Origin: Hysterium pulicare CBS 123377
Taxonomy: Eukaryota; Ascomycota; Dothideomycetes; Hysteriales; Hysteriaceae
Direction of reading: 5' to 3'
DNA: 64,000 nt
NCBI GenBank assembly: GCA_000467715.1
Contig: AJFK01000004.1
Coordinates: 1 to 64,000, forward strand
Part shown: piece by piece, positions 1 to 64,000 of the stretch
How positions within the stretch are numbered: the stretch's first letter is position 1
Layout: the number at the start of each line of letters is the position of its first letter
Position numbers and translations under genes: made by a program
The notes under the pieces: model-generated
Databases searched by the model: none
What the model saw: the letters and a program-made list of their open reading frames with translations, nothing else
Told to the model about the DNA's origin: nothing

Positions 1-62
1 TTTACTGCGTACACCCCCCTTTCTACTATATACACCCCTCTTTCTACTACATACACGCCCGC
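1..62. repeat. Short imperfect tandem repeat (3 x about 21 bp)
   Basis: Three consecutive pyrimidine-rich units begin at 1, 20 and 41. Each has the pattern tttctactatatacacccct with a few changes. The repeat sits at the window edge, so its full length is unknown. Confidence 0.6.
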
Positions 63-456
63 TTTCCTTTATATAGGTTAGAAAAGAACGAAACGCATAT
101 CTTACAAGTACGCGAAATTGCAATAGGGTACAAAGTAGTATTATTTTATACACATACCGTGAGTTAGCTCTCTCCAAACGTCTTAGATATAGTTATCTAA
201 TAGAATCTAAAATAGTCTTAAGAAGGTTACTTCTAGTATACTTCCTATTAATTTACTATAAGTCATCTCCCATCTCCTGTAAAGTATTCCGTAATGATGC
301 ATCGAATTGATATAAAGTTTTGAGCTTTTCCATTCCAATTCCTCCTCCTCGCCTCTTTTCGAACCCGCGAATTCGCCAGCACCGGAATACTCGCCAGCAA
401 TTCGCCAGCAAGGCCGCATGAAGCGGAGGATTGAAGGGTCAACAATAGACGTGAGT
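63..456. other. AT-rich non-coding stretch
   Basis: This AT-rich DNA is rich in TA dinucleotides and has no credible ORF; the two short minus-strand ORFs across 207-547 are low-complexity shadows. It abuts the abrupt C-terminal end of the next gene. AT-rich DNA like this in ascomycetes is often repeat-derived and RIP-mutated, but I cannot name an element. Confidence 0.5.
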
Positions 457-1296
457 TTAACGGCCAACAAGCTCGAATTTCAAACGCGGTAAACGCCGGT
501 AGCTCACACGTAACAGTTTCTCGGGGTGGATGATCAATGGTATGCAATTCTTGTCAGGTGGTAAGATATCCAAATATCCTGTTGATTCCAGAAATCTTCT
601 CAGGATTGTTAAGTCGGTGGTGTTCACGTGCCACACTAGGATAATTGTCTCAGGACGGATCCCTACCTCCTTCAACCTCGCTGCGACCTGGTGTACGATC
701 ATGCGGTCGATGTTCGAACGTGTTGAGGAAAAGACGTGCCTGGCATGTGCCTGGCTTGCGATTTTCATGCAAGAACATCCCAATCCCGTGTGGTCGAGTC
801 CATCCTGGTGTTCGATAGTTGTATTGATCAAAACATCTCCCGACATTCGTTCAATTGAAGAAAATTCCCACAGCTGCCGGGAGGCAAATGAGAACTCATC
901 CTCTAGGATGACAAGATCCGAGCCAGGCCGCTCACCCCCAGAGATTTCCTGCATTCGTAGGCGCACAATATCGTAGCTAGGCGGAGTGACCCACCTATCC
1001 CGAGCTGCAGATTTGACCACCTCATGAGCCTGTCGGGGGTCGAACTTCGTGCTCAAGTGAACCTTTGTCAGGAGCTTCCAAAAATGCAGACCACATCCCA
1101 TGGAACCGTGAACACTAAGCTGCATGCAGCTTTTCCATGCGCACACAGAAGTCTCAGCTTGCCGAGCTAGGTCATGGCACGCAACGCATTTTCTTATCTG
1201 ATATTCGGAGTGGCATGCGACGCAGCGACCGTGCAGATGCAGTCGAGGAGACTGGTGTGTGCTGCGGCTCGTGAAGATAAGACGTTGGCTAATCAC
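457..1296 (-). pseudogene. RNase H-like/DEDD-exonuclease-like protein, truncated
   Basis: This is an open frame of about 279 codons with no clear ATG near its start (the frame opens at GTG 1296, and the first Met lies near codon 58). The N-terminal part has two CVACH motifs that could bind zinc. The C-terminal half (about residues 125-260) resembles a fungal RNase H-like family I know from other ascomycetes: ILEDEFS near the motif I position, then SNIDRM and HQVA, then VLVWH-like and TTDLTILRRFLE segments ending with ILPPDKNCIPLI. In that family an acidic D-x-E motif is expected at the ILEDEFS position, and a further His/Asp segment follows an LVG[KR]NH motif. Here the protein stops right after FELVGR. 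I infer an eroded or truncated member next to AT-rich DNA. A missing upstream exon is also possible. Confidence 0.4.
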
Positions 1297-2450
1297 GTGC
1301 CCTGATGGTCACGTGTAAGTTAGTCAGCGCCGCTTGGCGCTGCCCTCTTCTACTCCGCACCTTAGCTAGCTAGTAGATTCTTTATACAATCAACCAACTT
1401 TATTACCTAATATATTGCATTCGCAATAAATATAGTTGCATAACCAAATCAGCTTGTAATAGAGGCATAGGATAGACAAGGAACTATAAGAATGCTATTG
1501 GATGAAGCTATAGATAAACTGGATGTGTGGTTAAAAGTTATTGGAATTAGATAACTAAGTCGCTTACCGCACTGCGGCCTGCCGCCTTGGAATACTCCGT
1601 TCACGTCCTTTCGCGTGGCTGATTTGGTCTTGGTGTTACCATCATGGTGCTTTCCCTGCTGCGGACTTTACCAACAAAGTGCTTGAGCTTCTAATCCTGA
1701 TTGTGCTTAGCAAGAAAAACGGTTAGAATAGGGCATCTATAAGCCTATTCATACGGGACCATAAATCAAGAATGCGAACTGGAGAATCTCATCGTCATTG
1801 TACAGATTTTTGCATTGCTTTTCCCTCGATTGGCCAATTGGTCTGGATGCTTGGCGAGTCCGAAATCTCCCGATGTGCGAGGTGGCTGTGCGCCATGATA
1901 GAGTAAACAAAGACGTTCAGAATCCAGGAGATTTCTAGAAGAGCCGCCGCTTCTAGGGCCCGTACTACATAAGGCTTTTGCTTCACAAGAACCAGACTAT
2001 GATGTACCGAATGGAGGCTCTAGTATTAGGGCAAGAGGGCAAAAGATACCCGAGTTCAGTTGTTTGAACCCCGGGCGGTGAGGCATTTGATGGTTCAGAG
2101 TTCGAAGGGGATGTTGATTTAGGAAGAGCAAGATGCGGTTCAAGGCAGCTCATAATCAAGTAAATGCAGCGTATACACGATTTTCCCGAGAATCAAGAAA
2201 TAGGTTCTCAGTCGTATGCGTTCCCTGCCTCTCTTCTACGCTTTCTCCTGAGGTTCCGAGGTGGTCGGGCGTCCGGCTTCACCCCGTACCGCTAGACCGG
2301 ATCGAGTGGACAGCGCCAAGGCTTAGCAAAATCTTTGCTCTTCGCCCGTTCCTCATAAACTTGACCGTCCAACCTCCAACTCATCAACTTCAACTCCATC
2401 TACTTCCATCTCCCCTCCTTCTTTTCGTTCATTAGAGCAAGTCAGTCACA
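1297..2450. other. Intergenic region and leader of the carrier gene
   Basis: No supported gene lies here. 1380-1560 is AT-rich. From about 2290 the sequence becomes a CT-rich leader (2360-2440) typical of strongly expressed fungal genes, ending just before the ATG of the ADP/ATP carrier. Confidence 0.6.
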
Positions 2451-3936
2451 ATGGCTAAAGGCGATGTTGTCCAGCAGGACAAATCATTCATGGGAATGCC
2501 GGTATGTTCACTTCAATTGCCCCCGAGTCTCACAACCATCCAGATCAACAGCTCCTCAACTCATCCATAACCGAGTCGTTTGTTCAATCAAATCGTACGA
2601 GATTCTGAGCGCGATGCGATGACAATGGCGATGGATGTAATGATGTTGATGGATCTTGTTGACTGGTGGTTCAGCTCCGCAACTTTTTTTGCGGTCATCT
2701 TTCACAACCTATGCTAATCAGTCTGTAGGGGTTTATGGTGGATTTCTTGAGTACGTCACAACTCCATGACCGCTCACCATACGTTTTGGATGCCATTGGC
2801 CCTCAAAACTTGTTGGAGACGCGTCTTTGAAATTTTCTTCGGTTGATCTGGCAACTAACTCCTTATCTACAGTGGGTGGTGTCTCCGCTGCCGTCTCGAA
2901 AACCGCCGCCGCTCCCATCGAGCGTGTCAAGCTTCTCATCCAGAATCAGGTATGTTTTCATCTCGACTTCCGAATACTGTCGCCGCGGAATCTTTGCTGA
3001 CCATCTTGCTTCATAGGATGAGATGCTCAAGTCCGGTCGTCTCGACCGCAAGTACGCCGGTATTGCCGACTGCTTCAGGCGAACCGCTGGTGCCGAAGGT
3101 GTTCTCTCCCTATGGAGAGGTAACACTGCCAACGTCATCCGTTATTTCCCTACCCAGGCGTTGAACTTCGCTTTCCGTGATACCTACAAGTCAATGTTCG
3201 CCTTCAAGAAGGAGCGTGATGGTTACTGGAAGTGGATGGCCGGTAACTTGGCCTCCGGTGGTGTAAGTCTTAGGGTTAACCCGTTCGATCTGGACTCCGC
3301 TAACAATGGAACAGGCTGCTGGTGCCACTTCGCTCCTCTTCGTCTACTCTCTCGATTATGCTCGTACCCGTCTTGCCAACGATGCTAAGAACGCCAAGAA
3401 GGGTGGTGACCGTCAATTCAATGGTTTGATCGATGTCTACAAGAAGACCCTCGCTTCCGATGGTATTGCTGGTCTCTACCGTGGTTTCATGCCCTCCGTC
3501 CTTGGTATAGTTGTCTACCGTGGTCTGTACTTCGGCATGTACGACTCCATCAAACCCGTTGTTCTCGTCGGTTCTCTCGAAGGTAGCTTCTTGGCCTCAT
3601 TCGCGCTCGGCTGGACTGTCACCACTGGTGCTGGCATTGCTTCTTATCCTCTTGACACTATCCGTCGTCGTATGATGATGACCTCCGGTGAGGTACGTAG
3701 AATCTACAGTCAACCCCCAAACTACGGATTTCCGCTAACCCCATTTCTAGGCCGTTAAGTACAAGTCTTCTCTCGATGCCGCCCAAAAGATCATCGCCGC
3801 TGAGGGTGTCAAGTCTCTCTTCAAGGGTGCCGGTGCCAACATTCTCCGTGGTGTCGCTGGTGCTGGTGTGCTCTCCATCTACGACCAAGTCCAACTTATC
3901 ATGTTTGGCAAGAAGTTCAAGGGTGGATCCGGTTAA
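2451..3936 (+). CDS. AAC: Mitochondrial ADP/ATP carrier (adenine nucleotide translocator)
   Basis: This protein exchanges cytosolic ADP for matrix ATP across the inner mitochondrial membrane. Six exons read without a break into 319 residues: 2451-2501, 2729-2750, 2873-2949, 3017-3262, 3315-3692 and 3751-3936. The three mitochondrial-carrier repeats are visible: [10 protein letters not shown] in repeat 1, SLDYARTRL in repeat 2 and [14 protein letters not shown] in repeat 3. The last contains RRRMMM, the signature that is diagnostic of ADP/ATP carriers among mitochondrial carriers. [20 protein letters not shown] at the start of helix 1 is also typical. Length fits the family (about 310 residues). 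The start MAKGDVVQQ follows a pyrimidine-rich leader. Intron clustering near the 5' end and C-ending codon preference suggest high expression. Confidence 0.97.
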
Positions 3937-4944
3937 GCGTAACAGCTTGACCACAACTCAAAAGTGAAGACTTGGGGACGTGAGGAGATGGACATAATCG
4001 TGGTGCGTGGACGGTGACGGTGGTGGTGGTAGACTGGATAGAGCAATAACAAGCCCGCTACAGGGCAGAAGATTGTTCTGGTTACGAAAGCACGAAAGCA
4101 GTGCCAGGGATGGAGAGAAGGGGGAGGGAACCTTCGCTTTTCCTTCTAATATCCCTGACACTTTGTACTTTACTACCCGGCAACTCTTGTTTCTGTACTA
4201 CACAACAACATTCAACCCCCTCGGCTTGCATTGCTTTACACCCTGTTTTACCCTTTTCTTTTTCCTTTTCCTGGTTTTGTTTGAACTTTGCACATTTGGG
4301 ATTTCATCGTTTCAAGATGTCAGGGTTCGATCAAAATTACGTACAGTAGCATAGAATTTTGTGTGGTTTGTTTTCCCTCGACTGCATGGCCCCTCATTCT
4401 TTACTTGCGTGATGTCTGAAGTTTGTGGGAATTGATCCTTTGATATTGGACTAAGCTACTTGATTATGGCAAGTTGGCTGTCAAGCCTCCCACGCTAGTA
4501 AGATTATCTTGTAGTATGTTGAACGTGCGGGTGCTGGATGGCGCCGTGGTTTTCTAATGAGTTTCTATCTGGAGCACAATCAACGTCAACCACCTCTCAG
4601 GGACGAAGGTTTTCAGCGTTGAGCTCGGAAATTCCAGCTTCTTGACATGAAAAATACTAAGAAAGGGTCCGGTTTGTAAACAGCAATTATGACTTCAGCT
4701 GCAGAAGAAGAAGGCAGTTATGATTAATACTCTGTATAATGCTAGAACCGACCCAGTTTTTGGGGCATTTATAACCCTTTTGTTTTCTTGACAACCATAA
4801 TGTAAAGTACAGTAATGCATGACCCTAATCGATACCAGACCCTGATGCTCCATCCCAAAAGACCAAAACCCTTTAAACGCCATAAACAATACCCGCCCCT
4901 CATGTGAAATCCCCCAGGCCTCTCACCACGCCTGAACTGCCACC
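3937..4944. other. Intergenic region, 3' flank of carrier gene
   Basis: This region contains the downstream sequence of the carrier gene, with a pyrimidine-rich run (about 4240-4285), and then AT-rich spacer. The small ORFs here have no recognisable content. Confidence 0.6.
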
Positions 4945-5667
4945 TCACTTACTCCTCGCAGCCTTCCAAGCCGCCTCCTCCCCCTTCTTCAACGCCTCTC
5001 CCGCCTTACTCAAAAGATTCCACGCCGCACCCCCCAGCGTCCCCTGTCCCGCCACCTCTCCACTCCCCGTCTCATTCCCCACAGCAGGCGTATACGTCGG
5101 ATATTTCGCCGGATCAGGGTTCTGCACGTATCCAGGCGGATGTTCTAGACTTCTCCTCTCTCCTCCTTCCTCAGTCGCTGTTGCTGAGGCTTCATGTTGA
5201 TACGGCGACGTAGCTGGTCCCATATTTAATGTCGTAGGACCCGGGGCTCCGTTATTTCGACCTGTAGTCGTGGAAGTCGATCGGCCTGCAAGTCGTGCGT
5301 CGCTAGGTGGTGGGACGTTAAACTGAGCAGGCATTTCAGTCGGTTGGACATGCGTCTCGATCGTTGTGTGTGTTTCCGTGATACTTGGCTGTGGAGGTGG
5401 CGGTGGTAGATTCCCTGCCACGGAGCTGGTTTGCTGAGGAACCGGGCGCGCGCCTGGTTGAGGGGCTGGTGGGAGGGTGGGATCTTGGGTCGTTGTTGCT
5501 GGGATGGAGGCGGGGATTGTGCGTGTTGGTGTTGGGTTTGCGGCGGAGGTTTGGGGTGTTGTGCCGTCGGGCTTTGCTGCTTTTGGGTCTGAGGAGGAGG
5601 AGGAGGGCGCGGTTTCGGGGGATATGGGATCGTTTGAGTGGATGGGGATTGGGGGGATTGGAGGCAT
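4945..5667 (-). CDS. Pro/Thr-rich hypothetical protein with conserved C-terminal helix
   Basis: The predicted protein has 240 residues from the ATG at 5667 (MPPIPPIPIHSND). The frame is open for another 69 codons upstream, but that part has no ATG and low-complexity content, so I do not use it. Residues 1-190 are Pro, Thr and Ser rich and probably disordered. A tract near PPGYVQNPDPAKYPTYTP and the C-terminal segment GTLGGAAWNLLSKAGEALKK, followed by a Lys/Ala-rich end, look like the conserved part: an amphipathic helix. I do not recognise a named domain. The strand opposite is also largely open, which is a composition effect of the Pro codons. Confidence 0.6.
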   Translation of the reverse strand: MPPIPPIPIHSNDPISPETAPSSSSSDPKAAKPDGTTPQTSAANPTPTRTIPASIPATTTQDPTLPPAPQPGARPVPQQTSSVAGNLPPPPPQPSITETHTTIETHVQPTEMPAQFNVPPPSDARLAGRSTSTTTGRNNGAPGPTTLNMGPATSPYQHEASATATEEGGERRSLEHPPGYVQNPDPAKYPTYTPAVGNETGSGEVAGQGTLGGAAWNLLSKAGEALKKGEEAAWKAARSK

Positions 5668-6638
5668 GGTTGTGGAGGTTTGTGGTCGATGTGGTGGGTT
5701 TGAGTAGGAGAAAGGTGGAGGATTCGGGATTTGGGCTCTTGAGGAAGGAAGTATTGCTTGGTTCGGAAGTAGCAATTGCAATCGACAAATGCACTTCGGG
5801 GTTGGAGTGGAGGGTGAAGTCGGATGAAGATGTGTATGAAGACGTGGCTGCCTACCGCGCTTTGAGATGGACAAGCTGTTCTTTGAGCACTTTGCATCTA
5901 TGAGCTATGACATCACATTTGCACCGCCACAGCACTAGCCTCAACTCATGGCCAAAGAGTCTGCGATACGCTTGTGCAAGCACAGGCGTATGGAGCTTGC
6001 AAAGGGCCAGGCGCGACATTTCTCTAAACAGTCCATCGCATCATCTCGCATAAATCAAGCAAATGAAGTCTAAATCCGTTGGATTTACCATGATACATAA
6101 AACCACCTTCCCCTTGCACGGAAACCCGAATCTCAGCGTCCTTCCGGCGCATAAGAAGACCCACCACTCCCCAACAAACCGACCAAAAGCCTGAGATCAA
6201 GAGCCCGAGATCTAGAGCGTGAGACCAAGAAGAGTGTAGAACAGCCCTCCACCCACTCCGCTGCAAGAACACAAAGACGAAGCCGTCGTAGTGAGGTGCT
6301 TGCAAAAGAACAAAAAGACAAAAGACAAACGCCGCCACTCACTCGCCGCTATACTGCAGCTTCACAAAAACAAGTAGAAACTCCGGAACGCCGCAGATAC
6401 ACTCCTCATTAATGACGCTACCGCCTCCAGATGTAGGGGCCACGGTCGGGATGTAATGAAACATAAAATCCTGCTAAGAGCCAACAAAGAAGCAAGAAAG
6501 AAAAAAGCTTTTGAAGAACTGGAAGGTGGGATGTGCTGATTAAAATCTACTAAGTCGAAAATTGGAAAGAAGAAGTGAATAACGATCCCACTCAAGCTTA
6601 AATTGATCCCACTCAAGCTTAAGGAGGCATACGAGACG
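5668..6638. other. Intergenic region with a short tandem duplication
   Basis: No supported gene lies here. Near 6584-6622 the 17-mer gatcccactcaagctta occurs twice, about 21 nt apart, just downstream of the GTPase gene's stop. Open frames at 6024-6342 lack an ATG start and show no domain. Confidence 0.5.
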
Positions 6639-9600
6639 TCACAACTCTTCATCAGAGTGGAAGTCTGTCCGGCTCTGGTTGGACCGCGCGTCGTCCACCT
6701 GGATATCCTCATTCTCTTCGCTGGGTGTGTGGAATGTGTCTGAACCGCCCGATGCACGACGGTCAGTGATCTCAGTTGGAATTTCGTCCTGGTTGGAGAC
6801 GGCCGTAACCATTGAGATCTCGGCGTCGGGAGCATCGTCTTCAACCTCGCCAGGCGCGTTTTCGAAAGAATCCTCTTCATCGTCCTCGATCTCCTCACTA
6901 TCAACGACCCTCGAGTCATCGCCGTTCCCATTTCCCTCCTCAGTCTCAGCTACCACATCCCCAACCTCACCTCTGGCTACTGCTTCAAAGTGATCATCGG
7001 CAGCCATGAGGATATCTCGAACGTCGCTCCTCAGAGTCCGCTCCACCTTTGGCATAATAGCACCTTGGTTCATTTGAGCACCACCAATGATGGTCAAGTA
7101 ATCGCGCCGCATCTGCACAAAGACGGCATCAGCATATTTGGCCATCTGCTCTTCGATCTGCTTGCACATGTCATTGAGCTGGTCTTTGACTCCATTGGTT
7201 GCATCTCGAAACATATGGTCCCGTTGCTGCTCGATGTGGTGCATCAGGGCGTGTTTCATCCTCAAAAAGCTTCCGGTACCTTAAAAGAATTAGAATATTT
7301 AGACAGCTCGCCTTTTCAAGGGGACTTACCGCGTTCATCGGCGGCAGTTTCGTAGGCTGTATGCATGGCTGCCGCAATGACAGGAGTGAAGCCTCGATTA
7401 GCCTCGCGCTGAATTTCCATCATCGTCTTCTGCATGGCTTGAGAATGATCCACAAAGGATCGTTCGTAGTTCTGCAGTTGGGTTCCCAGCATTTGTAGAT
7501 TTGCAAGACCCGCACCATTCTGCCGAGCGCGAGAATCCACGGAACGATGGAATGCGTGAAGCAGTTGTCCTGAAGCCTTCGAGTATTCCTGTAGAAGGTT
7601 TGGGAGACGACGCTGGAATGCACGCTCCCAACCAGCCGCAAGCTTTTTGTTAATCGGTTCGTTCCTGTGACAATAATCTCAGTACCGCACACAGCTATGT
7701 GTCAGTATAATCAGACGTACAATTCCGCATTGAAGTCGCGAGCCCCAGCTGTGGCACTGGTGTATACTCCGTCTCGTCGAACAATAGCCTTGTAGGTCGA
7801 GAAATGTAGCCCACCATCGCTTCTGGACTTTCCCCAATTGAGGACGGTGTTCGGCGCAGCATTCGAGGCGTCTTCGATGAGTTCTGCAAATTGGTCGTAT
7901 ATATTGTCGGCAAGATCCTTCTTCATGTCGAGTATGCACTTGGCAACAGCATTTTCAAGGCCCTATCAAGGAAACGAGATTAGTAGTCACGAAGGGAAAT
8001 GATGCATAATGTCGATCTGGGCCTCACCTTCTCCAAATCGCCAAGTCTCCTCCCCAGAATAGCAGCTTCCTTTCGCTTGTCTGAATCCGACAGCTTCATT
8101 CCCGTGCCGTCATTAGAGGACCACAGGGACAATGAGTTCAGCAGCTGGCTCAGACCAGTTAGAAATGAGCGGCAACTCTGTACCCTTCCTGCTTCGGTCA
8201 GTTTCTTGCAGTGTGTCTGAAGTTGGGGGATCTAATCTTGAGTTAGTTGGTGCATGAAAAAAAGACTAGATATAGTTACCTCTGTCTCGTCCATCGACTT
8301 AAAACCCGGAACAGGGCCGTCTTTCTTGAGGCGTCCGCACATCTTCTGGTATGCACGGCTGCTAACGCAAAATACCGGCAACGATCGTGCGACCTCCTCG
8401 TAATCGCGCATCTCTTCGTCAGGATTGAAGTGTTCTTCGTCTTTCTCAATGGCGTTCTCTTGATCAAGTTCCTTAATACCGGCAGCAAAATCCGTCTGGA
8501 TAGCACCCTTGGAGTACTTGTTGCGACCTGAAATGCAGATGGCGCTCATCTCTGCCTTAACTTCTGCTAGTTTCTCCTTGAGAGCTGCAATTTCTTTGCG
8601 TTTCACCTTGATATTATCATCACACTCCGATCGTTCCCGTCGAGCGTTCTTCTTCGTGGCTTTCAAGTCTTCAATCTTGGTCAGGATTGTCTCCTTGTTA
8701 AGTGGCGCTCCCTCACTCTCATATGATTCCGACTCATGAGAATCCATAGAAGCATCAGAGTCTGAGGCATTGGAGTCTTCTGAATCGGACCCACTTCGCT
8801 GGTGTCTTTTTCGTTGTTTCCCGCGGCCATTGCTTCGTTTGCGCTTGTTCGTCATTGTCTTTGGGGCAACTCTTTCTATTCCTGCATCAACGTCTTCCTT
8901 CAGCTCCATCCAGACCTCCAGTTCATTATCTGCCTCGTCGAAGACCTCTTTAAACACTCCTTTGCTCTCACGTAACTGTGAGATCTCATCCTGGATTTTC
9001 TTGATCTTTTGATTGTAAGTTCGTTCCTGGCTATCGTAATCCTCAATCTCATCATTCAGGCCCAAACTCTCGCTCGCTTCGGTAATAGATATATCATCTG
9101 TTTTCGAACAGATAAATGTGACTTGTGAGTAAGTTCCGTCGTACTTGAGTTGGCGCTTGAAAGATTCACCCAGCAAAGTCTTTGCAGCTTTATCGTCCAC
9201 TGCGCGAGTGATAGGGGCAACGATCCAGAGACCCGTACATTGCTTCATGTAGCCTTGAGCCACAGCAGCCCTGGCAGCATTTGAATCATGCACACCAGGT
9301 AGGTCGACTATGACCGCCCCAGTAGATAGAGCTGGCGATTTCGTGTAGATCTTGACAACCTTGATGAGCGGCCAGTACTCCATCTCTCTCTTTTTCTTCT
9401 CCTTATCTTTTTCTTGCCCCGTAACCTTCTCGTTGCTGTCAACAAAGCGCTGCAGACGTTTGTAGAAGATGTCAGGCATAGCTGACTTTATCTCACGGGT
9501 AGTGCCGAGAACACTGAACACTGTTGGTTCCGCTAGGAGTTGAGCCACCGTGCTGTTAGGAAGCATATCTTTGGTCTTCCTGGGGTAGACGGCCTGAAAT

Positions 9601-10977
9601 TTCGCCCAAGCTATGCCCGCATCAGTGTCTTGGTTGCGAGACTCCCAAGACACTTGACCGTTGTCATCTAGTACATCGCTCAGCAGGGTTTTGAGCTCCT
9701 TTTCCCAGTCTTCTCTTGAGATGAACTCGATTTCTGCTCGGTACTTGGAGCGCTTCTCGTTGCTGTTGTTCCAAGACATTTCTGTGACCACAGCAGTACA
9801 TGCACGCATGCAGTTTGTCGGTACAAGTCGTTCCTCATCGAGCATAGCATTGATGACGCTACTCTTTCCGGCTCCGGTATTCCCCACGACACCAACGACG
9901 GTCCGTTTTTGCATTGCCTGTTTCTGCAAAGTTTCGATGCTTTTAGTCCAACCTTGCGCATCTGGGTTCGCGGCAAGTTGTTGAGACATAGTCGTTTTCA
10001 GAGACTCAAGAATGCCTTGCGCTTTCTGTACACCTGCTTCGAGAACTTCAGGGTTTGACTCTTGGAGGAGTTGTTGGAGGTTATCATCCTTTGGTCTCTC
10101 CGGCTTTTCTACAGGTTCAAGATTCTCCGGAGTAGGTTCCCTCATCTTCACGTCTCCTCGATCTTCTGATTTAATATTATGTTCATGAGACTCATGTGAC
10201 CGATATTGTTGGGCAGGTCCTCCTTCCGTTTTAACCCATTTACCAGCATTGCTTTCTCCAACAGGAGGAAACGAAGTATCGGAACTGTTTGTCGGAGGTT
10301 GTTCGTAGGGGCTGTAATAGGTCCGGGGGTTTGCTTCTGTTGGAGTTGGCAGTCCTGTCTGAAGCGGCTGGGGATGAGGGATGTTCTCCTTTTGACCTGG
10401 AGATGGGATGGCATTGTTTGACATGGCCTGCGATTTGGGTTCACCCGTTGCCACGCTCAGAGCAGCCATGTCTCGCGCATAGGAACCTGGCTCAGAAGGC
10501 CGTCTTGTGTCTTCAAGTTTGTGTTCGACGGGGCCGAGATGCGGTTCGGCGGGAAGTTGTCGATTTACTGGTTGTAAAGGGGGTCTCGAATTTATCTGTG
10601 TCTCAGATGATGGCCGGTCCATAGCGCGTAATATAACGACGTTGTCTGTGTAGTGGTTCACCTCAGACAACATAGCTGACCGAGGAGGGATAGTATCATC
10701 TAACTTGAGGACAAGGTCAATATCAGGGTTCCGCGTCACGTATTGGTCGTAAATTCTGGCAATGGTGACTTTCTGCGAGGTTTTGGTCAGCGCTCGCTCT
10801 GTGACGATTAGGGAAACAACAAACCGAATGCGCTTTAATCCAGAGAAAGTCATTCTCTTCAGAAGCCTCGTGTGGTTGTTTGTGGTGGTATAGCACCCCC
10901 ACCCAATATCGCTTCGCGGGCAACTCCTCGTTGGGTACCAGGCTTTTTGCCTTCTGGTGGAGATCCTGCGCGTCCAT
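6639..10977 (-). CDS. Nuclear GTPase of the SLIP-GC / dynamin-like superfamily
   Basis: This is a large P-loop GTPase. Exons from 5' to 3' are 10853-8280, 8231-8028, 7962-7721, 7664-7330 and 7279-6639, which read through to 1331 residues from MTFSGLK. An alternative start is MDAQDLHQ at 10977-10903, joined by a phase-0 intron (10902-10833) to RIRFVVS; this gives about 1349 residues, and the coordinates allow for it. In the 1331-residue numbering, G1 GNTGAGKS is at 324-331, G3 DLPG at 517-520 and G4 SKTD near 583-586. Residues 1-80 look like a compact beta-rich domain. Residues 80-300 are Pro/Ser-rich. Two charged coiled coils follow the GTPase domain (about 605-660 and 715-775), separated by a basic NLS-like run (KRKRSNGRGKQRKR) and an acidic Ser/Asp tract. 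The C-terminal 100 residues are acidic. Human NUGGC/SLIP-GC is the reference for the family name; the function in fungi is unknown. Confidence 0.85.
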
Positions 10978-12179
10978 GTTCCGTCCGAACTCGCGTCGTG
11001 TAGAAAGGAATCAATAGTGCATTAGGAAGTAGCTGATACCAAATTCCAACGATCAAGTCAGTCAAACGATGCCTTTGCGTTGCGTCAATTAGGTGAGTGT
11101 TGGGTTGACGAGTCAGGCGAAGTCTTGTGTAGATACGTGGAGGCGGGGCTCCCTACTAAGGTATACCGATGGGATGAAGATGAGATAAAGAGGTGAAGAG
11201 CTCAGGGAAGAGGTCAATGGCACTGGCAGAGGAATGGCAGTAACAAAGCTTCACTGCTAGCAATTGGGCAATGACTGTGATATGGGGAGGAGCCGTTGGC
11301 GATGGTGCGTCGTGAAGTGTGAATTACAAGAACGCGTCGACGAAAGATACGCTAGTGTGCGGACAGTAGGCGCTAACTGGTATCGGCTTAGTTGCTCCAC
11401 TAAAGCGACGCCCGGGCACGTGCAGTCAGCCGAAGTGAAATTGGTCGTGATATAATTCATCACCAAACGCCACTGTGAATCAATGGTCTCCTTGACTTGC
11501 AGTCAATGGTCTCGTTGACTTGCAGTCAATGGTCTCGTTGACTTGCAGTCAATGGTCTCCTTGACTTGCAGCATTCCAAGTTGTTTATTCTGGACTCGGT
11601 GAGATTCCTATAAAGCAGCATAGGGCTAGCGATCTCTGAACTCGTTACACGCCTCCTTGCGATGGCTTGAAACGGCTGAAACACGTCTCTTCGCCGTCCC
11701 GTCTTAAAAAGGCTGTACAGCGGTATTTGCAAGTCTAGTGATATATTGGAATGATGAGATGTATCAATTGCCGCCAGCCTGTATTGCCCATGACGAAGTA
11801 GGGCACACGAACTTCGGATGATACTACAGCCTTCCACCACAGATGACACTATATAAGAATGTCCACATCTGGCTGCTGAGGTATAAAGAGGGGCATCCTA
11901 GGGCATGCTTGGCCAAGCAAAAGCAGGTCAATCCTTTCGCTATGATATTCATTGTTCTGTTATGCCAAGGTTCGGGGTCTCTTTGTCATGGTTCAGCAAA
12001 TTCTTTATCTCTGATCTTACAATGCATTGTTCCATCTATTTTCAGCATATCTTTGTCTCCAAGGCTCCCCTTTCTTCCTCGCTCTCCACAATGGCTTTGT
12101 TCAGTTGTAGTATATTCCGTGGGTACTGGACTCTGTGAAATGGTTAGACTCAACTGTATCCGCTGCATCAAACTGCATC
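10978..12179. other. Divergent intergenic region between GTPase and zincin genes
   Basis: No supported gene lies here. The region holds the promoters of two divergent genes and the 23-bp tandem repeat listed separately. 11940-12120 is pyrimidine-rich leader-like DNA for the zincin gene. Confidence 0.55.
11480..11571. repeat. Tandem repeat, 4 x 23 bp
   Basis: The unit tcaatggtctcsttgacttg plus cag repeats four times back to back (11480, 11503, 11526, 11549). Only one position varies: copies 1 and 4 have C, copies 2 and 3 have G. Each unit contains TCAA and TTGA arms that could act as paired sites. It lies in the shared promoter region. Confidence 0.95.
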
Positions 12180-13529
12180 ATGAGCATGGTTACCGCTTCT
12201 TCTGCCGACTACGTTAACGCGGCTGTTAAACTTATCACGGCTGCCAATAGGAATGATCGTTTCTTACTTCTCGATGATCCTTCCATTCCTCGACCGAACT
12301 TGGATAACGATATCCATCCCGTATTCGACAGGTGTAACTTTCTAGATATGTCCGATAATGGGCTGTATTATGAGGACCTCATCCCTTCGCTTCGTCTCGC
12401 CTCGATGTTTCTTCAGCATGATTCGATGCTCGCGTGGTTTGTACGACCGGCTTTCGGGAAGGAGCTAACTGAACTCCAGGTTTGGAAGACATATTTGTCT
12501 TATTCATGTCATTCCAAAGCAGAGAATGATCATAGAATCAACGAAGTGCGAGATGCCTTGGGATGCTTAGCACATTCTATCAAATTCACGTTCGGCTCGA
12601 GTACGAAATCAGCTTTTGCTGAGACGAGAAAGAATGATTACCTTGTGCCTCATCACACGGACCACTGCACACCGCTTTTCAGATACCACGGCTCCACGAT
12701 CATTCTTATCCGAGAGCACTTTGCAAAGTGTATCTCTACCCATGGTCATTCCTACTCTCTCTGCGATAGACTACGACTCGAATTTTGTTTGGCAGTTACG
12801 CTAGTCCATGAAGTGACGCATGCATTTGGCATCATGATTCGTGGTGATCTAGAGGAGCCTTGCATACATCGATCTGACCCAAAGGCGGAATGGGGAGCAT
12901 CATGGGAGGCTTTCGCTCTAGGTGGCATCATCAACCCGTTCGATCGCAACTTGGACCACGTTTCCTTCATGATGAAGAAACAATGGCTTTCCGATACCGT
13001 GGAATGCTCGCAAGGCGGTAGACAATACGATGCCGTGCCAATGTCCTGGATCGGTCAGTGGTTCCAGAGGTCGACCTGGAATGTCATTGCAAAGAAAGGA
13101 CCCGGTGTGGTTCGTCCTCCGGTAAGTGGGTTGAGATTTCGTCAACGAAAAGTGCCGGAGAATCGCTTCTCAGTCATAACTAACCACCAAGATGCCTTCA
13201 AAGATGTTTTGAGGCTGCAGAAGGAAGTGTATCATGGACAGGAGACCCCTTCCCAGATTCCTTGGGAAGCGCGCTTCATTTTACAGGCCGAGCTTGTGAA
13301 GTTACAACCGAAACATGAAGAGAAGACGTGTCCAAAGAAAGAGTATACCCGCACGGAGTTGGTTCGCTCCTTCGTCAAAGGTCTTCCTCTGCCGAGCCAT
13401 CAGATGGACGCCAAGCCTCAACACTTAGCTTTGCCTGTCTTGAAACGACATGCATCACCTCTAAAAGAGGATGTAGAGGACTCTGAGTTCGGTCGTGGTC
13501 GGCGAAAGAGATGCAAAACAAATTGTTAA
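12180..13529 (+). CDS. Zincin-like protein with HEVTH motif
   Basis: The protein has 449 residues from the ATG at 12180 (MSMVTASS); the frame opens at a GTG 45 nt upstream, which I reject. LVHEVTHAFG (HExxH at 210-214) followed about 22-29 residues later by a Glu-rich segment (AEWGASWEAFALGG) fits the gluzincin-type layout, with two His and a distal Glu as candidate zinc ligands. There is no signal peptide or membrane segment. The C-terminus is basic (GRGRRKRCKTNC), so a nuclear location is possible. The family is a fungal zincin group of unknown substrate. Whether it is an active peptidase is inferred only from the motif. Confidence 0.75.
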   Translation: MSMVTASSADYVNAAVKLITAANRNDRFLLLDDPSIPRPNLDNDIHPVFDRCNFLDMSDNGLYYEDLIPSLRLASMFLQHDSMLAWFVRPAFGKELTELQVWKTYLSYSCHSKAENDHRINEVRDALGCLAHSIKFTFGSSTKSAFAETRKNDYLVPHHTDHCTPLFRYHGSTIILIREHFAKCISTHGHSYSLCDRLRLEFCLAVTLVHEVTHAFGIMIRGDLEEPCIHRSDPKAEWGASWEAFALGGIINPFDRNLDHVSFMMKKQWLSDTVECSQGGRQYDAVPMSWIGQWFQRSTWNVIAKKGPGVVRPPVSGLRFRQRKVPENRFSVITNHQDAFKDVLRLQKEVYHGQETPSQIPWEARFILQAELVKLQPKHEEKTCPKKEYTRTELVRSFVKGLPLPSHQMDAKPQHLALPVLKRHASPLKEDVEDSEFGRGRRKRCKTNC

Positions 13530-16500
13530 GCATGCTTGGCTAAACAATACGTCAGCGAACTCAACGTCAAAGTTCCCTACATCTCACTCTCACGCCTAAG
13601 AATAACTTTGCCAATCTACCGAATGAGCGCTCCAAAGATCAGCAGTTAAGTCCAGAATTTTCATCTTCCTCCGGCTGGTCCGAAGGCTCAATTTTAGCGC
13701 TTTCATCATTTCTATTCTCTGCTTTCATGCATAGCGTCGATCTGCATCATCAACTTCTTTAAGATTTTCTCTGCGTGTTAGGAGCCCCTTGTAAGTTGTT
13801 TTTGCTTTAGACGCTGTAATTCAAGACTTTATTAGCTTGATGATCCATTGGACAAGTTCCCTTTCTCGTGTCTGGTATCGTCTATTTTTGGCCCTAGCGG
13901 GTCGGGTCGAAACCTTCATTCCTTGAATGCGTAAGTCCACATCATCCATCTACCGCATACATGGTTCTGATAACCGTTGAATCGATATAATTTGCTGTAT
14001 ATCTCGTTATACACAGCCTCGCAGAAAGAATGTTCTATTTTGAGATAAGTCGATGATTACCTCACCCCGTCCCGAGTCCCGACCCGTTCATGCGTGCACA
14101 GCCACTCAATCTCACCCTCACCATCCTCTACTTGCCTGTAAGTATTGCTTCATTTTAATCTATTCAGTGACATGCTGGATATCTTTACGCATATCATCTC
14201 CCAGACAGAGGGCTTGACCATCCACTACCCTCATGCCATTCGCTACGACTACCCCACATCTAGTAATCTGCCACCAGCATGCTCATCATCAACTAACTGC
14301 CCCCGCAGTTTTTTCGGATTATCGATGCTAAATTTCTGTGGAGCCAGCATCAAGTTCACTTACATCTAGCATGCAAGTACAACAGAGATGATCGTCCTCA
14401 GGCGAATCCTCCTACAGTTCTCTCAATCCCACCGGACCCGCATGTGAATTATGTATCATGCCGATCGTTGCATTAACCTTTCAGAGCCCAACCCCAGAGC
14501 CCATTAAGTGCACTAAGCTTTTGCCACTTCAAATACCTGTGGTTACACGATCGTGCCACAACCGTTCGTCTACGTCAAGACCTTCCAATCTGTGTTCGTA
14601 GGAGCTGGTCAAGCGGGAAAGAGTGAAGAAGCTTTGACTTTTCTGGGATCTGCTGAATAAGCTTCTGACGAGCTGGCTGGGTTTCTTGTGAAAGCTGCGG
14701 CCTGCAGGAGGTCTCGGTCGTCGTTCTTTGCATGGATAGTCTGGTGCGGTATTTTGGTTCCACTATTAACGGGATCTCTGATCTGATACTAATTTGCGAG
14801 GCTGGCAGCCTGATCTTCCCCCTCGACTCTATGAGTTTAGGCCATACATGAAGGAGAGAAGTGGTTTTGGCTTTGTGTTTCATTCTTATTGTAACTTGTA
14901 AGCATGCACTTCAGACTTGAGTTCGGCCTTTTTCCTGTCATCGATAGACAGTCTTGCTGAAAATCTTCCTTCCGAAAGCGGATGATCTAAAAACAGCCTC
15001 AACGTCATCCAACCATCGTTCTGTCTTCTGCGGATATAGTATGCATGTTGTAACGCGACCATGAATCCTCTGCCCAGCAATGCACGTTCTATTCTTGAAC
15101 CGAAGTGCAGTTCCTCTGACGCGGTCTTTGCATTGCATACTGTTGACAATTTCCCAAATATGCAAGACTTTCTTTGTTTAGAAGGATCTTTTCATCACAT
15201 ACGTGTCCATGAAGTAACGTATTCCAACTCTCTCATTCCTCCGATCTTCCAACGTTCCTGCAATTCGTCTTTCCAAGATCAATACGCGAGGTGTTCTTGT
15301 CGCCGTTACACATCGCTAGAGCAGCACGTTCCTCGCATTTCGTGATGGCGAGAATAAGACGCTTTTAGGAATCATCTCCGACTTTGCATAGGAGACTATT
15401 CTTAACATTAGCCGTACACATGATGCATCTAAGGCAACTAGGAACCTCGAAGAACTAAATTAACCATCAATTATGCGTCTGTCATTATTCGTTAACCTAA
15501 CCCCATCCCAATAACCTCCGTGCATCCCTAAATAGCAGAAATAACCATCTCAACATCATTGACAAGCCCATATCTCTACCCCTACCCCAGCACCACCCCA
15601 CACACGCTCATACCCCCGACCCTATAATCCCACCAGCTCCGTCCAGCCACCTCGCATAATAGCTCTAAAAAAATTTAAGTACCGAGGCACGGACGAGCGC
15701 GAGACATAGCCAAGAAAACAAATTAGCCACGGGCTTGCTTACAGAGCTTTTGAGTGGGGGTGTTTAGTAAGGGGGTGGGACTGTGGGACATGACTCGTGA
15801 GATTGTGGTTTATAATCGGGTTGGTTTTGATCAGTGATTCGGTAGGGCAAAAGGGGGGATATTGAAACTGGGAAAGTTGCTGTTTAGGGCGAAGGGGGGT
15901 TTTGTAATGTAGCTTTGGTTGACTGGCGTTGGGACACTGTCTGTTTGGGCGCGCGCTTCTGAGCTTGGAAAATGAGATCATTGATGATTGATGAGTAAGA
16001 GACAGAGAGAGAGGTGAAAGGGTGAAATACCTATTGCATATTCTAAACGGATGGCTGTGTTGTTGGAGTTCACAAATGTGGAAAATGAGGCTGGAAGAAA
16101 AGGGAAGAGGCCTGGTTAATAATATTCACAAGTCTCAGAGCGGTTCTCAAGATCGTCATATCTAATTCCATTGTCTTCTTCCCAATCGCAGACCTTCGAA
16201 AGTTAAAACAGTCACAGCAGATGAGAAATTCAAAATGTCGCAGAGCTGAAATGTGGGAGGTCCATGACTTCTCTTCTTCATTCTAATAACATGGCGTCGT
16301 CGAGCCAATGCCCCCAATAAAGTCTATCCAAACCAAATTTCCAAATACTAGTTTAAGCGAGGGTATCAATGCTAAGAAGCGAATAACAAGCAGAAAAGCT
16401 CAAGCCAGACTTCTAGCCCAATGTCCCCTCCATCTTCCTTCCGTGGAGTAAAAGTCTTGGCGAGCGTGAAGAATTGAAAACACTTCCTTCCCATCCATAG

Positions 16501-16626
16501 CGAGTCGGAAGTCCCTCTTCCCCCCATCCCGTTTTATCATCTCGCTCATATCGCCAAATCCTATCCATTGAGCCAAATTGGTTGAGCGAGGATGAAGTGG
16601 GAGTAGGAGTAGATAGAGAGATCATA
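13530..16626. other. Long gene-poor stretch
   Basis: About 3.1 kb without a supported gene. Short minus-strand frames at 14575-15165 contain some protein-like text but no ATG-initiated ORF and no family I recognise. 15540-16020 is G/A-rich on the + strand. I see no terminal repeats or transposase remnants. Confidence 0.5.
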
Positions 16627-17907
16627 TCATCTCCTCCTCCCACCCCTTGCGCTATTCCACCTCGCCTCCAACTCCCGCGCCCGCTCACTAGCCGCCTTCC
16701 TCCTCTGCGCATTCATCTCCGCCTGACTCTGCGCATAATCCGGTAACTCGTCATCATCATGCCTCTCCTCCTCCAACCCCAATCTTTCTAGCTCGAGATT
16801 GATCTGATTCATCACAGCTGGTGCTGTTCTCGACCCTTGGTCTTGCTGAGGAGGTATCGATAGGCCCTGCGTGTGTGAATGAGGCTGCGGAGTCTGATAA
16901 TACGACGACCCGGGACTCTCGTCTCGGGGTAAAGGAGGCAATGGTCTCTCTCTCGCGTCACTGATGCTTTCTCGTTGCCGACTTCGTGAGGAACCAACAT
17001 TCCATTCTGCATTCCACCGCACATTTGCCGCGCCGCCGAATAAATTAGGCTGTAACCTGGGCGGACTCAACGGACTTCCTCCGTCCCATCCCAGCCCCAT
17101 GTCACTAGGTAATCCGCTCGTCGCCTCGACAAATAGATGGAATTGGCTTGCGTCCTCGAAGGGTTCCGGGCTCAGCCATGTTTGCGGTCGCGGTCTGCTT
17201 TCTGTTTCTGGACCTGATTCGGGGAAGGTGCGGCGGGTGCGTGGTGGGCCTGGTTCAAAGGGCGCGGATACGGATACGGAGCGGTATGGTTGCGTTAAAG
17301 GTTGATACATGTCGTGGCCTGATGGGGAGGGAGATCCATGTGTGTGGGCGGAAACGGCGCGGGTCAGTTGCGGTGCGGCGTAGTAGGGTTGGTAGGGGCT
17401 TGAGGGCATGCTATGGGAGGATGGAAGAGGGGCGGAGTGGAGAGCGGAGGTTGAGACGGCGCCGGCGGGGTGGTATTGATATGGCGAGAGATTGCGGGTG
17501 TTGGCTGAGCGGTGGTTGTTTGCGTGCAGAGAGGTGCTAACAGCTTCGTCCTGTTGTTGTTGGGAGGGACGACGACGGAACACGTTTCGAAGTGATGCTG
17601 ATTTCCGTCTTTTCTTGGGGTCGGGCGAGTGGTATTGAGATGGTGATATGGCGCCGGTGGAGTTGGAGTTGGCGTTTGAGGTAGCGGGGTAATCCGTAAA
17701 TATGGATGACATAGAAAGGAACCTTCCTCCCTCTGCATCCGACGAGGAAGTATCGTTCATGCTGACTAAATTCCTGTCTGCATTGGTCCGGTATGTAGTC
17801 TGCTGTGCTCTATCTGCCCGACCTGCTCGATCGTGACTTGACCCCGATAACCATAATTCAATGTCGTCGTTTTCGCGCCCGTATCGTTGCCCTCTTGGTT
17901 GGGCCAT
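16627..17907 (-). CDS. Low-complexity Ser/Pro-rich hypothetical protein
   Basis: The protein has 426 residues from the ATG at 17907 (MAQPRGQRYGREND). An upstream in-frame ATG at 18066 would add 53 residues, and the frame runs on to 18120. Most of it is Ser, Pro, Gln and Tyr rich and likely disordered, with a basic patch (DPKKRRKSASLRNVFRRRPS) that may be an NLS or membrane-binding patch. The conserved-looking part is the C-terminal helix with LPDYAQSQAEMNAQRRKAAS then ERARELEARW, and a LERLGLEEER stretch before it. I recognise this tail pattern from unannotated ascomycete proteins but know no function. Confidence 0.65.
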   Translation of the reverse strand: MAQPRGQRYGRENDDIELWLSGSSHDRAGRADRAQQTTYRTNADRNLVSMNDTSSSDAEGGRFLSMSSIFTDYPATSNANSNSTGAISPSQYHSPDPKKRRKSASLRNVFRRRPSQQQQDEAVSTSLHANNHRSANTRNLSPYQYHPAGAVSTSALHSAPLPSSHSMPSSPYQPYYAAPQLTRAVSAHTHGSPSPSGHDMYQPLTQPYRSVSVSAPFEPGPPRTRRTFPESGPETESRPRPQTWLSPEPFEDASQFHLFVEATSGLPSDMGLGWDGGSPLSPPRLQPNLFGGAANVRWNAEWNVGSSRSRQRESISDARERPLPPLPRDESPGSSYYQTPQPHSHTQGLSIPPQQDQGSRTAPAVMNQINLELERLGLEEERHDDDELPDYAQSQAEMNAQRRKAASERARELEARWNSARGGRRR

Positions 17908-20900
17908 ACAATCTGGCGGCAGTATACTCTTGTCGTCAAGGTGGTTGAGGTCGCGATCGACTTGCAAGAGCAGCAGCGACGACCGAAGAAGTTCGAGGGC
18001 CGTATAGGAAATATAGTCTGGCTTTGCGATCGACGGAGGGGTCAGCACGTCGGTGCAGGGTAGCATTCTGGGTAGTCCACGCGGGCCGGGGTCGAGCGGC
18101 CGATCAATCAGAGCTGTCAAAGTTCTCTTGGGAAACGGGAAAAAGGGTTATGGTAACGTTTGTCGTAATGCAGTGTTCCTTCAAGCGGCAGCGGGATGGC
18201 TTGCGTTAGTGCGAAAGGAGGCAAATTCAGAGATTAAACGGGATTGTGGAAAATTAGAAAGTACAGCAGATTACGATGCGTGAAAAAGGTGGAGGCAAAT
18301 GCAATAATGTAGTCGTACAAGTAACAGGACAGGTGGATTAGCTGAGCGGCGTAGGCGATGCCGCAGGGAAGATACAGCTGGTGGGAATTGAGGTGTGATA
18401 ACATGTGTGAATCGCGGGCGAGCGAAGTGATAGTATCTATTGTCACTCCGTGTTTCTTCCTGCCCCTTGGATTCGAAACGCGAGGTACTCCATTCCAGTT
18501 GTGTGGCGCCTCGATCGGAAATTGCATCAAGACATGCCACATGTGAGGGATCTCTGCGCAGCCTGAAGGATGCTCTACGCTCTGCTGGAATGGTTTAGTA
18601 CGGCGGGCAACATGTCCCCTACAAGCGGTGGCCCTGCACGACAGCCTGATGCCTGATATTACGGTGAGGCTCAAGACAGTCTCAGCAGGGCAGATCGGGT
18701 AGGCAAAGCTGGTGAGCTGCGTGGGCTGGGTCGGCAGTGAATGGCCGTGGTGGGGATGAAGCTTAGTTTAGCTGTGGGCTAGTTCGGAGCGGGCGATCAG
18801 CAAGAGTCGCACTGCACAGCCTCTCGCTTGTCTAAGAATAACAGGCGCTAGCATCAGCAACATCCATTTACTTTCATCCTTCTTGCATGCCCGGGTGCTG
18901 TTGTACCGCAGCGCCTCGCACACGGTTAAAGTGTGATTGATTCCAGTAGCCATAGACGACTCTTCTCGCCGTCTCTCCTACCGCACCGTTGCTGATCACG
19001 CATCTGGTTACAGTAACTCCGTCAGCTCGTTTGAAGATCATGCACTTGAAGACATCCCAGGCAACACCAGCCGAGACGCCGCCCCCTCAAACTGGATCAG
19101 TCTCCAACAATCTGGACTTCTGGAAGCTGTTCACCGTTCATCTCAAGTTGCTGCAGACTCAGCCTCAAGGATGCACCACATACGTACCCATACCGAATCC
19201 CTACTGCAGTGTCCGCAGCCTCGCAGCCTCGCCTTGAAATCATGGGGTTGGCTAATTCCCGGTGTTGGGAATTACTAGGCTGGTGGTTAGTCAGGCATGA
19301 TAATCCCAAGAGCCCCGAAAAACATCGGAATAACTGTTTCTGGCTGAAGAAGTGCGCAGATGCTATATAAAGCACCTGAAAAGTAGTCGTACGAGTTGAA
19401 ATACACGATGATGAGGTAAACTTCGATATTCAGCTGACACTTATCGATTAGTAGGCCGCCAGCCAAGCAGCTCATCATTTCCAAGAACATTGATATCTTC
19501 AATTCCAAAGTTGCAAAGCAGGGTGAGCGCGTTCGAGTAACCTTCCTATTCTAGACGCCTTCTCGAACAAAATTAGGATGAGACATTTCGCGCGGATGCG
19601 CTGCTCTGTTGAGGAAGGTGTCCTCTTTCGAAACGCTTCCTTCAGGAACGCAACATAACGGCGTTACGGAGCCTCGCATTTGACGTGTGAGATCAACCAG
19701 CAGACTGGGATCGCATTCGTCGGTTCGGTTCGCATCTTGCCGTGGCATTCCTCCACGATCTGTTTGCCAACCCCTGCCTTCCAATTCACCGATACGGATT
19801 AAACCTCGCTCAGGCACTCTGCCATCGTTATTATATTACCCCACGACTCAAACGAAAAGCCTCTGAAAGTAGACGTAAACAATATGAAGGAGCACATTGC
19901 ATCGCATTCTACTTCCCATTATTCCATAAGGCTGATTTCCGCAGCCTGTGCATGAACATTATCGGAACACAGCCTTGCACTGATTAAATACTATCGCCAG
20001 CACGTTCTCGCAATCTATCTCTCTATGCAATCCCCTAGAAGCCTTCGTATTTGATAAGCTGAGTCATTTGGTATATTTACCGAGGTCTACTGGCAGGGGA
20101 GACACAGATTGAAATGCCAGATTTCGGCATTGCTAAGATATGAGGTTGTGAGTCAAACCTGACCCCGTCTTGAAGGGTTGCAAATCGGCTAATATGGTGC
20201 TTACGCTAGAACTATGTATGTATTTCTGGAATTTTGACGAGACTCGCTCGCATTCGTAAGTAGAACCTTGGAAGGTACTCCATCTCGAGTTATCACGTGA
20301 TAGCAAAGATCGAGACCCTCGGAATGAGAATACTAAAGTAGCGACTGCCGAAGAATGAAACACATTGAACTGTTCTTGCCGATGTATCTTTCCATCCAAT
20401 GCGATTTCCCTCATAGTCCGCATCGATCTTCCAGGCTCTACATCACGTGCTTCACCCCAAGCTGACAGGAGCGTGAGAAAGCACAAGCGATATAGCTTCG
20501 TATTAGAGAATATCATCGGACGACACCGAGACATCATTCGTATCTGCTATGCGAAGACTCTAATTGCAAAGAGGAGGTAGAACCGGTGGCCTCGTCAGCT
20601 TACTCTTTACTGATCAACGAAATCTTTAACATGACCTGATTAGGCAATTGCAGACGATGAGCGCGAGTATCTCAACGACAGAATGCTTTGCTTTTTGAAA
20701 TCTAAGGCTCGTACTTCGTCGTATAGTGGTAGAGCTTTTTCAAGAGCCTTGTGAATGATCTATTATTGCGATCGAGTCTAATGATAGCTAATTACCTAGC
20801 GAGTGAGCGATAGCTACAGGAAAAATCTATTCCCAGCTTCTTGTCATCCATTTTCGAAAACTCAACTTCATTTTCGTCGCCATACAGCTCGTCTTAATCC

Positions 20901-21286
20901 CATAAACCCCGCCAAGACCCTCGCTCTACCGCAGTGAACACCATCTTGCATCGTATACTAATGAAATCGGTGTGTTGCAAGGTTCTAAGTGCGGAAGGGA
21001 ATGTTCGATTGTTGAGAAACCGAAACCGCGGAATTAGGGCATTGTCAGGCTCCTCACGCTCAGAGGTCTACTTGCATTGTCTGTGTAGTAAGTCAGAAGG
21101 CTGAACTTGGAACCTAAAATATCGGCAGATAGGACACTCACGTATTTCTCCAGCCCACAAAAGCCTTCACGTCCCCCGGAACCGAAAACCTCGAGTATTG
21201 CAAAACCCGCAGTCGCTGCAAGAGATTGATGTGGATCGCAAGCCACACACCAGCGCATAAACTCAAAGGCGAAATGGCCTCACAGT
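17908..21286. other. Long gene-poor stretch
   Basis: About 3.4 kb with no supported gene on either strand. The small frames at 18234-18674, 18937-19278, 19551-19817 and 20133-20537 either do not start with ATG or show no domain or splice-consistent extension. The first 160 bases may still be leader of the upstream gene. Confidence 0.5.
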
Positions 21287-21487
21287 TCATCTGAAACCAA
21301 AGGTACTGAGATAGTACTCCAAAAATGCTATATTCTGCTGGGCGATGGCACGAGAAAATGAACAGAGAATGGGAGTAATGATCATGCGACCGCTGCGGCT
21401 TGTATGCGTCAATGCGTATAGGTCGGAGTCATCGAGATGGGCGCAGATGCGGTCGATTATGTCATTTGGCAGATTGAAAAGAGCCAT
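21287..21487 (-). pseudogene. F-box domain fragment
   Basis: The 66-residue frame starting at ATG 21487 (MALFNLPNDII) is an N-terminal F-box: LPNDIIDRICAHLDDSDLYA followed by LTHTSRSGR, then ITPILCSFSRAIAQQNIAFL, which resembles the start of an ankyrin region as in many fungal F-box/ankyrin proteins. The frame then stops. A downstream frame (21258-21034) might be a spliced continuation, but no convincing intron joins them. I read it as a fragment or decayed gene. F-box proteins recruit substrates to SCF ubiquitin ligases. Confidence 0.4.
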
Positions 21488-22030
21488 GACGGACGGAATA
21501 TAATGTGCGGAGATGAAGCTGTTCAAGCGAGGGAATATTGTTGAATGGTAAAACTGGATGTTGGGCTTCGTTGCGGAATAGCTATGATGTGGTGTGATGG
21601 ATGTTGTTCTAAAGATGCTGGCTGTGTAGTATCTGCGAAGAAACGCTGTTTACAACCAGCATCTCTCTTGCCAGTGTTTATGAAGTTGGGAAGGGCGCCT
21701 TGGGGCTGAGGATAAGTGAAGTAGGAAGGCACGGCTGCTGACCTGAACATCGTTAATGTAACTGATTGCGAATCGGCTGAAGCTCACATAAAGCTAGTAC
21801 TCTTTTGTGGTTCGACGGAATTGTTGTAAAACGTCTGATTTGCGCAGACTGACTTGAAAGGAATTTTCATCATGAAAGGTGACGAGAACCGGAAGTCCGA
21901 AACTACGACTCAAGCAGCTATTACTTCCATGCAATGGCTGCATGCATATCAAATGGGCCTCCTTCCATCTGAGTGATTTTCAGATTCTCCTACCCTCGTA
22001 AACCTCACCTCCTCCTAGCCGGCTGGGAGA
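21488..22030. other. Intergenic region
   Basis: No supported gene lies here. The 21523-21750 minus frame has no recognisable content. Confidence 0.55.
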
Positions 22031-23384
22031 TCATGGCTCCAGCAACCCCTTTTTGATGATTATCTCTGGTGCAGGTCTTTCGGCTTTGATATAGTCAATC
22101 TCCACACGCGTTTGTTCGAAATGTATACTGCCATATCGAAGAAGTTCCGCAAAGGTACCCGGTTCAACATCCTTTCCTTCATTTTCTTTCTTGTCCCACA
22201 GAATGCCCAAAGCAGGGTCTTTCGTTAGATTCTTCCCGTGGGTGATCTTCTGCATACTTGAGTACGTAAGCAGTCTCCAAATTGTCTTATAAGCTTTCTT
22301 ATACTCCTCCGATTCCGGATCAGCATCGCGTTTGGTGGCCAAGACATCGAAGAGTTCTTGACCAGAGAACCCGATTGTCGCTTCGGCACCCCAGTCTTCC
22401 GAAAGGGAATCGAACTGGAGGACTTTGTTTGCGTAGTACTCGACGCCGTTGAATCCCCCGTTGGGCTCTTCGAGCATGCATACTCGAAGCCATGCTAGAA
22501 CTTGCCCGATATATCCTAGGACCGTGACGATGTCGACTTTGAAGTCCCAAAAAAATCCACGCGCATGAGAGTCTTCGAACTTAACGTCTTTCATGAATGC
22601 TACTAGAGGGCTTTGTTCGATGCCTCCGTGGTTTGTGCGGCCTTGCCAGAGATGGATAAAGAGGTCGTGCCTAGACAGTCACGTGAGTGCCCAGAAATGA
22701 AGGACATTGAGTAGAGAAAACCAATGCGAAGCTAATAAGAATTGAGAAGATGAGTATTGCGATAGCATTATTCTCATGATGAACACACGTGAAATATAGG
22801 TCATGGTGGAGAACTCACCAACGTTTAATAAATGGATCGCCCTTCCGACTCGCAACGAAATGGTTCGCCATAACCTGACCATACATCCACGGCACCGAAA
22901 CTTCGAAGGGAGAACTCGGGTCTTCGAGCTGGTCCCAGCAAATCTTGTCCAAATGACGAATGAGAATAATGCCAACATCCATCCACACTCCGCCTTAAGT
23001 GAAAAGAGCTGCGCCGCGCAAGAAGTCAGCACTATGCGGACCCACATAAGGGCCATCCATCGTGCCCTTTACAAAACTCTCCGGGAGTAGATTTGGAGAT
23101 ATCCAATCTAGTGCATGGTTCGGCGAGCCGGGAACACTGTCAAGGACGCGAATGGTCCAAGTCGGACCGAGCAGACGAATCCAGTTTATGATGTTGTGCT
23201 GACACCACGCGGGCATTGAGCGAACACCTGAGTGCCAGAACGTCCATACATTCTTCTCTGCAGCGACCGGGACGTGCTTTGTCAGCTCCGCAAGGATTTC
23301 TTCGTCTGATCGCTTGTCGAGAGATTCGATGAGTTTGAGCTCGGAGCGGAATTCGTCAGGAATGGTGAATTGGGGATTCGCCAT
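22031..23384 (-). pseudogene. Capsule-synthesis-type glycosyltransferase with one in-frame stop
   Basis: Two exons (23384-22819 and 22670-22031) join in phase to 402 codons. VWTFWHSGVRSMPAWCQ, then SADFLRGAALF and GGVWMDVGIILIRHLD, match the GT32/Caps_synth-like glycosyltransferase pattern, in which an acidic motif after the GG binds the metal-nucleotide sugar. Codon 130 is TAA (22995-22997), exactly between ALFT and GGVWMDVG, where relatives have an aromatic residue such as Tyr. The frame, the splice sites and the rest of the domain are otherwise intact, so this is either a young nonsense mutation or a sequence error. No signal peptide is seen. The intron is 22671-22818. Without readthrough the product is 129 residues and lacks the catalytic motif. 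Confidence 0.7.
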
Positions 23385-24390
23385 TTTGAAGACATAAGAA
23401 CTTGAGAATGAGTTGGTAGTTGGAAGTGAGGGAACTCCATGGCTTTTAAATATTAATGCTTATCTCTGAGGATTTGTACCTACGGCATGCCCGTTGTCGA
23501 GGTCAGGATTATGGAGCTGTGAAGCTAGGGATGCGAGCTTACCCAAACTGAGAGTAGTGCTGATGTTATTGAGAATCCTGGTATTTAGGGTACCCGACCT
23601 ATCCACTCACGCAACGGTTTCCTTAAATACGTTACTTTCAATATAAAACCCACAAGAGGAATGTCGGAGCTCTTAAAACAACGACTTCTACGCGACAATG
23701 ACCTAGTCGTAGTCGAAATCTAGCTGCAAGGACTTAAAAAAACTAGATTTGGCACATACTCTTGATCTAGAAAAAGGATTCTCTACATTTACGCTTCTAT
23801 ACATCCTACGCCGCAATATTGGCTATCAATAGTCCGACCGCTTGGCGAATCATGCTATTGAGCACCGGGAGTTCAGGGAACTTCCAATAGCTTCCGACCA
23901 TTCCATGTGTGCTTATTCCACTGCATTTCTCATCATTATCGACCTCCAGCGGACATTAAGCTCCACGGGTCTGTCTCTGGATGAGGCCTCGATACGGGAT
24001 GATACTGCCTTTGCTATATGGATAGGTCGCTAGCTTTGCACTAGGAAGTGCTGGTACCGGCTATTAAACTCGAATCAGGTTCAATGGTACCTAGGCTTAC
24101 TGAGGATTGTCGAATGACACACGTTTCAAGATCGTGCTCCAGCTCCTCCACCTCGGCACAATGACTATTACCAGATTGACATTCACACACATTTTCCGAT
24201 CAAGCAGCATTTCCCGGCTCGGTTAAGCGTTATAAGGTAAGCACTCGCTTAACTTTTAAGCCATCAACAGAGACGCCTGACGCGTCCTCCAAAATACAAA
24301 TCATCCTGAACGAGAATAATCCGTCTCATATTTTCAGTCCGCCAATTACCATCTCGTTCTTTGCCAGAAGTTGTAATACTAAACGCTGAC
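23385..24390. other. Intergenic region
   Basis: No supported gene lies here. It separates divergent genes and contains their promoters; the region 23600-23830 is AT-rich. Confidence 0.55.
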
Positions 24391-25555
24391 ATGGCTAGCC
24401 AGAAAGAGGGAAATTTCGGTACACTAGCTTCCAGCAACCCTTCAACAAAGTACGATCAGTGAAAGCCACTGTAAAGGGCGGAGTTATTTACTGTTATTCT
24501 GCAATTGGCAACCCCTATTTCTTTATCGTATTGCTTATCATTGCTCTAGCTCCCCACTTCTGAAACTTCCAAGGCAGCTACGTCATCGTATCTATGGCTA
24601 TACCATTGAGCCAAAGGCGGACTTCTTGCTCAATCTTTATTATGTGAATGATAAATGGAACAGTAATTTGAACATATATGGCGAGCATCCCGACCCAACT
24701 TTTATCAATCCTAGCTTGGTTTTGCTCAACGATGATAATACCTACGACAGCCTTGAAGATGGAAGCGACAGCGAGGATGATTGGGCAGACGAAGATGATG
24801 ATTATGATTGGGCAGACGAAGATGAGGATTATGAAACCCAGTCTCCCTTTCCCGTTTTATCATACAAGCTTCGAACCTTCACGCCGCTCTTGCTCGTCTG
24901 TAAGCAGATTTCGGGCGAGATCCAGGAGAATCTCCGTGTCCTAAATCCTTCTCTCCACAAGCTATTCAAGAAATCAATCTACCGCGATCAGATCATCAAA
25001 TCTCCTAACCCTACTTTCGTCAATATTTGCTGCCGCAGCCGATTCATCCTTGGCGTGGACTCTACCCAATCAATGTCTTTCCTAAAATCGCTCCCAAGCC
25101 AAATTCGTCTCAGTTTGAGCTCTCTAGTTATCAAGTCCAGCATGCTATATGGTGATGACGGTGGTGACCGAAAAGCATGGTCGAAAGGTTCGGGCCGGAA
25201 ATACACGCCTTTTGCAGCACTCCTACACAAGCGATTATCAAACCTGCGCGAAGTTGCAGTGTTCGTACCCGGGTCAGCCAGCGAAGACGATTGGTATTGC
25301 AGCTATGCACCTTCGGATCTTTGTGACATGCTTGAAGACGGCCAGCTTGATGTCGTCCGTTTCCTATACCGCGACTCTGGCTCTCCTGACGGTACGATGT
25401 ACCTCGAGAACGCCCTGGAACGTGTCAACCTCATCAGTACTACCGAGCAACCACTAGAAAGGGAGCCATGCTCGGAAATACGTGATGATTTCTTCAATAC
25501 GTGGCCGAGTGCCTCTACTGTCATCGCACTGCGAAGGGACAAGACGCATGAATAA
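24391..25555 (+). CDS. F-box-like (2EXR/DUF7730-type) protein with acidic insert
   Basis: Two exons, 24391-24449 and 24550-25555, give 354 residues. The spliced junction creates SPLLKLPRQLRHRIYGYTIE, the LPxxLRxxIY motif that opens the 2EXR/DUF7730-type F-box-like domains common in filamentous ascomycetes. Using only the second-exon frame would lose this motif, which supports the intron (donor gtacga, acceptor ctctag). After the motif comes an acidic low-complexity insert with an internal duplication (DDWADEDDDYDWADEDEDYE), then a conserved RTFTPLLLVCKQISGEI segment also typical of this group. Function is unknown; protein-protein interaction is likely. Confidence 0.75.
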
Positions 25556-25974
25556 GATTTCGTACGCGGTCGAGTTTTGATGTTCTTCGGAGGATTTACT
25601 GAAATCAGTGTCTGCGACAAAGTCTTGATTTCTAATAATTGCGATTTCCGCTAGGAACGAGATCACCTTAAGAATCCGAGATTAATGAATATTTGCTCGG
25701 TTCTTTAGTGTCCCACTATGTTCGTGACATGGGTTTCGTTATTCGTCTACTCGTTTAGTATCACCACTTGGCGTGGCGCAGTTCAAAAGATGAACATACG
25801 CCAATTTGGTGGTTAGTCATGATAGTTCGATTGCGCAGCGACGATTGAACGAGCCTCACTAGTAAATTTGTCTAACCACAGCGAGTAAGTCTATTCTGCT
25901 CCGACTGAATTATATTAACCATCTCCACGCGCTATCTTTCCTAGAACTACAAATGCTAATTCCTCTCTACTGCC
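25556..25974. other. Intergenic region / promoter of aspartic protease
   Basis: No gene is seen between two co-directional genes. A short leader with CT-rich stretches precedes ATG 25975. Confidence 0.55.
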
Positions 25975-27201
25975 ATGAAATTTTGTACGATTTTCTCCCT
26001 CTTAATCAGCTCTGGTTTGTCTCTAGGTAAAGTCCTCCCACTACAACGAAGAACATCGCGTAATGTCGTTCCTTTCACCGCAAACCTCTACAGCACCTGG
26101 TTTGACGTAGAAGTTTCCTTCGGCAATCAGACCTTTCTCCTTGAACTCGATACCGGCAGTTCAGATACCTGGGTTGTGCAGACCGGATTCCAATGCCTAA
26201 ATTCTACTACGCAAGATTCTATACCGCGGTCTGAATGCGCTTTTGGCACGACATACAACTTGACCACGACTTTCGAGCCTATCGAAAACCAATACTTCGG
26301 CACTGCTCTAGGAGCAGGTTCAGCAGCCGGCCTGATAGGATTCGAAGACGTAACTCTCGGCGGGAAAACTCTTCGACAAGAAGTCGGGATCGTCCAAGAA
26401 GCAACACTAGCCGGCGATGGTCGCAGTTCTGGACTCTTAGGCTTCGGACATCGGACGCTTACGATGGCGCATCCCGGCACGACAGTCAATTACAGCAACT
26501 TCCTAACGGACGCATGGCATTATAACCCAATTTTCGTTAATATGTACGAGCAAGGATTAGTCAAAGAGTCGTTTTTCAGCCTCGCACTTGAGCGGTTGCC
26601 GAAAGGTGTCGAGACTGGTCCAGGCGGATATCTGGGGCTCGGCGAATTACCGCCTGTTAGACACATCGGAGTATTCGTCACTGTACCGGTGGAGATCACG
26701 GAAGCGTTACCGTTGGATCTTACGAATGGGACAAGCATGATCACGGAGTGGACTACACACACGAATAAAGTGACATGGAAGAAATCATGCGAAGACACCA
26801 TACATACAAACACTACCTCCTTCCAAGTCGTCGTAGACAGCGGCACCGAAGACAACGTCTTTCCACCCGAAGTCGCCAAAGCCATCAACGCAGCGTTCGA
26901 CCCTCCAGCCCAAATTGCAGACCAATCCGCGCTTGCTTCCTCTGGATCTGGAGTGTACACCGTATCTTGCAACGCCACTGCTCCAATTGTGGGTGTCGAG
27001 ATCCAAGGAAATATGTTCTATCATGACCCTCAGGATCTCATTCTTCAGCAGGGGCCGGATTTATGCTTGTCAGGCGTGTCGGTGGGGACGGAGGGTTTCT
27101 ATATTTTGGGTGCAGCGTGGTTGAAGAATGTTGTCGCTGTTTATGATTATGGGAGGGAGGAGATGAGATTTGCGGCGAGGAGAGGAGGAATTGAGATTTA
27201 G
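25975..27201 (+). CDS. Secreted pepsin-like aspartic protease (A1 family)
   Basis: A single exon encodes 408 residues. Residues 1-18 (MKFCTIFSLLISSGLSLG) form a signal peptide, and LQRR at 23-26 may be the end of a short propeptide. The first catalytic motif is LELDTGSSDTWV (Asp59) and the second is VVVDSGTEDNVFPP (Asp288). The second is DSGT rather than DTGT, which is common in fungal enzymes. GLLGFG, GGYLGLGE and YILGAAWLKNVVAVYDY are other pepsin-fold landmarks. Several N-x-S/T sites fit secretion. There is no C-terminal GPI-type hydrophobic tail, so it is probably soluble and extracellular. It converges with the M35-type metalloprotease gene, 215 bp away. Confidence 0.92.
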   Translation: MKFCTIFSLLISSGLSLGKVLPLQRRTSRNVVPFTANLYSTWFDVEVSFGNQTFLLELDTGSSDTWVVQTGFQCLNSTTQDSIPRSECAFGTTYNLTTTFEPIENQYFGTALGAGSAAGLIGFEDVTLGGKTLRQEVGIVQEATLAGDGRSSGLLGFGHRTLTMAHPGTTVNYSNFLTDAWHYNPIFVNMYEQGLVKESFFSLALERLPKGVETGPGGYLGLGELPPVRHIGVFVTVPVEITEALPLDLTNGTSMITEWTTHTNKVTWKKSCEDTIHTNTTSFQVVVDSGTEDNVFPPEVAKAINAAFDPPAQIADQSALASSGSGVYTVSCNATAPIVGVEIQGNMFYHDPQDLILQQGPDLCLSGVSVGTEGFYILGAAWLKNVVAVYDYGREEMRFAARRGGIEI

Positions 27202-27416
27202 GGAGATACCGAAGACTTTTTGGTTGAGTCTTGTTATGTTGCCAACATACTATTTACGCAAAATACTGCAGCGTTCTTTACTTAATTTAACACTAGAATT
27301 GCGATATTCGTGCCCATTTACATCCACGATGCTAACATTTCCGTTAGCATTTCCTCCAATCGGATTATCCAGGCTTCAATTATCCGAACCACACGAAGAA
27401 AAGCAGTAAGACTTCG

Positions 27417-28473
27417 CTAAAAACGACAGACTAGCCATCCTCCGAACTCGTCCTCATAATTCTCTTCTTGAGTCTTTCTACCGTCCCACATGAGGGGATA
27501 CTTCGGATACTTGCCGAGTTCCTTTTCCATGAAGCGAGACATGGCAAAGTAGACGTAGTTATCATTGGTTTCGGCTGCCTTCTCGGGATTCTCATGAGCT
27601 AGGAGTTTTGCTGCACCGGCGCCATATGTGGGAATCATCTTCCCACCGACATCTTGTTGTGTATCAAGACCTGTTTGCCTGAGTCAGTGAATGTTGCAAC
27701 TGTACTATGGCTAGTCTGTAACATGGGAAATGCACACTTACATCCGTCTTGACATATTGCTTCCCCGTCGCGAGATACATGGAGCCATTCGTGGAGCGAT
27801 ACGGAGGCTAGAATAAGTCAGTCAGGGAGCAAAGTAACGTCAGCGATAACAACTTACCATAGCTATTCATGGTGCAAACATATCGCTTCATCTGCCCGGT
27901 GATATCTTGATGTATATTTCGAAGCTTGGCTTCATGGGTAGACAAGTGGCTGTTGGTAAAGAAGTAGGGACAATAGTAGATCTCGGGTACACCTTCACGT
28001 TTAGTATATGCCAGGACGGTTCCAGAAGAGTTTCCCGATGATTTCGTTCCACAGTGTTCAGCTTGATCATCGCATCGAGCTCTCACTTCTCTCCAAGAAC
28101 GCCCAGGAAACCAGTGGATTCCAGAATCGTTGTATATTTGTGTGGCTTTATAAAACGTATTGAAGATGCGTTGCTGATACGGTGCACTCAGAGAGGGGGG
28201 TCCGAAATACTCGATCGCGGCCTGGCTGTCGAAATCGATGAAATATTCTGTCGTGTTATCTTGTGGATTCGCCTTCGTGTCCAGTGCCGCATAGATCAGT
28301 GCCATAGCATCTTCATAAGATTGTCTCAGAATGCTTGCTTGCGTGTCATTGCAGGACTCGTGAATTTTGAAGATGGGCTGAGGGGCGTAATAGTCGTGCA
28401 GCTGAGAGTAAGCTAAAATGCCACAACCGAATACCAGAGCTAAGAGAAGACGCGTAAGAGATTTGAGAGACAT
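27417..28473 (-). CDS. Secreted M35-type (aspzincin) metalloprotease
   Basis: Three exons, 28473-27858, 27807-27742 and 27670-27417, give 311 residues. The N-terminus (MSLKSLTRLLLALVFGCGIL) is a signal peptide or signal anchor. The zinc motif HEWLH (211-215) is built across the first splice junction (ASVSLHEWLH). It is followed by a third-exon segment with TYGAGAAKLLAHENPEKAAE and then NDNYVYFA, which matches the Asp/Tyr-Gly and NxDNYxYF landmarks of M35 peptidyl-Lys and deuterolysin-like enzymes. Paired Cys and several N-glycosylation sites fit secretion. The exact third ligand is not certain. Confidence 0.8.
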
Positions 28474-28969
28474 GATTTCGAAGTCACGAGTCGTCGCTGT
28501 TGGGTTTCCACCGTGTGGTCAGTGCAGCCCAACTTCAGTGTATAAAGATAGATTAAGAGTGGGAAAATTCTATTTCCTCCTTAACATTTCGTGAGTACAA
28601 AGGTGTGAAGTCTTGGTGGAACTATTGAAAGTGTCTCGCGTGAAATGTAGATGTGAATCAATCAGGTTTGCATAATGATTGTTTGGATTCCGTCTCGGCA
28701 GGCCGCAGTAGTATGTACATCCACAATGCACTGTGAAATACCTGTTTCATTCGAAATTACAAAGAATCTCATCTACATCGGGATTGCTTACTGAAACGAT
28801 TTGATAATCGGAAGCCGTTCGATGAATCCAGCCATAATCCTCGAAGGGGGCCCAGGACGTAAAATCATAGAAGACTTTCTTAGGCAACAAGGAAAAATTG
28901 GGCGCAGATTTATTAGCATATCTTTCTTACATAGACAATGTGAAATGCTTGATATCTCCTCAGATATTC
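28474..28969. other. Intergenic region
   Basis: This region holds the promoter of the M35-type gene and the 3' flank of the upstream gene. No gene is seen. Confidence 0.55.
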
Positions 28970-31463
28970 TCATGCCCACACAAGTACTCCGTTCCTACAA
29001 GCTGTTCCCGGCGCAACAGGCTGCGGTGGTTCAATACCGCTAGGAGAGCAAACCGCAAAGAGCGTCTCGCCGACACATTCTATTCCATTAACACACGGCG
29101 GGTGGACACTTCCCGGTGGAGTCCACCTGGATGGCGGAATGCGGAACTGCAATGTCTTAGTCTCCGATCCAAGACAATAAGGGGTTGGAGTCGAGAGGAT
29201 ACTTACCATACACAGAGAGTACCAGGCGGCACTATTCCAGAATCGCCGCCCGGACACGACCAGTGAGTTAAGTCGATACATGTCATTTCGCCCTCCGATC
29301 CGCATGGCTGTCCACCTTGCGAGTCTGCAACACCGGAGCAATTGAATCCTGTGGAGTTGCTAACAGGAGTGGAGTTTGAGCGCGGTGAGCCCGTAGGTGG
29401 CGGGTTGTAAATCGGAGGTAGCGTTGAATTTCCTCTATTATTACCGTTGTTAGTCCCGTTATACGTAATCGTATTGCCATTCTTCTCTGCTCCAAAACAC
29501 CGCTCTACAACACTGAAATTCGTATATAGGAATGGTGTCAGATTGTCAGTCGAACCGAAGACGCCGCTTAATTCCACATCAAGACCTAAGTCTGCGGTGA
29601 CGTTCATTTTCAACGCGTCTGCTATTGGGCCATTGGAATGGCAATTTGAGTCGACATCTATAGTCTTCATGTGAGTAACGATACCAGTTTTGAAGAATGT
29701 CTAAATCCAACATACTGTATGCTTCCTGAAAGCAGGTAGTCACTCTGGGCAAGTCCAATCGCGAGGACATTTTCACGACTGGGATTTTGGCAAAGCGGGA
29801 GCTCGAAAGAGAAACTGCAAGGCTCGGTCCTAGAGCCACGGAGACACATATTTCCGGATTGGCAGCTTCAAATTGAGGTTCGTAAAATTGGACCTGTGGT
29901 TTGATGGTGTCTCTGGCAGTGGTGTTCATGATGCTCAAATATGCTTCCTGGCCTTGGCCAACGCTAGCTGTCACAGGGTACTGTAAAAGGCATCAGAGAT
30001 AATGCGCACCGCTATGGACAGGCTGGTCTCTTACAAGTTCATGGACTCTTTCGCATCGAGGTCCAGTGTAACGCCCATAGTATAGTTTATTGCAAGAATC
30101 CAGCTTCCAATCTTCGTTCGGATTAGTCAATGTTCAATCTTGAGCGACTTTCAGAAGTTACTTACTGAGAAGGCAAAAGAGCTGTCCCCAACATTCTTCT
30201 TCGGAACAAACTTAGAACCAAGGACCGTTGACAGAACCGTTTTCGCATACTTATTGATGCAATTTAGGAGCCCTGGAATACTGCATTGGATATGAACCTC
30301 CCCCGTTGCCTCCAACTCGAGGTTGAATTTAGCATCGATGTCTTCAGTCGCTTCTATGCCGAGCACAGCCTCCGGGATGATGGCTGAGATAAGTGGAAGG
30401 GTTATTTGACCGTTGAGCATACCCGCAATTGAGTCAATGAGAGCCTCAGCCGCGTCGGCAACGCATTCAGCCGTGGCTACGATTATCTTGAACGGGTTTC
30501 CATCCTGTATTGCATTTTCGTATCCATCGATGCAGTCGACTACATGGGTGTCGATTTCGTATTCGAAGAAGGCACGAGCTTGTCCGGTGACTGAACAGTT
30601 GACGCAGTACAGTCCAAAAGTACTGAACAAGGTATGTTAATGCGGCATGAATAACTCTGTATGTATCCGACTCACTCTACACTGAGAATATGCTCCCTCG
30701 GACTCCATCCTGAGTTGAGGTCAAATGTCGTTTCCAGCGAGTTCTGCGTAGGAGTAGCTCTCTTGTAGATGGGAACGGTTTTCGAGCCATCGAGATGGTT
30801 ACCACGGATCGACAGACGTGAACTGGCTTCTGAGGAATCTCCGAGTATGACTTTGCGACATTCGGTCCGTACGAGTTGATGCTCATCATCGAAGGTTATC
30901 CGGGATGATCTTAGAATCATTCAGCAAAGATGCCTAGCAAACTCAGGAGTGCTTCTACCCACTTGTATACCGTTCTCTCATTATTTGAATTACACGATGA
31001 GTGTTGGCTGATGAAGAGAAGTGCTTCCTCCTCCGACCATGTACGTCTGGCTTGAGTGAAGGAGTCCGAGTGGTGGAAGGTTAGTTCCAATATAGTTAGC
31101 CCCTGGACATCCATCGAGCACGAAGTATTCGATAATAGATCCTCAAACTCTTCGACCATAACATACTTTTGCTGAACGTGGGTGGCGGTTACGGTTATGA
31201 GCATGTTATCCGTCCCATCATCTGACATTAGGCAAAAACTCGTTAGAACCGGTAACAGATGAGAGCATTATTGCAAACTACATACCCGGTAGGTAATTGA
31301 GCTCGACACTGCTGCGAGGTATAAGTGAATTCAACCCATGCTGGAGAGACCTTCCTTGAGGCGACCTCTTTGCAGGCGTAAATCCAGTGGCATCGGCGAA
31401 CGAATGAAAGAAAGTAAAGAGAAGCTGTAGAATAACAACGCATGCTCCAGTGGATGAAAGCAT
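28970..31463 (-). CDS. Secreted Cys-rich protein with CBM19-like C-terminal modules
   Basis: I assemble eight exons into 689 residues with matching phase throughout: 31463-31286, 31221-30963, 30909-30676, 30622-30166, 30103-30035, 29980-29716, 29657-29207 and 29126-28970. The start MLSSTGACVVILQLLFTFFH is a clear signal peptide ending near ADA-TG. The middle (about residues 250-500) has repeated Cys and no domain I can name. The last 110 residues hold two similar Cys modules: PCGSEGEMTCID...CPGGDSG...PPGTLCV, then PPCVNGIECVGETLFAVCSP with VAPGTACRNG. This C-nG-C-C-apGT-C order resembles CBM19 chitin-binding modules. It is probably a cell-wall or extracellular protein; the carbohydrate target is inferred. 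Confidence 0.7.
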
Positions 31464-32522
31464 AATTGGTGAGATCTCAAAAGGCTAGTAATGATGAAAC
31501 GCGGAAAATATGAGTCTGGCGAGCTATTAACTATAGGGAGACAAAGTTCAGATGTAAACGTGGAGATAGAAGGAACTTCTAGTCGGGCGGCCTTGAACCA
31601 GGCTCTAAAGTCATTTGGAAAAGCAGGCCCCATTGCTATAATATATAACTCAAATCCAAATGGGAAGAAACATAGCCCAGCCTTGTGTAATGCACGTTGT
31701 CAGTTAGGCGGAACTCCATCGCGAAGTACAAATGACAGTTCTTGTTAAGCGTGGTGCATACAACGATACGAAGGGCAAAGCAGGACCAGCCGTCTGTCGG
31801 GGCTAAAAATCTCTATACCGAAAGATTAACCTACACAGAAACCAATTAGTAGAAGCCGGGGTTAAGTCAGAAAGCCCCCGCAATACCTATGCAGAACTTA
31901 GTGAAAGTTTCATTCCGTTTGCAAATACAAGGTCGTGAGCTTTCTCCTCAGGCTGACTATTCTTAGTTCATGTCGCCGGAAATGGGTAGTATCTTGCACT
32001 GCCCGCAAAAGTACAGCAAAGGCTATGCTGCGTGGCTGCATAAGCGAGGAGGTTTTGGTGTTTTGGCCCCAGAACGATGACGCATGACACTTCGGAAAGA
32101 AGAAGAACTCATCATTGAGTACGATCTTTAAAAGGAGTTGATGTTTCGGAGTCAAACGCCAAATTTCTGGTCCACTTGTCGAAGTGAATATATGTGTTGG
32201 AAGAGCTTGCGGAAGAAATATATACCGGCTGACAAATCACAGAAGCATCACAAGACTGCCGACACAGAGTTGGAAGATTATGTTTGGGATGAGTTTCATT
32301 CTAAGTACTAAGGTTCTGCTAGAGTTGGAGAGGGGTATGGGGATATTGTATCATTCTCGTGAATGATTAAAAAGCAAAACCAGATGCCAAATAGCAAACC
32401 CAGAGCCGGCACATCAATGCAACAGTTCAAAAGAAAGAGGGAAAGAAGAGGTACCGATCAAGTTGAGTGATGTTCTCAAGTCAAACCACTCTAGTATTGT
32501 AGCTGTCGTAGCATCCCTTCCG
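31464..32522. other. Intergenic region
   Basis: About 1 kb. No supported gene lies on either strand, and the short frames lack domains. Confidence 0.5.
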
Positions 32523-33560
32523 CTAAACATTCGCACGTCTAAGCCGGCGAAGATTAAGAAAATCAACCTCATTCGCCTTGAGTATCTGCACCTTGAAATC
32601 ACCGCCCACGATATTGTACTTCCTCATATGAGCCCCTCGCTGCTTACGTTCCGCATTCTCTTGCGAGCCACGAGCAGCATTGCGACGCTGACGAGCCTGC
32701 TCTTGAACCTCCCGTGCCTTCTGTTGTTGCGCCTGTCGAATGCGCTTCTTCTCTTCGTCCTGCGCCTTCTTCGCAGCCTGACGCTCGATACGCTGATTCT
32801 CATACCATTGGTAGATCTTGGCCAAGGTATCTTTCAAGCAGGGTGTACGCTCGATGTATTCGCAAGTGGACTTGGCTAACTTGCCATGGTAACGAGCTGT
32901 GGCGTAGGTCAGAGCAAGATGCTCGAATAGTTCGTCATCGTTAGTACCGGCCTTCAGAATGGCGTTGATTTCGCCATCGTTGAGTTGCTGTTTTGAGACG
33001 TCGTACTTGAGCATGTTGAAGATGCCTGATGCATAGTGGTTGCACTGGAGAGCTTCAGCAGCTTTATACACCTCCACCCGGTTGGAAAGGGTCGTTGTAG
33101 TCTCCGTAAGGCTGAAGGTACGCTTGGTATGGCAATTTCGGACTAGCCAGTTGATAATCTGCTGGAGTTCTTGCTTCTTAGCTGAATCGCGAAGTAGTGG
33201 AAGCTCCGTGGATAGGGGATGTTTCGTGAAATGATGTTTGCAAGACCAGAGATAGCCATTGGAGCGGCCTTAGGCACCCCGAAGATTGTGCGGTAGCCGC
33301 CAACCAGAATGGCCACTTTTGGGCCCTTGGAAAGCTCTGATCGCTCAGCTGGGCCTAAGCTGAAGAAGTCAAGGATTGTGCCTTGTTTAACATCGAGGAG
33401 ATCAGTGGAAACTTCTCGATCAAGTGCCGAGTCTTCGACACTGTAGCCTTGAGTGGAGAAGCTTCATTTTCTATGCCTAAAGCGGAGATATTGCTGGGAT
33501 GGACGGTGACAGTGGAAGCCCCCGAGTCCTCCCCTGAATCCGTGCATGAGAAAGCAGTGA
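32523..33560 (-). pseudogene. Decayed BTB/POZ-like family member
   Basis: The 3' part (33077-32523 and some upstream codons) encodes INWLVRNC, VEVYKAAEALQCNHYASGIF and DELFEHLALTYATARYHGKL, then a Lys/Arg/Gln-rich coiled coil and a tail close to that of the neighbouring copy at 34608-35672. The 5' part encodes DVKQGTILDFFSLGPAERSE and GPKVAILVGGYRTIFGVPKA then MAISGLA, but in another frame; the frames change near 33240, consistent with loss of one base in GCAAA(A)CAT. A further frame change near 33400 separates a Ser/Thr-rich N-terminal stretch. No ATG opens the domain frame. I infer a recently decayed paralogue. Confidence 0.7.
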
Positions 33561-34607
33561 ACGAGGTTTTTAGAAGATTTTAATCCAGTGATTTGATTCC
33601 GTGATGGGACTTTCAAAAGTGAAAACTGTATTCAATGCTTTAAATCTGGTGCACTTATAGTATATGGCCTGACGCCACTGACTCAATTTCTTGTGAAAGT
33701 ACATCACTCTTGAAATGAACCGTCAGAAGCACGTTTTCGCCCACTTTACTCAATTCAGTATTGAAGGCTGACGTATTCTGTCCAGAGTGTTTACATATGA
33801 GTCAAAAGGAACAATCCGCTCGTAGTAGGGTTGCTTGACGAAGTAAATGATCCCTGCAAGGAAGAACACGTCTATGTTATCCATAGGAATTCTTGCCGAT
33901 GTCTTAATGAAACCTCCAAAATCAGACTGATTAATAGGGCGTATATAGTAAGAAGGAATTGATATAAAGCGCAATTTTATAGCGGCATACACATGAATCA
34001 AATGGAAGTGATGTGAGGTGCGAGCTGCAAATATACGAAAGTTAAGTAATGCAAACAAGTATCATAGTAATCATAAGTTTTCGCTTGGGTAGATGGTTAC
34101 TGTTGCAATAGAGACAGTAACAAACCCGCAAATATGCTATCAAACATGTCATAATAGGGCGCCAGTGTTTCATTGTTTCATTTCCAGCATGTTGTCTGCT
34201 GAGAGTAAATACAACTTAGTTGGTCATGGTACTGGATGTTGTCGATAACCCAATCCAGATTGTGGAGTACCTTTTCACGTGTTCAAAGGACCTGGGAGGG
34301 TTCTTTGGAATAGTATTACATTACAGACCAATAAGCTGGCACATTCAATCTTGTTTTAGGATATCATTAGTTCAATTACGGAACGTGAGTATAGCAAGAA
34401 GAAGCAAAACTAGGATGTACCAATCTGATGGCGTGGTAAAGCAAATCCAAACGCCGGAACTCCCCAGACCTACGAAATCAGCCAGACGACGGCGGAGGAT
34501 CCAACGAAACAAAAGGATGATTCAATCAGATCAGCCAAAATTGGAAGGCAATAGCATCGAGAAGTCATCCACTCCTCCATCCTCTACTCAGCGTCCACCT
34601 TATCTGC
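33561..34607. other. Intergenic region
   Basis: No supported gene lies here. The plus-strand frame at 34220-34930 overlaps the next gene and looks like a composition shadow. The minus frame at 33750-34058 (102 codons) has no recognisable domain. Confidence 0.5.
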
Positions 34608-35672
34608 CTATGACATTGCTTGACCACCACGAGCGAGACGACGCAAGCCCAGAATTGCAACCTCATTTCCCTTTAGCACCTGGACCTTGGAGTCGCTTCC
34701 CGTGGCGTTCACCTTCTTTTGAAGTTCTTCTTTCTTGCGACGTTCGCGCTCCTGGTCCGCACGCCACTGAGCATCGCGGCGCTTCTGGTTCACAATCTGC
34801 TTCTTGCGCTTTGCCTTATCCTCTTCCGCCTTCTTCTTCTCCCAAGCAGCCTTGCGCTCCTTACGGGTCTTCTCGTGCTCCGCGTCAATATCAGCCATTG
34901 CGGATTTCAGGGCCGGAAGCTGCTCGATGAACCGAGCAATGTACGCTGGAAGGCGGCCCAGGTAGCGCTCATGGGCGTAAAAGTTCGCGACAGACTCGAA
35001 GAGTGGATCATCCGTGTTCTTGGATCCAATGACAGCCTTTAGCTCACCGAAAGTAGGTGACTTGGCCAGCTTCTCGCCGATTTGACGCATCACACCAGAG
35101 GCGTAATGATCCATTTGGAGAGCATGAGCTGCTTCGTACACCTTCAAGCAATTGAAGAATCCCGTGGTGGTACGAGAAAGGTTGTACGTGCCGACGGTGT
35201 TGCAGGTGCCCACAAGCCAGTTGACAATCTGCAAAAGAGACTGCTTGGTTGCAGCATCCCAATTGAGATGGACCTCGTTCGAGAGAGGATTCGCGGTGAA
35301 GTGTCCCTGGGCGAGAGCTGACACCGCCATCAAGGCGCGCTTAGGGACTCCAAAGACATATGGGTGTCCACCGACGAAGATGGTGACGCGAGGTCCCTTG
35401 ACCATCTCCTGTCGCTCGGTGCGTGGGAGCTCCAGAAGGTTCATAATAGTGGCTTGTTCCACCTTCAATACTTCGATGGAGCCTTTGAGACCACGTACAG
35501 GTTGCTTAGAAGGTGCAACCTGGTTGGCTGGCGGAAGCTTAACGGTTGGTGTGGGAGCCTGCGATTCGGGAGCTTTGGCCTTTTGGCCGGCGTGCTTCTT
35601 GGCTGGCTTGGACTGTCTTGCAGGAGCTGCGGGTTGGTTGGTACGAGCCATGTTCGCGGTGTTGGAGTTCAT
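34608..35672 (-). CDS. BTB/POZ-like family protein (copy 2)
   Basis: The protein has 354 residues from ATG 35672 (MNSNTANMARTNQPAAP); the open frame upstream to 35795 lacks an ATG. Residues 1-70 are Ala/Pro/Lys rich. Residues 80-185 resemble the BTB/POZ fold of fungal proteins: GPRVTIFVGGHPYVFGVPKR then ALMAVSAL, a strand-helix start, and LQIVNWLVGTC. They are followed by a helical region with FNCLKVYEAAHALQMDHYAS and DDPLFESVANFYAHERYLGR, then a long basic coiled coil (about 285-335). It is the best-preserved relative of the decayed copy downstream. Partners are unknown. BTB domains mediate dimerisation or Cullin-3 binding, but the divergence here precludes a specific call. Confidence 0.8.
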   Translation of the reverse strand: MNSNTANMARTNQPAAPARQSKPAKKHAGQKAKAPESQAPTPTVKLPPANQVAPSKQPVRGLKGSIEVLKVEQATIMNLLELPRTERQEMVKGPRVTIFVGGHPYVFGVPKRALMAVSALAQGHFTANPLSNEVHLNWDAATKQSLLQIVNWLVGTCNTVGTYNLSRTTTGFFNCLKVYEAAHALQMDHYASGVMRQIGEKLAKSPTFGELKAVIGSKNTDDPLFESVANFYAHERYLGRLPAYIARFIEQLPALKSAMADIDAEHEKTRKERKAAWEKKKAEEDKAKRKKQIVNQKRRDAQWRADQERERRKKEELQKKVNATGSDSKVQVLKGNEVAILGLRRLARGGQAMS

Positions 35673-36840
35673 GTTCTGAAGTTCTGGGTGTGGAATCTTC
35701 GAAGTTTTCAGAGAAGCCGTGATGGTGGAGATGTAGTAGTACAAGTTCGGTAGAAGTAGAAGTTCGAGAAAGGCAAGCGTTGTTGAGTATCGCAATAGAA
35801 AGTAAAGCGAGTTGATGAAGAAAAGAAGACACTACAGACAGGGAGGAACGGGTTTATATAGGATTCCAATCCAGTGATTCCACTCACAATCAACTCCTAA
35901 CTGAGCGTAAATCGTGAGTTCACAATCCACTACTTCAAAACTTAGTACATTCACAACACCACTTGGTGCAACTAACACCATAGAGTGTGAATGAAAGCAT
36001 AAAAGGCCAGACTTACTTACGCTCGAGGAGAATGTAGCCAAACAGTCGCACATTGTGAACACGAGATTCAAGAGTAAACCGTGAATCGTGACTTCACAAT
36101 CCACTACTCCAAACTTAGTACATTCACAATACCACCTAACACCATACATTCAACACTTACCCAAACAAAGTAACAAAAAGTTCTCTTACCTGGCCTAAAC
36201 AATGGAACGTTCAAGCCCAAGAGCACAATCGCACATTGTGAAGCCATAATGCTTCCGATAAAACGGCCATCAGTTGCTAGCTCCTTTTCCATCTGCACGA
36301 CCATAGTTTGTGGGGGTTCTGGAGATATACAATAGTTGACAAATAATATATTCAGGAAGGGATTTGTAGATATAGAGTTTCTTTAGTGGTAGGTATACAT
36401 GATTAAGAGTTAGGGTGTTTTAGCGACGAGAGGTTCGAGAATGTGGATAAAGAGGGCGAAGAAGATGTATCCATGGGTCGATATGTATAACGAGCTCAGA
36501 AGGGACGTTCAAAGCAATCAGTATTAAGACATGGGCAGGTAAGTTTGACATACCCCTGACTTTCCAGAATCCGGCATGTCTCATAGGTGAGTTTTATTCA
36601 AACTACGACGCCTACGCTAGCAAACACTGTGTCGAATAACGACAAGCAAATCCCCACATACAAGCGCACAGACCCCATACAAACTCTCATATCCTATGAA
36701 CCTTGTCATTCATATCCAAGCAAACAAGCAACTTACCTCCCTAGTTCTCTCTTTCCTCCACAGCCCTTCCTTGACGCTACGAAGGTTAATCCAACATCGA
36801 TGGTCTCCCAGTATCAATCCACATCCCGCACCCGCACCCC
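35673..36840. other. Intergenic region with a degenerate duplication
   Basis: No supported gene lies here. It contains the duplicated promoter-side block listed separately. Short frames across 35832-36304 follow from this repeat. Confidence 0.55.
35911..36242. repeat. Degenerate direct duplication of about 175-180 bp upstream of BTB-like gene
   Basis: A block of 62-72 bp occurs at 35911-35982 and 36085-36146. Shared core segments are ttcacaatccactact and acttagtacattcacaa, and copy 1 carries an extra 10 bp. A second shared word, tcgcacattgtgaa, follows each block at 36046-36059 and 36229-36242. Order and spacing (174 and 183 bp) point to one old tandem duplication. GTGAA and TTCAC arms flank a short centre in the repeat, so it may carry a dyad site. 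Confidence 0.75.
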
Positions 36841-37680
36841 TCACTTCCCGCCCCTCATCCTCCTCGCCTCCTCCTCCGTAACAACACTAATCTTCGCCCC
36901 AACCCTATTCCCAAAATTAAACCCATCCGCCCTAGCCTTCGCCCCCTCCCTCCGCTCTCTATCCGCCTTCCTCTCAATCCCCTCCTGGATCCATCTCTGA
37001 TTCCGCTGATCGATCTCCGTTAACACGCCCTTAAACACCGGGAAACTTTCAAGGTACTTTTCGAAGTGTTCTGGGTCCGGTAGCTGGCCTTTGAACCTCT
37101 TATTGGCGTATGTGTGTGCGAGGTGCCGGTATACGAGATCGTTTGGGCCCGTGTGCAGGAGGAGACCGGTTAGTTCGTGGTATTCTAGTAACCGGGAGGA
37201 TATTGTGTCGCGGAGATAGCCTAGAAGCGGTTGCGCGGCTGTATCCATAGCGAGCGTTTGCATCGCTTGATACACCTTCACATTCTGCAACCAGTTGTCG
37301 CGGACTTTGAAGGCGAATGCTTTGGCGCTGAGGCAGGTCTCGCGGATCCAGTCGACGATGGCTTGAACGGCGGCGGGGTTTGCGGCTTCGGCGCAGAGGT
37401 TGAGAGTTGAGAAGCTGGCGAAGTGGGTAGAGGCGATACAGGAGAGGGCTGTTATGGCTCGTTTGGGGACGGTGATGTATTCGCCTTTTCCCTTTTCCGG
37501 AGACGAGAAGTTGAAGAGGGCAATAGTAACGCTTTCGCCTTCTAGGAGGTTGCGCCGAGCTTTGAGGTCTAGAGAGCGGATGTCGATTGGGCCTTGGTCC
37601 GTATCGGGGTTAGTAGCCATGTTAGGTTTGGTCTGGTTCAGCGTAAGTTTACGCTTGTGTTTACGCCTGTGCTTCGGCAT
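36841..37680 (-). CDS. BTB/POZ-like family protein (copy 3)
   Basis: The protein has 279 residues from ATG 37680 (MPKHRRKHKRKLTLNQ); a second in-frame ATG at 37620 (MATNPD) is possible. The N-terminus is strongly basic. The domain shows ESVTIALFNFSSPEKGKGEY, ITVPKRAITALSCIASTHFA and VQAIVDWIRETC, then NVKVYQAMQTLAMDTAAQPL and NDLVYRHLAHTYANKRFKGQ, which align in order with the neighbours at 34608-35672 and 38528-39712. The C-terminal basic helix is shorter than in copy 2. Confidence 0.75.
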   Translation of the reverse strand: MPKHRRKHKRKLTLNQTKPNMATNPDTDQGPIDIRSLDLKARRNLLEGESVTIALFNFSSPEKGKGEYITVPKRAITALSCIASTHFASFSTLNLCAEAANPAAVQAIVDWIRETCLSAKAFAFKVRDNWLQNVKVYQAMQTLAMDTAAQPLLGYLRDTISSRLLEYHELTGLLLHTGPNDLVYRHLAHTYANKRFKGQLPDPEHFEKYLESFPVFKGVLTEIDQRNQRWIQEGIERKADRERREGAKARADGFNFGNRVGAKISVVTEEEARRMRGGK

Positions 37681-38527
37681 TGGGACAGCAGATGGTAAAT
37701 AGCGAAGTTCCGAGAACAAGAAGGACTTTGGAAGATTTCGGAATGTTTGAGCTTGGTGGTGGTAGAAGTGGAGAGTTCCTTTGAGAAAGAATGAGAGGGA
37801 AAGAGGTGCTTTCTACACCTCCGGAAGATGGGAATGAGCGTGAAAGTGAACGAACGTAAGGCGTCATGATGAATGCATTTGTGACTGAAGCAAAGAGGTG
37901 GTGAATTTTAGATTAACCAGATGAAATACTGTGCCGCTACGAGGTCTAGGGAGACATCTCAGAGCGCGGTCCATGCTCGAACCAACGTGAATGTCGAGGC
38001 AGTGACTTATCTTTTGTCTTCCAAAGCATGCGGGAAAGTGAAATGCCTATTGATAGAACAGTAGTCTAGGCTGAACGGCTGCGTCACTTCGTGAGGGTTT
38101 CTTCATTGAAGCGCCACCGCTGGTAGAAGTTGGAGTTTCTGCGTGAAACGTAGGCAAGCCAAGATATCTCAGGGTGGTTAGGAAGCTTGATGATAGAAGT
38201 AATATCGAAGGATTTCGTGTATAGTGCGTGTAATGAAGGCAAAGAAGATGTTGGACAGTTGGACAGACTAAGCGAAAGCAGCTCCCACGGTTAGAGTTGG
38301 TTATGTAAGCGCTTAGTCACCCTGCATCACGTGTGCTGCGACCTCCCGAAGTTGCTGGCAGTGTTGGTAAGGACGGATTTTATTAGATCACATCTCATTG
38401 CCATACAGAAACCGAAAGTTATTAAGTCAATGGAGCGACCCATTCCCTCCTAGTTACACCGAGCTTCCAATCCCCATCCGAGACATCCTACTCCCATCCA
38501 AACCAGCCGTACAAGAATCTTCGAGCT
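37681..38527. other. Intergenic region
   Basis: No supported gene lies here. It contains the promoter of the downstream minus-strand BTB-like gene. Confidence 0.55.
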
Positions 38528-39712
38528 TTACACATCATCCTGGTCAGCATCAAGCTCCTCAAGAGCCCTTTCCGTCAATTTCAGCCGAGGGTATCCCCAA
38601 ATCGAACCCGTATCTCTCCCCAGGTCTATATCCGCTGCTCGAGGAGAAGCAGAATCAGCCTCATCGAATACCGCATCCACAGGAAATCCTTCCAACCATT
38701 CCCTGATCATCACCGTAACCTTCCAAACTTCCACAGGTGTCTGCCCATGTCCATGGTCCCATTCACCGCATTCATCACTACCATTGCACAGATTCAAGGC
38801 TCGTACGGCTCCGTGGAGTTTGGTCTCTAGCTCCGAGTTGAGGGTCGCGGGGATCTCGAGATGCGGTGTTATGCAGGCGGTAGCGTCTTCCTCGTGACAT
38901 GCTTCTGTGTTGTCATCTTCCTCTTCTTCGGCCATCTTGTTCACCTCCGTCTCTGCCTCCTTCAGCAATCGCCGCATGCGCTCATACCTCAGCTTAACGC
39001 GATTAGGTCGGTCTCTATTATCGATCTCCGCCAAAAGTTTGACGAAATACGGGAATGGGTTCAGCACTTCATTGAACATTTCCCAATCCGGAATCTCGTT
39101 ATTCCAACGGGCGTCAGCCAGGGTATGCGCTAGATGTAGGTATATTGGATCATCCGTTTTCATTGCTGGGCCCAAGTATTCTACAATGCAGGTGGTTTCC
39201 CAGGATGCAAGATCTTTGGTGGAAATGTATTCGCTTAGATAATGGCGTAATGGGAAGACATCGAACTCCATACCCAGCGTGACCATGGCTTGATACGCCA
39301 TAACATTGCGCTCGAAGTCGTCGAGAAGCTTGAATGGGATGTATTTCTTGGCAGCGCAAGTCTCTTTGGCCCAGTGGCAGATCGAAGCGACGCCATCGTA
39401 TGTCGTGTTCTTAACGTAGAGTTCAAAGTCCGTGGATGCATGGTTCTTCAGACGACGGTTCGCGAGTGTGGAAATAGCCATGAGCGTTCGTTTCGAGATG
39501 ACGTTGTAGAGCTGGCCTGTTTGATACCTCACTGGATTCCATCCTACGAAGAGAATATCAAGCTTAAGTCCAGTCAGGAGATGAACGCGTTCCTTTCGGG
39601 TCAGTTTGCGGAGGTCTACTACAGGCTGATCGATTATTGTAGTGTCGGATGTGTCGAGACTATTGGCACCAGTACCAGTTGATGGCCCAGTTGATGGATC
39701 ATTTGATGTCAT
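38528..39712 (-). CDS. BTB/POZ-like family protein (copy 4)
   Basis: The protein has 394 residues from ATG 39712 (MTSNDPSTGPSTG). The shared core reads LKLDILFVGWNPVRYQTGQL, NVISKRTLMAISTLANRRLK, ICHWAKETCAAKKYIPFKLL, VMAYQAMVTLGMEFDVFPLR and DDPIYLHLAHTLADARWNNE. After a coiled coil and acidic tract (EEEEDDNTEACHEED) it has a unique 120-residue C-terminal extension with WDHGHGQTPVEVWKVTVMI and a tail ending LKLTERALEELDADQDD. It is the most diverged and longest of the four local copies. Confidence 0.75.
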   Translation of the reverse strand: MTSNDPSTGPSTGTGANSLDTSDTTIIDQPVVDLRKLTRKERVHLLTGLKLDILFVGWNPVRYQTGQLYNVISKRTLMAISTLANRRLKNHASTDFELYVKNTTYDGVASICHWAKETCAAKKYIPFKLLDDFERNVMAYQAMVTLGMEFDVFPLRHYLSEYISTKDLASWETTCIVEYLGPAMKTDDPIYLHLAHTLADARWNNEIPDWEMFNEVLNPFPYFVKLLAEIDNRDRPNRVKLRYERMRRLLKEAETEVNKMAEEEEDDNTEACHEEDATACITPHLEIPATLNSELETKLHGAVRALNLCNGSDECGEWDHGHGQTPVEVWKVTVMIREWLEGFPVDAVFDEADSASPRAADIDLGRDTGSIWGYPRLKLTERALEELDADQDDV

Positions 39713-40137
39713 CTCAAGGTTCGCCTTGTGAGGTATATCGGCCCAGTGACTTAGTTGCGATGGCGTGCACGGCCAAACACGTATCTCCCGATACCAGCCG
39801 TAGAATCCAACGATGCAAGTGTACTAGTAGTTGCGAGAAGCTTCGAGGGATTGAAGACGGAAGTTGTTCACTACAATGGAAATGGTGCGAAGTGAAAAGC
39901 TTGCATATCCTGGATAGGACGTTGACGATGGTCTATGGAGTGAAAGCATTGCTTGGCCGCGGATGCTGTCGGTGTTCACACCCTTTTTGTGAATGGCGAA
40001 GGAGGTTGTATATCGTAGAAGGCCCCTAGATCGCGGGAGGCTTCTTAGAATGACGAAGGAATAGTAAGCAACAAGTGTATACAATTTTTCGTAGGACACT
40101 CACATCCATGTTGAAGAGACGAAACTGCATTAGTTTT
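39713..40137. other. Intergenic region
   Basis: No supported gene lies here. The frames at 39649-40099 overlap and show no domain. Confidence 0.55.
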
Positions 40138-41286
40138 TCATTCGACACGTTTACCAAGCATCCATCGACCCGAAGTTGCAAGCAAATCCCTCAAAACATC
40201 TTCAACTAGGAATGCATTGGTAGTATGACCTACGCCAGGAAGTTTCGTGATATGTACTCGGTTTGACTTTTGTTGCTTTAACCTCAGGTACATATCCCTG
40301 CCCAGACTAAATGGGGTATTTTCATCCTTGTCTCCATACCAAAGATGAATTTTGCTCGCTTGTATGTCTCTCAGATCAAATCCCCATGGGTTGTCCAAAA
40401 CGTGGCATTCATCAACATAAGCTTGCGCCCCATGCATGAATACATTCTCATAAAGCTGAGCAGGGCTCTTGATCCTATAAATAGCCTTGATAATATCTTC
40501 ACTGAGATGAGGCGCTAGTCAAGGGAAATCGTCCACAAATCCTGGCGGTATGGGTGCTTGCCGCGCCTCGCGTCTCATGTGGTAAGTCATTCTATGATAC
40601 TCAAATCTGGGCCAAGACTTGACCCAACGACCATACTTTTTTTGATCCGGACTCAAATCCTGCTTCCCAAATTCTGGTGGGCCAGAGCCAGCAGACACAC
40701 TCGTTCCTTTCAGCAGATCTGTGGGCAAGCAGTGCGCACACGCAAGTGCATACGGCCCTCCAGCACTGGAACCAAGAACGCGAAACCCATTTCGCTTTGG
40801 CCTACCATTCGTTTTCATCTCTAGAAATCCAAGATGGCTGGCTAAACGTAGCACGTCATCTGGCCAATCCAAAAGCTTCCTCCCAGGTTTGGGCGTTGAA
40901 AGTCCAAAGCCAGGCCTGTCGACGGCGATTATACAAGCATTGAGTTTTAGGCCAGCATCGTGGTAGAGACGACCGGCCAGCCGACAGCTGGGAAGACCAT
41001 GGAAGTAGAAGACAGGAGAACCATTTGGAGAGCCATAGATCGCATAACCTAGCTTGCGACCTCCAGGAAGATCCATGGTAAGGCATTCATTGGGTTCAAC
41101 TGGCCGTAGACATCGAACAGACCATAGAACATGTCGACGTTGGGAATCCGAGAGGCTGTCCCAATGCGATTTGATTGCTGGAGGGGTTCGGATGCTTTTC
41201 TGACGACGCTCTTTAATCGTGGAGAAGGAACGGGCTGGTGGGTGGAATAAGAGACGAAGAGAGAAAACGGTCCTGTTCATAGGCAT
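40138..41286 (-). CDS. Alpha/beta hydrolase with in-frame TGA CTAG (candidate stop readthrough)
   Basis: From ATG 41286 (MPMNRTVFSLRLLFH) the first product is 255 residues. The N-terminus is Arg/Ser-rich with RSFSTIKERR, like a mitochondrial presequence. FYFHGLPS (oxyanion region), AVDRPGFGLS and LGSSAGGPYA (nucleophile Ser174) are typical alpha/beta-hydrolase landmarks. Codon 256 is TGA (40521-40519) followed directly by CTAG. The same frame continues for 126 codons to 40138 with the rest of the fold: LWYGDKDENTPF (candidate acid) and LPGVGHTTNAFL (catalytic His). UGA CUAG is the documented high-readthrough context in fungi and animals. No in-frame intron removes the stop. The alternatives are a young nonsense mutation or a sequence error. 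The C-terminus (GKRVE) is not a peroxisomal signal. Confidence 0.8.
40515..40521 (-). promoter_or_regulatory. Candidate translational readthrough site TGACTAG
   Basis: On the minus strand the stop TGA is followed by CTAG, the UGA CUAG heptamer known to promote ribosomal readthrough. It separates two halves of one hydrolase fold in the same frame. Confidence 0.55.
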
Positions 41287-41826
41287 AAAATCACGAAGAA
41301 ACTGCAATTGCAGGATTTGATGGGAACGAGAGCGAGAGAAAACAAGAATGGAATGCTAAAGGTTGAAGCAGCTCGAGAATGAATGAATGAATGAAGCTCC
41401 TCAAAATTCTGAAGGCGCCACAGCAACAGAAGGACGAAAGAGTAGATAAGGCGACTCGTTTGGGTGTTGTAGGACGGAATGTAGTGAGACAGAGAGAGGC
41501 TGGAGGGAGTGTGTGGATTGAGGACGCGTGAGGTGGGGTGTCGGATTTATGCAGTGCGCTTAGGTACCGAGACAACGTATCTCGGCCAGGTGCAGGTGGT
41601 ACAGCATAAAGAGTCACGTACAGCGAGAGAAAAGAAAACAAACACGGCGACACATATATATTTAGAACACAAGCACATCGTGTCATCCCTACTGAGCCAA
41701 ATGCGCGTGTCCAAACCCAAGCAAGATCCAATCTAAAAGCAAATGTCCAAGTCCTCCCTTCCAACAGGTACATGTACTGTACAATGCCACGCAAGACATT
41801 TTTGATATATACTACGTCCCGTCCAT
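41287..41826. other. Intergenic region
   Basis: No supported gene lies here. A short (gaat)n microsatellite is visible near 41379-41394 in the promoter of the hydrolase. Confidence 0.6.
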
Positions 41827-44567
41827 TTACTCTTCATCCAAAAACGCGAAAGCTTCCTTAGCCTTCCCTCCACAAGCTCTCTCGAACGTCAAAAACGCGT
41901 AATGCGCGCCAACCACTGGTCTGGCAAAGAAATTTGGACCTGGAAATCCACCTTCACCCTCCGTGTTATACAAATCCGTAAACGGCCTATCGGTGTTTGT
42001 TTCGTTGAGCCAGGTAGCTACGCGGTCAAGAATTTCCGACCGCACTGATTTTGACGCGACGGCAGCAGCTTCGAATTCCCAATCAGATTTAGTGTAGAGA
42101 TGGCGAGAGTCGAGCGGAAGGCCGTATTTCTGCATCACGGCACCGTACCAAGACGATTGAATCTTGTAGATATGAGAGGGGATGAAGTCTTTTGTGATGG
42201 GGGTCCGGCCATTGGGTCCTTTGTTTGGTTTTGGGGTTGGTTGAAGAGGGTGTTGGTGATGACCGGCCGGACCCTCATACTGAGCGGGGTAAGAGGCCGA
42301 AGAGGAATTGGTGATGGAAGGGTGGAAGCACAGAACAGCGTCGGCGTAGAGGGAGTATAGCGTTGTCCAACTGCCATACCAATCGTAGGCTAATTTGGCA
42401 TGCGAACCGTCACGGGAAATACCGAACTCCTCCCATTTCGTAATATAGGTCTCGGAGATGTTCTAGGTGGTCTTAGGCTAGGTGATCCAACATATCATAT
42501 ATAGATCTCAACTTACTCGGAAGTTTTCAGCATCACCAGTCATGTCCAGGAGATCAGATAACTCGCTCATTGCTTTGATACCAATGATGCCCTTCAGTGC
42601 AAGATTCGTTTGCAGTGCAAGCCAACCAGCAAAGTCATCAGTGCAAACTATAAAGATTTAGTTGACGGTTTCATAATCACAGCGATGATATACGTACGTT
42701 GATTGTGTGGCTCCAAACTGTATTCAACCAGATACCAGGTCCACTTTTTCCAAAGACTATAGCTCTGTTGCAGCCATTGCTTAGCTTGCTTGATGCCCTT
42801 CGCACCACCTCCCCAGCTATCGTCAATGTACATGATATTGTTATGAGTGCCGAGGTTTCTGAGCGAAAATGGTTTGGCATTCTCACTATTGGCGTCGAAC
42901 GTCTTATCTCCAACTGTGGACCATATGGATTGAGCTTCGGCATCCGTGCTGTAAGTCATTGAGTTGACCAGTGAAAGACCCATAATAAGCATGTCGCCAC
43001 ATTCCTCCACTGGCATGTACTCATCCCTGCCGTCAGCATGACCAGTGAAATTGGGAAAGTGAGCTCCAAGATCATGCATGGAGTAGTTGTTCGGATACTG
43101 GCCGCTCATCTGGTGCTCAATCAATGGTTCGAGAAGATACGCTGCCCAGCGAGGGTTTGTATAGAGGAAGAACGGCCACGCAGGGAAGATAACGTCCACG
43201 GTTTGAGTGTTGCCGTTGGAAGAGATTTCCTTAAGGAATAACAGAGGGTTCTCTATCGTTCCTGAGAAGCTGGTAGCTCCCATGACCTGCCGGGCAGACA
43301 AAGCCACAATATCGACATAGTTATCGGAGCCCGACTTGTACGCATCCACACGAAGCTGTTCGGAGTAATTTCGGGCCAACGCCTCAGCATTCGCGAAGTC
43401 ACCATAATGATACTTGATGAGCTCCTCGTCCTCAATGAACCAAGACTTCCAAAGTGGTCGCATATAGGTCAGCCCCCGAGCCGAAGCATACTGGACAACC
43501 GGATCTTGAATATGCGTAAGAGTAAACATAACGCTATCGCTCTTCGCCTTGTCCGTGGAGGATGGCGACTCTTGTTCCAGCTTGAAGGACTTTGCGAATG
43601 CGAAGACCGGTTCTTCGTCCATGATTCCACGGAAAGATCTATCAATGTCATTTTGCAGCGTTCCAGTGCGAGAGAATCTTTGACGGAGTATGGCCGACGT
43701 ACCGCATTCGTGGCGGACATCTGCTGGGGCGGTAAAGTGCAGTTGACCCCACTCAGCCTGGTCCCATGATTCGGTGAAATGCTGCTCGACTTGTCTTTTC
43801 ACTTTCCAAGTTTTTAGTGCCGTGGCAGCTTCGGCGTCTTCATGCTCGTGGAAATCCCATTGTATCGTGTTCGCTCGGTTGCCGCTCACCCATTGTCCGT
43901 TGACATCTATGTAGATGTCTACATCAAAACTTCCATGAACGTATACGTTCAGATACGCTGCAGGTATCGACTGCCGCAGAGTTGATGTGGGTGTTACTGG
44001 GGAGAGGAAGGATAAAACGATTTCTAGGTCGTCGGCTTCGGGGAATTTGTCTGGCGCGGGGAGAGAATAGGTGAGGTTTGTGACGGACGCATCATACTTC
44101 GCACCCTTATAATGGGCAAAGGAGACATTGTACCTAGGGAGTATCCGTTAGCCATTGAGCGCCCATGTGCAAAGTATGTATAGCTACCCTTTCGCTTTGT
44201 TGCTCAAGGAATCGTGCGGCCGGCCGAGGAGTGGGTATACCGTATTGGTATCAGGAAGAGCAGCTAGGATGCCAAAGCCGATCTATGTTGCGATGGCAAA
44301 TCAGCATTCGGATCGCAATGTCAAGCTTACTGCCTCAATGGCAATGAAGTCGTAGCACATGGGATGTGGAAGGATGCGACCAACCTCACTTCCGGTCCAA
44401 AAGATTGGCCACTTATGCCAGGGCTCTTCCCTCGCATTTGGCAGCCATGTACTGAGATACGGGTTTCGAACTATGAGGGGTAGGACTGGAGGAGTAAGGG
44501 TGGAGGCTTCTCCAACAGCTGCCAGCAGCGCTGAAGAGGCGGCGGCGACCAGAGTCAACGGTCGCAT
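41827..44567 (-). CDS. gtaA: Secreted glutaminase, GtaA-like
   Basis: Five exons, 44567-44385, 44282-44188, 44133-42698, 42647-42517 and 42462-41827, join in phase to 826 residues. The signal peptide is MRPLTLVAAASSALLAAVGE. Diagnostic segments are LPLIVRNPYLSTWLPNA and WPIFWTGSE joined to IGFGILAALPDTNTVYPLLG, then WGQLHFTAPADVRHECG, YIDDSWGGGAKG, DDFAGWLALQTNLALKG, FGISRDGSHAKLAYDWYGSW and MQKYGLPLDSRHLYTKSDWE. These match the fungal GtaA glutaminase family (DUF5127/DUF4965/DUF1793 architecture), which releases glutamate from extracellular glutamine. Donor gttggt of intron 1 is weak but needed to give GSEIGFG. A Pro/His-rich insert follows YADAVLCFH and makes the protein somewhat longer than the Aspergillus enzyme. 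Confidence 0.9.
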
Positions 44568-45072
44568 TGCGTCAGAGGGTTGCGGAAATCAACAGTCGCT
44601 GGGACACCAAAGAGCCGGTCTTCGATCTATGCAAAATGAAGAGTCAAACAGTGCCTCGACAGCGCACTCATCAGCGAGACAGATGGTGAGCGAAGGTGGA
44701 TGGTCTGGTGCAGCTGTCGCACCTGTCAGCTGCTCATCGGAGCTTGGTGCTGGAATCCTAGTTTTGCGGGGCACCCTGTTGCCGTCCAACCACAGCTGCG
44801 CCCCTTACAGCTACTTCTCTTCAAGCCCGGAACGACGTCTCATCAACCGTGTATCCCCAACTTTGACTGCGCCGATTCCGCGGCTGTCATTGACGTCTAC
44901 CGAGTGCGACTGAGCCCTGGGAATAGACACAAATGGCCTTTCATCCTCGACACGATCCTGCACAATTCAACTGCATTCAATTCTGCACAAGAGTAGAGGG
45001 AAATTCCTTTATGATGGAACCTCAATGTGGGACTTGATTCTTACCCAAATCTAACTTCCCACCTCGTACGTT
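44568..45072. other. Intergenic region
   Basis: This is the promoter of gtaA and the 3' flank of the DUF7918 gene. Plus-strand frames at 44359-44996 are shadows of exon 1 and its promoter. Confidence 0.55.
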
Positions 45073-46197
45073 CTAGCTGTACTGGAAGAAGACTAGATCT
45101 GGGTTCTTTGACAGGCCTAACCCGCTGCCTTCATTGCTCGACTCGAACCATTTAGTGAGCTTCTCCTTAAACCCTATTGGCTTTTCAGCTTCCGGAATTT
45201 CTACCTGGGGGTACAAATCTTTTGGTGTAGAGGAAGTGTGTTTATTCAACAGAGAGGGATTTTTAGGACAACCTAAATCTAGACTGTTGGTAATGCCCAA
45301 CGGCTCACTGGTTCCCAAATCCTGACCGTGGTTCACGACTTCGTCCTCGGCCACGTCGGAGTCGTCGTCGAGTACGCCGAGTCGTGCGAGCTCAGCTACG
45401 TTCAAAATTAGTAACAAAATTTTGTGAGACGCGGATTCGTGCTCACCCCAAGTCCGGTAGTGGTACCGAAACGTTGCGTATGGCTTGTCCAAGGGATCGA
45501 TCAATGAGAACGTGTAAAACTTCTTTGGGTGCTCCGACGTTGCCCGCCCAGCATTCTCGAGCCTGTCTCAGCTGTAAGTATTCGAATGAAACCTTCTACT
45601 GGCCGCTATGTGTACTTACTTGACCTCTCCTCCACCATTCGCATGTGGCGTATTGCCGAAAACTTCCATGTGCCCATATCTCGCTACCCGCTTCGTGCCT
45701 TTAGCTCTATAGACCCTGAGCTCGAGGCCAGCAACAGAATCGCCTACGGTCTTTCGGCGCTCTGTAAATTCTTCGAGACCTTCGAAGAAGAACATCCGCT
45801 TCTCCACGTATCGCTTCCCGTCCCTTCCTTCTCCGCAATCATAGAGACCAAACATAGTCTTACCACGCCATTGCTGCTCTTTTCCGCATCCCCAGCTGTT
45901 AACGTGAGTGCCGTTGAGGTATAATTTGAACAGAACACTGTTACCAACAAGGTCCGGTTGGACAATGGAATAGCAGATGAAGAACTGAGTTTTCGAGAGT
46001 ATTGGAGCGAGAGTATTGATGATTGAGGGATCCTCGTCCACTGCCTCCAGAGCTGGAGTGAGAGTAGGACAGTTCTTGAAAGTATCGAGATTTTCGTTTG
46101 CGTTTGTTTGTATAGGTTTTGGTAGGTATTCTGGAAGGAGATCGCCAAGTTCGTTGCAGAGCAGAAGCTCAACCTTGATTCCCCGAAATGTAGGCAT
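45073..46197 (-). CDS. DUF7918 domain protein
   Basis: Three exons, 46197-45620, 45562-45447 and 45395-45073, give 338 residues. I start at ATG 46197 (MPTFRGIKVELLLCNEL), because the domain begins there; an in-frame ATG at 46251 would add 18 residues. The fungal DUF7918 pattern is clear: FFICYSIVQPDLVGNSVLFK and LYLNGTHVNSWGCGKEQQWR with GKTMFGLY, then VEKRMFFF, LELRVYRAKGTKR, and after the first splice KFYTFSLIDPLDKPYATFRY with HYRTW followed by AELARLGVLDDD. Function is unknown. No signal peptide is present. The rest is Ser/Pro-rich with one basic helix. Confidence 0.85.
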
Positions 46198-46916
46198 CGT
46201 TCTTGTTATCGACTTTTCGACGCATGAGGAGTGAGATTTGTGTACGTGCATAAAAACTGGCGAGCAAGGTTATCCGCGTAAAATGGAGCACGCCGGCTAC
46301 TTGCAGTGAAGGTGATTACCGAATTGGGACGAAGACACCGAAACAGCAAACGACACACCGCAAGCTGATTTTTCATGCCGTGCAAAGTATCACCTACTTG
46401 ATCACTTCAGAAGTGTCAGATCGGATTGAGCTTTGCCTTCTCGATCTTCCCGTATTTCACTTTTCCTTCACTCACTCTCCATAGTGCTCGCCGACACCTA
46501 CAGTTGCCAGAGATACTCCGCCCGACGCAGCCCCGAATATCACTTTCACTTTCAGACAGCGTCACGTGCACAGACTCTGCGTTTTCCCGTTGCAAACACC
46601 TCTTCCCTGCTACTTGGCCTTCTCAAAATTAACTTCTCCCCATTTTCCAACCACTTCTCCTCGACGACAACTCATAAACTACAAGGTCCTCTGACTCACA
46701 GCCTCATTCCCATTACTCACGTTCCTCAATTCACTGCCCATCACTTTCCCATTTACAAGCAACTTAAACCTCCTCCACCAACCCCCTCCTCATCTTCATT
46801 TCTACAACACGACAAACTTTCCCACCGACGACTACTTTCGACAATCTCCCCACTCAGCTACTCCGAACATCCTCTTACACTTTCTCACTTGCTCGTTTCC
46901 ACTTCAACTATACACT
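46198..46916. other. Divergent intergenic region with long CT-rich leader
   Basis: This is the shared promoter of the DUF7918 gene (minus) and the BTB-like/CCHC gene (plus). 46430-46915 is strikingly pyrimidine-rich on the + strand, consistent with a fungal leader. Confidence 0.6.
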
Positions 46917-48996
46917 ATGTCTACCGCCACTATTACCGCCACTACTCAGCCTCGGTAAGATCATCTTCCAGTCCGTCTATTGCACTTTCGCTAACTGCTC
47001 GAACAGTGAGGTGGCCTCTGGCAAACAAGAACATCGTGGATTCAAGAACCGTGACCACCAGCGTGCACTGAAGGCAAACGGAGAGAAGTCGTCTCCGCTT
47101 ACTCATAAGGAGCGGCAGGATTCTGCTGTTGAGCTCTCTTCTTCTACGAATACTCCTCAGTATGTATCTATATATCTATTGATATCATTTATACTTATCA
47201 TTTCCAAGGACTAAGGTGGATGCGAAGGAGTCTCCACCTCGCCTCGAGAAGCAGATCGTCACTAAACCGGACCATTTATCGGACCATGAGGTTGCGAAGT
47301 GAGTATCTCTCCTTCCGATGTTTGATGTCCTCATGCACTAACACGTAACAGACTCAAGACCGGTCGCAAGGTCAACATCTTCGTCGGCGATCCTGGCGAG
47401 GATTACATTGTTGTTGAAGGTGCCTATGTCCAGGTCTTGGCACACTTCTCCGCATATTGCAAGGAGAAGCTTATCACAGAGGGAGCATCTCGTCTCTCGG
47501 TACCTCCTGGGGACAAGAATACTTTGACATTCATCTACCGATGGATGCTTACCGGCGGAAAAAATTGCACGACTCCTGGATCCATGCAATTCGAGACTTT
47601 GAAGGTGCCAGATCTGATCAACCTTTACCTTCATTGCCACTTTCTCCAGTTTGACTCCCTCAAGGATATGGCTCATCGACGACTGCGCTGGAAGTTCACT
47701 CATGCCGTCCCTTCCGTGGATGATCTGCAAAATATCTCTGCATTCATTCCTTCTCTTGCCGGAGCGGCGGCAGATGCAGTTGCGACGCTCTTGCTCCGAC
47801 CTTTGGTATTCAACTTCGAGCCTTACGTATTGTATGCTGAGAAAGACCATGATTCTGGCTTGAATCTTGAGTTTGCGGTTCTCGAATTGCGCAAAGCTCG
47901 TATCGCTGCCGGAGAGAAATATGTCGAGCGGGTTGGTTCACAATATCCAACTTCGGATATGAAACCTACAATAGTTGGTCATGCTCAAAGCAAGGCACAA
48001 GCTCATGAACCTAAGCAAGGACATGGCGCCAAACAAAACCCTTCCAGGCATAAGAATTTCCGGGTCGTCGCGACAGAGCAAACATCTGGCACTCAAGATA
48101 CCCAACAGGTCATTCGCGGAAATAAGGGCCGTTACCCACGCCAGCCACGACACATTCGACAGAAGCAAGATGTCTCACAAGGAGCCAAATATACTCCAAA
48201 TACTTCTGGTCTCACTTCTGTGCAACCTACGGTCGCGATTTCCGAAAATGTAGCTCAGCCTCTGAAACCACTTGTTCTTCTGGAACCGCCCGCAGATATC
48301 CCAGATCCGGCCATTGTTTCAGCCGTTCTCAAACCTTCTACAACCTCAGAGCAGCCCACAGAGACTCTATCCCATCAAGCCAAGGTATCTCGTCCTCGAA
48401 AAAACAACCGTCGCAACCCCCGAATTGAGTCAGCTGGAACAAACAATCCTTCTATTACCGATAGAAACGCCATCCCAGCAGTCCCTCATTCTCCTCCCGC
48501 TCCAAAAACGGGTGTGTTCCCGCCACAATCACAACAACTCCGCCCACGTCTCGCAAATGTATTGGATAAATCTAGCACTGAGGTCATTCCACCAGCCTCA
48601 AAGAAGGCATCCGAGGACGTCAAACAACAGGCCAAGCCCAAGACCAACTACAAGGCAAATCTCAAATGCTTTAATTGTGGTGCGCGTGCCCATTTCAGTC
48701 GCGACTGCGAAGCTCCGCGCAAGCCTCGAGGACCTCGCGAACCGGCACTTGATGCAACAAATAACTCTACGAACGAGGGTGCCGCCAAGATTATGGCTAT
48801 GATCGGCCAGACTCTCAAAGCAACCCCACAACTAAGCAAACCAGCTCGTGCAGCAAAGAATTACCCTCGAAATGGCTACCACCGCCGCGAACGCCCGGTT
48901 CAGGTCGTCGAGATCGTTCACAACGGTGAAGGTATAACTACTTCTGCTCGCGAAGCACGCGAAGGCGAGATGACTAGGCTTGGATTGGTCATCTGA
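46917..48996 (+). CDS. BTB/POZ-like protein with CCHC zinc knuckle
   Basis: Four exons, 46917-46954, 47007-47159, 47209-47298 and 47352-48996, give 641 residues. Residues 1-95 are hydrophilic. The BTB-like core follows: GRKVNIFVGDPGEDYIVVEG, YVQVLAHFSAYCKEKLITEG and YRWMLTGG, then LPVPDL-like VPDLINLYLHCHFLQFDSLK, and a helical tail ending AVLELRKARIAAGEKYVERV. Residues about 285-540 are Pro/Ser/Thr/Gln-rich and disordered. One CCHC zinc knuckle, CFNCGARAHFSRDC, lies near residue 555 in a Lys/Arg-rich context, suggesting RNA or single-stranded nucleic acid binding. The intron-rich 5' end and the absence of any polymerase or protease domain nearby mark it as a host gene. Confidence 0.85.
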
Positions 48997-49941
48997 GGAG
49001 CTGGGACTTGGCTCTAGTGCAGGGTCTAAGTGGATGTTCAGCTTAATTCCCTCGGAGACTTGAAGGTTCACAGCGGTATATGGAGCATCTAATCCCCCTT
49101 CACTCTTGCTTTTACTTTCTCGACTCTCTTTGATACTTTTGCCTTTTGCTTTTTTCATAATGGTTTTTTCACCTCTCTATATTTGGATTTTCTGAATTGG
49201 AGATATATCATCGGCGCTATTGGTACGAATCATATAGCATGCAGATTCGGAGTTCAGAGGTTCTGCTACGGTTTCTTCTCATCTCTCTCACTTATTAGAC
49301 CCGCCATATAAGCTATCTGGCGCGCGCTCGTAGCCGTAGAATGTAGCTTCTTCCACGAAACTCCCTTATTACGTGATCATAGTTTTGAAAACAAATTGTA
49401 GCAAATTGGGGATAATGATATCTTAAATGACAGACAATTCCTTGCGTAAAAGAGTAAAGCAGATATGAACGAGTGGCTAGTCTCCGGTTCAACTCCCAAT
49501 AGCTATGCAAATGAGTGCATCTAAACTGTGCCGACCCTCATTTCTTCTCCGCGTAGCTGATCATCATGTGTATTGACGTCCCCATTCACAAACCCGGCTT
49601 ACTGTAGTAATTATTACTTCCTCTCTTTACTTCAACTAGCAAGATACCGTTCTACTGTTTTTGAGTTGAAAGAGAAATATTCTTCAGCATTCTCATAGAA
49701 TTTTCAATCATTTTCAACACCCGTCTCGAAGAAGCTGGGATAGATGGAGGATCGGTAATCACCTACATCGTGATCGACTAGTGTGGGTCTAGCTAGTTAT
49801 GGCTGGCTCCGCTCTCTGGAATACTGCTGCCTGCGGTGCAACCTTACCTCCACAGCCTTACTCGAACTCTGCACCTTGTTGTCATGATCATTATTACACT
49901 TCCAACCTCTATTTTCAATACCGTGCGCTTCATGCTGAAAA
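48997..49941. other. Intergenic region
   Basis: No supported gene lies here. It contains the 3' flank of the CCHC gene and the leader of the HET gene. Confidence 0.55.
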
Positions 49942-51834
49942 ATGCTTTGCTCGACTTGTACTCGAATGATTGAGGAGGGCGAGCGCAGTGATGTGTTACC
50001 ACTTGCAGAGGCTCATGGGTCTCATCATTCGACATTTCAAGGTCTCCAGAAAGCTGCGGAGAGTAAATGCGGAATCTGCAGTATAGTATTCGAGGATATT
50101 GGTCGTTCTAGTGAGGAATTGTGTTCAATGAGCTACATGTCGATTGGGTACTCCGTTATCATTCATAATAAGTTAGCCTTAAACTTATGGCGTTTCCGAT
50201 TCAAGAAGATTGCAGATACATATGCGCCTCTGAACCCAATACTACCATGGTATGAGGCACTCACAGTAGATAAAGCTTGGAATCCCACGACAACTGTGGA
50301 GAACACTGGAGACCTTAGAGTTGCACAACTTGCCCTGCTATGGCTACGGAATTGTCGACTCAACCATAAGAACTGTAATGATTCTCAAAAAAGTCCCTCG
50401 AAATACGGTGATAGCAATGATGCTTGGTTTCCTGAACGGGTGCTGGACCTCACGGAAGAAGATCCGCGGCTGCTTATAACGCGCAAAGAGAAGCCGACCA
50501 GAGATGAATATGCGAGTTTAAGCCACTGCTGGGGTAAAAATCCAAAACATCTCACTCTCACATCCGCAAATTTTAAGGAAATGTGCAACCGAATTCCGTG
50601 GACTACGCTCCCGAAGACATTTCAAGATGCTATTCAGACCGCCCGAAGACTCGGCTTGTTTTATCTCTGGATCGACTCGCTCTGTATTATCCAATCCGGA
50701 AAAGATAGTGTCCAAGACTGGCAAGAGCAGTCCGCGGCTATGAGCAAGATCTATTCAAACTGCACTCTGAATATCTCCGCGGACCGCGCAAGCAGTCCAG
50801 AGGAGGGATGCTTTACTAGTCGAGATCCAGATCTTCTCAACTCCGCTTTCTTCCAGTGGAGGGGTGAAGAATATGTCCTGCGTGAAGATGAGATAGGGGC
50901 GCGCTTATTCAACTCGCCATTGTCGCGAAGAGGATGGGTCGTCCAGGAGCGGCTTCTATCCCCCAGAGTTGTTCATTTCGGACCCGATCAAATATACTGG
51001 GAATGCCAAGATATGCCACTTGCCTGTGAGGTGTTCCCTTTCGGCCTTGACGAATTTGAAACAGCGATCGCCAATAACCCGTTCAATGTTGGAAAGCCCA
51101 GCACTGTGATACCAAATTTGGCCTGGAATGTCATAGTTCGACAGTATAGCAAATGTGAGCTTAGCTACCCGTCAAAGGACAAGCTAGTTGCACTGGGAGC
51201 TATCGCAGAGAAATGTGCTTCAGTGACTAGGGGCCAATATGCCGCCGGTCTGTTCCTCACAGATGATCCTAAACCCTTATTATGGGAAGTTGCTGGCGTC
51301 GGGGAAGCCCGTGGGACTGTTCATACCGGAGATTACCGCGCTCCAACGTGGAGTTGGGCTAATATTGATGGCCCTGTGTCTTGTAATATTTTCTCCAGAA
51401 CGTCTATAGCAAGGGTCGAGTGCATCACCGTTGACCCCGTCGATCCAAACAATCAGTATGGGCAAATCAACTCGGCGCAGATTACTCTGAAGGTACACTG
51501 GTTTGGGACGAATCTAAATGATAAATTGCTTAACTGTTGGAGAAGCGGAACCAGTATGTACGGGCATATGTCAAGCAGTTTCGACGACGGTCTCCTGTCT
51601 ATACGCGCGGATTCGAATACAGCTTTGGCAGATATGCGCCCACAATTCTCTCTTCCACTTATGCTTCCATTGGTCCTCGACTTAGGCTTTGTGGGGCTCA
51701 TTGTTCGAGAACACGAAGTAAGCCGGACCTATTCTCGCTTAGGCCATTTCACACTCGATACGAATCGATCCTGGTCGGAGAGGGGAGCGCAGTCATACAT
51801 CCAGGATGAAACAGAGATCATCACCTTAATTTAG
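49942..51834 (+). CDS. HET-domain protein
   Basis: A single exon encodes 630 residues. The HET domain (PF06985 type) spans about 190-340 with its three landmark blocks: YASLSHCWG, then LPKTFQDAIQTARRLG with YLWIDSLCIIQ, and DWQEQSAAMSKIYSNCTLNI followed by the SA motif; a later RGWVVQERLLSPR segment is also typical. The N-terminal CSTC and KCGIC pairs could bind zinc. HET-domain proteins trigger incompatibility cell death when activated by a non-self partner. No NACHT, STAND or ankyrin region is attached, so it is a plain HET protein with its partner unknown. Confidence 0.93.
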   Translation: MLCSTCTRMIEEGERSDVLPLAEAHGSHHSTFQGLQKAAESKCGICSIVFEDIGRSSEELCSMSYMSIGYSVIIHNKLALNLWRFRFKKIADTYAPLNPILPWYEALTVDKAWNPTTTVENTGDLRVAQLALLWLRNCRLNHKNCNDSQKSPSKYGDSNDAWFPERVLDLTEEDPRLLITRKEKPTRDEYASLSHCWGKNPKHLTLTSANFKEMCNRIPWTTLPKTFQDAIQTARRLGLFYLWIDSLCIIQSGKDSVQDWQEQSAAMSKIYSNCTLNISADRASSPEEGCFTSRDPDLLNSAFFQWRGEEYVLREDEIGARLFNSPLSRRGWVVQERLLSPRVVHFGPDQIYWECQDMPLACEVFPFGLDEFETAIANNPFNVGKPSTVIPNLAWNVIVRQYSKCELSYPSKDKLVALGAIAEKCASVTRGQYAAGLFLTDDPKPLLWEVAGVGEARGTVHTGDYRAPTWSWANIDGPVSCNIFSRTSIARVECITVDPVDPNNQYGQINSAQITLKVHWFGTNLNDKLLNCWRSGTSMYGHMSSSFDDGLLSIRADSNTALADMRPQFSLPLMLPLVLDLGFVGLIVREHEVSRTYSRLGHFTLDTNRSWSERGAQSYIQDETEIITLI

Positions 51835-53005
51835 GTGTTTTGGCTCATGAGTCAGGAACAATGAGCGTTCAGCCTTACATCTTGCATATTCATTCGTGCT
51901 TAAACTTGACCGGTGACCGACTCTACTGGCAAGAATCCACTGTCGTTCAATAGCCGACGGCAGCAGGGCTTTATAACCTCATCCCATAATGATCTATGGA
52001 GACATATCTGAATACAGCTATATACTTCGCTCATTACTCGTACACAAAATACTCAACAGCTCCGCGTCGAACCTCTCCCAACATCCAACCTATTACTGGT
52101 GCCGCGGAGTTCGTATCACGATGCAGCCATCATAGGATCTCACACAACGTCAATGTAGCAAGCTCTCTAATCACTATCCTTCACTTCCCTCTGAGGCTAA
52201 ACTTTATTCTAATCTGCAACCGTCCCCTGGCCTCAAACTTTCAAAGCAGTCCTAGGATGATGGAGAGCACTAGTGTGGCTAGTCTCCATCACAGCCTCAA
52301 GACCACAAGAGATGATACTTCCGCCTGCTAGCTGGCCGAATTGGAAACGAGGGGAAGAACTCCGGCTGGCGCCGTCGAGCCTGATTTTGGATGAAGGAAG
52401 AGTTGGGGAAGTATCCGTATAACAAGCCTTCTGTCCTTGAGGTAGTCGAGTGGAAGAGAGATCTTTCAGAGAGATAGCGGTATTTGTATGATGTGTTGAA
52501 AGATCAATAAAGAGTATGCTTTGTAGATAGGATGTGTACTGAGTAGGAGTGGGGATTGATAGTAGTGGATATAATTACCTTAGTCAGCTATCGATAAGCG
52601 ATGCGGAATAAAAGGTTAGCGTCAATTCACCCTTTACCTTCGTGGCTATACGCCTTGCTCCGCCAAGTATGCACTCCTTCGCAACAGCATCTTTGGGCGG
52701 TTATGCACACAGTTTAATTGGCCTCGGGGCATGCCAGCTGTGGCGCAGCACCTCGTGGCTAGCTATGGCCCAGGCTTTTTTTGCGCAAATGCGCCGACTT
52801 CGCGACGCCTCGTATACAGCGACTTACCCTGATCAATCCGCTTTTCCTCGTCAACCTCATATTCGCTTTATTCCACACTAGATTCTGACTGATTAGCAAG
52901 GCTGTCTTTGTCATATACATGCAGCTTCTTAGGTTGCCTCTACACACAGACTATTTGAGCTATCGCACCTAGTCATTACACTCTGCTATCTTAAGCAGTT
53001 CAGCA
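51835..53005. other. Intergenic region
   Basis: About 1.2 kb. No supported gene is seen on either strand. Confidence 0.55.
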
Positions 53006-55323
53006 ATGGAGTGGGACGTTCCCTGTGTGCTCGACTCATCATATGCAAATCGCTCGTCTCCATTCGTTTCGTACCTGGATGATTTTGCATCACAGCCATA
53101 TGATGATGCTGGGCCAATCGCTCTCTTCCCGATCCTGGAGAACGATGTCTCAGCAATCCTTCTCTGCGGAGCCTATAACCTTCTTAACCCAGAACTGCAT
53201 AAAGATGTCCAAAGTGCCACATATGAGTTTGTTACTCAAAGTAGCGCTTGGTTGGTCAAGGCGAGGCAGCATCAAGCTTACCTTTCCAGCGAGGGTATGT
53301 ATCTTCTCTACGTACCGTTTTCGTATACCAAATTGCTAACGCTAGTAACTGATTAGAAGCAGCTGCGATGAAGCAGTCTCTTTCGAACCAGGTGGTCAAA
53401 GCTAGAGGGAGCTGCAATCTCAACGCTAGAAAGCGGAATATGAAAGCAGCCCCAATATTACAGAAAACGCCGACAGAAGCAGACGATGACTCGACAGCCC
53501 TGCCTTTCAGAATTCGCGCATCACACTCCAATCCTGTCCGAGGTTATTCAAGGAGAGCTAGAGTATCGTGGCTAACGCCTCCGAATGTCTTCCAAGCACG
53601 AGGAAACGGTCTCGGTAAAACGGCTTTTCATCAAGCTTCGTGGACCAGGAAGTCACGAGCAATCCAGTCTGAAACAGCGAGAAACCTTCTCGGTGATTCG
53701 TCCGACTCCGATAGACCCATCTTAGTCGATGACGGGGCCTCACTAAAACATCAACATCATTCCGGAAACAAGAGACGTATACAACTAGTGCGGCGAGAAA
53801 GGTTGGGGTCACCTACTCTCAGAAATATGCCATCCTTGATATCTAATCGATTCACAGGAAAGAACTCCCACGACCGCAGGATGTTGAAAGAAAAGCGATC
53901 GACTATTCTAGCACGAGTGCGACGGAGGACAACAATTTCGATCACTCTTCGTTTTCTGCCTCATGTAGCTCTCATACTGACTACAGCGAGAACGAAAGCG
54001 CGCCGGGCGGTGGTGAAGCATCATCGTTTAGTACTACTGCGACGTTGATCGATAGAATTATGGCTAGAATCGAGCTTCATTTAGGAAACCCCATAATAAA
54101 TCAGTGTGCGGGCGGGAAGACCACAAGTACTGCAGCAACAAATAGTTCATTCGCTTCCACGTCAAATTCGTCGCATCGGCAAGGCTGTAAACGTCGTTCC
54201 GATGATGACGAGTCTCCGCCAGACGATCAAGATGACAATAAACCAAATCGACGCAAGAAAAGGCAGACGGTTGATGAAGGAGACAACCAATTAGCCCAAC
54301 GCTTTGCGTGTCCGTTCTACAAGCACGATCCAACCACGTATCGGAATCGCCGGACTTGTCAAGGACCCGGCTGGGCAACCGTTCATAGGATGAAGTAAGT
54401 CTACGGAAGGAATACTCCAGCTCTGGCCTTCTACTTACATAGCCTAGGGAGCATCTTTACCGGTCACACACACAACCAATCTTTTGTCCAAGATGCTACT
54501 CCGTGTTCGAAAGTAGCGCTGAACTCACAACACACCTCCGCTCGGACCCCTGCGACGTATGTGACGGCGAGTCCATTGAAGGAATCGATCACGAGAAGTT
54601 GCAAATGTTGCGCATGCGGTCTCCAGCCCACCGGTCCGAGGACGAAAGGTGGAAAGACACGTATCAGATCTTGTTTCCTCATGTTGCTAAAGACGATATT
54701 CCTTCGCCATGTAAGACCACTCCGATCTCGATTCTGGTCCTGCGTATCTGATGAAACTAGACTATGATGACCACTCTCCTGCCGAAGAATCGCGCCGCTT
54801 TCGTCGAGAACTCTTAATTCGCATACGACGTGAGCTCCTCAAAACTGCGGAACAAGGGAAAGAATCAATCGAAGAGGACTTGCTGAGACAAGTAGCAGGC
54901 ATTGTAGAAAGATGCGAACGCGAGTTGTGCTCATCGCAAGGACACATACCCCCAGTCGAAGCGCTTCCTCAACCAAAATTGCAACACTGGGACTCTGTTT
55001 CCCATGATAGCGCCATAGCATTGGAGAGCACAGCTCTATATTCCAGCCCCAAAGATCAACTCCAACCGGATCCAATGCCATCAACCCTACCACTCTGCGA
55101 TACTCTCGTGTATCGCTCCGTCGAGCCCACTCACTGCTCTCCCGAGGCCATCTCCTGGAGTATAGGTCCAACATTGGAGAAAACATATGGGCATGATTTT
55201 CTGGAATCGGACCGAGATATTGACCCCTTCGATCGTTCACTCAACAGCTGGATCAATTGGGACGAGAGCTCAGGCAATTACGTCGCAGAGACCTTATACG
55301 CAGGCACCGCGGCATCATTGTAG
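53006..55323 (+). CDS. Fungal C2H2-type zinc-finger protein
   Basis: Five exons, 53006-53294, 53357-53801, 53858-54394, 54448-54710 and 54761-55323, give about 698 residues. The zinc-finger region reads FACPFYKHDPTTYRNRRTC then GPGWATVHRMKEHLYRSH, with the Lys-Glu junction made by intron 3, then FCPRCYSVFESSAELTTHLR and SDPC. This layout (ACPxxK...C.gpGw..v.R.keH.yR.H) is a well-known fungal group, often in proteins with F-box or HET neighbours. The rest is Ser/Arg-rich and acidic. Exon 2 to 3 is the least certain junction: the gene changes frame there, and a donor at 53802 with acceptor at 53857 fits the phase. A nuclear role is likely; the target is unknown. Confidence 0.75.
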
Positions 55324-55960
55324 CCCTTATCCATTTCAAATGCAGTAAAGCCCGAGACCGCAACCCCTCAAGACGTAACCTTTGTAAGATCCGCTGTTTA
55401 GGAAGGCCGGACTTGTACTATTCTCTCCGGCTGTGCTTCGGACCAAATATAAAGGTTTGGGAGCTGCGAGAGTTTAAGCTATTGAATCTGTACCTAGTGA
55501 CTTACCTGGTCGCCAGCTATTCCATTATGAAGCTTTTTTACGTGCGAGACTCGAGGCGTGGATCGTGGACTGCTGTCCTTATCTCCGGATCATGGTTATT
55601 TCACCAGTTCACGAGGACGAGAGGACGCGGCGACGTTATTTGAGGAACACACATGATATATTAACTCTGTGCAGTGGTGATATCTAGACACAAGAGGAAT
55701 ATGATACAAATTATACCCTCGCCATAGAAGCGGGTAAGAAGATATTCATCTAAATCTCTCGCTGAAGCCGCTCGAGACGAGACGAGAAGAAAAGATATTA
55801 TCAACAGCGATGAAAGGGATACAACTACAAGGGCAATCACGATGGGGAAAGCATATACACAAAATGCAAAAGAAAGCTTTTGAAATCAACAAAGACTTCC
55901 AACCCCATCCAATCTTAGACACCTCACCCACTCCCATCTCCCTCCTCCCTTTCCACCACA
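55324..55960. other. Intergenic region between convergent genes
   Basis: This contains the 3' flanks of two convergent genes. No gene is seen. Confidence 0.55.
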
Positions 55961-58900
55961 TCAATAAGGCGGCTTCCCACCCGCACCCGCACCCAACCCC
56001 TCATCCCCCTCATTCCCCTCCCCAACATCAATCGCATCCAAAAACCCCGAAAAATCAACCCTCTTCACACTCCCATCTCTCCCGCGTCCGCGTCCACGCC
56101 CATACTCTCTCACACTCTCAGCCCGCCCCGCCCCACCTTTCTTCAAACTGCGACTCTTCCTCACACTCACGCTCCCATTCCCATTCCCAGTTCGAGAAGG
56201 ACTAGGTGCCGTGCGCGGTCTACCGCCGCCCGGCGACTGAGCCGGCGAAATCGAGTTCTCGCGCAGAGAGGCGGGGATGGGTGGGACGGGGGGTACGCCG
56301 GCTGATGCGCCTCGGCCCATAGCGTCGTCGAGGGCTCTAGCGGCGTTGGTGGTGTGTGGTTGGGGTTGAGGTTGATTTCTGGCTTGAGGGCTGGACTCGG
56401 TGGTTAGAGGACGAGGCGTCAGCGTTGCGGCGGGCGTGGATGCCTCGTCGCCGTTTTCACCCGCGGTTTGGAAACTGGCTTCGGAGATGGAGAGGTCGCC
56501 GTTGGAGAGCATGCTTTCGCTGCTTGCGGAGTTGGAGCGCGGCCTTTCTGTGGTGGGGAGAGGGGGATGGTGGTTGTGGCGGTGGGAAGATGGGACGCGG
56601 GTGGAATAGCTGCTGCGAGGTGCTGAGCCTGAAAGGACCCGTTTGAGTTCCTCTACTCGGACTGCTGAATGCACCGAAGACGTGCTTGCTGGCGTGCCTC
56701 TGCCCGAGGGACTGCCTTCGCGGTGGTGACGGTGTGGAGAATGTAAGCGGCCCATCAACCCGTACGATGTTGATGGGGGCCGGGAGCGACTGTGTCTAGG
56801 CGTTGGAAACGGTGAATTGTTCAAGCTCTCGAGGGTGCCGTTCGGAATGGCGATGCCTAGGTAATTGCTGTTTTGATTCTGGTTTTCGCTGTGACGTTTG
56901 GCAGCGGCAGAGGACCGACCTGTTCGGGATCCGGTTACGGAGGCTGAGGAGGCCGAGTCTTTGGTGGTGGAGGCGATACAAGATTCTTTGGACCAGTCTT
57001 GCAGGAGCTGCTCCTTGACTTTTGTGGGCAGTTGATTGGAAGGCGGAGGGGCGGTATTGGCAGTGAGGATAGGCATGGATATTATACGACCCGGTGAAGA
57101 TGGAGGGGAAGATGGAGGCGAGTAGAGCGAATGAGAGTAGCCGTGTGCAATCCGATCTACTAACGATTCTATAGCATCGAAGGGTTTCAATGCCTCTGCC
57201 TTGACGATTTCTGGGGGAAGTCGGACTGTCCCCGGTGCTGCTGTCGGAAGTTCGATGCGGTCTAATGGCATTGGTGGCACTCGAATACTTTTAGTCCACA
57301 GCCCCTTTTCGTTTCTTCGCGATATCTCGGCGTGCAAGGTTCGTCCTACGCTTGAGGTCTCGAATTCGAAAGCCATACTCAACGCCCAAAGGTATCCGTG
57401 AACGAGACTCCCTATGCGGATTTTAGCGCCTGGATCCTCGATAAGCTGAATATCTTCTTGTAGGCGCATCATCATTGGCAGTCCACTCCTAGCCGCATTC
57501 ACGCCCAACTTCTCGATCAGAGTGGTGAGCAGGAGGTGTAAAAGCAGGAGATCCGGCTCGGAATCCACATATTGGTGCGCATTGTCGTAAATGGCTAGAT
57601 GCAACAGTGTCAAGAAAGTCTGTTTCATCCTTCTTGGCGATTTCTCTCGCTGAGAGGCATTTGAGATAGCTCGTCGTGCTAAACCACTCGCAGTCTTCTC
57701 GTTTTCCTTATCCCTGTTCCGACGGTCTTCAACAACCCTTAGATTCGACTTCTTCATTTCGAGTGTGAGCCAGGTGATAAGGGCATCCGCATACGCTTTC
57801 CGAACTTTGCTGCTAGGGTCGCGCAAAAGCCATTGCGTCCCTTCCCACACTTTCGCACTCACCGGACCCCTGTTTACAGAACTGGAGGAGCCGTCTGGAC
57901 GCCTCGTGTTCGCCACGACTAATATGCCCTTTGCTGCAGCCAAAGCAGTCAGTCGTGCTGTCTCGAACGAGAAGAAATTATCGACGTGAGGATCCTTTTC
58001 TTGCAGACTTGCAGAACTAGCGACAGCAGAGACAGCGCCAGTTGGATCCTCAATTGCAGCAGCAACGGAAGTGATACCGGACGTGGTGGGGGGTTTTAGT
58101 CGGGCAAGAATTGCTGAAAGCATGTCGGAAATTTGGTCAGTGTAGTAGACGTGGTTCGCTAGGCTCCCCATGCATTTCTGTAGAGTTGCTAGTAATTGGA
58201 CCCGTGCCTGAGAGGGTTCTTTCACGACTTCCATGACCAAACCACCTGCTAGGCTTCCAGATAGCTTGGGGTCGTCGAGGTCCTTCTCTGGATTAATGGC
58301 GGTGGACTGCTGGGGGTGTGGAACGATATTTGATCCATTTCCGCCAAGTTGAAGTAGTAGTAAAGTATGTGATATTAATCCGACCAGCACATCCATGACA
58401 CTTAGCCCGATGAAGTTGATATTCGAACTCAGGAGATCGTCAATGATAGTCGCCAAGACCAGTTGTTTTTCCATATCATCCTCAACGACCGGACTTCGGA
58501 TGAGGGTCTCCATAGCACCCACAAGGATAGCGTATCGGTCTTGGACTGGCGCCCATCCACATATCATAGCTAAAAGCGTGGTTGGCCAACTTGAATACTG
58601 CCGTGTAAGTTCTCTGGTGTTGTATTGTTTTACATGACTTGCGATGAACCTCAAAACAGCGGATGTTGCGAGTCGAAGGTGTCCTCGATTGACAGCTATG
58701 AAGATATTCCTTAGAGCCTGGAGCGCAACGGTCCCGACCTCCTCTTCTGCCAATTTATCTGCATCCTCTGTCGTCCCGGATGCAGCAATCGGATCGCCTT
58801 CCTCCGTCTCTGTAGTTCGTACTGTGGAAATGCTTTGCCTTCGCTTGTATGCCTGCTCTTTATCGACTTCCTCCTTTTCCAGTTCCCTTGCCTCCAAGCG

Positions 58901-59560
58901 CCTGAGATATTTCCCACTGTCTGAATAAATGTTCAAAAGAATGACAGGTATTATTACAGCCAGCTGCCTCCCCGTCTCTGACCCCAGTGATTCCGATGAT
59001 GCGACCGCTTTTATTGCTTGCAAGCCAGCCTTTCGAAATCGAATGGCTACAGGCCAGCTGATGGGTGTTTTGGAGTGCGTCACGGCCTCCTTCGACGCGA
59101 ATTGAGCGTACAGCTGAACAATCTCTTCATATTGTGTAATGTAATCTTGATCAGCGGCAAGGTTCGCAGGATCCTGATGCGCACAAAAGGTCTCGAATGT
59201 TGGAACAGACTCCTCCACCATAGTAACATCGTTCGATCGGAGGACAGTGCGGAGGATGCTTAGAACGGCGCCGGCGTACAGGGGAAGGTCGCGCGGGCAT
59301 TTTTCAATAATAGCCTTGAGTATTTCGAGGGTAACCTGAACGTTGCCTATCCGGCCCTTCCACACATCACTTGTAGCCCGCTTATCCAAAAAGTCGCCAA
59401 CCTTCTGCAATTTGCTCCGGCGTGTGCTGGCGTAGTAGAGCAGGTAGCTCAACTCGCTAGAGTTCGGCTTGACCTCTACATTATTCTTCTGGAACTTCGG
59501 ATAGCATTTCAGGACCAGGACTTGGTGTTTCGGGCGACAAGCCTGCCGTGCGGCGTGCAT
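55961..59560 (-). CDS. efr3: Efr3, plasma-membrane scaffold of PI4-kinase
   Basis: A single exon encodes 1199 residues from MHAARQACRPKHQVLVLKCY. CRPKHQ is the usual N-terminal motif of fungal Efr3, and the Cys near the start fit membrane attachment by acylation. Landmarks follow: SELSYLLYYASTRRSKLQKV, then GDFLDKRATSDVWKGRIGNV, VTLEILKAIIEKCPRDLPLY and FCAHQDPANLAADQDYITQY. Residues 30-770 are helical repeat-like. From about residue 780 the protein is Ser/Pro/Arg-rich and disordered, with a basic end (SVRKSRSLKKGG). Efr3 anchors Stt4 and Ypp1 to make PI4P at the plasma membrane. The length fits filamentous fungi, which carry a longer tail than yeast. Confidence 0.93.
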   Translation of the reverse strand: MHAARQACRPKHQVLVLKCYPKFQKNNVEVKPNSSELSYLLYYASTRRSKLQKVGDFLDKRATSDVWKGRIGNVQVTLEILKAIIEKCPRDLPLYAGAVLSILRTVLRSNDVTMVEESVPTFETFCAHQDPANLAADQDYITQYEEIVQLYAQFASKEAVTHSKTPISWPVAIRFRKAGLQAIKAVASSESLGSETGRQLAVIIPVILLNIYSDSGKYLRRLEARELEKEEVDKEQAYKRRQSISTVRTTETEEGDPIAASGTTEDADKLAEEEVGTVALQALRNIFIAVNRGHLRLATSAVLRFIASHVKQYNTRELTRQYSSWPTTLLAMICGWAPVQDRYAILVGAMETLIRSPVVEDDMEKQLVLATIIDDLLSSNINFIGLSVMDVLVGLISHTLLLLQLGGNGSNIVPHPQQSTAINPEKDLDDPKLSGSLAGGLVMEVVKEPSQARVQLLATLQKCMGSLANHVYYTDQISDMLSAILARLKPPTTSGITSVAAAIEDPTGAVSAVASSASLQEKDPHVDNFFSFETARLTALAAAKGILVVANTRRPDGSSSSVNRGPVSAKVWEGTQWLLRDPSSKVRKAYADALITWLTLEMKKSNLRVVEDRRNRDKENEKTASGLARRAISNASQREKSPRRMKQTFLTLLHLAIYDNAHQYVDSEPDLLLLHLLLTTLIEKLGVNAARSGLPMMMRLQEDIQLIEDPGAKIRIGSLVHGYLWALSMAFEFETSSVGRTLHAEISRRNEKGLWTKSIRVPPMPLDRIELPTAAPGTVRLPPEIVKAEALKPFDAIESLVDRIAHGYSHSLYSPPSSPPSSPGRIISMPILTANTAPPPSNQLPTKVKEQLLQDWSKESCIASTTKDSASSASVTGSRTGRSSAAAKRHSENQNQNSNYLGIAIPNGTLESLNNSPFPTPRHSRSRPPSTSYGLMGRLHSPHRHHREGSPSGRGTPASTSSVHSAVRVEELKRVLSGSAPRSSYSTRVPSSHRHNHHPPLPTTERPRSNSASSESMLSNGDLSISEASFQTAGENGDEASTPAATLTPRPLTTESSPQARNQPQPQPHTTNAARALDDAMGRGASAGVPPVPPIPASLRENSISPAQSPGGGRPRTAPSPSRTGNGNGSVSVRKSRSLKKGGAGRAESVREYGRGRGRGRDGSVKRVDFSGFLDAIDVGEGNEGDEGLGAGAGGKPPY

Positions 59561-60296
59561 CTAGGATATGGATGCCTAGGAGGTAAGCGGATGGTTGAGG
59601 ATGCTGCGGAGACGTGGGAGAGCAGTGGGCGAGTGGCATGAAGGTGTCTTTCCGGGAGGGTGGTCGGGTGGATAGGAAAATATTGTCTTGGTGAGGTAAC
59701 GTGGTGAATGTTTTAGGTGAGGTCTGCTGAATGGCGGCCTGGGCCAGAGGTCTAGCCTTGTCAGCCGCCAAGCAAAATGACGCGCTCACGTTGCACCAAC
59801 ACCGTGATATTTTGACTCCCAACGGTCGCCATCATTCTTCAACTATGAACGTTGCCATTACAATACGTCAAAATGTATACGCCTAGCTACTGATTAATGA
59901 AACGAGAAGTCGGTGACTATTTGTAATGAACAGCATTGCTCACACCGTTACGACAGTACTGCTAACCCCACATGTTTGGTATTGGGGCTGCTACAAATCT
60001 TCAATCTTCGTTGATTTTTGGGCATATTATTGCCGCCATTGATTAGTAGCCATTGCCAGTGATATAGAACTGAACACGTGCATATTGAGAAGTCTGATGC
60101 TGTTCCTCGTACTTTACATGATGTCCTACACGAAGAAAAGAACATGTACAGTGTGGTGCGCATGTACCCAGCATCATAATTATCCGAAGAGGACGCTTGA
60201 GGCACCAGTCGGGCCTCGTACAAGCCAGAACCACATCCAGGACGCCGAATTCTAGTTTCCAACTTCATAACCGATCATATACTTTGCATAGGAGCC
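59561..60296. other. Intergenic region
   Basis: This is the promoter of efr3 and the 3' flank of the next minus-strand gene. No gene is seen. Confidence 0.55.
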
Positions 60297-61417
60297 TCAA
60301 TCCGCTTCATTCCAGCCAGCCAAACGCTTTGTTCTCTCCTGTTCGGATTCTCTTGCTCTTCCATCTCTTCCCTCGCCATTTCCTCCCTCACGGTCCCGCT
60401 CCTTTCTTTGCTCTGATAAAGACCTGCGAATATTCTGCAGCAGGAATGGATCCCGATTCGCTTCTGCATTAGCCAGCACCACGCGCCGTCTTTCGGGTTT
60501 GCTCATTTTCTTCCACTCCGAATTCAAAGGCATCCCTAGACCGACCTCATCGAGGTACAACTGTGTTTCTTTCATATTGTGCGCTCTCTTTGTAAGATTG
60601 GCTGCGCCTGAGGCGACAACTCCCAACTCCTTAGGAGTAGTAGCTCGTCCAAGGACCCAGGCCACGATGTTCCCGTCCGACCAAGGGTTGACCATGAAGT
60701 ATGTTCCTTCGGGCATGGTTTGATCATGACATCGGGTCGAAAGTGTGGGAATCGCCAGCAATACCATTCCCAGCCCTCCTTAGCTCTCGCTTTGTCGACA
60801 TTGAGCAATTTCTTTCCTTTTTGTCGAACCTGCACCTCAAGAATAGACTTCGCCATAAGCAGCTGGTATGCCTTTTGCAACGTATGCACATAATCGTCTA
60901 CCTCCGCATGAGGGCCGTGATGGATTTCTTTGTACGAACCTGCCATGCCATACATTTTCTTCCTCTTCTCATTTTTTTCTTCCTTCAATTCTATGAGTTT
61001 GTACTTCACTATGTCGTTGTCCTCGCTAGCCATCCGATCTCGTTTAACCTCCCATGGCTCGCCTTTCTTATCGTGTATCTCACTGTAAGGCGCGAGCAGT
61101 ACGCCAGGCTTGACATGTTTTTGCAGAATGTCTTCGAGCGGGAGAGTGGTTACGTCTGGTTGTGTAGGATGTAAGCGCAATGATATCGGAGGAGATGTTT
61201 CGCGCAACTCTTTAGGGAATTCGAAGGGATCGAAAGCTTTGATTTTGTGATTGCCGAGGGCTGTTTTGGACCGAACTAGATTGTAAAGCTTGATTGTGCG
61301 GCATTGCGGGCGAAAGAAAGGAATTGTCCGTTGCGAGCGTTGGATCAAGAGGGTATTCGTGCGTTGAAAGATGGAAACGATGGGTTTGAAGGGGCGTGGG
61401 TGCGGTGTTACAAGCAT
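60297..61417 (-). CDS. Mitochondrial-type protein with IF3-C-like region, one-base frame break
   Basis: The ATG at 61417 (MLVTPHPRPFKPIVSIFQR) opens an Arg/Ser/Thr-rich presequence with few acidic residues, as for mitochondrial import. The core has LEDILQKHVKPGVLLAPYSE then SYKEIHHGPHAEVDDYVHTL and QKAYQLLMAKSILEVQVRQK, a layout like the KEI...HDL...FL..G..V segment of bacterial/mitochondrial IF3-C; this assignment is inferred and weak. Text reads through HFRPDVMIK and then continues in another frame as MPEGTYFMVNPWSDGNIVAW to stop 60297. The shift is at the A run (60719-60721); one extra A would join both frames. It is probably a sequence error or recent damage. The C-terminus is basic and charged. 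Confidence 0.6.
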
Positions 61418-62005
61418 ATAGAGAGTGTCTAGAAAGCTTCGCTGGTTGAGCGAGATGCAGATCAGGATGCAGTTGGGAAGTCTAACTCGCTCTCGCGTAA
61501 TTTTGGGCTGGGGTGTTATTTTGACTTTCACTAACCCTAGAAGGCTTAGCGCTTCTCACCTCCTCTATCACCCGTGGACCCACAAAACATCATCGTGGGA
61601 GTGAGAAGGCCGGTTGAACATGGTATCAGAAATCTTTCCTGTATTTGGAATGAGCTTCCCATCAGCTAATGTGGCTTTCTTTTGCGACGTCCTACTGGGA
61701 TGAGTGAGTATCTCCGCACGGCTGGATAACTTCATCCGTGTCCAACATCCTGGATTTAAACACCATGACTCGGCCTAGACTTTCACAAACCCCATGGGGA
61801 ACATCCTAACATGGCACTATTCTACCATCTCCACATTATTGATCCTTTCCCAAGTCTAACATAACCCCGCTGGAGCATAATCAGCCATCTCAGATACTCT
61901 AACGCCGAAGTCTAATGCAAATATTCGAGCATTCCCCTGCCATGATCCAACTTTTCCTTTGATTCTGTTGCTTTCCTGTCCCCTTCATCCATCCATTTCT
62001 CCAAT
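61418..62005. other. Divergent intergenic region
   Basis: This is the shared promoter of the mitochondrial-type protein and the MFS gene. CT-rich runs precede ATG 62006. No gene is seen. Confidence 0.55.
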
Positions 62006-63766
62006 ATGACGAAAACGAGTGGATACAACATCGCCGTTGGCATGATTGTAGCTGTCGGAAGCTTCACATATGGCTTCGGTACCTATCTCCCTCACCCTAT
62101 ACTAATCTTTCTCACTCTAATCTTCTCGTTCAGGTTTTGCGTCATTCGCAACAAGTATTGGCCAGCCGGGCTTCTACGAGTACTTCAATCTTTCCACCAC
62201 CGGCCCTAATGCGGCATACACGAACCACATCCTCGGCGCAGTCAACGCACTCTTCTTCTTCGGAGCATGCATTGGAGCTCTATGTGGTGGACCTCTCGCC
62301 AATAAAATTGGGCGCAAATGGACGCTATGTACCGCATCAGCTATTGCCGTGGTCGGCGGCGCTTTGACTGCTGGGAGTGTACATATTGCTATGCTCATTG
62401 TCGTGCGCATTCTCCAAGGAACAGGTCTAGGTGCACTGGCAACACTTGTTCCCATCTATCTTTCCGAAGCCTCGACCCCTTCGAAGCGAGGCATGCTCAC
62501 AGGGTTACATGGCTTCTTCCTCGTCTCGGGATACAACATTTCTGCCTGGGTTGGTTTCGCATGCTTCTTTTCTAAGAATCTAACCTTTCAATGGCGAGGC
62601 CCACTTGCATTTACCTGTATCCCTCCCTCTATTCTGCTGGTTGGCTGTTTTTGGATTCCGGAGTCTCCGCGTTGGCTACTTACCCAAAACCGCGTCGATG
62701 AAGCGTGGACTGTGCTAAGCCGTCTCCATCGCGATTCATCTGATCCCGATGAAATGGCCGCACATGAAGAGTTTTACCAGATGCGGAAGCAAATCGAGTT
62801 TGAATCGTCGAATCCGAGTGGCTACTTGGCTATATTGAAGACTCCGCACTATCGCAGGCGAGCCTTTCTGTCTTGCTTCGTGCAGTTTGCAGCGAACGGA
62901 ACGGGCGCACTGGTCATCAATTACTATAGCGTCATCATCTACACGAATCTAGGTCTGAAAACTTTTATGCCACTGTTGATGTATTGCATCTATACCTTGA
63001 TCGGGGCTTTGGGGAATCTTTTCTCGCTTTTAACGATTGATAGGACCGGGCGGAGATTCGTAAGTGATCATTACTTGAATGCAATCTATTCGGTTGACTG
63101 ACACTGCATCTATCTCAGGCTCTCATCACCGGATTCTCCGGGGTGCTCGTCGCCGTCGTTCTCGAGACTGCCATGGTAGGGCGCTTCGTCACTGGATCAA
63201 CTCCGAACCCTGCGGGTCAGAAAGTGGCTATTTTCGCTATCATGTTGTACGTAACACCTTACACCAAACCCTACTGTGCATCGTATCCCCCTTGCATACT
63301 GATCACGCCACCTAGCTTCGTCTTCTTCTACGGGCTCTTCATCGACGCAGCGTCCTTCATCTACAGCAGCGAAATATACCCTACCAACATCCGCTCCCAA
63401 GGCGTCGCGCTAGCGACCCTTACCTACTTCACCGCATGCATTACGTTTGTCACACCAGGTGCAACGGCCATTGCGAATATTGGGTGGAAGTACTTCCTCG
63501 GTGAGTTTTCCCCGCCAGTCCACAGCTTAGCGATCTTAGGTGCTGACCGGATGTTCTTAGTTTTCATCGGCCTCACCGTCATCAGCGTTATTGTCATAAT
63601 CTTCTTCTACCCTGAAACTAAAGGCAAGAGTCTTGAGGAATTGGCGGAGCTTTTCGGAGATCCGGTCGTTGTGCATCTGACCGATGCCACGGAAGAGCAG
63701 AAAGAGAAGCTGGATTTAGAAATTAAGAATGAGCTCTTTGCTGAGCATCGGGAGGGGCTCCAATAG
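62006..63766 (+). CDS. MFS sugar transporter
   Basis: Five exons, 62006-62078, 62134-63059, 63119-63246, 63316-63500 and 63561-63766, give 505 residues. It is a 12-TM major facilitator of the sugar porter family: GGPLANKIGRKWTL (loop 2-3), VRILQGTGLGALATLVPIYL with SEASTPSKRG, PESPRWLLTQNR after TM6, TIDRTGRRF (loop 8-9) and PETKGKSLEELAELF after TM12. These match the standard sugar-porter motifs, so H+-coupled hexose or related sugar uptake at the plasma membrane is likely; the substrate cannot be told from sequence. It is 27-30 residues shorter at the N-terminus than many homologues, starting nearly at TM1. Confidence 0.93.
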
Positions 63767-64000
63767 GATACGGTGGTGTAAGGAGACGTGCGGTGGCGTT
63801 GTAATCGGTGAGTGAGTGGTATAGAATCTCATCGTCAAACACGAATTTGTCGCATTCTGCCTTGTGATACTCGATCATTCGATGCTGGCGGATGGTTCAT
63901 AGTCTTATGCAGCGGTGAGGATTCTACGCCCGTAAGCTATATCCACCGAGCTTCAGAATACTAACTCGAATACCTGACCGCTGGCTCTCAACTGCTCTCG

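Follow-up and report, generated by a model that had tools for sequence, protein, structure and literature searches.

A lone in-frame UGA in a CUAG context splits an otherwise intact alpha/beta-hydrolase frame of a dothideomycete fungus

Leaky termination at UGA followed by CUA has been described in fungal, animal and viral genes. In Ustilago maydis, UGA CUA is enough to cause readthrough, and CU forms the core of the signal; it is found in tpi1, rpe1 and art1, so that TPI and RPE are among the readthrough-coded enzymes, and the extended enzyme gains a PTS1 tail (accessible text of PMC4207609). The mammalian genes OPRL1, OPRK1, AQP4, MAPK10 and MDH1 carry the heptamer UGA CUAG, which is efficient in vertebrates: readthrough in human cells was about 31% for OPRL1 and about 3.5% for MDH1, and the motif is conserved through vertebrates in OPRL1, OPRK1, AQP4 and MAPK10 (accessible text of PMC4132726). 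For LDHB, readthrough is given as 1.6% (accessible text of PMC4359377). Viral type II readthrough uses UGA CGG or UGA CUA, often together with an extended stem-loop, and the viral stems typically start about 8 nt behind the stop codon (accessible text of PMC3542737). A search of titles and abstract openings, in which few subscription papers were covered, found no paper on a readthrough alpha/beta-hydrolase from fungi.

We analysed a window comprising the first 64 kb of contig C4 in a genome of 37.2 Mb and 596 contigs. The host is a dothideomycete fungus, because EFR3 encoded in the same window best matches Lepidopterella palustris (82% over residues 1-500), followed by other dothideomycetes. 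Three neighbouring minus-strand ORFs of the window (34608-35795, 36841-37719 and 38528-39712) have a similar layout and a common KR-x3-A-x-S-x2-A stretch, and they look like a tandem family, perhaps BTB-like. The hydrolase frame (41286..40138) begins with ATG at 41286, has 382 codons when the first TGA is counted under the assumed standard nuclear code, and ends with a TGA at 40140..40138. The first-pass annotation had described a single frame of 382 codons with a lone TGA at codon 256 followed by CTAG, with the nucleophilic Ser before the stop and the Asp and His after it. This description holds on the minus strand, which had not been named: no other in-frame stop precedes the final TGA, and the three residues are Ser174, Asp321 and His354. 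The features are:

40522..41286, minus strand: first part of the hydrolase, codons 1-255, recognised by Pfam Abhydrolase_6 (33.7 bits, cut-off 26.3) and by homologues
40519..40521, minus strand: in-frame TGA, codon 256, read from the sequence, in a low-confidence cap loop of the structural model
40515..40518, minus strand: CTAG directly 3' of the TGA, read from the sequence, a known leaky context (accessible text of PMC4207609 and PMC4132726)
40507..40515, minus strand: 5' arm of a possible 9-bp RNA stem starting 3 nt after the stop, noticed post hoc
40425..40433, minus strand: 3' arm of the same possible stem, with 73 nt between the arms, noticed post hoc
40138..40518, minus strand: second part of the hydrolase, codons 257-382 plus the final TGA, recognised by homology and conserved columns

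The first part holds the oxyanion HG, the nucleophile Ser174 (GSSAGGP) and the start of the cap, and the second part holds the remaining cap, Asp321 (WYGDKDENTPF) and His354 (GVGHTT). Together they contain all that is expected of an alpha/beta-hydrolase (Abhydrolase_1/6), namely the oxyanion HG, the fold and the Ser-Asp-His triad, and the triad is complete only when both parts are read together. The earlier view that the short form is catalytically dead is sound, since neither the Asp nor the His lies within the predicted 255-residue fragment. By eye, the N terminus resembles a mitochondrial presequence (basic, with the first acidic residue at position 26 and an RSFS motif), and the product is probably mitochondrial. 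The stop codon and the next three bases are the same as in the Ustilago genes, and all seven bases are the same as in the mammalian genes. The first-pass annotation had called UGA CUAG an established strong readthrough context, and the reports on Ustilago and on animals bear it out that UGA CUA(G) is leaky. As in described readthrough genes, the sequence past the stop is also coding-like, as judged from homology and kept residues. The likeness to Ustilago ends at the C terminus. There, an enzyme gains a PTS1 tail, whereas here a fragment with an incomplete active site would be extended by 126 residues that supply Asp321 and His354. The extended protein ends with ..GKRVE, and comparison by eye with the PTS1 consensus reveals no evident peroxisomal signal in KRVE, in agreement with the first-pass annotation.

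Homology on the two sides of the stop connects the parts. The first part alone finds its best homologue, P0003, with an E value of 1.6e-35, and the two parts joined by X at the stop find the same protein with 2.8e-50 over 81% of the query. The second part alone has 36% identity to P0003 over 66 residues; it has no match in Pfam, and the first part has no family in NCBIfam. The part behind the stop is thus more than a chance frame, because both parts find their homologues in one set of proteins, and the alignments argue that both parts belong to one protein, or once did. Among 161 homologues, the column of Asp321 contains D in 158 and that of His354 contains H in 158. The query keeps all 23 columns before the stop and all 3 after it that are conserved in at least 95% of these homologues; for columns conserved in at least 90%, 33/35 are kept before and 7/7 after, and for at least 80%, 42/45 and 9/9. 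By this measure the query does better than 35 to 60 of the 161 homologues, which retain fewer of the conserved columns. Codon scores do not discriminate, with means of -0.005 for the conserved part before the stop and +0.018 after it, against a median of +0.064 for long ORFs. An AlphaFold2 model has the alpha/beta-hydrolase fold (mean pLDDT 79.4, pTM 0.77) and puts residue 256 into the loop that joins two helices of the cap, where mean pLDDT is 65, 55 and 65 for residues 241-250, 251-260 and 261-270. The closest solved chain, 9wlv, an alpha/beta hydrolase from Microlunatus sagamiharensis, shares fold and triad with the two parts taken together, at 27% identity, and a sequence comparison with the first part likewise puts it first.

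Taken as a whole, the cheapest account is a young nonsense allele whose context is leaky by coincidence, and we give it slightly better than even chances. According to this account, a single recent nonsense mutation would have arisen in the gene of a probably mitochondrial hydrolase, and the sequenced strain would carry it as a fixed or a segregating allele. The stop would have fallen into a variable cap loop, with the UGA CUAG context arising by chance, and the main product would be the inactive fragment of 255 residues, from which Asp321 and His354 are missing. Full-length enzyme may still be made by a few per cent of ribosomes through insertion of a near-cognate amino acid, presumably with no selection for the leak. 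The account is favoured because the stop is the only lesion seen and the conserved columns are kept, as a young mutation predicts. If 0.05-0.12 indels are assumed for each substitution, and if 72% of the changes that hit 26 invariant residues are taken as lesions, a further lesion should be visible in a frame free of selection by about 0.013-0.019 substitutions per site (95%). Since the conserved residues are intact on both sides and no further lesion is present, the stop would be very young, or the full length would still be under selection. The gene has no signs of RIP (TpA/ApT 0.57). No relative with more than 54% identity appears among the best 120 of 1793 and the best 120 of 2199 matches in 5.8 billion proteins, and the nearest other loci in the own genome have 53% and 52% identity, by which the gene appears to be single-copy at its level of similarity. 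As EFR3 has a match with 82% identity whereas no listed relative of the hydrolase exceeds 54%, the pattern fits a gene that is lacking or lost in relatives. Such a gene, not visibly kept by sequenced relatives, fits loss as far as predicted proteins tell. Against the nonsense allele, the gene itself has no decay, and its absence from relatives is seen in protein collections only.

The leaky context also weighs against a chance nonsense mutation, because TGACTA makes up only 0.47% of stop trinucleotides (99 places). The complete TGACTAG makes up 0.11% (23 places); both counts were made on both strands of 264 kb of the own genome. The first-pass annotation had considered a random nonsense mutation in exactly this heptamer possible but unlikely. 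Its possibility stands; its rarity was overstated, and the heptamer is not very rare here. A fungal genome may carry tens of nonsense alleles, and about one of them in a TGA CTAG context per several genomes would not surprise. A coincidence becomes more credible because so many nonsense alleles are possible and because this one was singled out while the whole genome was being read. Pairs of ORFs split by one stop (at least 200 open codons, one stop, at least 100 open codons) number four in the 264 kb, too few for a rate: two look like introns by eye, one looks antisense and one is the hydrolase.

The exact match to UGA CUA G, sufficient as UGA CUA in Ustilago and efficient as UGA CUAG in vertebrates, is what first speaks for programmed readthrough, in which the UGA would be selected and read at a set rate by means of CUAG, perhaps with the help of a stem behind the stop. 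The active site would then be finished by readthrough alone, and the enzyme dose would follow its rate. We regard this explanation as unlikely, though as the likeliest of the alternatives. The conserved residues are intact on both sides of the stop, and a residue inserted there should be tolerated according to the model, as the stop lies in a flexible loop with the low pLDDT values given above. Known cases set against it are of another kind: those of Ustilago in the accessible text of PMC4207609 add a PTS1 tail and none of them restores an active site, which favours the nonsense allele. Programmed readthrough would also mean that a catalytically powerless product is made most of the time, and no orthologue with the stop is known among the listed protein matches.

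Genes of the same genome for enzymes that use readthrough in other fungi served as a control. PGK and GAPDH are readthrough-coded in other fungi, and TPI and RPE are so in U. maydis as described above. None of the five own genes (PGK, GAPDH, two for TPI, and RPE) ends with TGA CT. The ends are TAG ACT for PGK, TAG GAA for GAPDH, TGA TTC for one TPI, TGA ATC for the other TPI and TGA GAG for RPE; the likely end of the second TPI, VVDIINANTA followed by TGA ATC, lies beyond an intron placed by eye. These gene ends speak weakly against use of such readthrough by the host, and, together with the lack of an evident PTS1 at the C terminus of the hydrolase, they favour the young nonsense allele. Two side observations concern these control genes. 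The main frame of RPE (L041) ends with GKL, which is PTS1-like without any readthrough. In PGK (L013, minus strand, about 1465-1475), a GTAAGT that resembles a splice donor overlaps the coding end, SSK-TAG, and alternative splicing of the 3' end is conceivable.

The possible RNA stem behind the stop is a hint in the other direction and disfavours a plain nonsense allele. Positions 40515-40507 can pair with 40433-40425 in 9 bp, one of them G-U. Together with UGA CUA, such a stem would resemble the viral type II signal, from which it differs in its spacer of 3 nt instead of about 8 nt, in the lack of covariation evidence and in its location in a cellular gene. Of 1500 windows that follow other TGA triplets, 9 have an equally strong helix with its start within 9 nt; among 920 coding windows the number is 2 to 8 at window lengths of 109 and 130, and with three null models equally strong stems arise in 4, 21 and 26 of 4000 synonymous resamples. 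At window lengths of 60 and 80, too short for the stem, the target is ordinary among coding windows. The overall fold is ordinary as well: energies equal or better were found for 34/200 shuffles and 76/600 TGA-following windows, although by resampling the energy is low (3 and 6 of 400), and for the 81 nt around the stop, too, 109/200 shuffles fold as well as the native sequence. Rfam has no match in 39900-41500. The stem test was made only after the fold had been seen. About 0.1-1% of controls reach the strength of the stem, but it lies closer to the stop than the usual 8 nt or so, and it supports readthrough as a hint. At 3 nt, much of it would probably have melted by the time the A site holds the stop codon. 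A fuller version of programmed readthrough is somewhat less likely again. In this version, the active site would be completed only by UGA CUAG readthrough in the middle of the cap, the stem would co-stimulate it, and termination fidelity, tuned for example by oxygen or nutrient stress, would set the amount of active mitochondrial hydrolase.

An assembly or base-calling error in a gene that is really intact would explain the lack of decay, and a single base in an assembly of 596 contigs would be enough. The sequence carries no sign of an error, and hitting this exact context is as unlikely for an error as for a mutation; we give an error only a small likelihood. Two further explanations, an intron and RNA editing, had not been raised by the first-pass annotation beside its nonsense and readthrough options, and both proved to be unlikely. 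If the stop were inside an unrecognised intron, it would be spliced out. Introns of about 51 nt, judged by eye, seem to account for two of the three remaining stop-split ORF pairs, and the GT candidate with the most convincing branch site is GTATCA..CTCAG of 99 nt, in which TTGAC is followed by 16 nt ending in CAG. We nevertheless consider an intron very unlikely, because the cap has the length typical of the family when the stop codon is counted. The distance from Ser174 to Trp301 (the conserved W of PWGF) is 127 with readthrough, and 117-163 (median 129) in 154 of the 161 homologues, the other 7 having been dropped for a missing anchor residue. Removal of the 99-nt candidate gives 94, and any in-frame intron of at least 45 nt between the two residues gives at most 112. 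The family HMM scores 276.5 bits for readthrough, against 268.6 for the best GT donor and 270.3 for the best GC donor. GTATCA occurs in 0 of 82 candidate joins collected crudely by splice motifs from the own genome, a noisy set of which a stricter version yielded only 2. Of 90 scored GT/GC..AG candidates with a product open for more than 300 residues, none stands above readthrough in the ranking, as listed for the best 40. Separately, the in-frame stops of L019 (C4:84342) and L031 (C596:57142) lie by eye inside short introns of about 51 nt and mimic stop-interrupted genes.

A-to-I RNA editing in sexual tissue could convert UGA to UGG, similar to the correction of the PUK1-like pseudogenes in Fusarium. 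Mid-domain stops are repaired in this way in filamentous ascomycetes (accessible text of PMC4817773 and PMC7306014), and PUK1 likewise is a fungal gene that is intact but for a stop within its catalytic domain (accessible text of PMC4817773). The stop of PUK1 is UAG, whereas here a UGA places the A in GAC, and not in a favoured triplet (UAG or UAA). At edited sites of F. graminearum, U precedes in 85.74% and G in 4.98%, and GAC is among the rarely edited triplets (accessible text of PMC4817773). A review names Fusarium, Neurospora, Sordaria and Pyronema, and its accessible main text does not contain the word Dothideomycetes (PMC7306014). Editing is therefore extremely unlikely in our estimation.

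A young nonsense allele, if this account is true, would be ordinary, yet it would show how leakiness can persist in a null allele. Should the stop instead prove to be conserved, readthrough would switch an enzyme on instead of re-addressing it, and fungal pseudogenes with a single stop would be worth sorting by their stop context before they are discarded.
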